A DNA stretch of 64,000 nucleotides from Eubacteriales bacterium mix99 (GTDB lineage: Bacteria; Bacillota; Clostridia; Caldicoprobacterales; DTU083), in NCBI GenBank assembly GCA_038396605.1, contig CP121690.1:1954500-2018499 (forward strand). Direction: 5' to 3'. Made by a program: the position numbers and the translations under genes. Under the pieces are notes generated by a model. That model searched no databases and had not been told where the DNA came from. It worked only from the letters and a program-made list of their open reading frames with translations. Position 1 is the first letter of the stretch, and each line of letters opens with the position of its first letter. This document shows, one piece after another, positions 1-64,000 of the stretch.

Positions 1-1
1 C

Positions 2-1228
2 GGATGTTCGGAGATCGTTGTGGATGAAAAGGCCAAAACCTTTACTGCCAAAGGCAAAACGTATCATGAAGGGGACGAGATTTCCCTGGACGGCAGTACC
101 GGTTATGTATACAGCGGCAGCATTGCCACAGAGGCAGCTTCCATGGCCGGCGATTTCGGAACCCTGATGGATTGGGCCGATGACATCCGGACCATGAAGG
201 TCATGTCCAATGCGGATTCCCCCAAGGATGCACGCCAGGCCGTAAAGTTCGGCGCAGAGGGCAACGGGCTTTGCCGTACCGAGCATATGTTCTTTGATCC
301 GGATCGGATTACCGCATTCCGCAGGATGATTGTCGCGACCAATGAAGCCGACAGAAGGAAAGCCCTTGCAGGGATTCAGCCGATGCAGAAAGACGACTTC
401 AAGGGGATTTTTGAGGCAATGGAAGGGAAGCCGGTTGTCATCCGTCTTCTGGATCCGCCGCTTCACGAATTCCTGCCTCATGAAGACGGGGAGATTCGGG
501 AGTTGGCCGGTAAACTGGACCTCACCTTTGAAGAGCTGAAGTCCGTTGTGCTCAGCCTGAAGGAGATCAATCCCATGCTTGGTCACCGTGGATGCCGTCT
601 GGCAGTTACCTATCCGGAGATTGCCGAGATGCAGACAACCGCCATTATCGAAGCTGCTCTGGAGGTCAAAAAGGAAAAAGGCTATGATATTGTACCGGAG
701 ATCATGATTCCTCTGATCTGTGATATCAAGGAGCTGAAATACGTCAAGAAGATTATTACGGGAGCCGCGGATCAGGTAATCAAAAAATCCGGCATGGACA
801 TGAAATATATGGTCGGTACCATGATCGAGATTCCGAGGGCCGCCCTGACAGCAGATCAGATCGCCGAGGAAGCAGAGTTCTTCTCCTTCGGGACCAATGA
901 TCTGACCCAGATGACCTATGGCCTGAGCCGGGATGATGCCGGCAAGATTCTGGACAAGTATTACGATGCCAAGATCTTTGAATCGGATCCGACTGCCAGG
1001 CTGGATCAGGTGGGCGTCGGCAAGCTGATGAAGATTGCGGTGGAGCTTGGAAAGAAGACCCGCCCCGATATTAAGCTGGGCATCTGCGGAGAGCACGGCG
1101 GAGATCCCAGTTCCATTGAGTTCTGCTATCGGATCGGTCTGCAGTATGTTTCCTGCTCTCCCTTCCGTGTGCCGATTGCCAGACTGGCTGCCGCACAGGC
1201 TGTCGTCAAATACGGTCCGGTGAAGTAA
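2..1228 (+). CDS. ppdK: pyruvate, phosphate dikinase, C-terminal part (5' end outside window)
   Basis: This is the C-terminal PEP/pyruvate-binding half of PPDK, which interconverts pyruvate + ATP + Pi and PEP + AMP + PPi in the cytoplasm. The open frame runs back to base 2, so the start and the nucleotide-binding domain lie upstream. The first residues (GCSEI) match the segment just after the phospho-histidine swivelling domain. Visible barrel motifs are GLCRTEHMFF, LGHRGCRL, FGTNDLTQMTYG and the catalytic cysteine in GICGEHGGDP (Cys codon at 1085). The reading ends normally and is followed by a strong terminator. In Clostridia this PPi-linked enzyme often works in glycolysis. PEP synthase and EI share the barrel fold, but the motifs fit PPDK. 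Confidence 0.96.
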   Translation, partial: GCSEIVVDEKAKTFTAKGKTYHEGDEISLDGSTGYVYSGSIATEAASMAGDFGTLMDWADDIRTMKVMSNADSPKDARQAVKFGAEGNGLCRTEHMFFDPDRITAFRRMIVATNEADRRKALAGIQPMQKDDFKGIFEAMEGKPVVIRLLDPPLHEFLPHEDGEIRELAGKLDLTFEELKSVVLSLKEINPMLGHRGCRLAVTYPEIAEMQTTAIIEAALEVKKEKGYDIVPEIMIPLICDIKELKYVKKIITGAADQVIKKSGMDMKYMVGTMIEIPRAALTADQIAEEAEFFSFGTNDLTQMTYGLSRDDAGKILDKYYDAKIFESDPTARLDQVGVGKLMKIAVELGKKTRPDIKLGICGEHGGDPSSIEFCYRIGLQYVSCSPFRVPIARLAAAQAVVKYGPVK

Positions 1229-1252
1229 ATAATACTTTCCTGCACTTACGAT

Positions 1253-1302
1253 AACAGCAGCGCTCTGTTGTTTTAAAAACAACAGAGCGCTGCTGTTTTT
1301 TT
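1253..1302 (+). terminator. Rho-independent terminator after ppdK
   Basis: A near-perfect long hairpin: AACAGCAGCGCTCTG at 1253 pairs with CAGAGCGCTGCTGTT, with an A/T-rich tip, and is followed by a run of T. It closes the ppdK transcript 25 bases after the stop codon. Confidence 0.93.
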
Positions 1303-1362
1303 GGCAAACCAGAAAGTCGAACCGTTCTGATTTTCTTTTTGAAATTATCCAAAACATACAAG

Positions 1363-1392
1363 TTGCATAATCCGTCTGTCCGGTCATATAAT
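1363..1392 (+). promoter_or_regulatory. SigA-type promoter of dinB
   Basis: TTGCAT at 1363-1368 and TATAAT at 1387-1392 are separated by 18 bases. The predicted start of transcription lies at or beside the LexA box, which places the repressor directly over the start point. Confidence 0.7.
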
Positions 1393-1399
1393 AGAGATA

Positions 1400-1413
1400 C
1401 GAACATATGTTCC
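1400..1413 (+). promoter_or_regulatory. LexA (SOS/Cheo) box
   Basis: CGAACATATGTTCC contains a perfect GAAC-N4-GTTC palindrome, which fits the Bacillus/Clostridium LexA consensus. It lies 8 bases after the -10 element and 17 bases before the polymerase start codon, so dinB should be repressed by LexA and induced by DNA damage. Confidence 0.88.
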
Positions 1414-1429
1414 ATAACAAGATGATTGG

Positions 1430-2710
1430 GTGGTTTTTGGATTGAATGGAAAAGAAAGAATCATACTGCATGTTGATGTGAATTCTGCATACCTGAGCTT
1501 TGAAGCGGTTCACAGGCTTCAGCACGGGACCGCTGTGGATGTAAGGGAGATTCCGTCTGCAGTGGCCGGATCGCAGGCTACCCGCCATGGGATCATATTG
1601 GCCAAGAGTCTCCCTGCAAAGGCATACGGGGTGAAGACCGGGGAGGCGAGCTGGGAGGCAAAACGGAAATGTCCAGGCATTGTGCTGATTCCTCCGGATT
1701 ATCCTCTTTATATGTGCTGTCACAGAGCTTTGGTTCAGCTGCTGAAGGATTACAGCGACAAGGTTCAGGTGTTCAGCATTGATGAGTGCTTTATGGAGGT
1801 TCCCGGGACGTTGGCAAAAGAGGAAAGCGTCCGTTTTGCCCATCGGATCCGGGAACGTATCCGGCAGGAGCTTGGCTTTACGGTAAGCGTTGGGGTCAGT
1901 ACCAATAAACTGCTGGCAAAAATGGGCTCGGAGCTCAGAAAACCGGATGCGGTTTCCACATTGTTTCCGCCTGAGGTGGAAAAAAAGATGTGGCCGCTGC
2001 CGGTGGAGGATTTATATGGTGTCGGCAGGGCTGCTGCTGCAAAGCTGCATCGGTATGAAATCCATACCATTGGAGATCTTGCGGGGACGGATGTCAAGCT
2101 GCTGGGCTATCTGTTTAAGAGTTACAGCAGGGATCATGGGCAGCTGCTGTGGGAATATGCCCATGGTGTGGAGCATTCGGATATCATGACCTCGGGGCCG
2201 CCGGCAAAAAGTATCGGCAATTCCTGCACGGTTCATTTCGACGTGGAGGATCAGGAAACGGCACATGCTGTTCTGCTGTCCCTGGCGGAAACAGTCGGCA
2301 TGCGCCTGCGGCTGGCAAATCTGTGCGGCCGGGTCATCGGGGTATCCATTCGGAAGTCCGGCGATCTGGTTACTTACAGCCATCAGGTAAAAATACAATC
2401 CTCCATAGACTGCACGGACGCAATTTATGAATATTGCAGGAGGCTGTTTGATGCAGCGTGGAAAGGTGAGCCCATCCGCGGCCTGGGGGTATGGGTAAAT
2501 GATTTGTCGTCGGCAGGCTATATCCAGTTGTCTGCATTGGAAAAGGACTGGGATGAAAAGAAAAAGGTGGACCGGACGGTGGATGCCATAAGGGCGAAGT
2601 ATGGGCCTTTCTCCATTGTACGGGGGAACTTTGTTCAAAGCGGGCTCACTCCCCTGACCGGCGGAACAGGCGGAGATGCAGGCTTTCCGGTCATGACAAG
2701 TATTCTGTAA
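1430..2710 (+). CDS. dinB: DNA polymerase IV / Y-family translesion polymerase
   Basis: A 426-residue Y-family polymerase for error-prone bypass of lesions. The palm carboxylates are visible: D16 in HVDVNSAY and D118/E119 in FSIDECF. GVSTNKLLAKMGSEL follows, then a helix-hairpin-helix thumb (YGVGRAAAAKL) and the little-finger region. The catalytic set is complete. The start is taken as GTG 1430 because the frame opens there after the promoter; TTG 1442 is an alternative and neither has a strong ribosome-binding site. The gene is preceded by a LexA box and followed 16 bases later by a small gene likely in the same operon. The N-terminal motif DVNSAY rather than DMDAF is typical of clostridial DinB/UvrX-like members. 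Confidence 0.93.
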   Translation: MVFGLNGKERIILHVDVNSAYLSFEAVHRLQHGTAVDVREIPSAVAGSQATRHGIILAKSLPAKAYGVKTGEASWEAKRKCPGIVLIPPDYPLYMCCHRALVQLLKDYSDKVQVFSIDECFMEVPGTLAKEESVRFAHRIRERIRQELGFTVSVGVSTNKLLAKMGSELRKPDAVSTLFPPEVEKKMWPLPVEDLYGVGRAAAAKLHRYEIHTIGDLAGTDVKLLGYLFKSYSRDHGQLLWEYAHGVEHSDIMTSGPPAKSIGNSCTVHFDVEDQETAHAVLLSLAETVGMRLRLANLCGRVIGVSIRKSGDLVTYSHQVKIQSSIDCTDAIYEYCRRLFDAAWKGEPIRGLGVWVNDLSSAGYIQLSALEKDWDEKKKVDRTVDAIRAKYGPFSIVRGNFVQSGLTPLTGGTGGDAGFPVMTSIL

Positions 2711-2726
2711 GGACGGTGCTGTTTTT

Positions 2727-2990
2727 ATGAAGATCCGGATGAAAAGATTGAAAATGATATTCTGGACGGATGAAAACGGGCGGATTACGCCGATCCGATT
2801 TTTGATGAGACAAGACGATGCCTCGGTGATCAAGGTTGGCTCCATTCGGGTGATGGAACGAAAAGAGGAGAAGCTGGCCGGCAACCGAATGCTGATTTTT
2901 CTATGCCAAAGTGTTGTGGCAGGACAGGAAAAGGTTTTTGAGCTGAAATATGAAATTGCAACATGCCGGTGGTTTTTATATAAAATGTAA
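2727..2990 (+). CDS. small dinB-linked protein, function unknown
   Basis: An 87-residue basic protein whose gene starts 16 bases after dinB, so it is probably co-transcribed and SOS-induced. The pattern 'WTDENGRITPIRF ... GSIRVMERKEEK ... CRWFLYKM' resembles small beta-rich proteins often found next to dinB in Clostridia, with an aromatic 'RWF' end. Its position matches YolD-like partners of Bacillus polymerases, but I see no clear YolD motif. The function is unknown and any role with the polymerase is inference from position. Confidence 0.62.
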   Translation: MKIRMKRLKMIFWTDENGRITPIRFLMRQDDASVIKVGSIRVMERKEEKLAGNRMLIFLCQSVVAGQEKVFELKYEIATCRWFLYKM

Positions 2991-3090
2991 AGGCCGTGGA
3001 TGAAATGGCTGCATCAATCCCATAGCTTGACGCATATTTCCGGAAATAGAACAGATAATAACTTTAAAGAAGAAGGAAAGGAGAATTCTA

Positions 3091-3276
3091 ATGTCTCAGC
3101 TGAATCAAATGGAGCTCCAAAATCTCCGACACTTAATCGGCGCACAGGAAACCTCGTACAACAAAATGCAGACCTATGCACAGCAGGCGACCGATTCGCA
3201 GGTGCGGGATTATTTTGAAAAATCCGCACAGAGTGCGCAGAGCACCAAACAGCAGTTGCTGTCATTCTTAAACTAG
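3091..3276 (+). CDS. small CotF-like spore coat protein (first of pair)
   Basis: A 61-residue, Gln-rich, all-helical protein. The segment LNQMELQNLRHLIGAQETSYNKM followed by a second helix resembles the ferritin-like helices of the CotF family. AAAGGAG lies before the ATG. It sits 11 bases ahead of a second CotF-like gene, a pairing common in Clostridia where each half covers part of the CotF fold. It is likely a spore coat component assembled in the mother cell. The assignment rests on recalled family likeness. Confidence 0.72.
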   Translation: MSQLNQMELQNLRHLIGAQETSYNKMQTYAQQATDSQVRDYFEKSAQSAQSTKQQLLSFLN

Positions 3277-3287
3277 GAGGGAAATGA

Positions 3288-3533
3288 ATGTTAGAGGAAA
3301 AAGCAATGGTCAATGATGCCTTATCCGGGGTGAAAAGCGAACTGACCTTTTACTCCAGTGCCATCTCAGAGTGTTCGAATACAAATCTTCGATCCACTCT
3401 GCAGCAGATTCGCGATAATTGCGAAACTTCGCAATATGAGCTTTATCAGCTGGCCAGTTCCAAAGGATATTATGTGCCTGCGGCTCAGGCAAATGATTCT
3501 GAGGTTCAGCAGGTAAAATCAGAAGTCAGATAA
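3288..3533 (+). CDS. CotF-family spore coat protein (second of pair)
   Basis: An 81-residue protein with the CotF-type pattern: MVNDALSGVKSELTFYSSAI, then a helix with Q-Y-E-L-Y-Q-L-A and the typical ending 'KGYYVPAA'. It probably lies in the spore coat. A good Shine-Dalgarno (AGGAGG) overlaps the end of the preceding gene region, and a strong terminator follows. The pair looks like a two-gene operon; I did not find a convincing sporulation-sigma promoter. Confidence 0.8.
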   Translation: MLEEKAMVNDALSGVKSELTFYSSAISECSNTNLRSTLQQIRDNCETSQYELYQLASSKGYYVPAAQANDSEVQQVKSEVR

Positions 3534-3551
3534 AATTGTGACCTGAATCGG

Positions 3552-3579
3552 GTCCCCGGAAATACCGGGGACTTTTTTT
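3552..3579 (+). terminator. Rho-independent terminator after the coat pair
   Basis: GTCCCCGG at 3552-3559 pairs with CCGGGGAC at 3565-3572, followed by seven T. Confidence 0.94.
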
Positions 3580-3813
3580 GCGCATTTCGGCGTTGTCCGG
3601 CAACATTACCATTCATTATCCATCTTTTATGAACCGGGCTTTTTATTAGAATATTATAAAATGAGAAAGTCAGCGCTATAAATTTCGGCATATTCCCACA
3701 TTACATCTTGCATTATATTGGCAATGTTGATAGGATAATACATGCAACCGGTCTGCGGCAGACACGGACTGATGCAGCATTTTCAAAGATTTTATACCTA
3801 AAAAGGAGTCCTT

Positions 3814-6168
3814 ATGAGACGATTGATACGGGAATTGATGGATGGCTGGGAATTTGCTTTTGATCGAAAAGAGAACCGGGATTTTCATCCGGTCACGCTT
3901 CCCCATGACTGGGCAGTTGGGAGACCATTTAACCGATGGATGGATCAGGGGCCGCAGCAAGGCTTCTTCGACCGATGGGGGGTCGGATGGTATCGCCGAA
4001 AACTCAAAATTAAACCCAGGGAAGGGAAGATATATCTGCTTTGCTTTGCCGGTATCTTTGAGAACAGTACGGTCTGGATCAATGGCCGGCTTGCCGGACA
4101 AAACCGTTACGGTTACAGCAGCTTTCACTTTGATATTACCTCTCTGTTACAGAAAGGAGTAAATCACATTCTCATCAAAGTAGACAACACTGCGAGCCCG
4201 GTAGATCGTTGGTACAGTGGCGCCGGAATTTATCGCACGGTTTCTCTCCTGGAGGTGCCGGAGGACCATTTGAATGCTGGAGATATTTTTATTAAGAGCT
4301 CTGTGAAAGGCAAAAATGCACTCCTGACGATTCAAACGGGGAAAAAGGAACGGATTCGCGCAAGGGTCCTGGATGGGGAAACAGAGTATTCCGGGGAATC
4401 CGGATCCGGGGAAATTCAAATAGCCATACCGAATGTAAAGCTTTGGAGTGCCGCTTCTCCGAACCTGTATAAGGTGGTGCTTTCATTGTATCACGGAAGG
4501 CAAGTAATAGACGAAATCACCGAAAATATTGGAATCCGTCAGATTGTAATGGATCCCCGGGAAGGGATGCTTGTTAACGGTGAAACGGTGAAGCTAAGGG
4601 GCTTGTGTATTCACCAGGATGCGGGCTGCCTGGGTACGGCTGTGCCCAGGGAAGTATGGAGGGAAAAACTTCTGAAGCTGAAAGAAATCGGTTGCAACGC
4701 CATCCGGGCAGCACATCATATCTATACGCCGGAATTTTTGGATTTATGTGATGAGATGGGATTTTATGTGTACGAGGAATGTTTCGATAAATGGACCGGA
4801 GGCGCTTATGGCCGATATTTTGCGACTGAGTGGGAAAAAGACCTTACCTGCATGGTGAAAAGGGACCGCAACCACCCCTGCATTTTTATCTGGGGCGTGG
4901 GAAACGAAGTAGAACGGCAAGGACAGGCATCCATGCTGAAGATTTTGGGGAAACTGTGTGGGAAGGTTCGGGAGTATGACACGACCAGGCCCGTCACTGT
5001 GGCCTTAAATCCGCATTATAAAAAGGAATCAAATATCAATATGTCCGAAATCAGGGACATTCAGAAATTCGTGGACGAAACGGACGAAACTGAAATATGG
5101 GATGCAGATGAAAAAATTGACCGTATTCGAAAGATCTCAGAATATGTGGATGTCATTGCTTGCAATTACCAGGAGCCGTTCTATCCGAAGATTCACGAGG
5201 CGGTGCCGGACAAGGTGATTCTGGGAACAGAAATATACCCCTATTTCAAGAGCAGCCTGAATCAGATGCAGAATTATACGGAAGAAGTGCCATGGTTGGA
5301 TGTGGAGAAGTACGGATATGTGATTGGCGGTATGATCTGGACGGGAATTGATTATCTGGGAGAATCGATGGGCTATCCATCCAGGGGATGGTCGGGTTCT
5401 CTTTTCCGGACCAATATGGAAAGGAGATTCATATCCTATCTCTATCAAAGTTACTGGACAGAAAAGCCCATGGTTCGTTTTGCGGTCCTGGATTATTCCG
5501 TCCCGGACGAGGGGGTAAAGGAACACTGGGACTTTCCACACTATTATTCCCATTGGGAGTTCCCGCAATTTTCACGCGCAGTGATTCCCTTTGCAATAGC
5601 AAGCAACTGTGAAGAAGTTGAGCTGTATCTGGACGACAGAAGGTTTTATGTCAAGCGACCGGCGCAATTCCCGAACCGGCTTATTACCGGCTACCTTCCA
5701 TATACGCCTGGAGCGGTGACAGCAGTTGGCCTGAATCATGGCAAACAGGTATGCCGGCATCAGTTGAAAACACCGGGGCCTGCTGTTGCACTGACGTTCG
5801 ACGAGGCGGAAAAAGAAGTCTGCGCAGATAAGCCCTGTGTGGTGCAGATGACAGTACGGGCTATTGATCGGGAGGGAAATCCAATTTTCCAGGAAAACGC
5901 CGGTGTTCGGTTCCAGGTGGAAGGAAACGGCGGGATTATCGGGGTGGATAATGGGGATTTGATGTCATTGGAAACTTATCGTTCCCATGAGACACACCTG
6001 CTGCACGGGCAGGCAAGCATAGCCGTTCAACTGATCGGGGCAGAAGGACGGACGATCATCCGGGCATTTTCGGATGGTTTATTCTCTGGCCGGGCGATAA
6101 TCATCAGCCGGGAAAGTCCTGAGTGTCCTACTGAAGGGTGGGGGAAAAAGGAAGAGAAGGATCTTTAA
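3814..6168 (+). CDS. glycoside hydrolase family 2 (beta-galactosidase-like)
   Basis: A 784-residue GH2 enzyme without a signal peptide, so it is cytoplasmic. It probably removes a beta-linked sugar (galactoside or similar) from imported oligosaccharides. Domain order: sugar-binding jelly roll (about 1-150), Ig-like domain (160-250), TIM barrel (250-540), a DUF4982-like domain (about 560-640) and a final Ig-like domain (to about 770). The acid/base is E365 in WGVGNEVE and the likely nucleophile is E473 in ILGTEIYPY. The start ATG has AAGGAG upstream. It stands first in the hemicellulose region, separated from xylA by 240 AT-rich bases. GH2 substrate cannot be fixed from sequence; beta-glucuronidase or beta-mannosidase activity is not excluded. 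Confidence 0.88.
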   Translation: MRRLIRELMDGWEFAFDRKENRDFHPVTLPHDWAVGRPFNRWMDQGPQQGFFDRWGVGWYRRKLKIKPREGKIYLLCFAGIFENSTVWINGRLAGQNRYGYSSFHFDITSLLQKGVNHILIKVDNTASPVDRWYSGAGIYRTVSLLEVPEDHLNAGDIFIKSSVKGKNALLTIQTGKKERIRARVLDGETEYSGESGSGEIQIAIPNVKLWSAASPNLYKVVLSLYHGRQVIDEITENIGIRQIVMDPREGMLVNGETVKLRGLCIHQDAGCLGTAVPREVWREKLLKLKEIGCNAIRAAHHIYTPEFLDLCDEMGFYVYEECFDKWTGGAYGRYFATEWEKDLTCMVKRDRNHPCIFIWGVGNEVERQGQASMLKILGKLCGKVREYDTTRPVTVALNPHYKKESNINMSEIRDIQKFVDETDETEIWDADEKIDRIRKISEYVDVIACNYQEPFYPKIHEAVPDKVILGTEIYPYFKSSLNQMQNYTEEVPWLDVEKYGYVIGGMIWTGIDYLGESMGYPSRGWSGSLFRTNMERRFISYLYQSYWTEKPMVRFAVLDYSVPDEGVKEHWDFPHYYSHWEFPQFSRAVIPFAIASNCEEVELYLDDRRFYVKRPAQFPNRLITGYLPYTPGAVTAVGLNHGKQVCRHQLKTPGPAVALTFDEAEKEVCADKPCVVQMTVRAIDREGNPIFQENAGVRFQVEGNGGIIGVDNGDLMSLETYRSHETHLLHGQASIAVQLIGAEGRTIIRAFSDGLFSGRAIIISRESPECPTEGWGKKEEKDL

Positions 6169-6411
6169 TAAAAGAAATCATTTTTTCAGAAGATAAGTAT
6201 CATATGAACTGGCTATGCGACAATCCAATATGACAATAACTGAGATATGTTTGGCAATATATGATGAGTTATATAAGAATATTTGTTATATAATATTTTT
6301 TAGTCTTATAATAATTATAATATCTATTGGCATTTGCTCATAAAGCATAAGACTCTTAAGTGTGTTTCAGTAAGGCTAAAATAGTATTCAAATAAAATAG
6401 GAGGTATGACA

Positions 6412-7731
6412 ATGGGCGAAATATTCAAAAGCATTCCGAAGGTAAAGTACGAAGGACCGTCTGCAAAAAATCCTTTTGCGTTCCGGTATTATGACGCAGA
6501 CAGAGTCATTATGGGTAAAACCATGAAGGAACATCTTCCTTTTGCCATGGCTTGGTGGCATAATCTTGGCGCAGCCGGTGCCGATATGTTCGGAGTGGGC
6601 ACGGCGGACAAGAGCTTTGGATCGGAAGTCGGCACCATGGAACATGCCAGGGCAAAGGTCGATGCAGGCTTTGAATTCATGGAGAAACTGGGCATCGAAT
6701 ATTTCTGTTTTCATGATGCGGATCTGGTGCCGGAGGCCGAAACCATCTCTGAGACCAATGCACGTCTGGATACGATTTCCGATTATATCAGGGAAAAGAT
6801 GAAACACACCGGGAAAAAGCTTCTTTGGGCTACGGCAAATATGTTCAACAATCCAAGATTTATGAACGGGGCAGGGAGCACCAATTCCGCGGATGTATAT
6901 TGTTTTGCCGCGGCACAGGTCAAGAAAGCTCTGGATCTTACCGTAAAGCTGGGCGGCAGGGGCTATGTATTCTGGGGAGGCAGGGAAGGCTATGAAACAC
7001 TGCTGAATACCGATATGAAATTCGAGCTGGAAAACATCGCGGCACTTATGAAAATGGCGGTGGAATACGGCAGAAGCATTGGTTTCAAAGGAGACTTTTA
7101 CATTGAACCCAAGCCCAAGGAACCGACAAAGCATCAATATGATTTTGATGCTTCCACAGCGATTGGCTTTCTGAAGGACTATGGTCTGGATCAGGATTTC
7201 AAGCTGAATATCGAAGCCAATCATGCGACGCTGGCAGGGCATACCTTCCAGCATGAGCTGCGGGTCAGCGCGATCCACGGGATGCTGGGAAGCATTGATG
7301 CAAACCAGGGGGATTGTCTTCTTGGGTGGGACACGGATCAGTTTCCCTTTAATGTATATGAAGCAGCCATGTGCATGTATGAAGTTTTAAAGGCCGGAGG
7401 GCTGAAAAACGGAGGGTTCAACTTCGATGCCAAAAACCGGCGTCCCAGCAATACCCATGAGGATATGTTCCTGGGATATATCCTGGGAATGGACACCTTC
7501 GCCCTGGGTCTCATCAAAGCTGCTCAGATCATAGAGGACGGCAGGATTGACCGTTTTGTGAAGGAAAGATACTCCAGCTTCGAAACCGGACTGGGCGCAA
7601 AGATCAGAAAAGGCGGGACAAACCTGACGGAGCTTGCCGAACATGCCGAAAAACTGGGAGCGCCTGAGCTGCCCGGGTCCGGAAGGCAGGAATACCTGGA
7701 GAGCATTGTGAATTCCATACTTTTTGGCTAA
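6412..7731 (+). CDS. xylA: xylose isomerase
   Basis: Converts D-xylose to D-xylulose in the cytoplasm using two divalent metals. It has 439 residues, the size of class II enzymes. Seen motifs: H101 in FHDADLVPE (the catalytic histidine position), [54 protein letters not shown] and WDTDQFP, which supply the metal ligands. The ATG at 6412 is preferred over 6406 because AGGAGGT at 6399-6405 abuts the earlier codon. It is 70 bases upstream of xylB and likely co-transcribed. The base composition is more GC-rich than the transporter genes further on. Confidence 0.97.
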
Positions 7732-7801
7732 GCAAATGTTTCCGGAAGTACCATCGAACTAAGTACCCTCAAGGACCCATCAAGGAACGGGCAGGTGTGA
7801 A

Positions 7802-9268
7802 ATGTATTTTATTGGAGTGGATTTGGGCACCTCAGCAGTAAAACTGCTGCTGATGAATCAAAATGGTGTCTGCGTAAAGAGCGTATCAAGGGAATATCCC
7901 ATTTCCTATCCGAAGCCGGGCTGGTCGGAACAAAATCCGGAGGATTGGTATCGTCAGACATCGGATGGGCTCCGGGAACTTCTCCTGGATATTGATAAAT
8001 CCAGGGTGGCCGGGATTGGAGTAAGCGGACAGATGCATGGCCTGGTGGCGTTGGACAGAAGCGATCATGTGATTCGTCCCGCGATTCTGTGGAATGACGA
8101 GAGAACCGCTGAGGAGACTGAATACCTGAATCAGGAGATCGGGAAAGACCGTTTATCGGCGGATACGGCCAATGTTGCCTTTGCCGGATTTACCGCGCCA
8201 AAGATTCTGTGGATGAGGAAACAGGAACCGGATCATTTCAGGCGCATTGCAAAGATTATGCTTCCAAAGGACTATATCGTGTATCGGTGGACCGGAGTAC
8301 ACGCTTCCGATCCTTCCGATGCCTCGGGGACATTGCTGTTTGATGTGAAAAACAGATGTTGGTCAAAAGACATGATGCAGATATGCGGGGTCACCGAAGA
8401 ACAGCTTCCAGCCGTCTATGAGAGCTATGAGGTGGTTGGAACCATGAAAGAGGAGATCGCCGGGGAATTTGGTTTACCCGGGAATGTCAAAATTGTGGCA
8501 GGGGCAGGGGACAATGCGGCTGCTGCAGTGGGGACCGGTACCGTGGGGGAAGGAAGGTGCAACGTTTCCCTTGGTACTTCCGGCACCCTGTTTGTTTCCA
8601 GTGAACAATTTGAAGTGGATAAAAACAATGCCCTTCATGCCTTTGCCCATGCGGATGGCAATTATCATCTCATGGGAGTGGTGCTCAGTGCTGCTTCCTG
8701 CAATAAGTGGTGGATGGAAGAGATCCTGAAGACGAAGGATTTTGCCGGAGAGCAGAAGGATATTCATAATCTGGGCAGCAACCGGGTGTATTTTCTTCCC
8801 TATTTGATGGGAGAGCGTTCTCCCCACAATGATCCCAATGCCAGAGCAGCCTTTGTCGGCATGACCATGGAAACCACCCGGAAGGATATGACCCTTGCCA
8901 TGATGGAGGGAGTGGCATTTGCAATCCGGGATTCCTATGAGGTTGCCCGATCCCTGGGAACCGGGATAAAGAGGACCAAAATGTGCGGCGGCGGAGCGAA
9001 GAGTCCTCTCTGGAGAGAAATCCTGGCCAATGTTCTGAATCTGAAGGTGGACATCCTGTCCGTGGAAGAAGGGCCGGCACTTGGTGCTGCCATGCTGGCT
9101 GCGGTGGGCTGCAGAGCTTACGCTTCCGTGGAGGAGATTGCGGAAAAGATTGTCCAAATCCGGACTACAGTGGAGCCGGACCCTGCAATCGTTTCTCTTT
9201 ATAATGAAAGATACCGGGTGTACCGGAGCCTTTATCCGGGGCTGAAGGATCTGTTTCCCAAAATGTAG
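7802..9268 (+). CDS. xylB: xylulokinase
   Basis: A FGGY-family sugar kinase of 488 residues that phosphorylates D-xylulose to xylulose-5-phosphate for the pentose phosphate pathway. Motifs in order: GVDLGTSAVK (phosphate 1), SGQMHGLV (sugar binding), LWNDERT, GAGDNAAAAVG with the catalytic Asp, SLGTSGTLF, GERSPHNDPNARAAF and CGGGAKSPLWR (adenosine). It directly follows xylA, giving the classic xylAB pair. AGGTG lies just before the ATG. Length and motifs fit XylB better than glycerol or gluconate kinases. Confidence 0.95.
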   Translation: MYFIGVDLGTSAVKLLLMNQNGVCVKSVSREYPISYPKPGWSEQNPEDWYRQTSDGLRELLLDIDKSRVAGIGVSGQMHGLVALDRSDHVIRPAILWNDERTAEETEYLNQEIGKDRLSADTANVAFAGFTAPKILWMRKQEPDHFRRIAKIMLPKDYIVYRWTGVHASDPSDASGTLLFDVKNRCWSKDMMQICGVTEEQLPAVYESYEVVGTMKEEIAGEFGLPGNVKIVAGAGDNAAAAVGTGTVGEGRCNVSLGTSGTLFVSSEQFEVDKNNALHAFAHADGNYHLMGVVLSAASCNKWWMEEILKTKDFAGEQKDIHNLGSNRVYFLPYLMGERSPHNDPNARAAFVGMTMETTRKDMTLAMMEGVAFAIRDSYEVARSLGTGIKRTKMCGGGAKSPLWREILANVLNLKVDILSVEEGPALGAAMLAAVGCRAYASVEEIAEKIVQIRTTVEPDPAIVSLYNERYRVYRSLYPGLKDLFPKM

Positions 9269-9289
9269 ATGTGTAGATGGGAGTACATT

Positions 9290-9321
9290 ATAGGAACTTA
9301 CATAGGAACTTACATAGGAAC
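9290..9321 (+). repeat. short tandem repeat, 12-base unit
   Basis: ATAGGAACTTAC occurs twice in tandem (9290-9301, 9302-9313), followed by a partial third copy (ATAGGAAC, 9314-9321). It lies in the 143-base gap between xylB and the GH3 gene. No function is evident; it could be a slipped duplication in the leader. Confidence 0.85.
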
Positions 9322-9411
9322 ACAGGAGTGCTTTACATGGTAAAGTTCTATTCTTGAAACAATTATGCGTATCATTGAGTATGGAAGCTATAAAAACAGG
9401 ATGGTGAAGAA

Positions 9412-11553
9412 ATGGGAGCAGAAGCAGTTGAAGGAAGGACGAACCGAATCACAACGCAGGAAGCGGAAAAACGTGCGCGTAAGCTGGTGGATCAGATGAC
9501 CATAGAGGAAAGGGCATCCCAGCTGAAATATGATGCACCGCCCATAGAGCGGCTGAACATTCCTGCGTATAACTGGTGGAATGAAGCCCTTCATGGTGTC
9601 GCGAGGGGCGGCACAGCCACCATGTTTCCTCAGGCAATCGGTATGGCTGCCATGTTTGATGAACATTTTATGGAGGTAATTGGGAATATCATTGCCACCG
9701 AGGGGCGGGCGAAATACAACGAAGCGGTAAAGCATGGAGACCGCGATATCTATAAGGGAATCACCTTCTGGTCACCCAATGTAAATATCTTTCGGGATCC
9801 CAGATGGGGCAGAGGGCATGAAACCTACGGCGAGGATCCTTACCTGACGGGGAGACTGGGGGTCGCTTTTATAAAGGGCCTGCAGGGTCATGGCAGATAT
9901 CTGAAGTCTGCGGCCTGTGTCAAGCATTTTGCAGTACACAGCGGCCCGGAAAGCCTCCGGCACGAATTCGATGCGACAGCATCAAAGAAGGATATGTGGG
10001 AGACCTATCTGCCTGCATTTGAGGATTGTGTATTGGAAGGCAAAGTGGAAGGCGTCATGGGAGCGTACAACCGTACAAATGGAGAGCCCTGCTGCGGGAG
10101 CTATACATTGCTTCGGGATATCCTGAGGGGCAAATGGAAATTTGAAGGCCATGTTGTCTCAGACTGTGGGGCAATCGCAGATTTTCATACCAGGCACCTT
10201 GTTACCTCCACAGCTCCGGAGTCTGCCGCTCTTGCCATAAAGGCAGGATGCGATTTAAACTGCGGAAACACCTATCTTCACTTACTGCAGGCTCTTAAGG
10301 ATAACCTGATTACAGAAGAGGATATCACCAGATCCGCGGTAAGAGTGTTTACCACCAGAATGAAACTGGGAATGTTTGATGAATGCGAATACGACAGCAT
10401 TCCCTACTCGGTAGTGGATTCCGGAGAGCATAATGAAGCGGCATTGGAAGCCGCCCGAAAGAGCATGGTCCTTCTGAAGAATGACGGGATTTTGCCTTTG
10501 GACAAAGACAGGATAAAGACAATCGGGGTCATCGGGCCCAATGCCAACAGTCGTCTGGTTTTGAAAGGGAACTACTATGGAACTCCTTCCAGGACTATCA
10601 CGCTGCTGGAAGGAATACAGGATTATGTCGGGGATGAGGTTCGTGTTTATTATTCGGAAGGCTGTCATTTATATAAAGACAAGGTGGAAAGTCTGGGGCT
10701 GAAAAATGACAGGACAGCGGAAGCACGGACCGTGGCGGAACACAGCGATGTGGTGGTCCTTTGCCTGGGTCTGGATGAGACATTGGAAGGAGAGCAGGGA
10801 GATGCCGGAAATGCCTCCGCATCCGGAGACAAGGCAGATCTGAATCTTCCGGAGGTACAGGAGGATCTGCTGGAGAAGGTAGTGGCGGTTGGGAAACCAA
10901 CCGTACTTCTGTTGTCAACAGGGAGTGCTGTGAGCATCAATTTCGCCGATAAAAAGTGCAATGCCATTCTTCAAACCTGGTACCCCGGTGCCAGAGGCGG
11001 TCAGGCTGCGGCAGAATGTCTGTTTGGCGACTACTCCCCTTCCGGAAAACTGCCTGTTACCTTTTACAGAAGTGTGGAAGATCTCCCTGCATTTACTGAT
11101 TACTCCATGAAGGGACGGACCTATCGCTATATGGAAACCGAGCCCCTTTATCCCTTTGGATTCGGACTGACCTACAGCAGGGTTGAGCTGAGGAATCTGA
11201 GGATTCGAAACAAGGTAACTAAGGATAGTGATATCCAGCTAACGGTGGAAATTAAAAATACAGGGAATTACGATACCGATGAGGTGGTGCAGTTCTATAT
11301 AAAGGATAAATATTCCAAATATGCGGTTTCCAATCCCTGCCTGTGTGGTTTTCAACGAATTCATCTTAACAAAGGGGAAAACAGGGTGGTGGAAGCCACG
11401 ATTCCAAACAAAGCCATGAATATCGTGGACGGGGAAGGAAACCGATATCTGGACAGCAAGCACTTTACCGTTTTTGCAGGAATAAGCCAGCCGGATAAAA
11501 GAAGTGCTGCCCTGACAGGCATGCAGCCTTTGTCGGTTGACATAAACCTATGA
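9412..11553 (+). CDS. glycoside hydrolase family 3 beta-xylosidase / beta-glucosidase
   Basis: A 713-residue intracellular GH3 enzyme that should release single sugars, most likely xylose, from xylo-oligosaccharides. It has a TIM barrel (about 20-300), a six-stranded alpha/beta sandwich (about 350-560) and a fibronectin-III-like tail (about 600-690). The nucleophile is D251 in VVSDCGAI. KHFAVHSGPESLRH gives the substrate-binding Lys-His and Arg. The 'SDCGAI' form is typical of the bacterial beta-xylosidase/arabinosidase branch. No signal peptide is present. Context with xylAB supports xylosidase, but activity on glucosides or arabinosides remains possible. A terminator follows. Confidence 0.9.
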   Translation: MGAEAVEGRTNRITTQEAEKRARKLVDQMTIEERASQLKYDAPPIERLNIPAYNWWNEALHGVARGGTATMFPQAIGMAAMFDEHFMEVIGNIIATEGRAKYNEAVKHGDRDIYKGITFWSPNVNIFRDPRWGRGHETYGEDPYLTGRLGVAFIKGLQGHGRYLKSAACVKHFAVHSGPESLRHEFDATASKKDMWETYLPAFEDCVLEGKVEGVMGAYNRTNGEPCCGSYTLLRDILRGKWKFEGHVVSDCGAIADFHTRHLVTSTAPESAALAIKAGCDLNCGNTYLHLLQALKDNLITEEDITRSAVRVFTTRMKLGMFDECEYDSIPYSVVDSGEHNEAALEAARKSMVLLKNDGILPLDKDRIKTIGVIGPNANSRLVLKGNYYGTPSRTITLLEGIQDYVGDEVRVYYSEGCHLYKDKVESLGLKNDRTAEARTVAEHSDVVVLCLGLDETLEGEQGDAGNASASGDKADLNLPEVQEDLLEKVVAVGKPTVLLLSTGSAVSINFADKKCNAILQTWYPGARGGQAAAECLFGDYSPSGKLPVTFYRSVEDLPAFTDYSMKGRTYRYMETEPLYPFGFGLTYSRVELRNLRIRNKVTKDSDIQLTVEIKNTGNYDTDEVVQFYIKDKYSKYAVSNPCLCGFQRIHLNKGENRVVEATIPNKAMNIVDGEGNRYLDSKHFTVFAGISQPDKRSAALTGMQPLSVDINL

Positions 11554-11582
11554 TAAAGGCTGCATTTCCATTAAATTGTGCG

Positions 11583-11620
11583 ATTCTCTTTACTTTTCAG
11601 TGAAGAGAATTGCTTCTTTT
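11583..11620 (+). terminator. hairpin terminator after GH3 gene
   Basis: ATTCTCTTTAC (11583-11593) pairs with GTGAAGAGAAT (11600-11610), allowing one G-U pair, followed by TGCTTCTTTT. It separates the xylAB-GH3 block from the Lpl-type transporter operon. Confidence 0.75.
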
Positions 11621-11668
11621 ATAGCCTATCTTTTAGTGATATTATGCAAATAATAGTGAGATCGTTCA

Positions 11669-11697
11669 TTGATATCAGATATCCTGTTAATTATAAT
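11669..11697 (+). promoter_or_regulatory. SigA-type promoter of the Lpl-type transporter operon
   Basis: TTGATA at 11669-11674 and TATAAT at 11692-11697 are exactly 17 bases apart. Transcription should start near 11704, giving a leader of about 155 bases before the first permease. This argues against translation from the early ATG at 11709. The rest of the 11554-11858 gap shows no gene. Confidence 0.75.
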
Positions 11698-11858
11698 AGA
11701 ATTAGAATATGAATTACATGGATAAATTTAAAAAAATGCAGACGTTCGAAATGATCAATATAGATGAGAGAGGCCTGGACATACCTTATATAGTGCTGAT
11801 ATCATGGCTGTTTTATAGACTTAAGCTTAGTGGATTTAGACAAATAAAGAGGAAAGGA

Positions 11859-12803
11859 ATGTTGGCTATGAAATCAGAAATTTTGAGAAAAAATAGCAAT
11901 ATAAATTATTTTAAACGATACTGGACACTATATCTTCTGATGATTCTGCCAATTGCTTTTTTTATAGTATTCCGCTATATACCGATGATGTATATACAGA
12001 TAGCTTTTAAGAATTACAGTATTGTTCAGAATATCTGGCAGATGGAGTGGGCTGGAAACCATGGATTTGAATACTTTATTAAGGCTTTCTCAAATAGGGA
12101 TTTCATCTATGCATTGCGCAATACTCTAATGCTGAATATGCTTGATCTGGTAATCGGATTTCCTATTCCCATTGTCCTGGCGCTACTATTGAATGAACTG
12201 CCGTTTAACGGATTTAAGCGTGTTACCCAAACGGTGATATACATGCCTCATTTTCTTTCCTGGGTCATTATATCCGGTATAGCTCTGCAACTTTTTGCAC
12301 CTACAAATGGACTGATAAATATACTTCTTAATCGATTGGGATTTAACACCATACCCTTTTTAAATGAACCAACGCATTGGGTGTTTACTTATGTTTTACT
12401 GGGGATATGGCAGAGTATGGGTTGGAACACTATTATTTATATAGCTGCCTTAACTACTATAAATCCAGAATTATACGAGGCAGCATCTGTAGATGGAGCT
12501 GGCCGTTTAAGGAAGATGTGGCATATTTCGCTGCCTGAATTGCGTCCTACAATTGTTGTACTTCTTATCATGAATCTTGGCCATATTCTGGGCAGTGATT
12601 TTGACCGCCCATATGCACTTACAAACCCCCTTGTTACCAGTGTTTCAAACGTTATTTCAACTTTTGTTTATCAAAATGGTATTCGGGGTCTTCAATTTTC
12701 ATTGACTACCGCTGTGGGTTTGTTTCAGTCTGTCATAGGTGTTGTATTTCTTCTTATAGCTAATTCGGTGGCGAAAAGGCTGGGCGAGAGAGGAATATGG
12801 TGA
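11859..12803 (+). CDS. ABC transporter permease, LplB/YtcB type
   Basis: A polytopic inner-membrane permease of 314 residues with about six transmembrane segments, starting WTLYLLMILPIAFFIVFRYIP. The EAA loop (YEAASVDGAGRLRKMWHISLPEL) contacts the ATPase. The C-terminal ending (RLGERGIW) is typical of the Lpl/Ytc branch. In Paenibacillus, transporters of this type (LplA-YtcB-YtcP) serve aldouronate import beside the GH67 gene, matching this context. The start at 11859 is preferred (GAGG at 11849-11852, 6 bases upstream); the frame is open back to 11709 but that part is unlike the family. Base composition is AT-rich compared with the genes before it. Confidence 0.88.
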   Translation: MLAMKSEILRKNSNINYFKRYWTLYLLMILPIAFFIVFRYIPMMYIQIAFKNYSIVQNIWQMEWAGNHGFEYFIKAFSNRDFIYALRNTLMLNMLDLVIGFPIPIVLALLLNELPFNGFKRVTQTVIYMPHFLSWVIISGIALQLFAPTNGLINILLNRLGFNTIPFLNEPTHWVFTYVLLGIWQSMGWNTIIYIAALTTINPELYEAASVDGAGRLRKMWHISLPELRPTIVVLLIMNLGHILGSDFDRPYALTNPLVTSVSNVISTFVYQNGIRGLQFSLTTAVGLFQSVIGVVFLLIANSVAKRLGERGIW

Positions 12804-12818
12804 AAGGTGGTATTATAC

Positions 12819-13691
12819 ATGAGAAATACCAGAAATATAAAGCCTGGTGATTTAGTAATAGTTTTTATTTTTATAATTTTGATTCTAGTTTGTCTATTGC
12901 CAATATTAAATATTTTGGCACGCTCCCTTAGTTCTGCGCAGGCTCTTGTAAAAAATGAGGTTTTGCTCTGGCCTGTAGAATTCAATTTTGACGCGTACGA
13001 GACGGTACTGAAGGATTCAAAGTATACATGGTCTTTAGTTTGGACTGCCATTCTTACTGTAATATGTACAATTGTTTCAATGGTAATGACGGTAATTTGT
13101 GCTTACCCTCTTACCTACGATCATCTTAAAGGGCGACGATTTTTTAATACTATGATTATTATGACTATGTACTTTAGTGCAGGAACCATTCCTAATTATT
13201 TACTATATAAAGACCTGGGCCTGCTTGATAATCCATTGGTACTGATAATCCCTAATTGTCTAAGTGTGTTTAATATGATTATTATGCGGAGCTTTCTGGA
13301 TGGCATACCTCAAAGTCTTCGGGAGAGTGCAGAGATAGATGGCGCAGGTCCTATACGTATTTTGGTAAGTATCTATCTTCCCTTATCGACTTCGGTAATA
13401 GCAACTCTCTCGTTGTTTTATGCAGTTGGTCGCTGGAATGGATTTTCTGATGCTTTGATGTATATGATAAATGAAAGGCGATATCATCCTATACAGCTTC
13501 TTTTATATAACATTCTAAATAATGTTACAAGCGTTGAGGTTGCCGCGCAAGAAGGATTTTCCACACCTGGTCTTTCTGACACGCTCAAGGCGGCTACTGT
13601 TATGTTTGCAACCTTACCTATCCTGATAATATATCCATGGCTGCAAAAATACTTTATTGCTGGTGTAACAATAGGGGCGGTAAAAGGCTAA
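12819..13691 (+). CDS. ABC transporter permease, LplC/YtcP type
   Basis: The second membrane subunit of the oligosaccharide transporter, 290 residues. The EAA loop is RESAEIDGAGPIRILVSIYLPLS and the end KYFIAGVTIGAVKG is the YtcP/LplC signature. ATG 12819 fits a ribosome-binding site (AAAGGTGG, 8 bases upstream) better than GTG 12807, which lies inside it. It follows its partner by 15 bases. No ATPase gene is present locally; such systems usually share an MsmX-type ATPase encoded elsewhere, so this is expected. Confidence 0.9.
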   Translation: MRNTRNIKPGDLVIVFIFIILILVCLLPILNILARSLSSAQALVKNEVLLWPVEFNFDAYETVLKDSKYTWSLVWTAILTVICTIVSMVMTVICAYPLTYDHLKGRRFFNTMIIMTMYFSAGTIPNYLLYKDLGLLDNPLVLIIPNCLSVFNMIIMRSFLDGIPQSLRESAEIDGAGPIRILVSIYLPLSTSVIATLSLFYAVGRWNGFSDALMYMINERRYHPIQLLLYNILNNVTSVEVAAQEGFSTPGLSDTLKAATVMFATLPILIIYPWLQKYFIAGVTIGAVKG

Positions 13692-13743
13692 TTGGCCTTG
13701 ATATATTTTATATAACTATGGATCTGATAAAGTGATTATGGCC

Positions 13744-13780
13744 CACAAAGTATTGGAGTGAAACTCTAACTTACTTTGTG
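13744..13780 (+). promoter_or_regulatory. stem-loop between permease and binding-protein genes
   Basis: CACAAAGTA (13744-13752) pairs perfectly with TACTTTGTG (13772-13780) around a 19-base loop. No T tract follows, so it is more likely an mRNA processing or stability hairpin than a terminator; such hairpins often raise binding-protein levels over permeases. This role is inference. Confidence 0.5.
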
Positions 13781-13811
13781 AGAAATAATATAAAAAATAA
13801 GGGGGATCATT

Positions 13812-15295
13812 ATGAAAAGGGCGAAGGCAATATCAATTCTATTAACCTGTTTTATGATACTTACAATGATTACAGCCTGTGGGTCACAGCAAGGTTCAAA
13901 ATCACCGAATCAAGATTCTGCATCGACCTCTGATTTGTCCACCTCAAAAGATAAAAATAATGCTTCGGAGGATAATGGGGAACTTGTTGATGGTAAATTT
14001 GTAGAAAAAAAGTCTATCAGTGTTGAAGTTTTTGATCGTGGCAACGATGGCGGAACGCCTCCTGAAGATAACTTTTATACTGATTTTATTAAAGAAGGTA
14101 TGTTACGCGATCACAATGTTGAAGTAACATTTAAAATCGTGCCCCGCTGGACTGAAGGCGAGGTGCTAAGCAATTTGCTTGCAGCCAATGATGCACCGGA
14201 TGTATGCGTTACCTACAGCTATCCAACTATCCAGACTTATGCCAATATGGGTGGAGTACTGGATATGGCACCTTATTTGGAAAAAAACAAGGATTTGCTG
14301 CCTGATCTGTGGGAATTGCTTACAGATGACAATATATACTGGAATCAAGATCCTGAGAAAGGGACTATTTGGGCGATTGAAGCCCGTCTCTTTAACAATG
14401 CCGGGGTTCGGACCTTTGTCCGCGAGGACTGGCTAAAAAAGCTCAGCATGGAAGAACCTGAAAGCATTGAAGATTTTGAGCAAATGCTTTATAAATTCAA
14501 GGATAATGCTGAAATGTTACTGGGCGATGATGCAGATAAGATGACGCCTTTCAGTCTAAGTACTGATGTAGGCTGGCGAATCATGGAACTTGCACATGCT
14601 TTTATACCCGGCGATATCACGGATAGAGACAGGTATATATATGGTTTTGATGATAGATATCTATTATATCCGAATTATAAGGAAGCTGTAAGAAAGATTA
14701 ATGAGTGGTATAATGCAGGCCTTGTATGGAAGGACTTTGCTCTTTATGATGCCGGGGATACTACTGAGGGAAATTTAATGAAATCGGGATATGTAGGTTC
14801 TTATATGCATAATTCTGATGATCCTTATCGCAATGGGGAAGATGGTGTACAATATAATATGCAAAAGCTGGTCGCGAAGGATGCAGCTTTTAAAACAGTT
14901 GTTTCCTTCAAAAACGATGCAGGTCTGTACAAAAAATATCTCAGTGCTCCCGTAGATCGTAAAGTATTCTTTCCTGCTTCCAATAAAGAGCCCGTGGCTT
15001 CATTGGTATATCTTGATTGGATAAGTAAATTGGAAAACCGTATGTTTCTTCAGATAGGCGAAGAAGGTTCTACCCATGAAGCCATGCCCGATGGATCGGT
15101 GAAGATAACAGCAGCCACAGATGAGAAGATAATGAATTCACCAAACAACATAGATTACACTATAACCATAAATGGCTTGAATTTGGGGGATCCGGAAAAG
15201 ACCGTTCAGTCACTGGCTCAGGGCTATGCAGGTGTGGATCCGGAGTATATCACCAGGACATATGATCTTAGCGCATATGAGTATTCCGGTTCCGG
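13812..15295 (+). pseudogene. LplA-type solute-binding lipoprotein, 5' part (split by IS21-type element)
   Basis: The N-terminal roughly 495 residues of an extracellular oligosaccharide-binding lipoprotein of the Lpl/Ytc class. It has a signal peptide with lipobox (ILTMITAC, Cys about 23), a Ser/Thr-rich linker, then a family-1 binding fold. The normal sequence stops near 'DLSAYEYSGS'; further reading to a stop at 15389 comes from the inserted element. The missing C-terminal part is found intact at 19483-19747. The protein as made would lack its last roughly 85 residues. It is the third gene of the transporter operon, so import by this system is probably lost or impaired. Confidence 0.88.
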
Positions 15296-15437
15296 TGACA
15301 CCACCTGTCCGGTATTAGGAAACCGTCATTCCGGAATAACGGAAACCACGATTCCGGTAGTGGAAACCGTTTATAAATATCCTTTATAATGTATCCATGC
15401 ACCGTTGGTGTAAATACATTTTAAAGGAAGTCACACC

Positions 15438-16994
15438 ATGACCAAATACCGAGAGATTCTTAGATTATCTCATCTGGGGCTCAGCCAGCAGAGCATTGCA
15501 GACAGCTGCAGTGTCTCAAAGAAAACGGTCAATCGGGTTCTTAAGCGGGCAAAGGATATTCAGCTTTCCTGGCCGCTTGAAGCGAACCAGACTGATCAGG
15601 TATTGGCAGATATATTGTTTCCGTCTGCCAATAAGCATTCGGCATCTTCGCAAAAGCGTATGCCGGATTTCAACTACATCCGCAAGGAGTTGCTCCGCAA
15701 TGGGGTCAATAAAAAGCTCCTGTGGACGGAATACATGGAAGAGTGCCGTTTAGCAGGCGAGAACCCGCTTATGTATTCCCAGTTTTGCTATTACATCCAG
15801 CAGGATGAGCAGAAACGCCGTGCAACAATGCATATCGACCGTAAACCCGGCGAACAGATCGAAGTAGACTGGGCCGGAGATCCGGCGCACATCATTGATC
15901 CGGATACCGGTGAAATCATCGACGCATGGCTGTTTGTTGGTGTTATGACCTACAGCATGTATCCTTATGTGGAGGCTTTTATTAACGAGAAGCAAAACGC
16001 ATGGATTTCTGCCCATGTCCATATGTACGAATACTTTGGCGGTGTCGCTAAGATTCTTGTACCGGACAACTGCAAAACAGCCGTTATACACAATAAGGAC
16101 TGGTATAACCAGCAGGTCAACACAGTTTACCATGAAATGGCTGAGCACTATGGCACAGCCATCATCCCAGCCCGGGTCAGGGCACCCAAGGACAAGCCGA
16201 ATGCGGAAGGCAGTGTGAATGTCATTTCCACCTGGATTACCGCCGCATTACGCAACGAACAGTTCTTCTCAGTGGTCGAATTAAATCGTGCTATCCATGA
16301 AAAACTGGAAGAATTCAGCCATCGCCCTTTTCAAAAGAAAGAGGGCAGCCGGTTTGAAATCTTCCGCAACGAAGAACTGCCATTGCTGGCTCCCTTACCT
16401 GCGTCCCCTTACGAACTGGCGGAATGGAAACAAGCCACCGTTCAGTTCAATTATCACATATCTTGCAACGGAATGCTATATTCAGTTCCGTATGAATACA
16501 TAAAACGCAAGGTTGATGTACGGATAACCGATAAGACTATTGAGATTTTCTATAACCATAACCGCATTGCCTCCCACCGCCGTCTGTATGGCCGTAAGGG
16601 GCAGTATGCCACCATTGTGGAGCACATGCCGGAAGACCATCAGAAATACCTGGAATGGAACGGCAATCGATTCCGCAGATGGGCTGAGCGGATTGGTGCC
16701 AATACGTACCAGGTCGTGGATGCCATCCTTACCTCCAAATGTGTGGAACAGCAATCTTATCGCAGCTGTATGGGGCTACTGAAGCTGGCAGACAAATATT
16801 CAGCTGACAGACTTGAAGCCTCCTGCAAAAAGGCCCTTAGTTACACGGCCTCGCCCAGCTATAAGAGCATAAAGAACATACTCTCTGCCGGGCGGGATAA
16901 AACAGCTGATACGTCCGTCGACAAAACGACGGAGTCCGAAACCAGACAGAACAGATACGCCATCACCAGAGGCGCTGATTATTACAGGAGGTAA
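15438..16994 (+). CDS. istA: IS21-family transposase IstA
   Basis: A 518-residue DDE transposase. It has an N-terminal helix-turn-helix (LSHLGLSQQSIADSCSVSKKTVNRVLKRA), an integrase core with the first Asp in IEVDWAGDPA, the second in ILVPDNCKTAV and the Glu in PNAEGSVNVI, then a C-terminal domain. It looks intact. Its stop overlaps the ribosome-binding site of istB, as usual for the family. Since IstB is broken, this copy would need IstB from elsewhere to move. Confidence 0.95.
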   Translation: MTKYREILRLSHLGLSQQSIADSCSVSKKTVNRVLKRAKDIQLSWPLEANQTDQVLADILFPSANKHSASSQKRMPDFNYIRKELLRNGVNKKLLWTEYMEECRLAGENPLMYSQFCYYIQQDEQKRRATMHIDRKPGEQIEVDWAGDPAHIIDPDTGEIIDAWLFVGVMTYSMYPYVEAFINEKQNAWISAHVHMYEYFGGVAKILVPDNCKTAVIHNKDWYNQQVNTVYHEMAEHYGTAIIPARVRAPKDKPNAEGSVNVISTWITAALRNEQFFSVVELNRAIHEKLEEFSHRPFQKKEGSRFEIFRNEELPLLAPLPASPYELAEWKQATVQFNYHISCNGMLYSVPYEYIKRKVDVRITDKTIEIFYNHNRIASHRRLYGRKGQYATIVEHMPEDHQKYLEWNGNRFRRWAERIGANTYQVVDAILTSKCVEQQSYRSCMGLLKLADKYSADRLEASCKKALSYTASPSYKSIKNILSAGRDKTADTSVDKTTESETRQNRYAITRGADYYRR

Positions 16995-17000
16995 ATGACC

Positions 17001-17081
17001 ATGACCAATCAAAGTACGATTGATAAATTAATTGAAATGCGTCTGACATCCATGTCAAATGCATTCATCAACCAGCTAAAC
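17001..17081 (+). pseudogene. istB: istB 5' fragment (27 codons)
   Basis: ATG 17001 has AGGAGG nine bases upstream at the end of istA. The fragment (MTNQSTIDKLIEMRL... AFINQLN) is the normal N-terminus of IstB, the AAA+ helper of IS21 transposition. It is cut after codon 27 by the nested IS. Joining base 17081 to 18725 gives NQLN-DSRMKD in frame and a full-length IstB of 258 residues. Confidence 0.92.
17076..17081 (+). repeat. target-site duplication CTAAAC, left copy
   Basis: CTAAAC at 17076-17081 recurs at 18719-18724, flanking the inner IS. One copy is needed to restore the istB frame, which proves the insertion point. The duplication could be read as 5 bases plus a shared C. Confidence 0.88.
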
Positions 17082-18718
17082 ACAACTTTTTGGTTTTTTA
17101 GGTAGCCTGCCTCTCACACCTCGACAGCCATTTTAGTATTAAGCTGATTGAATAGAGTTTGATGACTTTTTTTGCAATTGCATACGATCCAACAGCCGCG
17201 ACGTTTATTCGCTTTTACCATTTTTGCATCAAGAATACAGTCCTGAGCCGACTTCCCCTTAACTCCGGCTACAGCATCCTCAAAGTTTTTATGTATTAGA
17301 GCACTGACAAGCATAATGAATGCTAGACCTTGTGTCTTGTAAAAATCGGCCTGATACAGAGCATTGTAGTCTGCCTTGTTCTTGAAATAGTTGTAATATG
17401 TCTCGATAGACCAACGCTTCTTGTAGAGCTCATAAATTTCCTGGGGTGTCTGTGCTGTCAAACTCGTCTGCAGTACGGTAACTCCCATAAAATCTTTCAG
17501 CTTATTGAAGTTTTCATCGGTATACGACTTATCCCCTCGTGCCAGGTGGCGGAGATAGTTTGCCTGCTCCGTTGAAGCCTCGTTCAGATCCCTGAACGTA
17601 AGAACTCTTTGCCCGTCTGTTATCTGTTCCCTATACTCAACCACGGAAGCTTTGCGTCCTTTTTGGTACATAAATCTTCCTGTCATCTCAAGACTGCTGA
17701 CGGCCATCTTGCAGGTTGTGAGGTTTTTGGCAAGCGGTATAATGTATGAGTTGCCATTTGACGTGAACAGATTGAGGTTGTCGGCACTGTAGAATCCACG
17801 ATCGACAATAAAGAGCAAATCCTTTAACTCAACCTGAACAAGCAAATCCTTAACGCTGACTTTATCCTGGCTCCCGCCTTCATATATTCTGGAAATAAGG
17901 GGCATACCGGTGTTAACGTCATATGCCATGAGAAGATTGATCTGTGGTTCTCCGATTTTCCAGAATTTATATCCCTTTTCAGCAAGATCGTTTTCCATAG
18001 AGCCACAGCCTATTACGTGCCCATCAATTGCGACTTGCCCTGAGCACTCAGTAACAAGTTTTTCTTCCAGATGGAGTATTTTTCCCTGGCGACGGCCCAG
18101 GCTATCATACAGAGAAGATAATGCGGCGTATCCCAGCTTCAGGGAAGGGTATTTCAGGGATAGATAGCTCATTTCGTAGTACTTATGTATATCTTTCATG
18201 TACAAAAAACCATGTATATAATGAATCAGTGCCACCACATATATTCTGAGGGCATCTACTTGATTGAAGCATTCTTGAAGAAGCAATAGCGTTTTCTGAG
18301 AATTTGAAAGGACAACCGCATATTCGCCAAATTCAAGAGTGGTTATTTCCTCGTCACAATTAAATCCGTTATTTGGGACGAATCCGACGCCATCCAGGAT
18401 TGTTCCGATTTCTTTTCCCATTTTTGTTCGTCGTTTTCCGTCAGATCCTTTTACGCTGGAATATTCATAAACATAGTAGCGCCCGGAAATAAGTTTCACC
18501 ATCGTGCCTTTTGGCTTGAATTTTAGTATGGATTCTGGCACAGAATATTTACCCACAGCCAACACCTCGTATACCTAAAATATACCTAAATTATACCACA
18601 ATTTTTTTGTAATGTCAATAAGAAAAAGCGCCGATATTGCTGATGAAATGGCGCTTTTCACACATTATTTGAACTATGTTCTATCCCGATACATACCTAA
18701 AAATCATTGTTGGTGTGG
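17082..18718. mobile_element. IS4/IS1634-type insertion sequence nested in istB
   Basis: A 1637-base element with one transposase gene on the minus strand. Imperfect terminal inverted repeats share TTTTTAGGTA about 13-15 bases inside each end (17095-17104; reverse complement at 18694-18703). It is flanked by the CTAAAC duplication. Because it sits inside an IS21-family element, it arrived after that element. Confidence 0.88.
17114..18565 (-). CDS. IS4/IS1634-type DDE transposase
   Basis: A 483-residue transposase. Visible DDE core: Asp in QVAIDGHVIGCGS, Asp in LLFIVDRGFYSADN and the YREK signature YKKRWSIETYYNYFKNK with the catalytic Glu. The N-terminal part (YYVYEYSSVKGSDGKRRTKMG) is like IS1634-group proteins. 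It is intact and faces against istB. The exact IS family needs an ISfinder comparison. Confidence 0.9.
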   Translation of the reverse strand: MLAVGKYSVPESILKFKPKGTMVKLISGRYYVYEYSSVKGSDGKRRTKMGKEIGTILDGVGFVPNNGFNCDEEITTLEFGEYAVVLSNSQKTLLLLQECFNQVDALRIYVVALIHYIHGFLYMKDIHKYYEMSYLSLKYPSLKLGYAALSSLYDSLGRRQGKILHLEEKLVTECSGQVAIDGHVIGCGSMENDLAEKGYKFWKIGEPQINLLMAYDVNTGMPLISRIYEGGSQDKVSVKDLLVQVELKDLLFIVDRGFYSADNLNLFTSNGNSYIIPLAKNLTTCKMAVSSLEMTGRFMYQKGRKASVVEYREQITDGQRVLTFRDLNEASTEQANYLRHLARGDKSYTDENFNKLKDFMGVTVLQTSLTAQTPQEIYELYKKRWSIETYYNYFKNKADYNALYQADFYKTQGLAFIMLVSALIHKNFEDAVAGVKGKSAQDCILDAKMVKANKRRGCWIVCNCKKSHQTLFNQLNTKMAVEV

Positions 18719-18724
18719 CTAAAC
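18719..18724 (+). repeat. target-site duplication CTAAAC, right copy
   Basis: Second copy of the six-base duplication, directly followed by GACTCCAGG, the continuation of istB. Confidence 0.88.
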
Positions 18725-19420
18725 GACTCCAGGATGAAGGATATCCCTTTCGAAGACCGTTTCTCCATGCTGGTAGACATTGAATACAGCAATCGAAAGA
18801 ACAACCGCTTAAAAAGGTTGATCAAGAATGCTGGATTCGACCAACCGGAAGCGTACATCGGAGATATCGATTACAAATCCGGCCGCAAGCTGAACCGGTC
18901 TCTTATCAGCAGACTGGCGACTTGCGAATATATCATTGAACACCGAAATCTTTTTATTACCGGTGCAACAGGCAGCGGTAAGACATACATGGCTTGTGCT
19001 TTTGGCATAGAGGCGTGTAAACACTATTTTACGACCAGGTATGTCAGACTTCCCGACCTTCTAATAGAACTGGAGATGGCCAGGAATGAAGGCACTTACA
19101 AGAAGGTTCAGGCCAAATATGCCAATCCCATTCTTCTCATCATTGATGAATGGCTGCTGTTGAAACCGACTGAGACAGAGCAGCACGACATCCTGGAGTT
19201 GCTTCACAGGAGGCGGAAAAGATCATCAACCATCTTCTGCTCCCAGTACCATGATAATGGTTGGTTTGATCAACTTGGCGGGGAGTCCAGCCCTCTCGCA
19301 GAAGCAATCCTTGACCGCATCAAATATGATGCCTATAAAATCAGCATAACCAGCACGGATCCGAACAACTACAGATCCATGCGTGAGGTATATGGACTGG
19401 ACAAGTCCTTAAGCGAGTAA
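18725..19420 (+). pseudogene. istB: istB 3' fragment
   Basis: The C-terminal 231 residues of IstB from DSRMKDIPFEDRF onward. The AAA+ Walker A (ITGATGSGKTYMA) and Walker B (LLIIDEW) are intact, followed by FCSQYHDNGWFDQLGG. The fragment has no own ribosome-binding site; the open frame back to 18707 runs into inner-IS sequence. The helper is therefore inactive unless a remade start is used. Confidence 0.92.
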
Positions 19421-19482
19421 ACTCGCATGCGGTTTCCCAGTTCCGGACTCTCGGTTTCCAATTTTCCGGAACTGCGGTTTCA

Positions 19483-19747
19483 CCGCACCAGAATATTCAC
19501 ATATGAAGTATCTTATGGAAAGAATGCCGCTCTTGGTGAAATTAAAGCTGAGGAAGGCATGGGTACTGCATTGAGCGAAAAGCGTAATAACTTTCTGACC
19601 CAATCAATAGTGGCTTCAGTTGATAAATTTGATGAAGTGTTTGATACTGGAATGCAAGATTACCTCAATTCAGGAGGTCAAGCTATTATAGACGAGCGTA
19701 AGGCAGCCTGGGAAAAAGTTTATAGTGATAAGACCATGCTTGACTGA
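19483..19747 (+). pseudogene. LplA-type solute-binding lipoprotein, 3' part
   Basis: The C-terminal roughly 87 residues of the binding protein whose 5' part ends at 15295. The reading FTYEVSYGKNAALGEIKAEEG... DYLNSGGQAIIDERKAAW is the standard ending of Lpl-class binding proteins. It has no start or export signal of its own. The frame continues into the IS21 right end. A 12-bp interrupted hairpin follows the stop. Confidence 0.88.
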
Positions 19748-19758
19748 TGTATGTTATA

Positions 19759-19791
19759 GGGGGAGACTCAGCAAACATGCTGCCTCTCCCC
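19759..19791. terminator. hairpin between convergent binding-protein remnant and AraC gene
   Basis: GGGGAGA (19760-19766) pairs with TCTCCCC (19785-19791), and inner CAGCA pairs with TGCTG. No T tract on the plus side, so termination strength is uncertain. It may serve both converging transcripts. Confidence 0.5.
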
Positions 19792-19792
19792 T

Positions 19793-20650
19793 TCAAGCCT
19801 TAGTAAATTCAGAAGGAGTTATCCCCTGCCGTTTTTTAAATATGCGACTGAAATAAAATATATCATGAAACCCTACTTTTTGCGACGCTTCCGAAACGGA
19901 AAGCCCGTCTCTTAAAAATTGTTTGGATTTATTAATTCGTATATCAATTAAATAAGAGATTACGGATTTTCCAGTTATATTTTTAAACATACTGCCCAAA
20001 TAGGAAGGACTGATATCCAGGTAGTCCGCAATGTCCTGCAAACTTAAGGGCCTGGAATAGTTTTGAATCATATAATTTATCGCTTTATCTACCCTTGCAA
20101 TATTGGAATAATTATATTGGTGACCATACTTACGATTGGATTCTTTATATTGAAGTAAAAGGGCCAGAATCTCCATAAATACAGCCCTCTCCTTTATAAC
20201 AGCAGTAGGGGGAGTTGTGGCAGTGTTTATGGATAGTCTTAGGTTTGCTACTTCAGAGAATAAATCCAGTAATTTACGAAAGAGATCTGAGTCTTCAATG
20301 GTCTCACAGAAATCGAACGGCAGATCCTGGTTATAAAGATACCACTGTGAACCTTCCTGTACAGGACAGGTATATAAGAATTCAACAGCGAGACACTTTA
20401 AGGGATTATCCTTAGAGGTATAAGCCTCTCTTATATCATTAGGTTTATAGTATATCAGGTCTCCCTTTTTACCCTGGCACATGGAGCCATTTCTTAAAAA
20501 AGTTACTTCTCCATCATATATTATCATGAAGTTATGGAAGTCGAGTGTCGTTTTTGGCAAATACCATGATGAAGTATTAGATTCTCTTTGCACAGCATAT
20601 AGAATTTTTGGGAATATTGTGTTTAAGATATTCTCAGAATGAATACTCAA
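19793..20650 (-). CDS. AraC-family transcriptional regulator (next to GH67)
   Basis: About 285 residues: an N-terminal cupin-like sensing domain (FHNFMIIYDGEVTFLRNG... GDLIYYKPND) and a C-terminal double helix-turn-helix (LSLQDIADYLDISPSYLGSMFKNITGKSV... VGFHDIFYFSRIFKKRQGITPSEF). The TTG at 20650 is preferred because AGGAG lies about 9 bases upstream; the frame is open to 20671. It is transcribed away from the GH67 gene and towards the binding-protein remnant. By analogy with aldouronate clusters it probably controls transporter and aguA in response to aldouronates; this is inference. Confidence 0.9.
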   Translation of the reverse strand: MSIHSENILNTIFPKILYAVQRESNTSSWYLPKTTLDFHNFMIIYDGEVTFLRNGSMCQGKKGDLIYYKPNDIREAYTSKDNPLKCLAVEFLYTCPVQEGSQWYLYNQDLPFDFCETIEDSDLFRKLLDLFSEVANLRLSINTATTPPTAVIKERAVFMEILALLLQYKESNRKYGHQYNYSNIARVDKAINYMIQNYSRPLSLQDIADYLDISPSYLGSMFKNITGKSVISYLIDIRINKSKQFLRDGLSVSEASQKVGFHDIFYFSRIFKKRQGITPSEFTKA

Positions 20651-20792
20651 TTTAATCACTCCTGACTTCAATAGTTATATAGTACAAATATAATTATATA
20701 ATATATGGAGCAAAATTCAAATAAAATATACAATAAAAGTACATTGCTACAGAAAATGAGCAATACGAAATAGCTAAAGAAAGGTATGAACA

Positions 20793-21980
20793 ATGAGTAA
20801 TAGAAATCATTTATATGACTGTTGGCTGGGATTTGAGAATTTATTGAACCCACCTTTAAAAGAGGAATATATGAAATACTGCAAAAACATTTATATCAGA
20901 GGGAGCAATGATATTGTATTGGCGGCTATGAATGAGCTAAAATTGGCAATAAAAAAGATATTTAATATAGAGGCGGATATTTATAGAAGACGACCCGAAG
21001 CCCCATATGTTCTTGTCGGGCGACTGGAGGATGTAGCAAATAAAGGGCATGTGCTCCAGTCAGGGTTGAAAGCGGAAGGATTCTGTATAGAGAATATTGC
21101 AGAGGATGGAAATGATGCTATACTAATAATAGGAAAGGACGGCAATGGGGTACTCTATGGGGTTTTCGATTTTATTAGATCGATTTGCTGTGGCAAAACG
21201 ATAGAAGCGGCATTAAAGGTTGATTTTCCTCGTAATTCATTGAGAATTATCGATCACTGGGATAATATAGATGGGAAAATAGAACGCGGTTATGCGGGAG
21301 AATCAATTCTCTACAGGGATAATGCCATTGTTAAAGATAAGAGCAGGGTGAGAGATTATGCTCGACTTTTAGCATCTATAGGAATAAATGGCATAGTCGT
21401 AAATAATGTTAATGTACACAAGGAAGAAACAAAATTTGTTACAGAAGATTATCTTCCGGAGATAAGAGGATTATCCAATGTTTTTAGTGAATTCGGAATT
21501 AAAATCTATCTAAGTATAAACTTTGCTGCTCCCATTGAAGTTGGTAATCTCCCTACAGCGGATCCTTTGGACCCTTTAGTGAAGAAATGGTGGGCTGATA
21601 CTGTAGAAACAATCTATGACTATATTGAAGATTTTGGTGGATTCCTTGTAAAAGCTGATTCGGAATTCAGGCCTGGCCCTTATACCTATGGACGGAACCA
21701 TGCAGATGGAGCCAATATGTTGGGAGAGGTACTGAAACCTTATGGTGGAGTCGTAATCTGGAGATGTTTTGTATATAACTGTATCGTGGATTGGCGAGAC
21801 CGATCCATGGATAGGGCTATGGCATCCTATGATAATTTTAAACCTCTGGATGGTAAGTTTATGGATAATGTAATACTGCAGGTAAAGAACGGACCAGTGG
21901 ACTTTCAGGTCAGAGAGCCAGTGTCGCCGTTATTCGGGGCCATGGAACAAACCAATATGATGGTGGAGTTTCAAATAACT
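20793..21980 (+). pseudogene. aguA: GH67 alpha-glucuronidase, 5' part (split by IS66-type element)
   Basis: The first 396 codons of an intracellular GH67 enzyme that removes (4-O-methyl)glucuronic acid from aldouronates. Seen: the N-terminal domain with ILIIGKDGNGVLYGVF, the barrel with the likely acid E291 (KADSEFRPGP), YGRNHADGANML, and one water-activating carboxylate D370 in GPVDFQVREP. It ends at FQIT inside the IS duplication. The predicted partner Glu (ITQEYTGQ) is on the other fragment, so the truncated protein, which reads into the IS until 22145, should be inactive. AAAGG precedes the ATG. The usual motif is SEGQPGP; here it is SEFRPGP. Confidence 0.92.
21973..21980 (+). repeat. target-site duplication AAATAACT, left copy
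   Basis: Eight-base perfect duplication (second copy 24410-24417), the size made by IS66-family elements. Confidence 0.95.
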
Positions 21981-22095
21981 GTAACCGTCAACCCGGCCGT
22001 CACATTGCAGGAAAGGCGTCAGAAAGGGTACAATTTACTTCAAAAGAGTTCAAAACGCTCTAAGAAGTGTTTTGAAGCAAATTGGAGTGAATTGA

Positions 22096-22455
22096 GTGGA
22101 TACACAAAAAATTGTGACGAGGTTCCGGCTGTCGGGCTGGGGTGAAGAGGTAAAAGAACGGATAGCCAGCGGGCAGACCGTAAACGCATTCTGCGAAGAA
22201 AAGGGAATCAGCAAAGCCACCTATTACTACAGACAGAAGAAAGTACGGGAAGCTGCCTGTAGGGGGCTGTTGGAGAAACAAGGCGGCGAGGGTGGGCTTG
22301 TGCCGAACGGATGGACGCAGCTTGAGGAGCCTAAACTTGCCGCTGCTGCCGAAAGTATACTGACCATCGAAATCGGCGGCTGTCATATCAAGGTAACTGC
22401 TTCGACGGATTTGGAACTGCTGGCGAAGGTCTGCCGCGTACTGAGGTCGCTGTGA
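22096..22455 (+). CDS. tnpA: IS66 accessory protein TnpA
   Basis: A 119-residue helix-turn-helix protein (VNAFCEEKGISKATYYYRQKKV) of the IS66 TnpA/OrfA type, starting with GTG. It overlaps tnpB by four bases (ATGA-type coupling). It is needed with TnpB for efficient transposition in studied IS66 elements. Confidence 0.88.
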   Translation: MDTQKIVTRFRLSGWGEEVKERIASGQTVNAFCEEKGISKATYYYRQKKVREAACRGLLEKQGGEGGLVPNGWTQLEEPKLAAAAESILTIEIGGCHIKVTASTDLELLAKVCRVLRSL

Positions 22456-22805
22456 TGCGCTTCGACGAAAAGCCCGTGTATCTGTGCTGCGGATGCACGG
22501 ACATGAGGAAATCCATCAATGGGCTGATGACGCTTGTGCAGCAGAGCTTTTCTCTGGACCCTTTCGCCGATGCGCTGTTCGTTTTCTGCAACCGAAACCG
22601 TGACCGCATAAAAATACTTGAATGGGACGGCGACGGCTTCTGGCTGTATTTCAAGCGGCTGGAACGCGGACATTTCCGTTGGCCGTCGTCGGATGGAGAA
22701 GCGACAATGGCGCTGAACAGCGAAGAATTATCCTGTCTGATTGACAGTGCAAGGCTTGCAAAGAAGCTCAGCCGAAGCGAGGTTTCCGAACGTAAAATTT
22801 CGTAA
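22452..22805 (+). CDS. tnpB: IS66 accessory protein TnpB
   Basis: A 117-residue IS66 Orf2/TnpB protein with the family core VYLCCGCTDMRKSINGLM, FVFCNRNRDRIKILEWDGDGFWLYFKRLE and RWP. Function in transposition is auxiliary and not well defined. Confidence 0.93.
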   Translation: MMRFDEKPVYLCCGCTDMRKSINGLMTLVQQSFSLDPFADALFVFCNRNRDRIKILEWDGDGFWLYFKRLERGHFRWPSSDGEATMALNSEELSCLIDSARLAKKLSRSEVSERKIS

Positions 22806-22869
22806 AATATCGGGTGCAAAAAAGCCGATTTTTCTTGATTCCATGCGGTTTTTACGGTATAATTAGAGC

Positions 22870-24402
22870 ATGGAAAAGCGAGAGAAAACAGTTGAAATTC
22901 CGCTGCATGTTTATGAGAATTTTCTCAAGCAGGCGGAGCAGATTGCCGAGCTGAAACAGCAGGTAGAGTGGCTGACGGAACAATTTCGACTTGCCAGTCA
23001 CAAACGATTTGGCACGTCCAGTGAGCAGACGGACAACGGACAGTTGTGCTTATTCAACGAAGCGGAGGAAACCGCCGATTTGACCGCACCGGAGCCGGAG
23101 ATCACTAAAGTCAAAGCGCATTATCGCCGGAAGACCCGTCTGACCACCGACAAGCTGCCGGAAGATTTGCCCGTCGAGGTCATCCTGCATGAGCTGCCGG
23201 AAGAAAAACGTGTCTGTCCTGACTGCGGCTGTCCTCTGCACAAGATGGGCGAAGAGGTGCGCGAGGAACTGAAAATCATCCCGGCAAAAGCCGTGCTTGT
23301 CCGCCATGTACGGCATATTTACGCCTGCCGGCACTGCGAGGGATCTTCCGACCGTGTGCCGATCGTCAAGGCGAGCATGCCGGAACCCGTCATCAAAGGC
23401 GGTTTCGCATCGCCCGAATCGGTCGCCCACATCGCTGTGCAGAAATTTGTGATGGGCAGCCCGCTTTACCGGCAGGAGCGGGAATGGGCACAAAACGGCA
23501 TTCTGCTTTCCCGTCAGACGATGTCGAATTGGCTCGTAAAAGCCAGTGAAGGTTGGCTGGAGCCGATATACAAAGAGATGAAACGGCAGCTATGCGAGCA
23601 TCAGGTCCTTCACGCAGACGAAACCACCCTCCAAGTGCTGCATGAGGACGGCAAGCCCGCCCGGAGCAAGAGCTATATGTGGCTTTACCGGACAAGCGGC
23701 GAGGCGGAACACCAAATTGTGCTGTATGACTACCAAAGGGACCGAAAGTATACCCACCCGGAAACCTTTTTGAAAGATTTTTCGGGTTTTCTCCATACGG
23801 ACGGTTATGACGGCTATCACAAACTCCCTGACCGGATTACCGTTGTGGGCTGTTGGGCACATCTGCGCCGAAAGTTCGACGAGGCGCTGCAAACGCTGCC
23901 GAAAGAAAAACGTGACTCGTCCGATGCCCAAAAAGGGATCGCCTACTGTGACAGGCTGTTTCATTTTGAGAAACAGTTTGCTTTGCTGTCCCCGGAAGAA
24001 CGCCGGGAAAAGCGTGAACAACTCTCCAAACCGATGATGGAGGCTTTTTTCACATGGGCCGATTCGCTTCGCGCGCTGCCAAAGTCCCTGCTGGGCAAGG
24101 CGGTCTATTATGCGCAGAGCCAGCGCAAATATCTCAGAGCTTATTTATTGGACGGCAGGCTTGAAATCAGCAACAACCGCGCTGAAAATTCGATCCGTCC
24201 CTTTGTGATGGGACGCAAAAACTGGCTGTTTTCCAATACCCCTAACGGCGCGAGAGCTAGCGCGGTTTATTACAGCCTGATCGTTTCCGCCAGAGAAAAC
24301 GGGCTTGTGCCGTTTGAATATCTCACGAAGATTTTCACTCAAGCCCCGAACGGCGTCGATCCTAAAACCCTTATGCCATGGAAGGTGTCACCCTTGGCTT
24401 GA
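22870..24402 (+). CDS. tnpC: IS66 transposase TnpC
   Basis: A 510-residue DDE transposase. An N-terminal coiled coil (LKQQVEWLTEQFRLA) is followed by a zinc-binding segment with CPDCGCPL and YACRHC, then the catalytic domain (HADETTLQVL; HTDGYDGYHKL; SNNRAENSIRPFVMGRKNWLF). The terminal IS66_C part ends near PWKVSPLA, 7 bases before the element's right end. It appears intact. Confidence 0.96.
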   Translation: MEKREKTVEIPLHVYENFLKQAEQIAELKQQVEWLTEQFRLASHKRFGTSSEQTDNGQLCLFNEAEETADLTAPEPEITKVKAHYRRKTRLTTDKLPEDLPVEVILHELPEEKRVCPDCGCPLHKMGEEVREELKIIPAKAVLVRHVRHIYACRHCEGSSDRVPIVKASMPEPVIKGGFASPESVAHIAVQKFVMGSPLYRQEREWAQNGILLSRQTMSNWLVKASEGWLEPIYKEMKRQLCEHQVLHADETTLQVLHEDGKPARSKSYMWLYRTSGEAEHQIVLYDYQRDRKYTHPETFLKDFSGFLHTDGYDGYHKLPDRITVVGCWAHLRRKFDEALQTLPKEKRDSSDAQKGIAYCDRLFHFEKQFALLSPEERREKREQLSKPMMEAFFTWADSLRALPKSLLGKAVYYAQSQRKYLRAYLLDGRLEISNNRAENSIRPFVMGRKNWLFSNTPNGARASAVYYSLIVSARENGLVPFEYLTKIFTQAPNGVDPKTLMPWKVSPLA

Positions 24403-24409
24403 CGGTTAC

Positions 24410-24417
24410 AAATAACT
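24410..24417 (+). repeat. target-site duplication AAATAACT, right copy
   Basis: Directly follows the IS66 right inverted repeat and matches 21973-21980. Confidence 0.95.
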
Positions 24418-25287
24418 CAGGAATATACAGGACAGCAAAAGCATCTATGCTATTTGGTTCCTATGTGGAAGGAAACCCTGGATTTTGACACTTATGCAAA
24501 GGGTGAGGGTTCTTTTGTAAGTAAAGTAGCAGATGGGAGCTTATTTAACATGAGATATAGTGGAATAGCCGGAGTCGCAAATGTTGGAGATAGCCCATGC
24601 TGGACAGGACATCCTCTTGCTCAGGCCAATTTGTATGGATTTGGACGGCTATGTTGGAATCCTGAAATGACATCAAAGGAGATAGCGGATGAATGGACAC
24701 TCCTTACCTATGGAAATCAGGGCGAAGTTGTAATGACTGTAACTTCCATGTTATTAGGATCCAGAGAGATATATGAAAACTACACAAGTCCCTTAGGTGT
24801 TGGTTGGATGGTCAATCCGGGACATCACTATGGACCTAATGCAGACGGTTATGAATACTCGCATTGGGGGACCTACCATTATGCTGATCTGAAAGGTATC
24901 GGGGTAGACAGGACATCAGCTACAGGTACAGGTTATACAAAACAATACAGGGAACCAGCAGCTGGCATATATGAGAATATACAAGATTGCCCTGAGAAAT
25001 TTTTATTGTTTTTTCATCATGTGTCATATAATCATAAACTAAAATCAGGGAAGACTGTTATACAACATATATATGATATACATTTTAAAGGAGTGGAACA
25101 GGTGAAAGATCTATTGACACAATGGTCCTCTTTAAAAGGAAAAATTGATGAAGATATCTATAGCCTGGTTTTAGAAAAGTTAAGGATACAGTTAAGGGAT
25201 GCGAAGGAATGGAGGGATGTGATAAATACGTATTTTTATAGAAAGACAGGTATTCAAGATATATATGGAAGAAAAATATATAAATAA
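24410..25287 (+). pseudogene. aguA: GH67 alpha-glucuronidase, 3' part
   Basis: This frame begins with the second AAATAACT copy and continues CAG GAA TAT, reading [19 protein letters not shown], exactly the GH67 sequence expected after FQIT. It carries the predicted second catalytic Glu (second residue after the duplication) and the C-terminal helical dimerisation region ([29 protein letters not shown]). It lacks a start near its beginning. Joining 21980 to 24418 gives an uninterrupted protein of about 685 residues, the normal GH67 length. Confidence 0.93.
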
Positions 25288-25312
25288 GGAAATTATAGGG
25301 AGGATTATTCTT

Positions 25313-26179
25313 GTGATTGAAGTTTTAGATGGAATAAAGGAAACTGTGAACTATCCAGAAAGCTTTAAAATCCGAATCTATAAAAACAAGGAATATGAGG
25401 ATTATCCGCAACACTGGCATACAGCTTTTGAAATAATTATGCCAGTTGAGAATACCTATAAAGCTATCATAGATGAAAAAACTTATAATTTGGATATGAA
25501 AGATATTATTGTTATATCACCCGGAACTCTACATCAGTTATTTGCACCACCTGGTGGCTATCGAATAATACTGCAGGTTGACTATTCCGTGTTTAGTGAC
25601 ATTAAAGAACTAAAGTCAATATTTCATATGTTTCATCCCTGTGTACTCATTACAGCTTCATCAATGGTCCATATACATGAAGAACTTTCATCGCTTATTT
25701 CGGATATAACAGCGGAGTATTTTTCCACGTTACGCTTTAGGGAAGCTTCGATTTACTCCATGATCTTACGCTTTTTTGTGATCCTGGGAAGGAATTGTAC
25801 AGATAGAAAGAACAAGCTTTCAAATATAAAAAATAAGAAATGGCCCGAGTATATAGAAATTTTTATTGACGTATGTAATTATATAAATGATCATTGTACT
25901 GAAAATATTAAACTGGATAATATTTCAAAAGTGGCCGGGTTCAGCAAATCTCACTTTTCACGCCTTTTCAAGCAGGTTATGAATATATCCTGGTATAATT
26001 ACCTGATTAATTGCAGGATTATGCAGGCGGAGAAATTATTGATTGAACCGAGCCTTTCGATCATGCAAGTTGCTATGAAATCAGGTTTTGGCAGTCTTGC
26101 AACATTTAATCGTTTATTCAGAACAAAACGGGGGTGCACACCAACAGAGTATAAATCCCTTTATACGAAAATCCTATAA
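25313..26179 (+). CDS. AraC-family transcriptional regulator (before second transporter)
   Basis: A 288-residue regulator: N-terminal cupin (YPQHWHTAFEIIMPVENTYKA; LDMKDIIVISPGTLHQL) and C-terminal AraC DNA-binding domain (IKLDNISKVAGFSKSHFSRLFKQVMNISW... AMKSGFGSLATFNRLFRTKRGCTPTEYKSL). GTG 25313 is chosen for the AGGGAGG 9 bases upstream; the frame also opens at 25265 inside aguA. It follows aguA closely and precedes the second sugar transporter, whose promoter region carries an inverted repeat that could be its operator. Confidence 0.9.
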   Translation: MIEVLDGIKETVNYPESFKIRIYKNKEYEDYPQHWHTAFEIIMPVENTYKAIIDEKTYNLDMKDIIVISPGTLHQLFAPPGGYRIILQVDYSVFSDIKELKSIFHMFHPCVLITASSMVHIHEELSSLISDITAEYFSTLRFREASIYSMILRFFVILGRNCTDRKNKLSNIKNKKWPEYIEIFIDVCNYINDHCTENIKLDNISKVAGFSKSHFSRLFKQVMNISWYNYLINCRIMQAEKLLIEPSLSIMQVAMKSGFGSLATFNRLFRTKRGCTPTEYKSLYTKIL

Positions 26180-26209
26180 GGCATCCTGTTTGTTATAAGA
26201 AAAAGTCAA

Positions 26210-26234
26210 CAATCAAATTAGCAGCATTTGATTG
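26210..26234. promoter_or_regulatory. 25-base inverted repeat, candidate operator
   Basis: CAATCAAAT (26210-26218) and ATTTGATTG (26226-26234) form perfect 9-base arms around a 7-base spacer. It lies about 105 bases before the binding-protein start, in the only gap between the AraC gene and the transporter operon, so it may be a regulator site. Confidence 0.5.
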
Positions 26235-26338
26235 ATATATGGCGATATTTAAGAAGAGAATAAAGCCAATTTATCATATAATGTTATTTAGTTATATGTG
26301 TATTGTAAATAATCCATAAAAATATGAGGAGGAGGAAC

Positions 26339-27757
26339 ATGAAGAAACGTATTTTTATTACTTTTATTGTTTGTGTACTATTTATGACTTTTTCATTGAC
26401 AGGTTGTAGTAATGGGCAAAGCAGTGGTTCGTCGAATAGTACCAGTGATACCAATGCATCCAAAGGGGAAGAGAAAGATAATACTGAAGTTACCGATGAT
26501 CCCAATGCCAAAGTCATCAACCTTTGGAGTTTTACTGATGAGGTTCCCAATATGATGAAGAAGTATAAAGATCTTCACCCCGACTTTCCTTATAAAATCA
26601 AGACTACTATAATTGCTACCACAGATGGTGCGTATCAGCCTGCACTTGATCAGGCACTGGCATCTGGCGGTGACGATGCACCGGATATTTACTGTGCAGA
26701 GGCGGCATTCGTACTAAAATATACTCAGGGGGACGCCTGTCAGTATGCTGCTCCCTATAAGGACCTTGGGACAGACGTTGATAATCTGTTAAAAGAATCT
26801 GAAATTGCTCAGTATACAGTAGATATCGGTACAACTCCGGATGATGATCTTGTAGCGCTAGGATATCAGGCAACTGGCGGGGCCTTTATCTATCGTCGAT
26901 CCATTGCAAAAGACGTATGGGGTACGGATGATCCTGCAGTGATAAAGGAAAAGGTAGGTCCTGGCTGGGACAAATTCTTTGATGCTGCTGAGGAGCTGAA
27001 GGCAAAAGGGTATGGCATTGTATCCGGAGATGGTGATATGTGGCATGCAGTGGAGAACAGCTCTGAAAAGGGTTGGATTGTCGATGGAAAACTTAATATT
27101 GATCCACGACGTGAGGAATTTCTGGATCTTTCTAAAAAACTTAAGGATAACGGTTACCATAATGATACACAAGATTGGCAGGATGCCTGGTTTGCTGATA
27201 TGAAAGATGCTGGTCCCAAGAAAATTTTCGGCTTCTTCGGACCTGCCTGGCTTATTAATTATACCATAGCGGGCAATTCCGGTGGTGAAGCACCAGGTGA
27301 AGGCACATATGGTGACTGGGCTGTATGTGAACCTCCTGTTGGATTCTTCTGGGGTGGTACATGGATTCTGGCCAATAAGGACAGCAAGGTTAAGAAGACA
27401 GTTGGCGACATACTTGAGTGGATTACGCTTGACAGTTCTGAGAACGGGCTGCAATATTTCTGGGCTAATGGAACACTCAACGGGCCTGGTGGTACCAAAG
27501 ATGCTGTTGCTTCCGGTGCGGTTATGAAGAAGTCGGATGGTACACTTGACTTCCTGGGTGGACAGGATATGTTTGATGTTTTCGTTCCCGCAGGTGAATT
27601 TGCCACTGGTACGAATTTGACGCAATATGATGAAACAATCAACTCCTATTGGCGTGAACAGGTACGTGAATACACTGCAGGTAAGAAGAGCCGGGATCAG
27701 GCCATAGCTGATTTCAGCCAACAGGTTGCTGACAACATCGATATTATTGTGGAATAG
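26339..27757 (+). CDS. sugar ABC transporter solute-binding lipoprotein (CUT1)
   Basis: A 472-residue lipoprotein that should bind oligosaccharides outside the membrane. Signal peptide MKKRIFITFIVCVLFMTFSLTGC with lipobox LTGC, then a Ser/Asn/Asp-rich linker and a family-1 (MalE-like) fold starting VINLWSFTDEVPNMM. The ATG at 26339 is used because GAGGAGGAGG lies just upstream; the ATG at 26324 lies ahead of it. It is followed by two permease genes. Substrate is not fixed by sequence; context suggests xylo-oligosaccharides. Confidence 0.92.
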   Translation: MKKRIFITFIVCVLFMTFSLTGCSNGQSSGSSNSTSDTNASKGEEKDNTEVTDDPNAKVINLWSFTDEVPNMMKKYKDLHPDFPYKIKTTIIATTDGAYQPALDQALASGGDDAPDIYCAEAAFVLKYTQGDACQYAAPYKDLGTDVDNLLKESEIAQYTVDIGTTPDDDLVALGYQATGGAFIYRRSIAKDVWGTDDPAVIKEKVGPGWDKFFDAAEELKAKGYGIVSGDGDMWHAVENSSEKGWIVDGKLNIDPRREEFLDLSKKLKDNGYHNDTQDWQDAWFADMKDAGPKKIFGFFGPAWLINYTIAGNSGGEAPGEGTYGDWAVCEPPVGFFWGGTWILANKDSKVKKTVGDILEWITLDSSENGLQYFWANGTLNGPGGTKDAVASGAVMKKSDGTLDFLGGQDMFDVFVPAGEFATGTNLTQYDETINSYWREQVREYTAGKKSRDQAIADFSQQVADNIDIIVE

Positions 27758-27845
27758 TTTTTTCTGTAACGCTGGCGGACGGTCTTTTCCGTCTGCCTTT
27801 GATTTTGGCAAAATGAAAGTCTATGTTTTACCGGAGGTGATTCCT

Positions 27846-28835
27846 ATGAAACGGAAAAGCGTTAGCTATGCGAAATACGGGTATATATTTTCTATACCTT
27901 TTGTTCTTACCTTCCTTATATTTTCGTTGTATCCCATAATCTATACTGCTGTGATAGGTTTTACGGATCTAAAGGGTCTGGGTAGAACGGATATTCATTT
28001 TTTATCAGATCCATTTCAAAACTTTAAGAACATGCTTAGGAATCCGTCCTTTATTAAGTCCTTATCAAATACAGCGCGGATCTGGGTACTCAACTTCATT
28101 CCTCAAATATTGCTGGCATTATTATTAGCAGCGTGGTTTGCCAATCAACGCAATAAGATGAGAGGTCAAGGTGTATTTAAGACATTGTTCTATATGCCAA
28201 ATATAATGACGGCTGCAACCATAGCCATTCTGTTTAATTCGTTGTTCGGATATCCAAAGGGGCCTGTTAACGATTTATTTAAAGTCCTGGGTCTATCTGA
28301 TGAGCCGATAAACTTCTTGATCAGACAAGGAACAGCGAGAGGGATAGTATCATTTATTCAGTTTTGGATGTGGTATGGACATACTATGATAGTGCTTATT
28401 GCGGGCATGACAGGAATCAATCCGGCAATACTCGAATCGGCTGAGATTGATGGAGCCTCAAATACACAAACTTTTTTATATGTTACTCTGCCGAACCTGA
28501 GGACTATAATGCTCTATACGCTTATAACCAGCATGATTGGTGGATTGCAGATGTTTGACATACCAAAACTGTTCTTAAATGGAGGCCCGGATAACGCAAC
28601 ACTTACCACAAGTGTCTTTATATACAATCAGGCATTTAGTGGCAGTTATATGTATAATCGCGCAGCTGCAGCAAGTATGATTATGTTCGTAATAGCCGCA
28701 GTTTTATCTGGCATACTCTTCTATATAATGCGGGATAAGGATGAGATGCGGCTTAAAAAAGAAAAAAAGAGAGCATTAAGTAAACAGAAAAAAGGAATCG
28801 GGATTAAGGGAGGAGGTCAAAAATATGGGATATAG
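27846..28835 (+). CDS. sugar ABC transporter permease, MalF type
   Basis: A 329-residue permease with about six membrane segments (first: IFSIPFVLTFLIFSLYPIIY). The EAA loop reads ESAEIDGASNTQTFLYVTLPNL. ATG 27846 has GGAGGTGA upstream; the longer frame from 27726 overlaps the preceding gene and is not needed. It pairs with the next gene to form the membrane channel. The basic C-terminal tail is rich in Lys. Confidence 0.92.
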   Translation: MKRKSVSYAKYGYIFSIPFVLTFLIFSLYPIIYTAVIGFTDLKGLGRTDIHFLSDPFQNFKNMLRNPSFIKSLSNTARIWVLNFIPQILLALLLAAWFANQRNKMRGQGVFKTLFYMPNIMTAATIAILFNSLFGYPKGPVNDLFKVLGLSDEPINFLIRQGTARGIVSFIQFWMWYGHTMIVLIAGMTGINPAILESAEIDGASNTQTFLYVTLPNLRTIMLYTLITSMIGGLQMFDIPKLFLNGGPDNATLTTSVFIYNQAFSGSYMYNRAAAASMIMFVIAAVLSGILFYIMRDKDEMRLKKEKKRALSKQKKGIGIKGGGQKYGI

Positions 28836-29676
28836 TAAGAACCCACAGCGACATCATACTGGTAAAATATTGAAATATATATTCTGCATTTTTCTTGCGA
28901 TCCTGAGCATATTGCCATTTTGGATTATGTTTATGAATGCTACACGAGGAACATATGAAATACAGCAAAGTTCCATATCCTTGTTGCCCTCCAGGTATTT
29001 AATGAGCAATTTAAACATTTTATTGGGTAAGAGCTTTAATCCTGTTAAGGGTTTTATAAACTCCATGATAATCTCCATCAGCGCTACCATAGCAACGGTT
29101 TACTTCTCGTCACTTACGGCCTATGCATTGGTAGCTTATAACTGGAAGATGCGTCAACCATTTTTTACATTTATAATGGCAGTAATGATGATTCCTGCAC
29201 AGGTATCAGGCATTGGATTTTATCAATTTATGTATAGAATCCATTGGACCAATAGCTTTTTACCGCTGATATTGCCTGCAATAGCCGCACCCTCCGCTGT
29301 GTTTTTTATGCGACAGTATCTGCTTGGCGCTCTGTCCCTTGATATTGTCAATTCAGCGAGAATAGATGGAGCTGGTGAGTTTCACATATTTAATAAGATG
29401 ATTCTGCCAATAGCAACACCTGCTATGGCAACACAGGCGATTTTCTCCTTTGTGGGAAATTGGAATAATCTGTTCACTCCGATGATTTTACTTACGGATC
29501 AGGACAAATACACAATGCCAATGATGGTAAGTCTATTGCGGGGGGATATATATAAGACAGAGTATGGTTCAGTATATTTGGGACTATCTTTGACAGTATT
29601 GCCATTGTTTATTATATATTTTCTATTATCCAGGTATATAATAGATGGTGTTGCTCTAGGCAGTATTAAGGAATAA
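28825..29676 (+). CDS. sugar ABC transporter permease, MalG type
   Basis: A 283-residue permease. Its EAA loop is NSARIDGAGEFHIFNKMILPIATPA and the end is the usual VDGVALGSIKE form. The start overlaps the preceding permease by 11 bases, indicating coupled translation. No ATPase gene is present, so a shared ATPase elsewhere is expected. This second transporter is intact, unlike the Lpl-type system upstream. Confidence 0.92.
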   Translation: MGYSKNPQRHHTGKILKYIFCIFLAILSILPFWIMFMNATRGTYEIQQSSISLLPSRYLMSNLNILLGKSFNPVKGFINSMIISISATIATVYFSSLTAYALVAYNWKMRQPFFTFIMAVMMIPAQVSGIGFYQFMYRIHWTNSFLPLILPAIAAPSAVFFMRQYLLGALSLDIVNSARIDGAGEFHIFNKMILPIATPAMATQAIFSFVGNWNNLFTPMILLTDQDKYTMPMMVSLLRGDIYKTEYGSVYLGLSLTVLPLFIIYFLLSRYIIDGVALGSIKE

Positions 29677-29841
29677 TCCACTCCTGTTTCATCAAAGGCC
29701 CTGCTTTAATTTTTACAAAAAAAGCATTAATTAAGACAATATCCAGGGAGCAAAGTCATGATATAATAATGTTACGAAGTGAGAATAAATGAAATCACGA
29801 AATTACAAGTTCATAAAGCAAAAATGCAGAAGGGGTTAAAA

Positions 29842-31005
29842 ATGATTTATATAGCAGTGGCAGGTGTTGGTGCGATCGCACAGGGAGCACATATTCCGGG
29901 GATTTTGAAATTTCCTGATCGGTGCAGGATTGCGGCCTTATGTGATATATGCCCGGAGAAGGCGGAGGCTGCAAAAAAGAAGTTTGGGTTGCAGGATGTA
30001 AGAGTATTCCGGGATCATGAAGAAATGCTTGCTTCCGATGCAAAGATTGATCTGGTGCATATCTGTACCCCGCCGTCAAGTCATGCGGAAATTGCAATCC
30101 ATAGTATGGACGCAGGCAAGCATGTTCTGGTGGAGAAGCCCATGTCACCGGGATTGAAAGAGTGCGACGAGATGCTTGCCGCAGAAAAACGGAACGGCGT
30201 AACGATGGGTATCATAGCACAAAACCGGTTCCGGGATACTATCTGGAGATTGAAAAAAATAGCGGATAGCGGAATCGCCGGGAAAGTACGTTGTGTGCAC
30301 GTGAACTCCCTCTGGTGGCGCGGTCATAGTTATTACGATCTCTGGTGGCGAGGAACCTGGGAAAAGGAAGGCGGCGGGCCGACCCTGAATCATGCCGTGC
30401 ACCATATTGATATGTTGAATTGGATCCAGGGCGCATTGCCGGTCGAAGTTTCCTCCATGCTGGCAAATGTCATGCATGACAATGCAGAGGTGGAAGATCT
30501 GTCATTTGCGGCGCTGCGATATGCGGATGGCTCTGTAGCCCAGGTAACGAGCTCTGTTGTGCATCATGGGGAGGAACAGGGAATTGTGCTGCAGTGCGAA
30601 AAAGCAAAAATTTCAGCGCCTTGGTCATGTATTGCATCGGTGTCCATGGAAAACGGTTTTGGAGTAAGCAATCCAAAACTTACGGATAAAATAAACGCGG
30701 AATATGAAGCAATTCCTTCTTTAAAATACGAGGGACATGTCGGAGAAATAGAGAATATGCTGTCGGCAGTTGAAAATGGGCAAAGGCCTCTTATCACGGG
30801 AGAAGACGGAAGGAGAACTGTGGAGCTGATAACTGCTGTTTATAAGGCTGGATTTGAAAAACGGACCATTCGTTTGCCGATTCACAAAGAGGACGCGTTC
30901 TATTCTGCAGAGGGGATACAGAAAAATGCGATTCATTTTCATGAGAAGACAACGAATCTTAAGAATTTCACAACGAACGAAATAAATATTGGTAATTATA
31001 AATAG
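29842..31005 (+). CDS. Gfo/Idh/MocA-family oxidoreductase (first)
   Basis: A 387-residue NAD(P)-dependent sugar dehydrogenase-like protein. The Rossmann start is IAVAGVGAIAQGAHIPGIL, with VEKPMSPGLKECDEM (the EKP motif) and the likely catalytic histidine region HAVHHIDMLNW. ATG 29842 has AAGGGG upstream, while the frame runs open to 29779. The substrate is unknown; in this setting a uronic acid or a xylose derivative is possible. It is separated from uxuA by a 436-base gap with its own promoter. Confidence 0.85.
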   Translation: MIYIAVAGVGAIAQGAHIPGILKFPDRCRIAALCDICPEKAEAAKKKFGLQDVRVFRDHEEMLASDAKIDLVHICTPPSSHAEIAIHSMDAGKHVLVEKPMSPGLKECDEMLAAEKRNGVTMGIIAQNRFRDTIWRLKKIADSGIAGKVRCVHVNSLWWRGHSYYDLWWRGTWEKEGGGPTLNHAVHHIDMLNWIQGALPVEVSSMLANVMHDNAEVEDLSFAALRYADGSVAQVTSSVVHHGEEQGIVLQCEKAKISAPWSCIASVSMENGFGVSNPKLTDKINAEYEAIPSLKYEGHVGEIENMLSAVENGQRPLITGEDGRRTVELITAVYKAGFEKRTIRLPIHKEDAFYSAEGIQKNAIHFHEKTTNLKNFTTNEINIGNYK

Positions 31006-31441
31006 GGATTCCGCTATATACGAAGTAAATATTTCCGTATCTGCTTCTATTGCCAGCTTTGATAATATTTGGTGTTTTTTGTTTTATCAAGCACTAAAAT
31101 AGGCGGCTCGTCTGGGTTGCGCTTACTTTATGGATTTCAATGGTGTTAGTGCTTAATTTTTTCACGGTTCCTGACATATACCAGGAAATTTAGATTTTTG
31201 ACACCCGGAAGGGATCACGGTATAATTATGTAAGAAACTTTTTCTTTATCTTCTGCTTTTTGGAGTTGGATCGTTATGTCTTGTGACAGTGTATATTAAG
31301 AAACATTAAGATAGGATCCTGGATAGAGTATAGAAGTTTTTTATTTTGATCTGTTAAATTGGAATTGAGAAAAAGGAGGAAACTTTTGGACAGCCTTATG
31401 GCGAGTATCGGCCTGGGTTTGAGACAAGGGAGAGAATCCAT
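31006..31441 (+). other. 436-base gap before uxuA with a long-range stem and a promoter
   Basis: No gene is visible. AAGCACTAA (31089-31097) pairs perfectly with TTAGTGCTT (31146-31154) across 48 bases and is followed by AATTTTTTC, so it could be a terminator-like structured element for the upstream gene. A strong promoter lies at 31198-31226, leaving a leader of about 210 bases before uxuA in which I see no clear riboswitch. Confidence 0.55.
31198..31226 (+). promoter_or_regulatory. SigA promoter of uxuA-uxuB operon
   Basis: TTGACA at 31198-31203 and TATAAT at 31221-31226 with a spacer of exactly 17 bases: a consensus promoter. It should drive uxuA, uxuB and the second oxidoreductase. Confidence 0.9.
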
Positions 31442-32578
31442 ATGAAGATGATTTTTCGCTGGTTCCCCGGAGGGGACGACAGCGTTACACTGGATCAGAT
31501 TCGTCAGATTCCGGGAGTAAGCGGCATAGCGACGATGCTGTCCGACATACCGGCAGGAGAAGTCTGGCCTCTGGAACGTCTTAAAGATTTGAAAAAGAAG
31601 ATCAATTCTGCAGGGCTTGAAATGGAAGTGATTGAAAGCGTCAACATTCATGAAGATATCAAGAAGGGATTGCCGACAAGGGACCGATATATTGAAAACT
31701 ATATTCATACACTTCAAAACCTTTCGGAGATCGGGGTAAAATGTCTCTGTTATAATTTTATGCCTGTGATGGATTGGGTAAGAAGCAATCTTGCTTTTCC
31801 TTTGAAAGATGGCAGCACGGTAATGTACTATAACCATGAGGATGTCCTTCAGATGAATCCGTCCCGGATCGCAAAAGAGATGTTTGCCAGGTCAGAAGGC
31901 TATACCCTTCCTGGTTGGGAACCGGAGAGGTTAAAAGCGATGGCAGAGGATATTGACTTTTATCAGAATATGTCCGAAGAAGAGTATTGGAAAAACCTGA
32001 AGTATTTTCTGGACGCCGTCATTCCATATGCAGAGAAACTTGATATAAAAATGGCCATTCATCCGGATGACCCGCCATTTTCACTATATGGTCTTCCTAA
32101 GGTAATCCGGAATGCGGAGAGCATTCGCAGGTTTCTGAATTTAAATTCCAGTCCGTATAATGGCCTGACGTTTTGTACCGGTTCGCTGGGGGCAGATATG
32201 GAGAATGATATACCTTCAATGATAAAAGAGTCTGTGTCCGGCGGGCGGGTACATTTTGCTCATATCCGCAATGTCAAACATCTGGATAACAAGGTCTTCA
32301 TGGAAACTGCTCATCTGAGTTCATGCGGAGATCTTGATATGTATCGTGTTGTGAAAGCATTTCATGACAATGGTTTTGATGGATATATCCGGCCGGATCA
32401 TGGCCGAATGGTATGGGGAGAGAAGGCAAGACCGGGGTATGGTCTGTATGATCGGTCCATGGGTATTACCTATCTCCTTGGTTTGTGGGAAGCTGTTCAT
32501 AAGGGTTCATTGGAAACATGCAACAGAAATAAGTTGGACGGAGGAGAAGCTTATGAAATTGACAGAAGCCTGGAGTAA
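31442..32578 (+). CDS. uxuA: mannonate dehydratase
   Basis: Converts D-mannonate to 2-keto-3-deoxygluconate in hexuronate breakdown. The 378 residues show family motifs: RWFPGGDDSVTL, VIESVNIHEDIKKG, YNFMPVMDW, the metal-site segments IHPDDPP, FCTGSLGAD, VHFAHIRNVK and DGYIRPDHGRM. It is complete. The stop codon lies inside the start of uxuB. It would handle glucuronate freed from glucuronoxylan; the uronate isomerase is not in this window. Confidence 0.96.
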   Translation: MKMIFRWFPGGDDSVTLDQIRQIPGVSGIATMLSDIPAGEVWPLERLKDLKKKINSAGLEMEVIESVNIHEDIKKGLPTRDRYIENYIHTLQNLSEIGVKCLCYNFMPVMDWVRSNLAFPLKDGSTVMYYNHEDVLQMNPSRIAKEMFARSEGYTLPGWEPERLKAMAEDIDFYQNMSEEEYWKNLKYFLDAVIPYAEKLDIKMAIHPDDPPFSLYGLPKVIRNAESIRRFLNLNSSPYNGLTFCTGSLGADMENDIPSMIKESVSGGRVHFAHIRNVKHLDNKVFMETAHLSSCGDLDMYRVVKAFHDNGFDGYIRPDHGRMVWGEKARPGYGLYDRSMGITYLLGLWEAVHKGSLETCNRNKLDGGEAYEIDRSLE

Positions 32579-34070
32579 ACGTGAGGAGTGGAAGAGGGAC
32601 TATGTCATTCCAACCTATGACAGGCAGGCGGCAAAGGCTCAAACCCGGAAAGCACCTGTTTGGGTTCACTTCGGGGCAGGGAACATTTTTCGGGCGTTTA
32701 TGGCATCGGCCATGGATACTTTGTTGGAACAGGGACGGACAGACCGGGGCATTATCGTCTGTGAGGACTTCGATCCGGAGCTCGTCCGGCGTGCCTATGT
32801 GCCTTACGATTCCCTGAGCCTTCTGGTTACGCTGAAGGCGGATGGAACCGTGGGCAAAAAGGTAGTGGGAAGCGTTATGGAGGCTGTGATTGAAACGGAC
32901 AGAATGCTGGCTTTGTTCCGGGAGCCGTCCGTTCAGATGGTCAGCTTTACCATAACGGAAAAGGGATACGCCGGCCCGCTGATGCGCAGAATCGCAGAAT
33001 TTTGTCTGGAAAGATATCAAAACGGAGCGTGGCCCCTTGCCCTGGTCAGTATGGACAACTGTGCCCGAAACGGGGAGATTCTCTCCAACGCGGTGAAAAA
33101 GCATGCCAGGGATCTGGTGGCGGAAGGCAGAGCAGAGGAAGGCTTCCTGGAGTATCTGTCCGATCCGGAAAGGATAACCTTCCCGTGGACCGCCATAGAT
33201 AAAATCACACCCCGTCCCGACGCTTCTGTAAAGAAGCTGCTGGAACAGGACGGATTCGAGGATACCGAGCAGATTATCACAGAGCGTCATACCTATACTG
33301 CTCCGTTTGTCAATTCAGAAGAGACAGAGTATCTTGTCATAGAGGACACCTTTCCAAACGGGAGACCCCAGCTGGAAGCAGCCGGCATTTGGTTTGCCGA
33401 CCGGGATACCGTTGACCGGTTTGAAAAAATGAAGGTCGGGACCTGCCTGAATCCGCTTCATACGGCTCTGGCAGTTTTCGGATGCCTGCTGGGATATCAG
33501 ACCATCCATGAGGAAATGAGCGATAACGAGCTGAAGAAGCTGGTATGGGAACTGGGGGAAAAGGAAGGAATGCCTGTGGTGATCGATCCCGGCATTATCC
33601 GTCCGGAGGATTTTTTGAAGGACGTACTGACAAAACGGTTCCCCAATCCATTTATGCCGGATACTCCGCAGAGAATTGCGACGGATACATCGCAGAAAAT
33701 TCCCGTCCGATACGGGCAGACGCTTCGTTCCTACGTATCCAGTCCCGATCTCAGCCTGGGCGATCTGACAATGATCCCTCTTGTATTTGCAGGCTGGCTC
33801 CGATACCTTCTGGGTGTGGACGATAAGGGAAATCATATGGATTTGAGTCCGGACCCGCGGATGGAAGAGCTTGCCGGGCTGCTTGGAGGCATCCGGCCGG
33901 GACAGCACCCCGTGGATGAGAAAGGAATCGACACCATACTCCGTGATCAGAGTATCTTTTCAATTGATCTGTTTTCCTGCGGAATGGCCACAAAGGTGAA
34001 GGGAATGTTCGCGGAGATGCTGGAAGGTCCCGGAGCGGTGCGCAGAACACTGCAGAAGTACTGCAGTTGA
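32553..34070 (+). CDS. uxuB: fructuronate reductase (mannitol dehydrogenase family)
   Basis: A 505-residue long-chain dehydrogenase that reduces D-fructuronate to D-mannonate with NADH, the step before UxuA. Motifs: PVWVHFGAGNIFRAF (NAD site), CEDFDPE, SFTITEKGY, LVSMDNCARNG, FPWTAIDKITPRP and the catalytic Lys region. ATG 32553 has GGAGGAGAAG upstream and overlaps uxuA by 26 bases; an open frame extends back to 32364 only by reading through uxuA. Tagaturonate reductase and mannitol dehydrogenase are related, but the uxuA neighbour favours UxuB. Confidence 0.92.
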   Translation: MKLTEAWSKREEWKRDYVIPTYDRQAAKAQTRKAPVWVHFGAGNIFRAFMASAMDTLLEQGRTDRGIIVCEDFDPELVRRAYVPYDSLSLLVTLKADGTVGKKVVGSVMEAVIETDRMLALFREPSVQMVSFTITEKGYAGPLMRRIAEFCLERYQNGAWPLALVSMDNCARNGEILSNAVKKHARDLVAEGRAEEGFLEYLSDPERITFPWTAIDKITPRPDASVKKLLEQDGFEDTEQIITERHTYTAPFVNSEETEYLVIEDTFPNGRPQLEAAGIWFADRDTVDRFEKMKVGTCLNPLHTALAVFGCLLGYQTIHEEMSDNELKKLVWELGEKEGMPVVIDPGIIRPEDFLKDVLTKRFPNPFMPDTPQRIATDTSQKIPVRYGQTLRSYVSSPDLSLGDLTMIPLVFAGWLRYLLGVDDKGNHMDLSPDPRMEELAGLLGGIRPGQHPVDEKGIDTILRDQSIFSIDLFSCGMATKVKGMFAEMLEGPGAVRRTLQKYCS

Positions 34071-34124
34071 GAGAAAAGATAAAGTTTGAGAGGGTAATCA
34101 TGGAACCAGGGAAGGAGCAACATC

Positions 34125-35204
34125 ATGGATCAAAGGGATGGAATGAATTATGCGCCAAAGGGAAAGCCAAACCCGGTGGTCAAAAAGGGTGAATTTGTTT
34201 TTGCTGCAATAGGACTGGATCATGGGCATATCCGGGGAATGACCAATGGTCTGTTGGAAGCCGGAGCCACATTGAAGTGGGTTTATGATCCGGATCCGAA
34301 AAAGGCGGAATCCTTTCGGAAGGCCTATGAAGCGACTGGTGTCCGGGTAGCAGAAAGAGAAGAGCAGGTGCTGGACGATCCGGAGGTTCAGCTGGTGGCG
34401 GCGGCGTGTGTGACGTCGGAGCGTGCGGCACTGGGTATCCGCGTCATGAAATCCGGAAAGGACTATTTTGTGGACAAAGCGCCTCTGACCACGCTGGAGC
34501 AGTTGGAGACGGTAAAGCAGGCCATTCGTGAAACCGGGAAAAAATATATGGTCAGCTACAGCGAACGTCTGCAATCGGAAAGCGCCGTATATGCAGGAGG
34601 ACTGATTCAAAAGGGAGCCATTGGCAAAGTGATTCAGGTCCTGGGGATGGGTCCTCACCGTCTGAACGCACCCTCCCGGCCGGACTGGTTTTTCCGGAAG
34701 AAATATTACGGTGGAATCCTGTGCGATATCGGAAGTCATCAGATTGAGCAGTTTTTGTATTATACAGGAGCCGGGGATGCCACCGTGGTGAACAGTGAGA
34801 TTGGAAACTACAATCATCCGGAATATCCGGAGCTGGATGACTTCGGGGATGCGACCCTGGTGGGAGACAACGGTGCCATGGGATATTTCCGGGTGGACTG
34901 GTTTACACCGGATGGACTTTCTTCCTGGGGCGACGGACGAACTTTTATTCTGGGAACAGAAGGCTATATTGAATTGAGAAAGAATGTAAATGTAGCCAGG
35001 GAGAAGACCGGCAATCATGTGTTTCTCGTGGACAAAGACGGAGAGCACTATATCAATGCAACGGGAAAGACCGGGTTCCCTTACTTTGGTCAGCTGATTC
35101 TGGACTGCATCCACCGGACAGAGAATGCTATGACGCAGGAACATGCCCTAAAGGCAGCGGAGCTGTCCGTGAAGGCACAGATGCTGGCAAGGAAAGTCCG
35201 GTAG
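34125..35204 (+). CDS. Gfo/Idh/MocA-family oxidoreductase (second)
   Basis: A 359-residue NAD(P)-binding oxidoreductase: GLDHGHIRGMTNGLLEAGATL nucleotide fold, DYFVDKAPLTTLEQLETV (a DKAP variant of the EKP motif) and CDIGSHQIEQFLYYTGA near the active-site histidine. AAGGAG precedes the ATG; it follows uxuB by 54 bases and ends the operon before a terminator. Substrate unknown; a role on uronic acids or their methyl derivatives is inferred from context. Confidence 0.85.
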   Translation: MDQRDGMNYAPKGKPNPVVKKGEFVFAAIGLDHGHIRGMTNGLLEAGATLKWVYDPDPKKAESFRKAYEATGVRVAEREEQVLDDPEVQLVAAACVTSERAALGIRVMKSGKDYFVDKAPLTTLEQLETVKQAIRETGKKYMVSYSERLQSESAVYAGGLIQKGAIGKVIQVLGMGPHRLNAPSRPDWFFRKKYYGGILCDIGSHQIEQFLYYTGAGDATVVNSEIGNYNHPEYPELDDFGDATLVGDNGAMGYFRVDWFTPDGLSSWGDGRTFILGTEGYIELRKNVNVAREKTGNHVFLVDKDGEHYINATGKTGFPYFGQLILDCIHRTENAMTQEHALKAAELSVKAQMLARKVR

Positions 35205-35241
35205 GAAATTCCATTAAGTTTTACAGGTATATAAGCAAATC

Positions 35242-35270
35242 AAAAAAGGCCCGTTTCCGGGTCTTTTTTT
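35242..35270. terminator. bidirectional terminator between converging operons
   Basis: AAAGGCCCG pairs with CGGGTCTTT (one G-U) with A and T tracts on both sides, serving the uxuAB operon and the minus-strand ABC exporter. Confidence 0.88.
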
Positions 35271-38200
35271 ATTCAGCGCTTTTCATTGCTTCCACCATAT
35301 CGATACGGTCCAGTGTACGGTTGGTGAACCAGTTGATCAATATGGCGAAAAGGAATGTGATTGATGCGGTAATAAGATAGCTGACAGGCTCAATATGCAC
35401 GGCAAAATAGATGGACGGCATATTGAGTACGGTGGTCAGAAAGCCACTGATAAAGCGTCCCAGCGGCAGACCGAGGAGAATTCCTGCCAGGGTCAGGATC
35501 AGCGTTTCCCTGTTGACATACTGGTAGACTTCCTTGTCATAAAAGCCGAGCACTTTTATGGTAGCCAGTTCTCTGGTACGCTCCGAGATATTTGTATTGG
35601 ACAGGGTAAACAGGACCACCAGGGCAAGACCCCCTGCCATGACGATAAACAGAAGTACAACGGCATCAATCAGGTCAAAGCCGAATTCTTCCTTCAGCTT
35701 GGCTGTACTGACAGCGGAAAGAACGGCATCGTTATCCTGAAGCTCCTCCGCGTAGGCACCTGGATCGGTGCAGGCATCCGTCAGGTGTGCCAGCACGCCG
35801 TTTGCTTCATAGTCTCCGAAAAGAGATTCATATTGCTTCTGCGTCATATAGACGTTGTTGCCCAGATAGTTTTTCACGATACCGGCTACCTTGGTTTCCT
35901 GCTGCTCAAGCTCCATGTTCTGCAGGGAAACGGAATTTCCGGTCTTAAGGCCAAGGATGTTTTTTGCGCTTTGTGTGATCAGCACACCATTGTCTTTTGG
36001 ATACAGAATCTTTCCTTCCGGGCTTTCCAGACGAATATAATCCTTTATGGGACTATCATCGGGAAGAGCCATCAGCTGCACCTTTTCGGCTTCTCCCTTG
36101 GCATTGATGAGCTTCATGCTGTCAATCCGCAGCTCCATATAATCCCCGACATTTTTGTCCGATGCCAGATGGCGGGCCATTTCATCCTGATCCTTTTCGT
36201 CAAAAACAGTCATCAGATCATACTGATAAATCCGGTCGTACTGTTTCGGACCCAGATCGGCAATGGAATCCTTAATGGCAAAGCCGCAGACCAGCAGGGC
36301 GGTACAGCCCATGATTCCTCCCACTGTCATAAACAGGCGCTTTTTATATCGGAACAGATTGCGAAGGGTCACCTTGTTCAAAAACTTCAGACGGCTCCAG
36401 AAGGCGGAGATATGCTCCAGAAATATGCGGGAACCTGCACGGGGTGCCTTGGGGCGCAGAAGAGCCGCCGGCATATGTTTCAGCTCACTATGGCAGGCCA
36501 GGGCAGTGGCACCTACAATGGCTGCCATAAACAACAGTACCCCGCCGATACCATAAAGAAGATCAAATTGCAGATAATAATGAGGAATCGTATAAAGCTC
36601 TTTCAGAATCACCGCTATGAATTTGGGCAGCAGGATAAAGCCGCCGATATCTCCCACAATGCCGCCCAGCAGGCAGGCACAAAAAGCAAACAGGAGATAT
36701 TTCCGGTAAATGGCGCCTCCAGCAAAGCCCAGTGCCTTGTAGGTTCCGATCATACCCCGTTCTTCTTCCACCATCCGGGTCATCGTGGTCAGGCTCATGA
36801 GAATTGCCACGAGCAGGAAGATAGCAGGAAAGAAATGGCCCACAGTTTCAATGGAGGATAAATCGTTATCCAGACCGAAATAACTGTCCAGCATGGTACG
36901 ATCCTGAACATACCATTGTGTCAGTTCAATATCATCCAGTTTGGCGTATGCATCGTTCAGCTTTCTTTTAGCATCCTCCTTTTTTTCTGCATATTCCTTT
37001 TCCTGTTCCGTCAGCTCCTGTTGGCCTTTGGAAAGCTCCGTTTTTCCCTCGGAGATATCTTCCCGGGCATCCGTTATTTTTTTCCTTGCCCGGGTTTCCT
37101 CTGCATTCAGCTTTTTTTCTGCTTTGGCCAGTTCTGCCCTTCCGGTTTCCAGCTCTGTCCGATGGGATTTGAGCTCCTGGCGTGCGGCTGCGATCTGTGC
37201 TTTTCCTTCGTTCAGCCTGTCCCCGGCTTCAGACATCTGCCGCTTAGCGGCGGTCTTCTGCTCTTCAAAGCTGTTTTTTTTTGCATCCAGCAGTTGCTGG
37301 CCGCCGGTGACCATTCCCAGCCCCAGGGCAGTCTGTACACCGGTTTCAGGCAGGGAATCCGCACCGTCCGGATTATCCGGATCCTGTATTTGGGGGCCAT
37401 CCTGTGTATCTGCCGTTTCCGGGTAAGGATCATTCACTGGATTCTGAAGTTTGAGGAATGCTTTGGCAAGGGCAGCACTTTCAGCAGCAGTGCCCTTTGC
37501 AACGGCATTTTCGTCTGCACCCTTTGCTGCCAGATCGGCAGCAGCGCGGACCAGTGCATTCCATTCCTTTCCCGGCCATGCTTCGCCAAAGATGCCTTTA
37601 AGTTGTTTGGTACCTTCCTCCAGCGGACGGCGATTTGCATTCAGCTTGTCCTGCTCTTTTTGGAAAGTATCTTCCGCAGTGGTAAATTGATCATCCGCCT
37701 CTTGCCGTTCTTTTGCCAGACGCTGTTCGTTCTGCTCCAATTCTTCTGCTTTTTCGTTCAGCTGTGTCTCACCGGCCGTCAGTTGTTTTTCGCCTTCGGA
37801 CAGTTTCTGTCTGGAATTTTCCAACTTTGTCCGGGCTTCTGCCATTTGCTTGTCTGCGTTTTTTTGCTCATGGGTGAGCGTGATCTCTCCATCGGCCAGT
37901 TCCTGCCTGGCTTTGTCGATATCCTCCCATGCGTCGGCAAATTTTCTGCCTGCTTCCGTAAATTTTTCATTTGCGGTATTTTCAGCATCCTGAACCTTTT
38001 TGCGGGCTTCCTGCATGACCGAATCATAACGTGCTTTTTCCCGCTGTTTTTTGATCCGGCTTTCAATATTCGCTATGACGGACTGCACCTTATCATCATA
38101 TTCATCGGAATAGGAGTTCAGTTCCTGCGTTCCGTCCAGGGTAAGATATACGGCAGTGAACACATCAAAGTCGGCATCCTCCTCTGTGATAAAAAAGGTA

Positions 38201-38928
38201 TAATCACTGGAGGCAGTGGAACGAAAGAGGGTGCTCATGCCATCGCTGCTCTGAATATTCATGGGATCCAATACCACGCCGGTAATGGTATATGTCGTAT
38301 TGGCAAAGGTGGGAGACTCTGTTTCCTCCAGTTCCGTTTTCATATCATCCAAATCAATGTCCGCATCCGGATCGCTGCTCTCCTTTGAGGAATCTTTCAC
38401 ATCGTTTCCGTTCTTTTCGGAAGGGTTGGATTCGCTTTCTCCATTTACTTTTTCATCTTCTGTAATGGTTTCTGTAATGGTCAGCGGATCGCCCACAGAG
38501 CAGCCGCTTTCCTCCAGATATTTTTGTGTAACGGCGATTTCCCCTTTTTTTGCCGGCATCCTGCCGTCCAGCAGATAAGGCTTGTTCAGGCCTGTGCGGC
38601 TCAGCACCGACATGTCCGCCGTTTTTTGCACTCCGGCAGTTTCCGTATGAACGGTTTCACTGTAACCGCCTTCCGCAGCCTTTACGGCTTTCAGCCGAGA
38701 AAGGGTATCCACATCCTCCTGTGTCAGTCCCAGCGTGGATACAATCCGGATGTCAAACAGATTCTGCCGGTCAAAGAACCGGTCCGCGGAATGATACATG
38801 TCCGCACAGGAGGCATACAGTCCGGTCAGCATGGTAACCCCCAGCGCCGTAATGATGAGAATGGAAAATAGCCGTTTCCATCCCTTTTGGATGGAGCGCC
38901 CGATATCCTTATAATATGTTTTACTCAT
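35269..38928 (-). CDS. FtsX/MacB-like ABC exporter permease with large coiled-coil domain
   Basis: A 1219-residue membrane protein. It has one N-terminal segment (RLFSILIITALGVTMLTGLYA), a first extracytoplasmic domain (about 40-290), then about 450 residues of Lys/Glu/Gln/Ala heptads (to about 740), three membrane segments (FFPAIFLLVAILMSLTTM onward), a second pair of FtsX halves with a linker domain, and three terminal segments (FDLIDAVVLLFIVMAGGLALV ... TFLFAILINWFT). A Pro/Asp-rich patch interrupts the coil near residue 500. The start MSKTYYKD is 4 bases after the ATPase stop; the longer frame back to 39198 is shadow. The pair likely drives mechanotransmission or export of a peptide, lipid or cell-wall factor; substrate unknown. 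Confidence 0.88.
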   Translation of the reverse strand: MSKTYYKDIGRSIQKGWKRLFSILIITALGVTMLTGLYASCADMYHSADRFFDRQNLFDIRIVSTLGLTQEDVDTLSRLKAVKAAEGGYSETVHTETAGVQKTADMSVLSRTGLNKPYLLDGRMPAKKGEIAVTQKYLEESGCSVGDPLTITETITEDEKVNGESESNPSEKNGNDVKDSSKESSDPDADIDLDDMKTELEETESPTFANTTYTITGVVLDPMNIQSSDGMSTLFRSTASSDYTFFITEEDADFDVFTAVYLTLDGTQELNSYSDEYDDKVQSVIANIESRIKKQREKARYDSVMQEARKKVQDAENTANEKFTEAGRKFADAWEDIDKARQELADGEITLTHEQKNADKQMAEARTKLENSRQKLSEGEKQLTAGETQLNEKAEELEQNEQRLAKERQEADDQFTTAEDTFQKEQDKLNANRRPLEEGTKQLKGIFGEAWPGKEWNALVRAAADLAAKGADENAVAKGTAAESAALAKAFLKLQNPVNDPYPETADTQDGPQIQDPDNPDGADSLPETGVQTALGLGMVTGGQQLLDAKKNSFEEQKTAAKRQMSEAGDRLNEGKAQIAAARQELKSHRTELETGRAELAKAEKKLNAEETRARKKITDAREDISEGKTELSKGQQELTEQEKEYAEKKEDAKRKLNDAYAKLDDIELTQWYVQDRTMLDSYFGLDNDLSSIETVGHFFPAIFLLVAILMSLTTMTRMVEEERGMIGTYKALGFAGGAIYRKYLLFAFCACLLGGIVGDIGGFILLPKFIAVILKELYTIPHYYLQFDLLYGIGGVLLFMAAIVGATALACHSELKHMPAALLRPKAPRAGSRIFLEHISAFWSRLKFLNKVTLRNLFRYKKRLFMTVGGIMGCTALLVCGFAIKDSIADLGPKQYDRIYQYDLMTVFDEKDQDEMARHLASDKNVGDYMELRIDSMKLINAKGEAEKVQLMALPDDSPIKDYIRLESPEGKILYPKDNGVLITQSAKNILGLKTGNSVSLQNMELEQQETKVAGIVKNYLGNNVYMTQKQYESLFGDYEANGVLAHLTDACTDPGAYAEELQDNDAVLSAVSTAKLKEEFGFDLIDAVVLLFIVMAGGLALVVLFTLSNTNISERTRELATIKVLGFYDKEVYQYVNRETLILTLAGILLGLPLGRFISGFLTTVLNMPSIYFAVHIEPVSYLITASITFLFAILINWFTNRTLDRIDMVEAMKSAE

Positions 38929-38932
38929 AGGA

Positions 38933-39634
38933 TCACCATTCAATTTGCGAGATCGGGACAGGATGCTCATTTTGCACGGTATCGACTGCCTTCCCGTTTT
39001 TAAAATGGATGACCCGGTCGGCCATGGCTGCCAGGGAGGAGTTGTGTGTGATGATGAGTATGGTGATGTTCTCCCTGCGGCAGGTATCCTGCAAAAGCTG
39101 CAAAATCTGTTTGCCGGTATTGTAATCCAGTGCGCCGGTGGGTTCGTCGCACAAAAGCAGTTTTGGGTTCTTTGCAAGGGCTCGTGCAATGGAAACACGC
39201 TGTTGCTCTCCGCCGGAAAGCTGTGCGGGGAAATTATTTTTTCTCTCTGCCAGTCCTACTTTGTTCAGTGTCTCAGCTGCATCCAGCGAGTTGGGACAAA
39301 TCTGCGCTGCCAGTTCCACGTTTTCCAGCGCCGTCAGATTCGGCACCAGGTTGTAGAACTGAAATACAAATCCAATGTCCGTACGGCGATAGCCGATCAA
39401 TTGTTTGTGGTCGTATTTGGAAATATATTTGCCGTCTACGATGACATCGCCGGAAGTCACGGTGTCCATGCCGCCCAACAGATTCAATGCCGTGGTCTTT
39501 CCAGCTCCGGAAGCTCCCAAAATGACCGCCAGCTTGCCTTTATTGATCTCAAAGTTTGCATCATCCAATGCACGGATCGCCACCTCACCGGTGGCGTATT
39601 CCTTCACAACGTTGCGAAATACAATATATGCCAT
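38933..39634 (-). CDS. ABC exporter ATPase, LolD/MacB type
   Basis: A 233-residue ATPase: Walker [11 protein letters not shown]-loop FVFQFYNL, signature [15 protein letters not shown], Walker [13 protein letters not shown] and H-loop ITHNSS. The 'LDxxTGKQ' region marks the MacB/LolD/FtsE-like export class. ATG 39634 follows AAAGGAG; the frame open to 40012 is not needed. It is co-transcribed with the large permease and divergent from an ECF sigma gene, which may control it in response to envelope stress. Confidence 0.94.
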
Positions 39635-39724
39635 ATGGTCTCCTTTTTTACAGTTCAAAGCAAGTGTATCTTTCCAAAATTTCCTGAAAAGATTCTCTGT
39701 AATGTTTGCCTTCTCTTTCAACCT

Positions 39725-39754
39725 ATTATAATAGACGTAGCATTGCTTTTTCAA
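39725..39754 (-). promoter_or_regulatory. promoter of ABC exporter
   Basis: On the minus strand TTGAAA (39754-39749) and TATAAT (39730-39725) are 18 bases apart, giving a leader of about 85 bases to the ATPase ATG. Confidence 0.65.
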
Positions 39755-39768
39755 CCCGGAATGATTAC

Positions 39769-39793
39769 GAAACTGTAAACAAACAGGCACGGT
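39769..39793 (+). promoter_or_regulatory. candidate ECF-sigma (auto-regulated) promoter
   Basis: GAAAC at 39769-39773, 16 bases, then CGGT at 39790. This resembles the TGAAAC-N16-CGTC pattern of SigV-type promoters but the -10 is imperfect. A second candidate is GAAAC at 39899 with CGTA 18 bases later. Weak evidence. Confidence 0.3.
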
Positions 39794-39950
39794 TTGACAT
39801 AATTTTATTTTTTGGGTCCAAAATAAAGGAATATGTTTTGTAATTGTTTTTGAACGGAAAACTTTCTGCCGCCGGCAGCCGTCTATTGAATGTAAAGCGA
39901 AACAGATACAGGAAAAGGATACGTATCCAACAAGAGTAAGGAGGGGCAGT

Positions 39951-40460
39951 TTGGCGCCAATGAAAAGAGACCGTCTCGAAGAGGAGATCGCAGACCATGT
40001 GACACAATACAAGGAGCGCTACTACCGGCTGGCCTACAGCTATGTCCGGAATGCGGACGATGCCCTGGACATTGTACAGGAATCCATTTACAAGGCATTT
40101 TTATCCGTGGGTTCCCTGAAAGATCCGCATTCCATGAAGACATGGTTTTACCGGATTGTAGTAAATGCTTCCCTGGATTTTTTGCGGAAGCGAAAAAGGT
40201 CCTATCCGGTGGAAGATGAGGTATTGACCAGACTGGATTCAGGAGAAGCTGACCGATACGAAGATTTTGATCTGAAAAATGCCTTGGATCAATTGCCTGA
40301 AAAATATCGTATCGTCATCGTATTGAGGTTTTTTGAAGACCTGAAAATTGAGGAGATTGCAGAAGTCCTTGATGAGAATGCCAATACGATAAAGACCCGT
40401 TTGTATACTTCTCTGAATAGGCTCCGTCTGACTCTGAGGGATAATGGCACGGAAGTCTAA
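39951..40460 (+). CDS. ECF RNA polymerase sigma factor, SigV-like
   Basis: A 169-residue group-4 sigma factor. Region 2 (YYRLAYSYVRNADDALDIVQESIYKAF; WFYRIVVNASLDFLRKRKR) and region 4 (LPEKYRIVIVLRFFEDLKIEEIAEVL... NTIKTRLYTSLNRLRL) are complete. The TTG at 39951 fits AGGAGG six bases upstream; ATG 39960 is an alternative. The neighbour is an RsiV-like membrane protein, so the pair should act like sigmaV/RsiV, which in Bacillus and Enterococcus answers lysozyme by regulated proteolysis. The same stress role here is inferred. Confidence 0.9.
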   Translation: MAPMKRDRLEEEIADHVTQYKERYYRLAYSYVRNADDALDIVQESIYKAFLSVGSLKDPHSMKTWFYRIVVNASLDFLRKRKRSYPVEDEVLTRLDSGEADRYEDFDLKNALDQLPEKYRIVIVLRFFEDLKIEEIAEVLDENANTIKTRLYTSLNRLRLTLRDNGTEV

Positions 40461-40483
40461 TGAAAAGAATAAGGAGGTTTCCT

Positions 40484-41383
40484 ATGGAACGAAACAGCCT
40501 GGATCGTTTAAAAAAGGAATATATGGAGATCCCAATTCCAAAGGAATTGGATGCACGCGTAAAAATTGCATTGGAGAAAAGGAGAAAAGGTAAAGTGAGG
40601 AGAAAAAGGATGTGGAAAGAAATCGGTATTGCTGCTGCTTTCCTGATTATTTGTGTTGGCGTTCTGACAGCGGGGATCAATGGCAGTCCGGCATTTGCAG
40701 CAAAATTGTCCAGGGTACCGGCTCTCCATCGTGTCGTGGAGGTATTGAATTTCCGGAACTATACGGTGGACGAAGGCAAGTATCATGCGGATATTAAGGT
40801 TCCTTCCATTCAGGGCCTGAAAAACAAGGATCTGGAGCATACATTGAACGAGAAGTACCTGAAAGAAAACAAAAACCTGTATGAAGACTTTATGGCAGAT
40901 ATGAAAGAGATGAAAAAAAGCAATACGGACGGACATATGGGAGTGGACAGTGGATATACCATTTTGACCGATACCGACAGAATTCTTTCGGTTGCCCGGT
41001 ATGTCGTGAATACGGTCGGTTCCTCCTCCACTGTGATGAAATATGATACCATTGATAAGGAAAAGGAGATTCTGATCACTTTGCCGAGTCTGTTCAGGGA
41101 TGACAGTTATGTGGGCGTCATCAGCGACAATATCAAAAAGCAGATGACGGAGCAGAATAAGAAGGATCCGGACAAGATTTATTGGGTGGAAGGAATCAAT
41201 AATGACTTTGAAGGCTTCCAGAGCATTACCGCAGATCAGAACTTCTATATTACTGCAGAAGGAAAGCTGATTATTTCCTTTGACAAATACGAAGTTGCTC
41301 CCGGTTATATGGGTACCGTGGAATTTGAAATCCCGACGGATATCCTTTCAAGGATATTGGTCAGCGACGAGTATATCAAATAA
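40484..41383 (+). CDS. RsiV-like anti-sigma factor (DUF3298 domain)
   Basis: A 299-residue single-pass membrane protein. The cytoplasmic N-terminus (about 45 residues, MERNSLDRLKKEYMEIPIP) is followed by one membrane segment (IGIAAAFLIICVGVLTAGI) and an extracellular domain of about 220 residues with DUF3298-like ending (FYITAEGKLIISFDKYEVAPGYMGTVEFEIP). In RsiV this end binds lysozyme. The ATG 40484 has AAGGAGGT; the frame from 40460 overlaps the sigma stop. A terminator follows. Confidence 0.88.
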   Translation: MERNSLDRLKKEYMEIPIPKELDARVKIALEKRRKGKVRRKRMWKEIGIAAAFLIICVGVLTAGINGSPAFAAKLSRVPALHRVVEVLNFRNYTVDEGKYHADIKVPSIQGLKNKDLEHTLNEKYLKENKNLYEDFMADMKEMKKSNTDGHMGVDSGYTILTDTDRILSVARYVVNTVGSSSTVMKYDTIDKEKEILITLPSLFRDDSYVGVISDNIKKQMTEQNKKDPDKIYWVEGINNDFEGFQSITADQNFYITAEGKLIISFDKYEVAPGYMGTVEFEIPTDILSRILVSDEYIK

Positions 41384-41432
41384 GAAACAGAATAAGGGAA
41401 GAAGCAAACAGTTACTCACAGCAAAGTCATGG

Positions 41433-41477
41433 AAAAGGAGGATCCCTTCCTGTTAACAGGAAGGGATCCTCCTTTTT
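41433..41477. terminator. perfect-palindrome bidirectional terminator
   Basis: A 44-base perfect palindrome centred on GTTAAC (arms AAAAGGAGGATCCCTTCC and its complement) flanked by A and T runs. It lies between rsiV (plus) and the Pro/Cys-rich spore protein (minus), whose stop codon sits on its edge. Confidence 0.92.
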
Positions 41478-42417
41478 AATGGAAGTAATTCACAATCGCC
41501 AGATCCCCTGCGGAAACAGCAACAATTCCGCTGTCATGATGGAATCCCGGATCCGATGAATCAATTTTCATGCGAAACTTTATGGTGTATCCGAAATCCC
41601 AGGCGGTAAGACTGAAAGAGACGCTGCATTGCCCTGCTTTTTGCTTTATTAGCCCTCGTCCCCGGACGGTCAGCATATTGGGGTTTTCAAGCAGCGGACA
41701 AGGTTGAATGAATTTTGGGCAATGGACTTCGATGTTTCCCGGTACAGACACGAAAACCGTTGGAATGGCGTGATCATCTTTTTCTGTTCGTAGGGTATAC
41801 TTCAGGGTAAGTTTGCCGCATTTGGCCTGCAGCGGGCAGGAACCGGCCTCCAGGAAGGCAGTGCCGCAATGGAAACAATCCGATGCATTGTTCACCGTTC
41901 CCTTTCCGCTCCCTTTTAGGGTACACTCCGTTCCGCATTCAGGTTTGGGAGGCGGGGGGCATGGCTTTTCGGGCCGACATGGCTTGTGAGGCGGGCACGG
42001 CGGCCTGGGGCACGGCTTGTGAGGCGGGCACGGCGGCCTGGGGCACGGCTTTTCAGGCGGGCACGGCGGCCTGGGGCATGGCTTTTCAGGCGTGCATGGC
42101 GGCCTGGGGCACGGCGGACCGGGAGCTACGGGAATCCGGTCCAACACGCTTTCAAGCTTTTCCTGCAGAAGCATCTGCAGTTTCATGGCTTCCCGTATGA
42201 TTTTCTCAACACCCGCATTTACTTCCCTGACCTCAGCGACAGAAGGAGACTTGGGAAGTTTGGAATTCAACACATACTGGATTTTTTCGCCTTCTGCATT
42301 GATGATATGAGCCAACCCCATCTCTTCCAGAGCAATGGAGGCCAGAAGCATATTCAGGGCATCTTCCCTGCTGATATCAATATCAGGTTTAATATTGGGG
42401 ATATTTGGCATGGACAT
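41476..42417 (-). CDS. putative exosporium/spore-surface protein with Pro-Cys repeats
   Basis: A 313-residue protein. Residues 1-115 form a leader (ISREDALNMLLASIALEEMGLAHIINAEGEK...) shared with the collagen-like protein next door. Residues about 118-165 are tandem repeats of the kind CPRPPCPPEKP/CPPHKP, rich in Cys and Pro. The C-terminal 140 residues look beta-rich with several Cys (CFHCGTAF, CPLQAKCGKL). The ATG at 42417 has GGAGGG seven bases upstream. It starts 23 bases after the collagen-like gene's stop, so the two are likely one operon. Disulfide cross-linking in the spore surface is suggested by composition. No homologue function is known to me. Confidence 0.75.
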   Translation of the reverse strand: MSMPNIPNIKPDIDISREDALNMLLASIALEEMGLAHIINAEGEKIQYVLNSKLPKSPSVAEVREVNAGVEKIIREAMKLQMLLQEKLESVLDRIPVAPGPPCPRPPCTPEKPCPRPPCPPEKPCPRPPCPPHKPCPRPPCPPHKPCRPEKPCPPPPKPECGTECTLKGSGKGTVNNASDCFHCGTAFLEAGSCPLQAKCGKLTLKYTLRTEKDDHAIPTVFVSVPGNIEVHCPKFIQPCPLLENPNMLTVRGRGLIKQKAGQCSVSFSLTAWDFGYTIKFRMKIDSSDPGFHHDSGIVAVSAGDLAIVNYFH

Positions 42418-42440
42418 ATTCAATCCCTCCTACGGCCGAG

Positions 42441-44136
<1,696 letters not shown>

Positions 44137-45262
44137 ATGATTACTGTCAGTTTATGTATGATTGTCAAAAATGAAGAGGACGTATTGGCACGCTGTCTGG
44201 AATCCGTATCGGATCTGATGGATGAGATGATCATTCTGGACACCGGTTCCACCGATGATACCAAGGCAGTTGCAGGCCGGTTTACGGAAAATGTCCATGA
44301 TTTTCAATGGATCGATGATTTTGCGGCCGCCCGGAATGCGGCCTTTGAGAAGGCCACCATGGAGTATATTTTCTGGTTGGATGCCGACGATGTTCTGGAA
44401 GAAAAGGATCGCATGAAATTTGCCGTCTTAAAGAAAAGTCTGGACCCGTCCGTGGATTCGGTAACTATGGAATATCATCTTGCCTTTGATGAGTATGGGG
44501 AATGTGTCCTTTCGCCTGCGTCGCAACCGCCTGGTAAAAAGGGCAAATCGATTTCGGTGGATCGGCGCAGTTCATGAATATCTTGAAGTTTTGGGAAATA
44601 TTTATCACAGTGACATTGCGGTTACCCATAAAAGTCTTCATCATGACAGCGACCGAAATCTGAAAATATATGAAAAACGGCTGGCGGGCGGAGAGATATT
44701 CTCACCCAGGGATGTCTATTATTATGCCAATGAGCTGTATGACCATAAGCAATATCAGAAGGCCGCTTCCTTTTACAAAAAATTTCTGCTTGATGGAAAG
44801 GGATGGGTGGAAGATAATGTTTCTGCCTGTGGAAAACTGGCGGACTGCTATCATTTTCTGGACGATGCAGAGCAGGAAATGGATGCAATCCTGCGTTCTT
44901 TCCGCTACGACAGTGCACGGTCTGAATTCTGCTGCCGTCTTGGATACCGCTTTATGGAGGACAACAATCTTTCCGCGGCAGTTTTTTGGTATAATCTTGC
45001 CACTATGCTGAAGCAGCCGGAAGATTCCTCCGGTTTTTATAATCCGGTTTATTCCACATGGCTTCCGCACCTTCAGCTGTGTGTCTGTTATAGTCGTGCC
45101 GGCAAGTACCGGCTGGCCCATCTCCATAATGAAATTGTGCTGAAGTATCGGCCCGGAGATGAACGGGCATTAGAGAACCGGAATTACCTGAAGGCTTTTC
45201 TCGAAGAAGAAATTCCGGAGGAGCAGGGTGGAACAGATTTGCCGAATGAGCCGGTTGGATGA
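44137..45262 (+). pseudogene. family 2 glycosyltransferase with TPR-like C-terminus, one-base frameshift
   Basis: The N-terminal GT-A domain has the family-2 start ITVSLCMIVKNEEDVLARCLESV, the sugar-nucleotide region DTGSTDDTK and the DxD-like WLDADDV. It reads normally to DEYG, then a run of four G at 44497-44500 pushes it out of frame and it stops at 44577. The continuation lies in the next frame (VSFRLRRNRLVKRANRFRWIGAVHEYLEV...) and runs to 45262, with TPR-like helices. Removing one G gives a 374-residue protein typical of clostridial GT2-TPR enzymes. AAGGAG precedes ATG 44137. It faces away from the collagen-like gene and probably glycosylates it. Confidence 0.85.
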
Positions 45263-45379
45263 AAGAAAAATTGCGGGTGGGTTTCGCTTGAAGAACAGCT
45301 ATATGCTATTCCTTTGCCTGAAGAAGGAAAATGCCAATAAATGTGGTATATATATATTGGAAGTCGGAGGTTGGAGCTT

Positions 45380-45420
45380 GAAGTTGGAAACCGGAAGACG
45401 GAAACCGGAAGTCACTGGAC
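45380..45420 (+). repeat. short G/A-rich direct repeats
   Basis: Two adjacent 14-base units GGAAACCGGAAGAC / GGAAACCGGAAGTC lie in the 243-base gap between the glycosyltransferase and the dNTPase gene, next to similar GGAAGTCGGAGG text. No function seen; the frame across them (45228-45509) looks non-coding. Confidence 0.6.
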
Positions 45421-45505
45421 ATTTCCAGGGGACGGGAATGAGGGCAGAAAGCCGGAATGCCCGAGGTCCGAGGGCATGGACAGTGGATAATAGGGAGGGA
45501 CAGGC

Positions 45506-46504
45506 ATGATTCGGGAAGAGTTGGAGAAGTTGGAAGAGGAGATCCTTTCCCCTCTGGCAGCGAAAAGCAGCAAAAGCAAAGGACGTCTGCACCCCTGTGA
45601 GAGCTGTGAAATCCGCACGGAATTTCAGAGGGACCGGGACAGGATCCTGCATTGCAAATCCTTTCGTCGTCTCAAGCATAAGACGCAGGTTTTTATTTCT
45701 CCGGAAGGGGATCATTACCGCACCAGGCTGACCCATACCCTTGAGGTCTCTCAGATTGCCCGCACCATTGCCCGTTCGTTACGTTTGAATGAGGATCTGA
45801 CGGAGGCCATTTCCCTGGGTCACGACCTGGGGCATACTCCTTTTGGTCATACGGGGGAACGTCTGCTGAACAGTGTGTCTTCCAACGGGTTCCATCATAA
45901 TATCCATAGCCTGCGGGTTGTGGATATCCTGGAAAACGGGAAAGGGCTGAACCTTACTCAGGAGGTTCGGGACGGCATCGTGAATCATACGGGCCCGGGA
46001 GTCCCGGCTACCCTGGAAGGACAGATCGTTGCCCTGAGTGACCGGATTGCCTACATCAATCATGACATAGATGATGCAATCCGGGCAAAAATCATTTCCA
46101 GGGAGGAGCTTCCAAAAGACAGCATTGCGATTTTGGGGGACTCCCATCCAGCGCGGATCGACACCATGGTAAAGGACGTCATTTATCACAGCATGGAGCA
46201 GAAACGGATCGGTATGAGTGAATCGGTCGGACAAGCTACGGAAGCACTGAGGGATTTTATGTTCCGCCGGGTCTATATCACCTCTGATGCCAAGGCGGAG
46301 GAAAAGAAGGCGATGTACGTGCTCAGGGAGCTGTTTCGCTATTTCATGGATCACCCCCGTCAGATGCCCGGGGAATATATCAGGCAGATATCAGTGTATG
46401 GGGAGGATCAGGCAGTCTGTGACTATATCGCAGGAATGACGGATAACTATGCCATCCGGACATTCCGTGAGCTGTTTGTGCCATCTTCCTGGAAACAGTT
46501 ATAG
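45506..46504 (+). CDS. dgt: dGTP triphosphohydrolase-like dNTPase
   Basis: A 332-residue HD-domain enzyme that should hydrolyse dNTPs to nucleoside and triphosphate, adjusting the dNTP pool. Metal ligands are visible: [16 protein letters not shown] (first His), [17 protein letters not shown] (HD plus helper His) and [17 protein letters not shown] (distal Asp). [11 protein letters not shown] is the family lead-in. The gene starts after AGGGAGGGACAGGC. In many Clostridia it stands directly before dnaG-rpoD, as here. Confidence 0.94.
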
Positions 46505-46694
46505 AAATGATATTCCTATGATATTTGCAGGAATATTGGATATCACGTCGAATTATAATAGTTTGGATGGGGTTCCTGACGCCTGAACAGGCTTTTTTGA
46601 GTGCCTTTCATACAAAATGGGGGGAAAATTAAAAACAAAGAAGGAAAATTTGCGGTTTTGGCGAACATATATACTAGAGAAACAGGTGATTGTT

Positions 46695-48548
46695 ATGCCG
46701 TGGTTTCCTGACGAGTGGATTGATGAAGTAGTATCAAGAAACGATATCGTTGATGTAATCAGCGAATATGTGATATTGAAGCCCAGTGGAAGGGGATATT
46801 TCGGGCTTTGTCCGTTCCATAATGAAAAAACCGCCTCCTTTCATGTATCTCCGGAAAGGCAGATATATCATTGTTTTGGATGTGGGGAAGGGGGTAATGT
46901 TGTATCCTTTGTCATGGCCATGGAACACTTGGAATTTGTCGAAGCCATGGAGCATTTGGCAGAGCGTGCAGGAATTCCCCTGCCGGACAATACGGATACG
47001 AAGGACTATCGGAAGGAAAGGGAAGAGCGGCAACAGCTTTATGAAATAAACAGGGAATGTGCCAGGTATTACCGAAGTAAGCTCTTCGAGGAGGAGGGAA
47101 AGGAAGCCCTGGCTTATTTGAATTCCCGTGGACTGGATATGCGGACCATCAAAAGCTTCGGACTGGGTTATGCTCCGGACCGCTGGGAGAGTGCCCGCGA
47201 ATATCTGAAGTCCAGGGGATATGAGGAGAAACAGTTGCTGGATGTCGGCATTACCGTCAGGAATAAGGAAAAGGGAAGGATCTATGACCGGTTCCGGAAC
47301 CGTGTGATGTTTCCGATCATCAATCAGAAGGGATTGGTGTTGGGCTTTGGAGGACGGGTTCTGGATGCTTCCCTTCCCAAATACCTGAATTCTTCCGACA
47401 GTCCTACCTTCAACAAGAGCAGGAATCTCTTCGGGCTGAATCTTGCCGGGAAAGCCAGGCCTTTGAAGTTTCTGATCATTGTGGAGGGATATATGGATGT
47501 GATCACCCTGCATCAGTTTGGATTTCCGCAGGCGGTGGCTTCCCTGGGGACTTCCCTGACGGAGGAACAGGCCAGGCTGATGAGGCGATATGCCTCGGAA
47601 GTTTATACCGCCTATGATGGGGATACGGCCGGACAAAAGGCAACCCTGCGGGCACTGGACATTCTGAGGGATGCAGGCTGCCGGGCCAGGGTTATGCAGT
47701 TTCCGGACGGATTGGATCCGGACGAGATCCTGAAGAAGTACGGGCCGGAGTACTTCAGAAAGTTAATGGATCAAAATCAGTCTGCGGTGAATTATAAGCT
47801 GGGACGGCTGCGGGAAAAGTACGATCCGGAGACAACAGACGGCAAAGTGGATTTCGCAACAGCTGCAGCCGGAGTATTGGCTCAACTGGACAATCCGATT
47901 GAACGGGATACCCATGTGCGGGAATTGGAGTCCCGGCTGGGTATTTCCTCCCGGGCAATCTATGACCAGATCAACCGGACACAGGCGGTTGCGGGAAAAC
48001 AAAATCGTCGTTATAGGAATAGTGTTGGTAATAATAGGAATACTATAGGAAAAAAGCAGCCAAAAATCCTGAAGTCCAGATATAGCAAGGCGGAGGAACA
48101 CTTAATACAGCTGATGGCGCAGGGTGAGGTGATGGCGCGAAAGGTTCTGGATGGACTGGGGGATATTACTTTGCAGGATCCCCTGCATCAGCAGGTGGCG
48201 GATATTGTGCGGAACCTTCTGGAAAAAGGCAGGGATGTCAGTGAGGCGCAGATTCTGAGCCGCATAACAGACCGGGAGGACGTTAGAAAATTAGTAGATA
48301 TATTTCGTCAGGAAATGGAGTATGATAACATAGATACCATGTTATCGGATTGGTTGGGTCAGATTGCGAGGAATACATTGAGTAAACGACATCGGGCGCT
48401 TCAGAATGAAATATCCGCCCTGGAACGGGAAGGAATCCCGGACAGGGAAAAATACAGGCTTTTGCTGCAGGAATTGCAGCAACTCAATCGCAGGTTGAGC
48501 ACAGATAAACTGGAAAGGAGGAAATTGCGTGAAGAACGGAGAGTCTAA
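46695..48548 (+). CDS. dnaG: DNA primase
   Basis: Makes RNA primers at the replication fork. 617 residues: CHC2 zinc finger ([11 protein letters not shown] ... [10 protein letters not shown]), the RNA polymerase core with TOPRIM ([28 protein letters not shown]) and a C-terminal helicase-binding region. ATG 46695 is chosen because AGGTGA precedes it and [22 protein letters not shown] is the usual start; the frame to 46617 is not needed. It overlaps rpoD by 20 bases, as in the macromolecular synthesis operon. Confidence 0.97.
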
Positions 48549-49596
48549 AAAAAGCCGCATCAAGCAACTCATCGAGAAGGGTAAGTCGAAAGGCTCCTTG
48601 ACATATAAGGAAATAATGGACATGCTGGAAGAAATCGAGCTGGAACCGGAGCAGATTGAAAAGGTTTATGAATCATTGGAATCCCTTGGCATCGACGTTG
48701 TGGATGAGGAAACGAATGAAGAGGCAGCTCCCGAAAAGGATCTGAGCTTAACCGTACCAGAGGGGGTTAATATAGATGATCCGGTGCGCATGTATCTGAA
48801 GGAAATAGGCAAAGTTCCCCTGCTGACTGCAGATGAGGAAGTGGAACTGGCGAAGAGAATGGGCCAGGGGGATGAGATGGCCAAGCGGAAGCTGGTGGAA
48901 GCCAATCTCCGACTGGTTGTCAGCATAGCGAAAAGATACGTGGGACGGGGCATGTTGTTTCTGGATTTGATTCAGGAAGGCAATCTTGGATTGATCAAGG
49001 CAGTGGAAAAGTTTGATTACCGCAAGGGATTCAAATTCAGCACCTATGCCACCTGGTGGATTCGTCAGGCCATTACGCGTTCCATCGCCGATCAGGCGAG
49101 GACCATCCGCATTCCCGTTCATATGGTGGAGACCATCAACAAGCTGATTCGTGTCTCCAGACAACTTCTTCAGGAATACGGCAGAGAGCCGTTGCCGGAA
49201 GAGATTGCGCAGGAAATGGATATTTCAGTGGAAAAAGTGCGGGAGATCATGAAAATCGCCCAGGAACCGGTATCCCTGGAAACCCCCATCGGGGAAGAGG
49301 AGGACAGCCATCTGGGAGATTTCATACCGGATGATGAAGCTCCTGCGCCGGCGGAGGCCGCTGCTTTTACTCTGCTGAAGGAGCAGCTCATGGGAGTATT
49401 GGATACCCTGACCAGCCGGGAAGAAAAGGTGTTGAGACTTCGGTTTGGTCTGGATGACGGCAGAGCCCGTACCCTGGAGGAAGTGGGTAAGGAATTCAAT
49501 GTCACGAGGGAGAGAATCCGGCAGATTGAAGCAAAAGCGCTGCGGAAACTTCGGCATCCCAGCAGAAGTAAAAAATTAAAGGATTATCTGGATTGA
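48529..49596 (+). CDS. rpoD: primary RNA polymerase sigma factor SigA/RpoD
   Basis: The housekeeping sigma factor, 355 residues (short form as in Firmicutes). Region 1.1 ([27 protein letters not shown]), region 2 ([44 protein letters not shown]), region 3 and region 4 ([43 protein letters not shown]) are complete. GTG 48529 with GGAAAGGAGG upstream lies inside the end of dnaG, suggesting coupled translation. Confidence 0.97.
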
Positions 49597-49636
49597 ACAT
49601 GGTGAGTCCGTGGCAGTTTCTGTCCCGGATTTTCCA

Positions 49637-49665
49637 TTGACGTTTGTGGGTCCGGTTGGTATAAT
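49637..49665 (+). promoter_or_regulatory. consensus promoter of tRNA gene
   Basis: TTGACG (49637-49642), 17 bases, TATAAT (49660-49665), 12 bases before the mature tRNA 5' end. Confidence 0.93.
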
Positions 49666-49677
49666 ACTATTGTGTCT

Positions 49678-49754
49678 GGGCCTTTAGCTCAGTTGGTTAG
49701 AGCAACCGGCTCATAACCGGTCGGTCCGGGGTTCAAGTCCCTGAAGGCCCACCA
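49678..49754 (+). tRNA. tRNA with anticodon CAT (tRNA-Met, elongator; Ile2 possible)
   Basis: A 77-base cloverleaf: acceptor GGGCCTT/AAGGCCC, D arm AGCTCAGTTGGTTAGAGC, anticodon stem CCGG around CTCATAA with CAT anticodon, T arm CCGGGGTTCAAGTCC-type and encoded CCA. The acceptor starts G-C, so it is not the initiator. Elongator Met and lysidine-modified Ile2 share CAT; sequence alone does not settle it. Confidence 0.95.
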
Positions 49755-49797
49755 TAATGCCAGATAGCTTGACCATAGCTTAATTTTGATTCGAAAG

Positions 49798-49821
49798 GCA
49801 CCGTTGAAAGCGGTGTTTTTT
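49798..49821 (+). terminator. terminator after tRNA
   Basis: CACCG/CGGTG stem around TTGAAAG with six T following. It lies 44 bases after the tRNA. Confidence 0.75.
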
Positions 49822-49864
49822 GGTTTGAGAAGGGCTTTAATACATTCCATAGGAGGAGAGGGCC

Positions 49865-50566
49865 ATGGCTTTGGATGGAAGACTGAAGGCAATTGCGGAT
49901 GCCGTCCCCAAATCACACAAGGTGGCAGATATCGGTACGGATCATGGCTATGTACCGCTTGCCCTGCTTCAGGATCATCGGATCGAATACGCCGTTGCAG
50001 CAGATATCAGTACAGGTTCCCTGAATAAGGCCGAAAGACTGATTCGGCTGCACCACATGGAGTATTGTATGGAGACCCGTTTGGGAGATGGATTATCTGT
50101 TCTGGCTCCATGGGAAGCCGATACCATTATAATTACCGGAATGGGCGGGCTGCTGATAAGCGATATACTGGAGAAAGGGGAAGCCGTTGCACGGACTGCT
50201 TCCGTTTTGGTCCTCCAGCCCATGACGGCTCAGGAGGAGCTGCGCCGCTGGTTGATTTCCAATGAATATGGGATTGCGGATGAAGAGCTGGTTCAGGAAG
50301 GCAGGAGGATTTATGAGATTCTCATTGCTGCGCCGGGGCGGGCAGGTACCAGGCCCGAGGCGGATATTTATTACGATATCGGATGGAAATTAGTAGAAAA
50401 GAATCATCCTCTTCTGGGAGAGCTGATCCGGGATCGGATACAGACGATGGAGGAAATCATACAGCACTTGAAAAATGGAAAGACCGAAGCGGCAAGGATT
50501 CGACAGAAGGAATTGGAGGGCAAAGTCAGACAGTATAAGGAGGTTGCTCATTGCCACGTCAAATAA
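49865..50566 (+). CDS. trmK: tRNA (adenine-22-N1)-methyltransferase
   Basis: A 233-residue SAM-dependent methyltransferase that makes m1A22 in tRNA. SAM-binding motif VADIGTDHGYVPLAL, then AADISTGSLNKAE, GDGLSVL and IITGMGGLLISDIL, followed by a C-terminal coiled coil (LIRDRIQTMEEIIQHL). AGGAGGAGAGGGCC precedes ATG. It overlaps the next gene by 16 bases; this trmK-nif3-like order after rpoD is conserved in Firmicutes. Confidence 0.94.
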   Translation: MALDGRLKAIADAVPKSHKVADIGTDHGYVPLALLQDHRIEYAVAADISTGSLNKAERLIRLHHMEYCMETRLGDGLSVLAPWEADTIIITGMGGLLISDILEKGEAVARTASVLVLQPMTAQEELRRWLISNEYGIADEELVQEGRRIYEILIAAPGRAGTRPEADIYYDIGWKLVEKNHPLLGELIRDRIQTMEEIIQHLKNGKTEAARIRQKELEGKVRQYKEVAHCHVK

Positions 50567-51369
50567 AGGACATCATACGGATCATGGAAAAGCTGGCACC
50601 GCCGGAACGGGCAGAATCCTGGGATAATGTGGGGTTGCTGGTCGGCAGCAGTACGGCTCCGGTCCGCAGAATCATGGTTACCCTGGATGTGACTGCGGAG
50701 GGAATCCGGGATGCGGAAAGGAAACAGACCGATTTGATCATCAGTCACCATCCGGTTTTGTTTCGGCCGGTCAGCGCCATCAATGACAGCACTGCGGAAG
50801 GCTCCCTGCTTCTGCAGCTTTTGTATTCAGGGATTGCAGTGTATTCGGCTCACACCAATTTTGACAAGGCAGCGGGTGGGACAGACGACACCCTGGCAGA
50901 GCTGCTGGGGCTTCAGGATGTTTGTCCTCTTACAGGAAGCGGGAATGGCTTTGACCCGGATCGGCCGGGGTTCGGCCGGATCGGGAAATTGTCGGAAAGG
51001 CAATCCCTGGAGCATTATCTGGGGAAGGTCCGGAGTGCATTGGGAGCGGGGAAGGCTGATTATATCGGGAATCCGGAAAAAGAGATTCATACCGTGGCAT
51101 CCTGTGCAGGAGCAGGCGGAGACTTTATCCAACAGGCTCGGCAGGCCGGTGCGGACCTGTTTATTACCGGGGAAGTGAAATATCACGAAGCATTGCCGAC
51201 TCTGGACGGAGATATGGCACTGGCCACTTTCGGACATTATGCAACGGAACGACCAGCCATGAATCGGTTAATTCAACATTTACAAAATTCAATCAATGCA
51301 TTACAATATAACATGGAAGTAATTCCATCCAGCGATTATGGGATTTATTTTCGAAGATTAAGGGAGTAA
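50551..51369 (+). CDS. Nif3-like dinuclear metal-centre protein
   Basis: A 272-residue member of the NIF3/YqfO family, hexameric toroid proteins with a di-metal site. Metal-ligand segments: ISHHPVLFRPV, VYSAHTNFDKA, and near the end ATFGHYATERPAM with the His/Glu pair. The start TTG 50551 is set by AAGGAGGT eight bases upstream. The length matches the short form without the inserted PII-like domain. Function is uncertain (GTP cyclohydrolase claims exist for relatives); co-translation with trmK hints at a tRNA-linked role. Confidence 0.92.
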   Translation: MPRQIKDIIRIMEKLAPPERAESWDNVGLLVGSSTAPVRRIMVTLDVTAEGIRDAERKQTDLIISHHPVLFRPVSAINDSTAEGSLLLQLLYSGIAVYSAHTNFDKAAGGTDDTLAELLGLQDVCPLTGSGNGFDPDRPGFGRIGKLSERQSLEHYLGKVRSALGAGKADYIGNPEKEIHTVASCAGAGGDFIQQARQAGADLFITGEVKYHEALPTLDGDMALATFGHYATERPAMNRLIQHLQNSINALQYNMEVIPSSDYGIYFRRLRE

Positions 51370-51415
51370 GCAGGGCTTATTCCTTTTTCATAATAGATAG
51401 AAGGAGGAAGCAGAC

Positions 51416-52126
51416 ATGGAACAATTGGATATGCTATGGAAATATCAGGATTTGGATCTCCTTATGGATCAATATGTCGCGGACCAGCGGAATTCCGATT
51501 CGCGCAAAAAATTATTGAAACTCAAGCGGTATCTGGTGAAACAGGATAATTATCTGGTTCGGCTGGATCGGGAAGCGCAGAGGAAAAGCAGCCTTTGCGA
51601 TAAAATCCGGCAGGAATGCGATACCATCCGCAGCAGCATGGAAACAGAGAGGGAAAAGTTGTCAACCGATGAAGCCCCCACCATGGTGGATTTGGATGCA
51701 ATGGAAAAATCAGGTATTGAAATGAAAGGGCAGATTTTAAAGAAGGAGGCATCCCTGAAGCAGTTACTGCAGGAGATGAAAGTATTCCAGAAGAAGCTGG
51801 ACGATATCCGGGAAAAGGTTGCCAGGGCTAAAAAAGATTACATCAATGTGAAAAAGGATTATGATGCGGAAGTTGCGAAGATGCGGCAGGAACGGGCCGG
51901 GGTAAAGAAAAAGAGGGACAGTCTGGGAGCAGGAATTGATCCGCCTCTTCTTACGAAATACCGAAATATCAAGGCCAGCAAGACTCCCGTCCTCTCCGTC
52001 ATGGAGAATAATCAATGTGGCGGCTGTTTTATTAATCTGGCATCTTTAGTGGTACAGAAGGTGCGGAACGGGGAAAAGATCGTGGAATGTGAGAATTGTG
52101 GCAGAATTCTGTATTATAAGGGCTGA
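51416..52126 (+). CDS. coiled-coil zinc-ribbon protein (DUF164/C4-type)
   Basis: A 236-residue protein with a long coiled coil (about 30-170, many K/E/Q/R heptads) and a C-terminal zinc ribbon: CGGCFINL at about 200 and CENCGRILYY at the end supply four Cys. Family members are linked to nucleic acid or secretion roles, but function is not established. AAGGAGGAAGCAGAC precedes ATG. It lies at the end of the trmK-nif3 block, just before rnpB. Confidence 0.88.
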   Translation: MEQLDMLWKYQDLDLLMDQYVADQRNSDSRKKLLKLKRYLVKQDNYLVRLDREAQRKSSLCDKIRQECDTIRSSMETEREKLSTDEAPTMVDLDAMEKSGIEMKGQILKKEASLKQLLQEMKVFQKKLDDIREKVARAKKDYINVKKDYDAEVAKMRQERAGVKKKRDSLGAGIDPPLLTKYRNIKASKTPVLSVMENNQCGGCFINLASLVVQKVRNGEKIVECENCGRILYYKG

Positions 52127-52146
52127 AAAAGAGGAAGAATTTAACT

Positions 52147-52175
52147 TTGACGAAGGCCGGAAAAGATGGTAAAAT
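52147..52175 (+). promoter_or_regulatory. promoter of rnpB
   Basis: TTGACG (52147-52152), 17 bases, TAAAAT (52170-52175). Start of transcription expected near 52182. Confidence 0.88.
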
Positions 52176-52204
52176 AAATTTTGCAGTCTGAAAGGATTGC
52201 AAAG

Positions 52205-52560
52205 GCAGAACAGGTAAGGAAGCCAAATGATCGCGGCTGCCGTGAGGCAGACGAGGAAAGTCCGAGCTCCGCAGGGCAGGGTGCTGGGTAATACCCAGTG
52301 GAGGTGACTCCAAGGACAGTGCAACAGAGAGATACCGCGCATGAAAAGGAAACTTTTGATGCGTAAGGGTGGAAAGGTGAGGTAAGGGCCCACCGGCATC
52401 CAGGCGACTGGAATGGCCATGTAAACCCCATCCGGAGCAAGGCCGAATAGAGGACAGAAGATGCGGTTGCCCGCCGCGTCCCGGGAAAGGCCGCTTGAGC
52501 CTGTTGGCAACGACAGGCCTAGACAGATGATCATATCAGACAGAACTCGGCTTACCGACT
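52205..52560 (+). ncRNA. rnpB: RNase P RNA
   Basis: The catalytic RNA that trims tRNA 5' leaders. Conserved core: GAGGAAAGTCCGAGCTCC (52252 region), the central GGTGAGGTAAGGGCCCACCG, GTAAACCCCATCCGGAGCAAG, AATAGAGGACAGAAGATGC and the 3' ACAGAACTCGGCTTA. GGTAAG (52213) and CTTACC (52551) close P1. The loop (GCCGCTTGAGCC) and the P-helices look A-type-like. Exact ends are within about 20 bases. Confidence 0.95.
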
Positions 52561-52585
52561 TCGCTTACTTGTTTTCTTATATAAG

Positions 52586-52648
52586 AAAGAATGCCAATAA
52601 AAAAAGCATCCCATATTTCGTGGGGTACTTTTTTTATTGGCATTCTTT
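52586..52648. terminator. long bidirectional terminator (rnpB / HPr-like gene)
   Basis: A 21-base perfect stem (AAAGAATGCCAATAAAAAAAG at 52586-52606 with its complement at 52628-52648), containing an inner CCC/GGG tip and T tracts. The right arm carries the last codons (K-E-C-Q-stop) of the minus-strand HPr-like gene. Confidence 0.9.
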
Positions 52649-52873
52649 TTGAAAATGATCCAGCCGTCCTGCAAAATCCTGCGCATCTTTCCCTTTTGCA
52701 ACAACCGTCAGCGGCTGGTACAGTGCCAGGGAGGCAATGCCCATAATGCTTTTGCCGTCCACGATGCTGTGTCTGGCCTTGACTTTGATATCACATTGGT
52801 ACTTGTCTGCCAGGGTAATAAAATCCTTAATGCCATTCAGCGTATCCAGGCGAACTTTTCGCTCTACTCTCAT
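52634..52873 (-). CDS. HPr-like regulatory protein lacking the active-site His (Crh-like)
   Basis: A 79-residue HPr-fold protein. The regulatory serine is present in DGKSIMGIASLAL (S42, matching Ser46 of HPr). The place of the phosphotransfer His15 motif (NG-[LI]-H-x-R-P-A) reads NGIKDFI, with Lys16, so PTS phosphotransfer is not possible. This is the pattern of Crh, which is phosphorylated on Ser by HPrK and acts with CcpA. AAGGAGG precedes the ATG. Catabolite control of the sugar clusters is an attractive inference. No HPr kinase is in the window. Confidence 0.85.
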   Translation of the reverse strand: MRVERKVRLDTLNGIKDFITLADKYQCDIKVKARHSIVDGKSIMGIASLALYQPLTVVAKGKDAQDFAGRLDHFQKECQ

Positions 52874-52929
52874 GATTTATCTTCCCTCCTTCCAATATTT
52901 TCTGAGAAATCCATATTTCTCTTTATGGT

Positions 52930-52958
52930 ATTATGACACATCTATAGTCCATTTTCAA
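52930..52958 (-). promoter_or_regulatory. promoter of HPr-like gene
   Basis: On the minus strand TTGAAA (52958-52953), 17 bases, CATAAT (52935-52930), about 57 bases before the start codon. Confidence 0.7.
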
Positions 52959-53105
52959 GGAATCGAATAACAAATTATTTGCCTCCTGTTTCGTGTATTT
53001 TTAACAAGCAAAAATTTACAATTCATCAACCGTTGCTGTAAAATCGTGATATAATATTGAAAAATACCTTATGCAGGGTTTTGTTTGTACAAATGGGAAA
53101 GGAAG

Positions 53106-53636
53106 ATGGAAGTTTTGAGTAAGAGAACGAATTATATCACATGGGACGAATATTTTATGGGGATTGCCCTGCTGTCTGCCAAAAGAAGCAAGGACCCTTC
53201 CACTCCGGTGGGAGCCTGCATTGTCGACAGCAAAACGAATCGGATATTGAGTGTGGGGTACAACGGACTTCCCACCGGCTGTTCGGATGATGATTATCCA
53301 TGGGACCGTACCGGAGAACCGCTGAACACAAAATATCCTTATGTTGTTCACGCAGAGATGAATGCCATTTTAAATAACCGAATCGCTTCTCTGGAGGGGG
53401 CCAGGCTCTACACGACACTGTTTCCCTGCAACGAATGTACCAAGGCAATGATTCAGGCCGGGATAAAGGAGGTCATCTATCTGAGCAACAAATATCCCGA
53501 TTCGGATCAGGTAAAGGCGTCCCAAAAAATGCTGCAACAAACCGGTGTGAAACTGCGGTGTTTTACCTCCGGCTTGAAGCAGATAACGATTTCTTACCTT
53601 CCGGAATCCCCGGCTGCCGGTCCATCCCGGGCCTGA
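53106..53636 (+). CDS. deoxycytidylate (dCMP) deaminase, ComEB-like
   Basis: A 176-residue zinc deaminase that converts dCMP to dUMP for thymidylate synthesis. Zinc and catalytic motifs: VVHAEMNAIL (His and Glu) and FPCNECTKAMIQAG (two Cys). The N-terminal ISWDEYFM-like part reads YITWDEYFMGIALLSAKRSKDP and GYNGLPTGCSDDDYPW is the usual nucleotide region. ATG 53106 follows GGAAAGGAAG; an open frame extends to 53085. TATAAT lies at 53050 but the -35 is poor. Confidence 0.93.
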   Translation: MEVLSKRTNYITWDEYFMGIALLSAKRSKDPSTPVGACIVDSKTNRILSVGYNGLPTGCSDDDYPWDRTGEPLNTKYPYVVHAEMNAILNNRIASLEGARLYTTLFPCNECTKAMIQAGIKEVIYLSNKYPDSDQVKASQKMLQQTGVKLRCFTSGLKQITISYLPESPAAGPSRA

Positions 53637-53668
53637 CAGGCCGGCCGGATGGCCGCGGCCCGTGGACG

Positions 53669-55126
53669 TTATTTTTTCCAGAAATGAGGCATCGCAAGGA
53701 TCATCAGCGAATGAATCTCCAGACGCCCCAGCAGCATGCATACGGACAGCAGTCCCTTGGAGAACAGGGAAAGCTTGCTGAAGTTTTTCATGGGCCCAAC
53801 GGATGCGAAGCCGGGGCCGACATTGTTCAAAGTGGCGGCTACGGCAGACGTTCCGCTCATCATATCCATCCCCTGTGCAAGCAAAGCCAGCACTGCCACG
53901 AAGTAAATGACCAGATACAGGACAATGAAGGAAGTTACCCCGTGAAGGGTTTCCTCCGGAACAGTCTGGCCGCCCAATTGTATGGGCATTACAGCTTTCG
54001 GATGAACCAGACGGTGGAAACCCCTTTTAATGATTTTGAAGGAAAGCACGAAACGGATGACCTTGATGCCGCCTGCCGTGGAGCCGGCACAGGAACCGAT
54101 AAACATCAGCAGCATAAGGATCATTCTGCTGAAGTCCGGCCATAGATCAAAATTTGTTGAGGAATAACCGGTGGTACTCATAATGGTCATCACCTGAAAA
54201 GATGCATGACGGATGGATTCACTGACATCGTGGAATACAGATGCATTGATGTTGATCGCAATCATTACAATGGAACCTATGACAATCCCTGTATACGCCT
54301 GAAACTCCTTGTCTTTCAACAGGTTGCGGAAATTTCCGTGCAACGCATTGCAATAAAGGGAAAAATTCACCCCGGACAGGAAGGTAAAGATCGTGATGAT
54401 CCATTCATAGGACGGATTATGATAATGCCCGATGCTTTTGTTGTATATGGAGAATCCTCCTGTGCCCACTGTCCCGAAGGTATGGACCAGAGAGTCATAC
54501 ATAGGCATGCCTGCTATCCGCAGGGAGATGATCTGTGCCACCGTAACGATGCCATAAGCCAGGTAGAGCATTTTGGCGGTTTCCCGCATTGTGGGCTTTA
54601 CCTTTCCCGCTATGGGGCCGGTGGTTTCAGCTTTATAGACCTGCAGGGTTCCAACCCTGTTGCCTATGGAGGGAAGCAGTGCCATTGTGAATGCCAGAAT
54701 TCCCATACCGCCCAGCCAATGGGTAAAGGAACGCCAGAACAAAATGCCCTTTGGTACCGCTTCCACGTTGCTCAATATTGTGGAACCGGTGGTGGTGAAG
54801 CCGGAAACCGTTTCGAGGTAAGCGTCCACGTAGGTGGGGACGGATCCGGAAAAGCAAAAAGGCAACGCTCCGAATGCGCAGGCAAGCACCCAACCAAGGC
54901 CGGTTATCATGAATCCTTCTTTGTAACGAATGATTCCCTTCTTTGGCCGCAATGCAGAAAGCCCAAGCAGAAGAAGCCCTGCTGCCGCTGTCAGGATCAT
55001 GGACAGGATCAATGCCTTTGCATCTCCCTGTCCGTAATAGAAAGCTACGCCCATGGAGGGAAGCATGCAGACGGACTCAGTCAGAAGCAGAAGTCCCAGT
55101 GCCTTTGAGGTGATGCCAAAATTCAT
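53669..55126 (-). CDS. trkH: potassium uptake protein, TrkH/KtrB type
   Basis: A 485-residue potassium channel-like subunit with repeated M1-P-M2 units; selectivity-filter segments are visible (SGFTTTGSTIL, FGTVGTGGFS, MSTTGYSSTNF, LNNVGPGFASVG). It gates K+ entry with TrkA. The start overlaps the end of trkA by 50 bases, so the two are translationally coupled. Ends just after the converging dCMP deaminase gene. Confidence 0.93.
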   Translation of the reverse strand: MNFGITSKALGLLLLTESVCMLPSMGVAFYYGQGDAKALILSMILTAAAGLLLLGLSALRPKKGIIRYKEGFMITGLGWVLACAFGALPFCFSGSVPTYVDAYLETVSGFTTTGSTILSNVEAVPKGILFWRSFTHWLGGMGILAFTMALLPSIGNRVGTLQVYKAETTGPIAGKVKPTMRETAKMLYLAYGIVTVAQIISLRIAGMPMYDSLVHTFGTVGTGGFSIYNKSIGHYHNPSYEWIITIFTFLSGVNFSLYCNALHGNFRNLLKDKEFQAYTGIVIGSIVMIAININASVFHDVSESIRHASFQVMTIMSTTGYSSTNFDLWPDFSRMILMLLMFIGSCAGSTAGGIKVIRFVLSFKIIKRGFHRLVHPKAVMPIQLGGQTVPEETLHGVTSFIVLYLVIYFVAVLALLAQGMDMMSGTSAVAATLNNVGPGFASVGPMKNFSKLSLFSKGLLSVCMLLGRLEIHSLMILAMPHFWKK

Positions 55127-56477
55127 TTTTTCGCTTCCTTTCCGCTTCGCTGAAGATTTCTGTTACCCGATTGTCTTCCGAGGACCGACACAGGACGATA
55201 ACCCGGTCATCAGCGTATATTTTATCTTCACCGTGAGGAATGATGACTTTATCATTCCGGATAATGGTTGTAATGAGAACATCTGACGGCAGGTCCAGAT
55301 CCCGTATGGAAATATCCGTTGCCGCGCATCCGGATGATATTTTCCATTCCATGACTTCTCCTTCGCCACCCAGCAGCAGGAACAGGGAAGCGATTTTCCC
55401 GCCTCTTATGAACCGCAGGATCTCACTTGCCGTAATCATGCTTGGAGTAATCGCCGCATCCACACCAATGGTTTCCACCAGGGGAATGTAATTTGCCCTG
55501 CTGACTTTGGAGATCACTTTTTTTACCCCCATCTGTTTGGCCAGAAGGGATAAAAGAACGTTTTCCTCATCGATGCCTGTCAGGGCGACCAGGGCATCCA
55601 TCTGTCCGATATTTTCCGCTTTCAGAAGACTCAGATCGGTGCCGTCTCCATTGATAACCAGTGCATTGGGGAGATTCTCTGACAATATCCTGCATCTTGC
55701 CGGATCCTTTTCGATGATTTTTACGGAGATCCCCAGCGGAAGCAGTTTCTCGGTCAGATAATAGGAAATTCTCCCACCTCCAAGAATCATAACATGACTG
55801 ATGCGCTTTGGCGTGATGCCGATGCTTTTACAGAATTTCAAGATTCCTTTCTTCTGCCCGATGATATAGATGGTGTCTCCCGTTTGAATCACATTTTCTC
55901 CCCTGGGGATAATCAGTTCTCCCTTTCGGATGATTGCGGCAACCAGTATGTCATTGGGGATGTCCAGATCCTTTATCTGCACCGGATTCAGTTTCAACGG
56001 ATCGTCAATGGGCACGGATACCATCTGCACCTTGCCCTTCGCGAAGTCCTCCACCGCGCCTGCCGGAGAATAGGTCAGCATGCGGCTGATTTCAAGGGCG
56101 GTGGATCGTTCGGGATTGATGATATAGTCGATGCTGAGCTGTTCTTTTGTAACCGCCCAGTCCTTTGTATATTCCGGATTCCGTATCCTGGCCACGGTTG
56201 TACCGGCCCCCAGGTTTTTGGCGGAAAGACAGGCCAGCATGTTTGCTTCATCACTTTCCGTAACGGCTATGACCATGTCATTCCGGCTGATCTCCAGCTG
56301 CTTCAGGGTACTGCTGACCAGACCGTTGGACTGCATGGTCAGCACATCCAGGTTTTCATTGACTTTATTGATTACGTCTTCGTTCTTTTCCACGACCACA
56401 ACGTCGAACATTTCCCGTGACAATGCCTCGGCAATCTGATATCCGACTTTGCCGGCACCAATCACAATAATCCTCAT
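55077..56477 (-). CDS. trkA: Trk potassium transporter regulatory subunit TrkA
   Basis: A 466-residue cytoplasmic protein with two RCK (TrkA-N + TrkA-C) modules. The first NAD-binding start is MRIIVIGAGKVGYQIAEALSRE; the second is VMILGGGRISYYLTEKLLPLG, with DGTDLSLLKAENI and a final nucleotide-sensing TrkA-C domain. AAGGGGGAAATAGT precedes the ATG. It binds NAD(H)/ATP and controls TrkH. Confidence 0.95.
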   Translation of the reverse strand: MRIIVIGAGKVGYQIAEALSREMFDVVVVEKNEDVINKVNENLDVLTMQSNGLVSSTLKQLEISRNDMVIAVTESDEANMLACLSAKNLGAGTTVARIRNPEYTKDWAVTKEQLSIDYIINPERSTALEISRMLTYSPAGAVEDFAKGKVQMVSVPIDDPLKLNPVQIKDLDIPNDILVAAIIRKGELIIPRGENVIQTGDTIYIIGQKKGILKFCKSIGITPKRISHVMILGGGRISYYLTEKLLPLGISVKIIEKDPARCRILSENLPNALVINGDGTDLSLLKAENIGQMDALVALTGIDEENVLLSLLAKQMGVKKVISKVSRANYIPLVETIGVDAAITPSMITASEILRFIRGGKIASLFLLLGGEGEVMEWKISSGCAATDISIRDLDLPSDVLITTIIRNDKVIIPHGEDKIYADDRVIVLCRSSEDNRVTEIFSEAERKRKNEFWHHLKGTGTSASD

Positions 56478-56587
56478 ACTATTTCCCCCTTGTTCTTATC
56501 CCGGTCATTTTGCAGCAAAACAACAGAAGAAAAGCTGTTTTGCCTTGCAATTTCATAAATCAGAACATCTTCTCATTATACTCTTAT

Positions 56588-56607
56588 TTACATTTTGATA
56601 AATGTAA
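56588..56607. repeat. 20-base inverted repeat upstream of trkA
   Basis: TTACATTT and AAATGTAA form perfect 8-base arms around TGAT. It lies 110 bases upstream of trkA and could be a regulator site. Confidence 0.6.
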
Positions 56608-56801
56608 TATTTTTGCTTATAGGAGCCAATAATAGATATAGTATGGCATTTTACGTGTTTATTACTAATATTCTTCGTTTTGCTCTGTATATCTCATAAT
56701 ATATATTGTATACATGAGTAATGGACCTGAATTTTTGATCCACCCTTTCTATATTACATGGATTTATTGCTGTAAGAAGGGTTATATAGATAACAGAGCC
56801 C

Positions 56802-56829
56802 TTGACATGGGGAAAATGTGGTGTATAAT
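56802..56829 (+). promoter_or_regulatory. promoter of the copper operon
   Basis: TTGACA (56802-56807), 16 bases, TATAAT (56824-56829), a near-consensus SigA promoter. Confidence 0.9.
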
Positions 56830-56834
56830 GAAAG

Positions 56835-56861
56835 TAGCCCCACCGCATAGGGGGTGGGGTA
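56835..56861 (+). promoter_or_regulatory. CsoR operator
   Basis: A 27-base G/C-rich pseudo-palindrome, TAGCCCCACC on the left against GGTGGGGTA on the right, just after the -10. It matches the known CsoR operator pattern (CCCCAC...GTGGGG). CsoR bound here would block transcription until Cu(I) releases it. Confidence 0.88.
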
Positions 56862-56886
56862 GAGAAAACCAAACGGAGGGATAGAT

Positions 56887-57153
56887 ATGGAATGCGGGGA
56901 TAAAAAACAGGTCCTCAATCTGTTGAAAACATCAAGGGGACAAATGGACGGAATTATCCGGATGCTGGAGGAGGATCGTTACTGCGTGGATATATCCAAA
57001 CAGATTCTTTCCGTACAGGCTCTCCTGAAAAAGGCAAATTTACAAATAATCGATCAACACATTCGTCATTGCGTGAAGGAAGCTTTCCTGGAAGGCAACG
57101 GGGATGAGAAAGTAACGGAAGTGATTGATCTGATCGATAAATACGCAAAGTAA
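56887..57153 (+). CDS. csoR: copper-sensing transcriptional repressor CsoR
   Basis: An 88-residue all-helical repressor. The Cu(I) ligands are present at the family spacing: C33 (YCVDI), H58 and C62 (QHIRHC). [21 protein letters not shown] is the conserved core. CGGAGGGATAGAT precedes the ATG. It heads an operon with copA and copZ behind a matching operator and should be autoregulated. Confidence 0.95.
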
Positions 57154-57193
57154 TGTGTTACCGGTATTTGAAAGGGAAAGGTGGGAAGCAGAT

Positions 57194-59431
57194 ATGAAAG
57201 AGACATTACAGATTACCGGAATGACCTGTGCATCGTGTGTCAGGGCTGTACAAAAGGCAATTACAAAGCTGGATGGCGTGCAGGAAGCTTCTGTCAACCT
57301 GGCAACGGAAAGGGCCACCGTGGTATACGATCCGGATGAGGTCCGGATCCCACAGATACAGGATGCCGTATCCCGGGCAGGATACAAGGCAATGGAGATT
57401 GAAACGAAAGGTCAGGCGGATAGGGAACGGGAGCGCAGGGAAAAGGAGGCAAAGACCCTCTGGCGGAAATTTATCGTTTCCCTTGTTTTTACCGTACCGC
57501 TGCTTTATGTTGCAATGGGTCATATGATGGGATTGCCCGTACCGGGTGCGATCCATCCGGATGTGCATCCCCTTCGCTTTGCTCTGGTGCAGCTGGCACT
57601 GGCCCTTCCGGTGATGATTGCAGGATATCGGTTCTATACCGTAGGATTTGGAAACTTATTCCGAAGAGAGCCCAATATGGATTCGCTGATTGCAGTGGGA
57701 ACGAGTGCGTCCCTGCTGTACGGAATCTATGCCATGATTCAGATCGGGAACGGCAGGGTGGAGTATGTACACGATTTGTACTTTGAGTCTGCCGGCGTCA
57801 TCATCACCCTCATTCTTTTGGGCAGGTACCTGGAAGCCGTGACGAAAGGCAAGACATCGGAAGCGATTCGGAAACTGATGGGACTGGCTCCGAAGACGGC
57901 GACCGTGATCCGGGACGGCGGGGAAACGGTGATTCCCATTGAGGAAGTGAAGGTCGGGGATATTCTGGTGGTAAAACCGGGAGAAAAGATCCCGACGGAT
58001 GGAATTGTGGTGGAAGGCAGAACTTCTGTGGACGAATCCATGCTGACCGGCGAGAGCATCCCGGTGGAAAAAAATAAGGGCTGCAGCATTATCGGTGCCA
58101 GCATCAATCAAAACGGCACGGTTCGGTTCCAGGCCACAAAGGTGGGCGAGGATACGGCTTTGGCGCAGATCATCAAACTGGTGGAGGAAGCCCAGGGCTC
58201 CCGGGCACCTATTGCCAGGACAGCGGATATCATCGCAGGCTATTTTGTTCCGATTGTCATGGCAATCGCCGTCATTGCCGGTTTGGCATGGCTGTTGTCC
58301 GGCAAGCCGATTTCCTTTGCCCTCACCATCTTTGTTTCCGTGCTGGTCATCGCATGTCCCTGTGCGCTGGGGCTGGCTACACCTACAGCCATTATGGTAG
58401 GTACAGGAAAGGGCGCGGAGTACGGGATCCTGATAAAGGGCGGCGAAGCGCTGGAGACGGCACATAGGATCCGGACCATTGTGCTTGATAAAACCGGGAC
58501 TATCACGGAAGGCAAGCCGCAGGTAACGGATATTCTTCCGGCCGGTCCGATGGAGAAAAAGGAGCTTCTGCTCCTGTCCGCTTCTGCGGAGAAAAATTCC
58601 GAGCATCCGCTGGGCGAGGCAATTGTCGGGCTGGGCAGGGAGCGAAACCTGGAATTGCTGGAGCCGGAGAGCTTTGAAGCGATCCCCGGGCAGGGCATTG
58701 AAGTGGTTCTCCGGGGGCAGAAGGTTTTTCTCGGCAACCAGAAGCTGATGGATGATCGGAACATTGCTTTTCCGATGCAGAAGGATTATGACCGACTGGC
58801 AGGAGAAGGCAAAACCCCTATGTATATTGCGGTGGACGGCAACCCGGCAGGCATCATCGCAGTGGCGGACGTGATGAAGGAAAGCAGCAGAAAGGCAGTG
58901 GAGACACTGGAACAAATGGGGATTGAAGTGGCAATGATCACCGGAGACAACCGGAGAACCGCGGAGGCCATTGCCGATCAGGTGGGAATCCACCGGGTAT
59001 TGGCAGGAGTGCTCCCGCAGGATAAGGCAGTGGAAGTGAAGAAGCTGCAGCAGGAAGGGAAAAAGGTAGCTATGGTGGGAGACGGGATCAACGATGCGCC
59101 TGCACTGGCCCAGGCGGATATCGGCATTGCGATTGGTTCCGGTACGGATGTAGCCATGGAATCCGCTGATATCGTCCTGATGAGAAGCGATCTCAAGGAT
59201 GTTCCCACAGCGATTCAACTGAGCAAGCGTACGATCCGGAATATCCGGCAGAATCTGTTCTGGGCATTTGCCTATAATTCCGCCGGGATACCGATTGCAG
59301 CCGGACTGCTGTATCTGTTCGGCGGGCCCCTTTTAAACCCGATGATCGCAGCAGGCGCCATGGCGTTCAGCTCGGTATCTGTTCTGACCAATGCATTGCG
59401 GCTGAAACGATTCCGGCCTTTGCGCGGATAA
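57194..59431 (+). CDS. copA: copper-exporting P1B-type ATPase
   Basis: A 745-residue Cu(I) exporter. One N-terminal heavy-metal domain (GMTCASC, C12 and C15), the actuator loop TGES, the membrane CPC motif (VIACPCALG), the phosphorylation site DKTGT, the SEHPLGEA histidine and [15 protein letters not shown] 57194 follows AAAGGTGGGAAG, 40 bases after csoR; the frame from 57155 is not needed. The single metal-binding domain is fewer than in Bacillus CopA (two). Confidence 0.96.
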
Positions 59432-59469
59432 AGGGAAGGACTTTGGGAAAAGAAGAAAGGGTGATAAAA

Positions 59470-59685
59470 ATGGCAGAAAAGAAAACGGTATTTGTGGAAG
59501 GAATGACTTGCAGCCATTGCGAGCAACATGTGGAAGAAGCTCTGAAGGGATTGGATGGGGTAAAGTCTGCGAAAGCAAACCGGAAGAAGAAAACCGCAGT
59601 AATCAAACTGACGGGCGAGGTTTCGGATGATAGCATCCGGAATGCAGTCAGGGAAGCAGGATACGAAGTCACAGATATCCAATAA
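59470..59685 (+). CDS. copZ: copper chaperone CopZ-like
   Basis: A 71-residue heavy-metal-associated domain with the binding motif GMTCSHC (C14, C17) and the ferredoxin-like ending VREAGYEVTDIQ. It hands Cu(I) to CopA or CsoR. Start ATG 59470 after AAAGGGTGA; the frame extends to 59443. Last gene of the copper operon before a strong terminator. Confidence 0.93.
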   Translation: MAEKKTVFVEGMTCSHCEQHVEEALKGLDGVKSAKANRKKKTAVIKLTGEVSDDSIRNAVREAGYEVTDIQ

Positions 59686-59699
59686 ATTTCAGGAAAAAG

Positions 59700-59747
59700 G
59701 AATTGCCCGGGAAAAGTCTTTGCAGACCATGGGCAATTCTTTTTTTT
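59700..59747 (+). terminator. terminator of the copper operon
   Basis: GAATTGCCC (59700-59708) pairs with GGGCAATTC (59731-59739); inner AGTCT/AGAC also pair; eight T follow. Confidence 0.93.
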
Positions 59748-59762
59748 ACACATAATATAAAA

Positions 59763-59781
59763 CGGGAACCACAGGTTCCCG
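59763..59781 (+). promoter_or_regulatory. hairpin just before the ribosome-binding site
   Basis: CGGGAACC-ACA-GGTTCCCG, a perfect 8-bp hairpin, ends 4 bases before the AGGAGG of the next gene. It may influence translation; no ligand is suggested. Confidence 0.65.
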
Positions 59782-59797
59782 GACAGGAGGAAATAAA

Positions 59798-60916
59798 TTG
59801 GATAAAAAAGGACAGATAAGAAGGATGTTTCCCGGAGGAAATACAACGACTGGCTTTGTTTCCTGTTTTCAGTACATGATTGGGCCGGATGCGAACCGGA
59901 TTTTTATTCTGAAAGGCGGACCCGGCACCGGAAAATCCACATTTATGATGGCGATCAGTCAGGAGCTCGTGGACAGGGGTTATGACGTGGAATATCATCA
60001 TTGTCCCACCGACCCGGATTCTTTGGATGGTCTGGTGATCCCTGCCCTGAAAGTGGCGCTGATGGACGGCACGGCGCCTCATATCAATGATCCGGAAAAC
60101 CCCGGCGCAGTGGATGAGATCATTTCTCTCGGTGAATATTGGGAGGAAAAGGAGATCATTCGACACAGGGACGAAATCGTTTCCACGAATCAGAAGGTCG
60201 GCCGGCTCTTTCAAATCGCATTCAGCTTGCTTCGTCAGTCCCGGGCTGCTTATGAGGAATGGGAAAGTTATGTGCAGGAAACGGTAAATCGGGCGGAGAC
60301 TTATCGGATTCTCGGATCACTTCGGAAAAACGTGCTGGAGGCTGGGACGGTCTCTAAGCCGAGTGCCCCAAAGAGCAGACATTTGTTTGGATCGGCCATT
60401 ACTCCAAAAGGAGTGGTGAATTACCGGGAAACCCTGTTGAGGGAAAGCAGCAGGATTTTCTTTGTCAAAGGACAGCCGGGGACCGGTGTCCGGCAGATGA
60501 TCGCGGGCATTGCGCGGTCTGCGGAAGAGCTGGGCCTTTTTACGGAGCAATATCATTGTCCCTATGAACCGGAGGAGGACAAACTGGATATGCTGCTGAT
60601 TCCGGACATTCAAACGGCTGTGGTGAACAACAGTCCGCCCTGTCCCTTTGGCCTGGGCAATCCGGAGGGAATCCGTCCGGTTGCGGAAATTGATTTGGAT
60701 GACTGCATCCAAAAGGATGCCCGGGAGGAATACAGACCGGAACAGGCAGATGCCGAAGCCCGATCCCGTGATCTTTTGCACAAAGCCGTGGATCATCTGG
60801 CACGGGCCAAATCCGCCCACGACGAAATCGAAGGATTCTATATTCAATCCATGGATTACGACCGGGTTCGGCAGAAAAGGGACGAAGTATTGCACAAAAT
60901 CCTGCAATATCAATAA
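59798..60916 (+). CDS. double P-loop ATPase-like protein of unknown function
   Basis: A 372-residue cytoplasmic protein with two P-loop halves. The first has a full Walker A (ILKGGPGTGKSTFMM, about residues 37-50). The second (FVKGQPGTGVRQMIAG, about 223-238) lacks the Walker Lys, so only the first half should bind ATP well. Repeated 'YHCPTDPDSLDGLVIP' and 'YHCPYEPEEDKLDMLLIP' confirm an internal duplication. It resembles conserved Clostridia/Bacillus proteins of unknown function (PRK06851-like, from recall). Start TTG 59798 has AGGAGG nine bases upstream. Confidence 0.85.
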   Translation: MDKKGQIRRMFPGGNTTTGFVSCFQYMIGPDANRIFILKGGPGTGKSTFMMAISQELVDRGYDVEYHHCPTDPDSLDGLVIPALKVALMDGTAPHINDPENPGAVDEIISLGEYWEEKEIIRHRDEIVSTNQKVGRLFQIAFSLLRQSRAAYEEWESYVQETVNRAETYRILGSLRKNVLEAGTVSKPSAPKSRHLFGSAITPKGVVNYRETLLRESSRIFFVKGQPGTGVRQMIAGIARSAEELGLFTEQYHCPYEPEEDKLDMLLIPDIQTAVVNNSPPCPFGLGNPEGIRPVAEIDLDDCIQKDAREEYRPEQADAEARSRDLLHKAVDHLARAKSAHDEIEGFYIQSMDYDRVRQKRDEVLHKILQYQ

Positions 60917-60932
60917 AAGCCAATAAAATTTC

Positions 60933-60961
60933 TTGTAAAAGAGGTGCTTTTGTGGTAAAAT
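60933..60961 (+). promoter_or_regulatory. promoter of bipA/typA
   Basis: TTGTAA (60933-60938), 17 bases, TAAAAT (60956-60961). Confidence 0.75.
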
Positions 60962-61005
60962 ATTAGTTTGTCGAGATTTTATAGTTTGAGAAATGAGGAA
61001 ATGAA

Positions 61006-62826
61006 ATGTTCACAAGAGATGACATACGAAATATAGCAATCATAGCACACGTTGATCACGGGAAAACCACACTGGTGGATCAGATGCTGCGCCAAAGCGG
61101 TGTATTCCGTGCAAACCAGCAGGTGCGGGACCGGGTCATGGATTCCAATGACCTGGAGCGGGAGAGGGGAATCACCATCCTGTCCAAGAACACTGCGGTC
61201 CGGCACAACAACATTAAAATAAATATTATCGACACTCCGGGCCATGCGGATTTCGGCGGTGAGGTGGAGCGTGTTCTGAAGATGGTAAACGGGGTTCTGT
61301 TGCTGGTGGACGCCTTTGAAGGGCCCATGCCGCAGACGAAATTTGTCCTGAAAAAAGCTTTGGAGCTGAAGCATCCGGTGATCGTGGTCATCAATAAGAT
61401 TGACAGGCCGGAGGCAAGACCTCACGAAGTGATTGATGAAATACTGGATTTGTTTATTGAATTGAATGCTACGGAAGATCAGCTGGACTGCCCCTTTGTG
61501 TTTGCCTCTGCCAAAGACGGAACGGCATCTCTGGATGCGGATAAGGAAGGCAGGGATATGCAGCCTTTGTTTGATCTGATTCAGAAGTATATTCCGGCAC
61601 CCAAAGGGGATCTGGACGGACCTCTTCAGATGCTGGTTTCCACCATTGATTATAACGATTATGTCGGCAGGATTGCAATCGGCAAGGTGGAACGGGGCAG
61701 GATTGAGGTCGGTCAGGAGGCATTGCTGTGCAATGTGGACGGGGATCAGCGCAGGGTGAAAATTACCAGCCTGTATCAATTTGAAGGATTGAAGCGGATT
61801 GCCGTGGAGAATGCCGAGCTGGGAGATATTGTGGCGGTTTCCGGAGTGGAAGGGATCAATATCGGAGAAACTATCTGTGCAGTGGACCATTCGGATCCCA
61901 TGCCTTTTGTCAAAATTTCCGAGCCGACCATTTCCATGACTTTCTCAGTGAATACCAGTCCTTTTGCCGGGCGGGACGGGCAGTATGTCACCTCCCGCAA
62001 TCTGAGGGACCGCCTGTTCCGGGAGACATATACCGATGTCAGCCTGCGGGTGGAGGAAACGGATTCGCCGGACGCATTCCGTGTTTCCGGAAGGGGCGAG
62101 CTTCACCTTTCCATTCTGATTGAAACCATGCGCCGACAGGGATATGAATTTCAGGTGTCCAAGCCTACCGTGATTTATAAGGAGATTAACGGAAAGCTTC
62201 ATGAGCCCATGGAGAGGCTTACCATTGACATCCCGGAGGAATTTACCGGAATTGTCATTGAAAAATTAGGTTCCCGCAAAGGGGAAATGATCAATATGGT
62301 GAACAGCAACAATGGAAGCGTGCGGCTGGAGTTTACCATTCCCGCCCGGGGCCTGTTTGGGTATCGCCCCGAATTCCTGACCGATACGCGCGGAGAAGGA
62401 ATCCTGAATTCGATCTTTGCCGGTTATGAGCCCTGCAAGGGGGATATCGAAACTCGGAACCAGGGTTCCCTGGTGGCATTTGAAACGGGAGTGTCCGTGG
62501 CTTATGGCATTTTCAACGTACAGGACCGGGGTACCATGTTTATCGGACCGGGTGTGGAAGTCTATGAAGGCATGGTCGTCGGGGAAAACAACCGGCAGGG
62601 TGATATTGAGGTCAACGTCTGCAAGAGAAAGCATGTCTCCAATATGCGGGCTTCCGGCTCGGATGAATCCCTGCGGCTGGTTGCACCGAAGCATCTTAGC
62701 CTGGAGCAGGCCCTGGAGTTTATTGACGAAGACGAGCTGGTGGAGATTACGCCTAAAAATATCCGGATTCGCAAGGCGATGCTGAATACCGCCCAAAGGA
62801 AAAAATCCCTGAACCGGATGCGGTAA
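61006..62826 (+). CDS. typA: ribosome-associated GTPase BipA/TypA
   Basis: A 606-residue translational GTPase linked to ribosome assembly and stress or cold adaptation. G motifs: AHVDHGKTTL (G1), the switch ERGITILSKN, DTPGHADFGGEV (G3), NKIDRPEARP (G4) and SAKDGTA (G5), then domain II, EF-G-like domains III/V and the BipA-specific C-terminal domain (VYEGMVVGENNRQGDIEVN). Complete, with its own promoter and terminator. Confidence 0.97.
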   Translation: MFTRDDIRNIAIIAHVDHGKTTLVDQMLRQSGVFRANQQVRDRVMDSNDLERERGITILSKNTAVRHNNIKINIIDTPGHADFGGEVERVLKMVNGVLLLVDAFEGPMPQTKFVLKKALELKHPVIVVINKIDRPEARPHEVIDEILDLFIELNATEDQLDCPFVFASAKDGTASLDADKEGRDMQPLFDLIQKYIPAPKGDLDGPLQMLVSTIDYNDYVGRIAIGKVERGRIEVGQEALLCNVDGDQRRVKITSLYQFEGLKRIAVENAELGDIVAVSGVEGINIGETICAVDHSDPMPFVKISEPTISMTFSVNTSPFAGRDGQYVTSRNLRDRLFRETYTDVSLRVEETDSPDAFRVSGRGELHLSILIETMRRQGYEFQVSKPTVIYKEINGKLHEPMERLTIDIPEEFTGIVIEKLGSRKGEMINMVNSNNGSVRLEFTIPARGLFGYRPEFLTDTRGEGILNSIFAGYEPCKGDIETRNQGSLVAFETGVSVAYGIFNVQDRGTMFIGPGVEVYEGMVVGENNRQGDIEVNVCKRKHVSNMRASGSDESLRLVAPKHLSLEQALEFIDEDELVEITPKNIRIRKAMLNTAQRKKSLNRMR

Positions 62827-62849
62827 GACAGTAAAAAGAGTAAAGTCGG

Positions 62850-62884
62850 AGCGGAGAGAAAATATGGTATTCCCTCCGCTTTTT
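62850..62884 (+). terminator. terminator after typA
   Basis: AGCGGAG (62850-62856) pairs with CTCCGCT (62874-62880) around a 17-base loop, followed by TTTT. Confidence 0.78.
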
Positions 62885-63059
62885 CGTAATAATAAATATT
62901 TTATTGGATACGCTATGGTTAGCAAACCACATCATGGATAAGGCATACAGCATACAATTTTATTATTTGGGGCTTTTTTCTATGGCAACTGGATGGGAGC
63001 TATGTTATAATGAAATCAGTAGAAGTCCCTAATATAATCTATAATGGGAGGCGGTTCAC

Positions 63060-63470
63060 ATGATAAAGTTTATCATTGGTCCCAAGGGTACCGGGAAGAC
63101 CAAAACTCTGGTTGAGATGGCGAACAAATCGCTGAAGGAATGCAAGGGCGAGATTGTGTTCATCAACGGAGAGAACCGGCACATGATTGAGCTCAACCAC
63201 AGGATCCGGTTCATCAACGCCAGAGAATTTGGCATTCGGGAGCTGAATGTTTTCTATGGTTTCCTTGCGGGAATTATTGCACGCAACTATGATACGGATC
63301 AGATTTACATCGATGGGCTTCTGGACATCATTGGCAAGGACAAAAAGGAGATTGAGCGATTCATTTTCGATGTAAAGAAGTTGTCCGACAGATTCGATAT
63401 ACGCTTTACCATAACAATGAACGGAAATCCTGATAGCGTACCGGCTTTTCTGAAGGAATACATCGCATAG
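63060..63470 (+). CDS. small P-loop protein, function unknown
   Basis: A 136-residue protein with an N-terminal Walker A (IGPKGTGKTKTLVEMANKS, residues about 6-15) and a Walker-B-like stretch IYIDGLLDI. The rest is short for an ATPase domain, with a helical tail. I recall similar small ATP-binding proteins in Clostridia without a known role. GGGAGGCGGTTCAC precedes the ATG, with TATAAT at 63006 and a weak -35. A terminator follows. Confidence 0.8.
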   Translation: MIKFIIGPKGTGKTKTLVEMANKSLKECKGEIVFINGENRHMIELNHRIRFINAREFGIRELNVFYGFLAGIIARNYDTDQIYIDGLLDIIGKDKKEIERFIFDVKKLSDRFDIRFTITMNGNPDSVPAFLKEYIA

Positions 63471-63897
63471 GAAAAGCAGATGCTTCAGCCGAGGGAGATT
63501 TCCTTGGCTTTCTTTTTGCAGTCGTTTCCCATTTCTGTGGTGCCTTTTTCAGCAGACATTCTGCACAATATCTTTCCCTTTCTTATCATTTATGATCTGG
63601 CTATATTACTCTGCGGAATCATTGCTTTCTTTCCAAAGATCCTGGCTTTTGTTTTTCTTTTCGACTTATTATTTGATTTAAGCGAATTTTTTGCACTATT
63701 ATGGACAAATAAATCTACATTTTTATGTTGACAAAGTACAAAATACTTGATACAGTGTTTATGAATTAAACCATAATTATTGTTCCTTTCCTGTATATGC
63801 ATGCGGCATTGTTTGATACGAAAATTGCAGGCGCTGGCGGAAGCCTTTGCGCATACAATTTTGTTCAAAAAAATATAATATCAGGGAGGTAAGGTTT
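63471..63897 (+). other. 427-base gap before lipoprotein gene
   Basis: It begins with a terminator and is otherwise AT-rich, with no convincing gene. Hydrophobic or basic short frames (63480-63731 plus; 63590-63868 minus) overlap the terminator or lack ribosome-binding sites. Confidence 0.6.
63487..63517 (+). terminator. terminator after small P-loop gene
   Basis: AGCCGAGG (63487-63494) pairs with CCTTGGCT (63502-63509, one G-U), then TTCTTTTT. Confidence 0.85.
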
Positions 63898-64000
63898 ATG
63901 AAAGCAAAAAAGCTCTTGTCTGCTTTGTTGGTTGCTGTGATGATTCTATCGTCTGCGGCTTGTTCCCATTCCGACAAAAATGTTGGATCGGATGCAACGC
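63898..64000 (+). CDS. lipoprotein, N-terminal part (continues beyond window)
   Basis: The first 34 codons of an exported lipoprotein: MKAKKLLSALLVAVMILSSAACS with lipobox SSAAC (Cys 22) and a Ser/Asp-rich start of the mature chain. CAGGGAGGTAAGG precedes the ATG. Likely a substrate-binding or surface lipoprotein; the function cannot be told from this part. Confidence 0.85.
   Translation, partial: MKAKKLLSALLVAVMILSSAACSHSDKNVGSDAT

Follow-up and report, generated by a model that had tools for sequence, protein, structure and literature searches.

The window analyzed here, a 64,000-nucleotide stretch of the genome of Eubacteriales bacterium mix99, holds two overlapping open reading frames, 44137 to 44577 and 44483 to 45262 on the forward strand, that encode one family 2 glycosyltransferase (GT) with a TPR-like tail. 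Why is this enzyme spread over two frames? An earlier note on this DNA described a GT2 gene broken at a run of four G's (44490 to 44510) and took a one-base change there to be new or artefactual. The sequence and the comparison with relatives confirm the break, and a one-base change at the run fits all the data; what the note missed is that the divergent collagen-like neighbor is frame-broken as well. Two breaks in one small segment (Table 1) suggest that a dispensable spore-surface module was lost recently, with a local assembly error as the main alternative.

TABLE 1 Features of the segment that carries the broken glycosyltransferase gene (window positions)
Feature	Positions	Strand	Basis or remark
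Segment that the congener lacks at this locus	41445..45279		blastn blocks stop at 41444 and restart at 45280
Third gene of the segment, intact, 315 aa	41476..42423	-	BclA-like N domain (43% identity to that of BclA)
BclA-type collagen-like gene, divergent from the GT gene	42441..43681	-	Frame-broken near 43019-43027
BclA_C C-terminal domain (matched stretch)	42441..42737	-	Pfam BclA_C, E 1.2e-33; frame after the break
GXT collagen repeats, 18-base unit	42849..43387	-	Pfam Collagen, E 1.1e-19; tandem repeats
N-terminal domain of the BclA-type protein	43388..43681	-	70% identity to the D. aeronauticus homologue
N-terminal half, SgtA-like GT2 glycosyltransferase	44137..44500	+	Pfam Glycos_transf_2 (PF00535), E 8.7e-20; alignment, 77 relatives
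Reading-frame change by one base	44494..44503	+	Includes GGGG 44497-44500
Out-of-frame tail of the N-half frame	44501..44577	+	Unrelated residues; stop at 44575-44577
C-terminal half in the other frame, with the remainder of the GT domain and the TPR-like tail	44501..45262	+	tblastn relatives, alignment

The frame break in the glycosyltransferase gene

The N half starts at ATG 44137, with AAGGAG upstream, and keeps its frame as far as the G run, which direct reading of the sequence locates at 44497 to 44500 within GATGAGTATGGGGAATGTG. The second frame is already open before 44483 and holds VSFRLRRNRLVKR and the residues that follow, as far as 45262. The sequence was aligned with 77 of the 81 relatives that have both halves in one frame; the other four translations (L007, L022, L056, and L073) contain a stop and were dropped. 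Frame 1 matches these relatives through DEYG and frame 2 matches them from NVSF on, which places the frame change in the short interval given in Table 1.

The LDADD sequence in the GT2/GT-A N half is a DXD-type motif and falls among the near-invariant columns of this alignment. The window's GT retains 96 of these 98 columns, so that the earlier statement that the rest of both halves is well conserved proves right. No second lesion is visible in the alignment, and the frame change is therefore either recent or an artefact. The label "TPR-like end" is weak, as TPR models match the C half only with E values of 0.013 to 0.058, all of them, the best included, below the Pfam cut-offs. A single uninterrupted frame for the whole SgtA-like enzyme is absent. 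Judged by its sequence, this GT is filed as a broken member of the SgtA-like spore glycosyltransferases and not as a working one.

Relatives of the glycosyltransferase

When 13 genomes were searched for the family, the bacterium's own genome and two others had matches. A scan of genome_contigs with the C half yielded 192 relatives, of which 80 were kept and used; these are 52 to 68% identical by tblastn, with Desulforamulus aeronauticus at the top (68%). Both halves lie in one frame at 81 of the 83 loci tested, the other two being the window's own locus and L083, where the N half is missing; the window's break is thus more than chance. The GT2-TPR homologues of Desulforamulus, Paenibacillus, and Desulfosporosinus, which resemble the window's gene over the C half within this range of identity, differ from it in being open in one frame throughout, apart from an in-frame stop in L056. 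Accordingly, 80 of the 81 relatives have no internal stop, and the stops of L007, L022, and L073, which come within 3 to 15 residues of the end of the alignment, are read as natural gene ends.

The homologue in L056 (Paenibacillus allorhizosphaerae, near 3653 to 4717) has its stop at about residue 52 (index 51) and is possibly a broken member of the family. Eight further homologues (L020, L024, L049, L053, L054, L055, L067, and L082) lie in far longer frames, of about 610 to 890 aa, which suggests GTs with extra domains.

Programmed frameshifting, or two polypeptides made from the overlapping frames, might yield a working split enzyme, and the second frame does contain ATG codons in the region of overlap, shortly before the G run. 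However, reading of the sequence reveals no clear ribosome-binding site ahead of these codons, the cut falls inside the GT domain, and such a design is seen in none of the 81 relatives with both halves in one frame. A split enzyme is therefore highly improbable, the least probable of the explanations considered.

The collagen-like neighbor

The BclA-type gene starts at ATG 43681, with AAGGAGG upstream. Its N domain, GXY repeat, and BclA_C domain are all present, yet they do not share one frame. The GXT repeat is read in a single frame from 43387 down to about 43019 to 43027, within the repeat, and the other frame continues from there through BclA_C. In the whole-genome search, BclA_C matches contig positions 1996943 to 1997332 (E 1.8e-44); this is the only match, and no second BclA_C was found in the genome. 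In the homologues from L002 (D. aeronauticus) and L003, the three parts are read across without a stop, and in D. aeronauticus both the GT and the BclA-type gene are intact. The protein of the third gene (Table 1) has no Pfam match; its middle part is rich in Pro and Cys and has PCPRPPCPP repeats in place of collagen.

With a one-base lesion in a short run in each of two genes of a surface-modification module, phase variation comes into question, that is, reversible on/off switching in which slippage at the G run and in the collagen repeats controls the glycosylation of the spore surface. Surface-modification genes often phase-vary. However, a four-base run is short for slippage-driven phase variation, and 0 of the 81 relatives are out of frame. 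Among the 41 of these 81 that were matched by the site pattern and viewed at the break, the codon of the G-run glycine varies (GGC, GGA, GGT, or GGG) and none retains a long G run, so that the long tract of varying length that phase-variable loci keep across relatives is not seen here. These observations make phase variation very unlikely.

Comparison with SgtA and other glycosyltransferases

As described in excerpts of the source (PMC7157674), Clostridioides difficile SgtA is a 358-aa protein with a GT-A domain and TPRs, its gene lies immediately upstream of bclA3, and the enzyme adds beta-O-GlcNAc to threonines of the BclA3 collagen repeats. The window's GT is of similar size and has the same N-terminal GT-A domain, a TPR-like tail, and an adjoining BclA-type gene with Thr-rich GXT repeats. 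It differs in that its gene carries a frame break and is transcribed divergently from the collagen gene; further, SgtA is compared by its description, and the function of the window's GT is predicted. By analogy in domain layout and neighborhood with SgtA as described, we infer that the window's gene once encoded an SgtA-like enzyme. Its substrate was probably a collagen-like spore-surface protein, the adjoining BclA-type protein being the probable one.

The relatives point in the same direction. Stretches of at least 12 GXY repeats, (GXY)12+, lie beside the GT at 57 of 80 relative loci, at a median distance of 736 bases, versus none of 102 stretches of the bacterium's own genome and its congener, a count in which the relatives are mutually dependent and the background comes from genomes other than theirs. 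Among PDB chains, SunS and GmaR have the GT2 N-terminal domain in common with the window's GT (E values of 5.4e-14 and 4.4e-27, respectively), and a sequence search with the C half gave no match to PDB chains. The acceptors of SunS, the S-glycosyltransferase of sublancin, and of GmaR are unlike the one predicted for the window's GT.

The genome and its congener

The genome is a single contig of 3.13 Mb, 97.8% complete, with two Spo0A_C matches and one SpoIVA match; no further copy of either GT half was found in it. The congener (G001), whose Dgt is 94% identical, has no match to the GT C half and in place of the segment carries another insert, about 5 kb long (L117, 10845 to 15843), in which we take the translations to represent a sensor kinase, a response regulator, and an ABC transporter. 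As the segment is replaced there, it is accessory in this genus, having been gained here or lost in the congener. The GC content of the GT gene (0.467; 37% of 340 pieces have an equal or lower value) gives no sign of foreign origin, and the bases preceding the G run have 0 matches in viral_contigs.

Frame breaks elsewhere in the genome

A hexamer-usage scan for frame switches over 464 kb was too noisy for counting breaks and was replaced by a comparison with the congener, in which the genes of 82 congener stretches were matched at 80% identity or more to 61 stretches (1.26 Mb, the window included) of the bacterium's own genome. This gave 4 multi-frame candidates per 235 genes and 226 kb, all of them counted as possible breaks; when one base was deleted from each gene as a control, 211 of the 235 planted breaks (90%) were detected. 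Two of the four are a YegS-like kinase and a Phd antitoxin by Pfam, both flagged at their N-terminal ends. The other two (L229, 828 to 1547 and 7126 to 9131) have no Pfam match and are possible degraded genes. In the reverse direction, 11 of 69 genes were multi-frame on the congener at 80% identity; this comparison was left uncounted because the congener sequence contains runs of N.

If all four candidates were real, the rate would be about 0.02 per kb, with about 0.05 breaks expected in the 2.4 kb of the two genes, and a Poisson estimate by hand puts two or more breaks there at about 0.001. The argument from clustering is post hoc: the first break directed the search to the neighboring gene, where the second turned up.

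The strongest competing explanation is that the organism has both genes intact and that the 18-base array or low local coverage defeated polishing of the assembly. Exactly one lesion is present per gene, each time in a short run, and the rest is intact, as the near-invariant GT columns and the BclA_C match attest; the collagen array is repetitive, and the one-contig genome hints at long reads. On the other hand, the rarity of breaks in the sampled genome makes a generally error-rich assembly less likely, although it speaks against uniform error and not against local trouble beside a repeat array, and the DNA at the GT break is unique and over 1 kb away from the array. Local consensus error thus keeps a substantial chance, short of even.

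Proposed recent loss of a spore-surface module

The most likely cause, to which we assign a probability of roughly 0.55, is the recent loss of a dispensable accessory spore-surface segment under relaxed selection; the probability of such a loss somewhat exceeds that of a local assembly error. In this reading, the module pairs a collagen-like protein of the BclA type with an SgtA-like GT2 enzyme, transcribed divergently from it, whose predicted role, by analogy with the C. difficile system, is to add O-GlcNAc to threonines in the collagen repeats. In each gene, a single recent frame change of one base would have cut the GT inside its GT domain, ahead of the conserved WIGAVHEY region, and deprived the BclA-type protein of its C-terminal BclA_C domain. 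With these losses, neither gene product is expected to function with the sequence as it stands, and spores without glycosylated collagen-like hairs would result.

Loss is favored because the GT break is unique among the relatives compared, the second break affects the partner gene, which is uninterrupted in L002 and L003, and collagen-like stretches adjoin the GT at most relative loci. The absence of the segment from the congener, the few breaks elsewhere, and the presence of sporulation genes argue for it as well. There is also a precedent: according to excerpts of PMC13188886, bclA1 is a pseudogene in most C. difficile strains of clades C2 and C3. As proposed for the window, a sporulating anaerobe there loses a collagen-like protein of its spores by way of a premature stop or a shift in frame; the main text of that paper makes no mention of sgtA or of a glycosyltransferase. 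Against loss, the evidence comes from one genome of the species, as assembled sequence alone, and neither gene has any other lesion, as an assembly error would also give. Further, the same excerpts warn that repetitive bclA loci are prone to artefactual pseudogenes (PMC13188886). A literature search joining frameshift with BclA, collagen-like, glycosyltransferase, and exosporium found no report.

That a collagen-like spore protein and the enzyme that glycosylates it are being lost together from a segment missing in the congener, recently, and perhaps still with polymorphism in the population, as a natural double loss of glycosylated spore hairs, is a more tentative proposal, to which we give well under an even chance. 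The kind of event is already known, as ordinary gene decay or as an artefact.

Implications

The locus is better described as a frame-broken SgtA-like glycosyltransferase gene beside a frame-broken BclA-type gene in a sporulating bacterium. This may be a strain without its sugar-coated spore hairs, or the assembly may be wrong at this spot. If the breaks are artefacts, they call for caution in annotating collagen-like spore genes. If they are real, they represent a natural knock-out of both partners of spore-surface glycosylation in a bacterium that retains spo0A and spoIVA, which would show that the glycosylation module is dispensable. For the GT family as a whole, its position beside collagen-like genes lends support to acceptor predictions in many spore formers.
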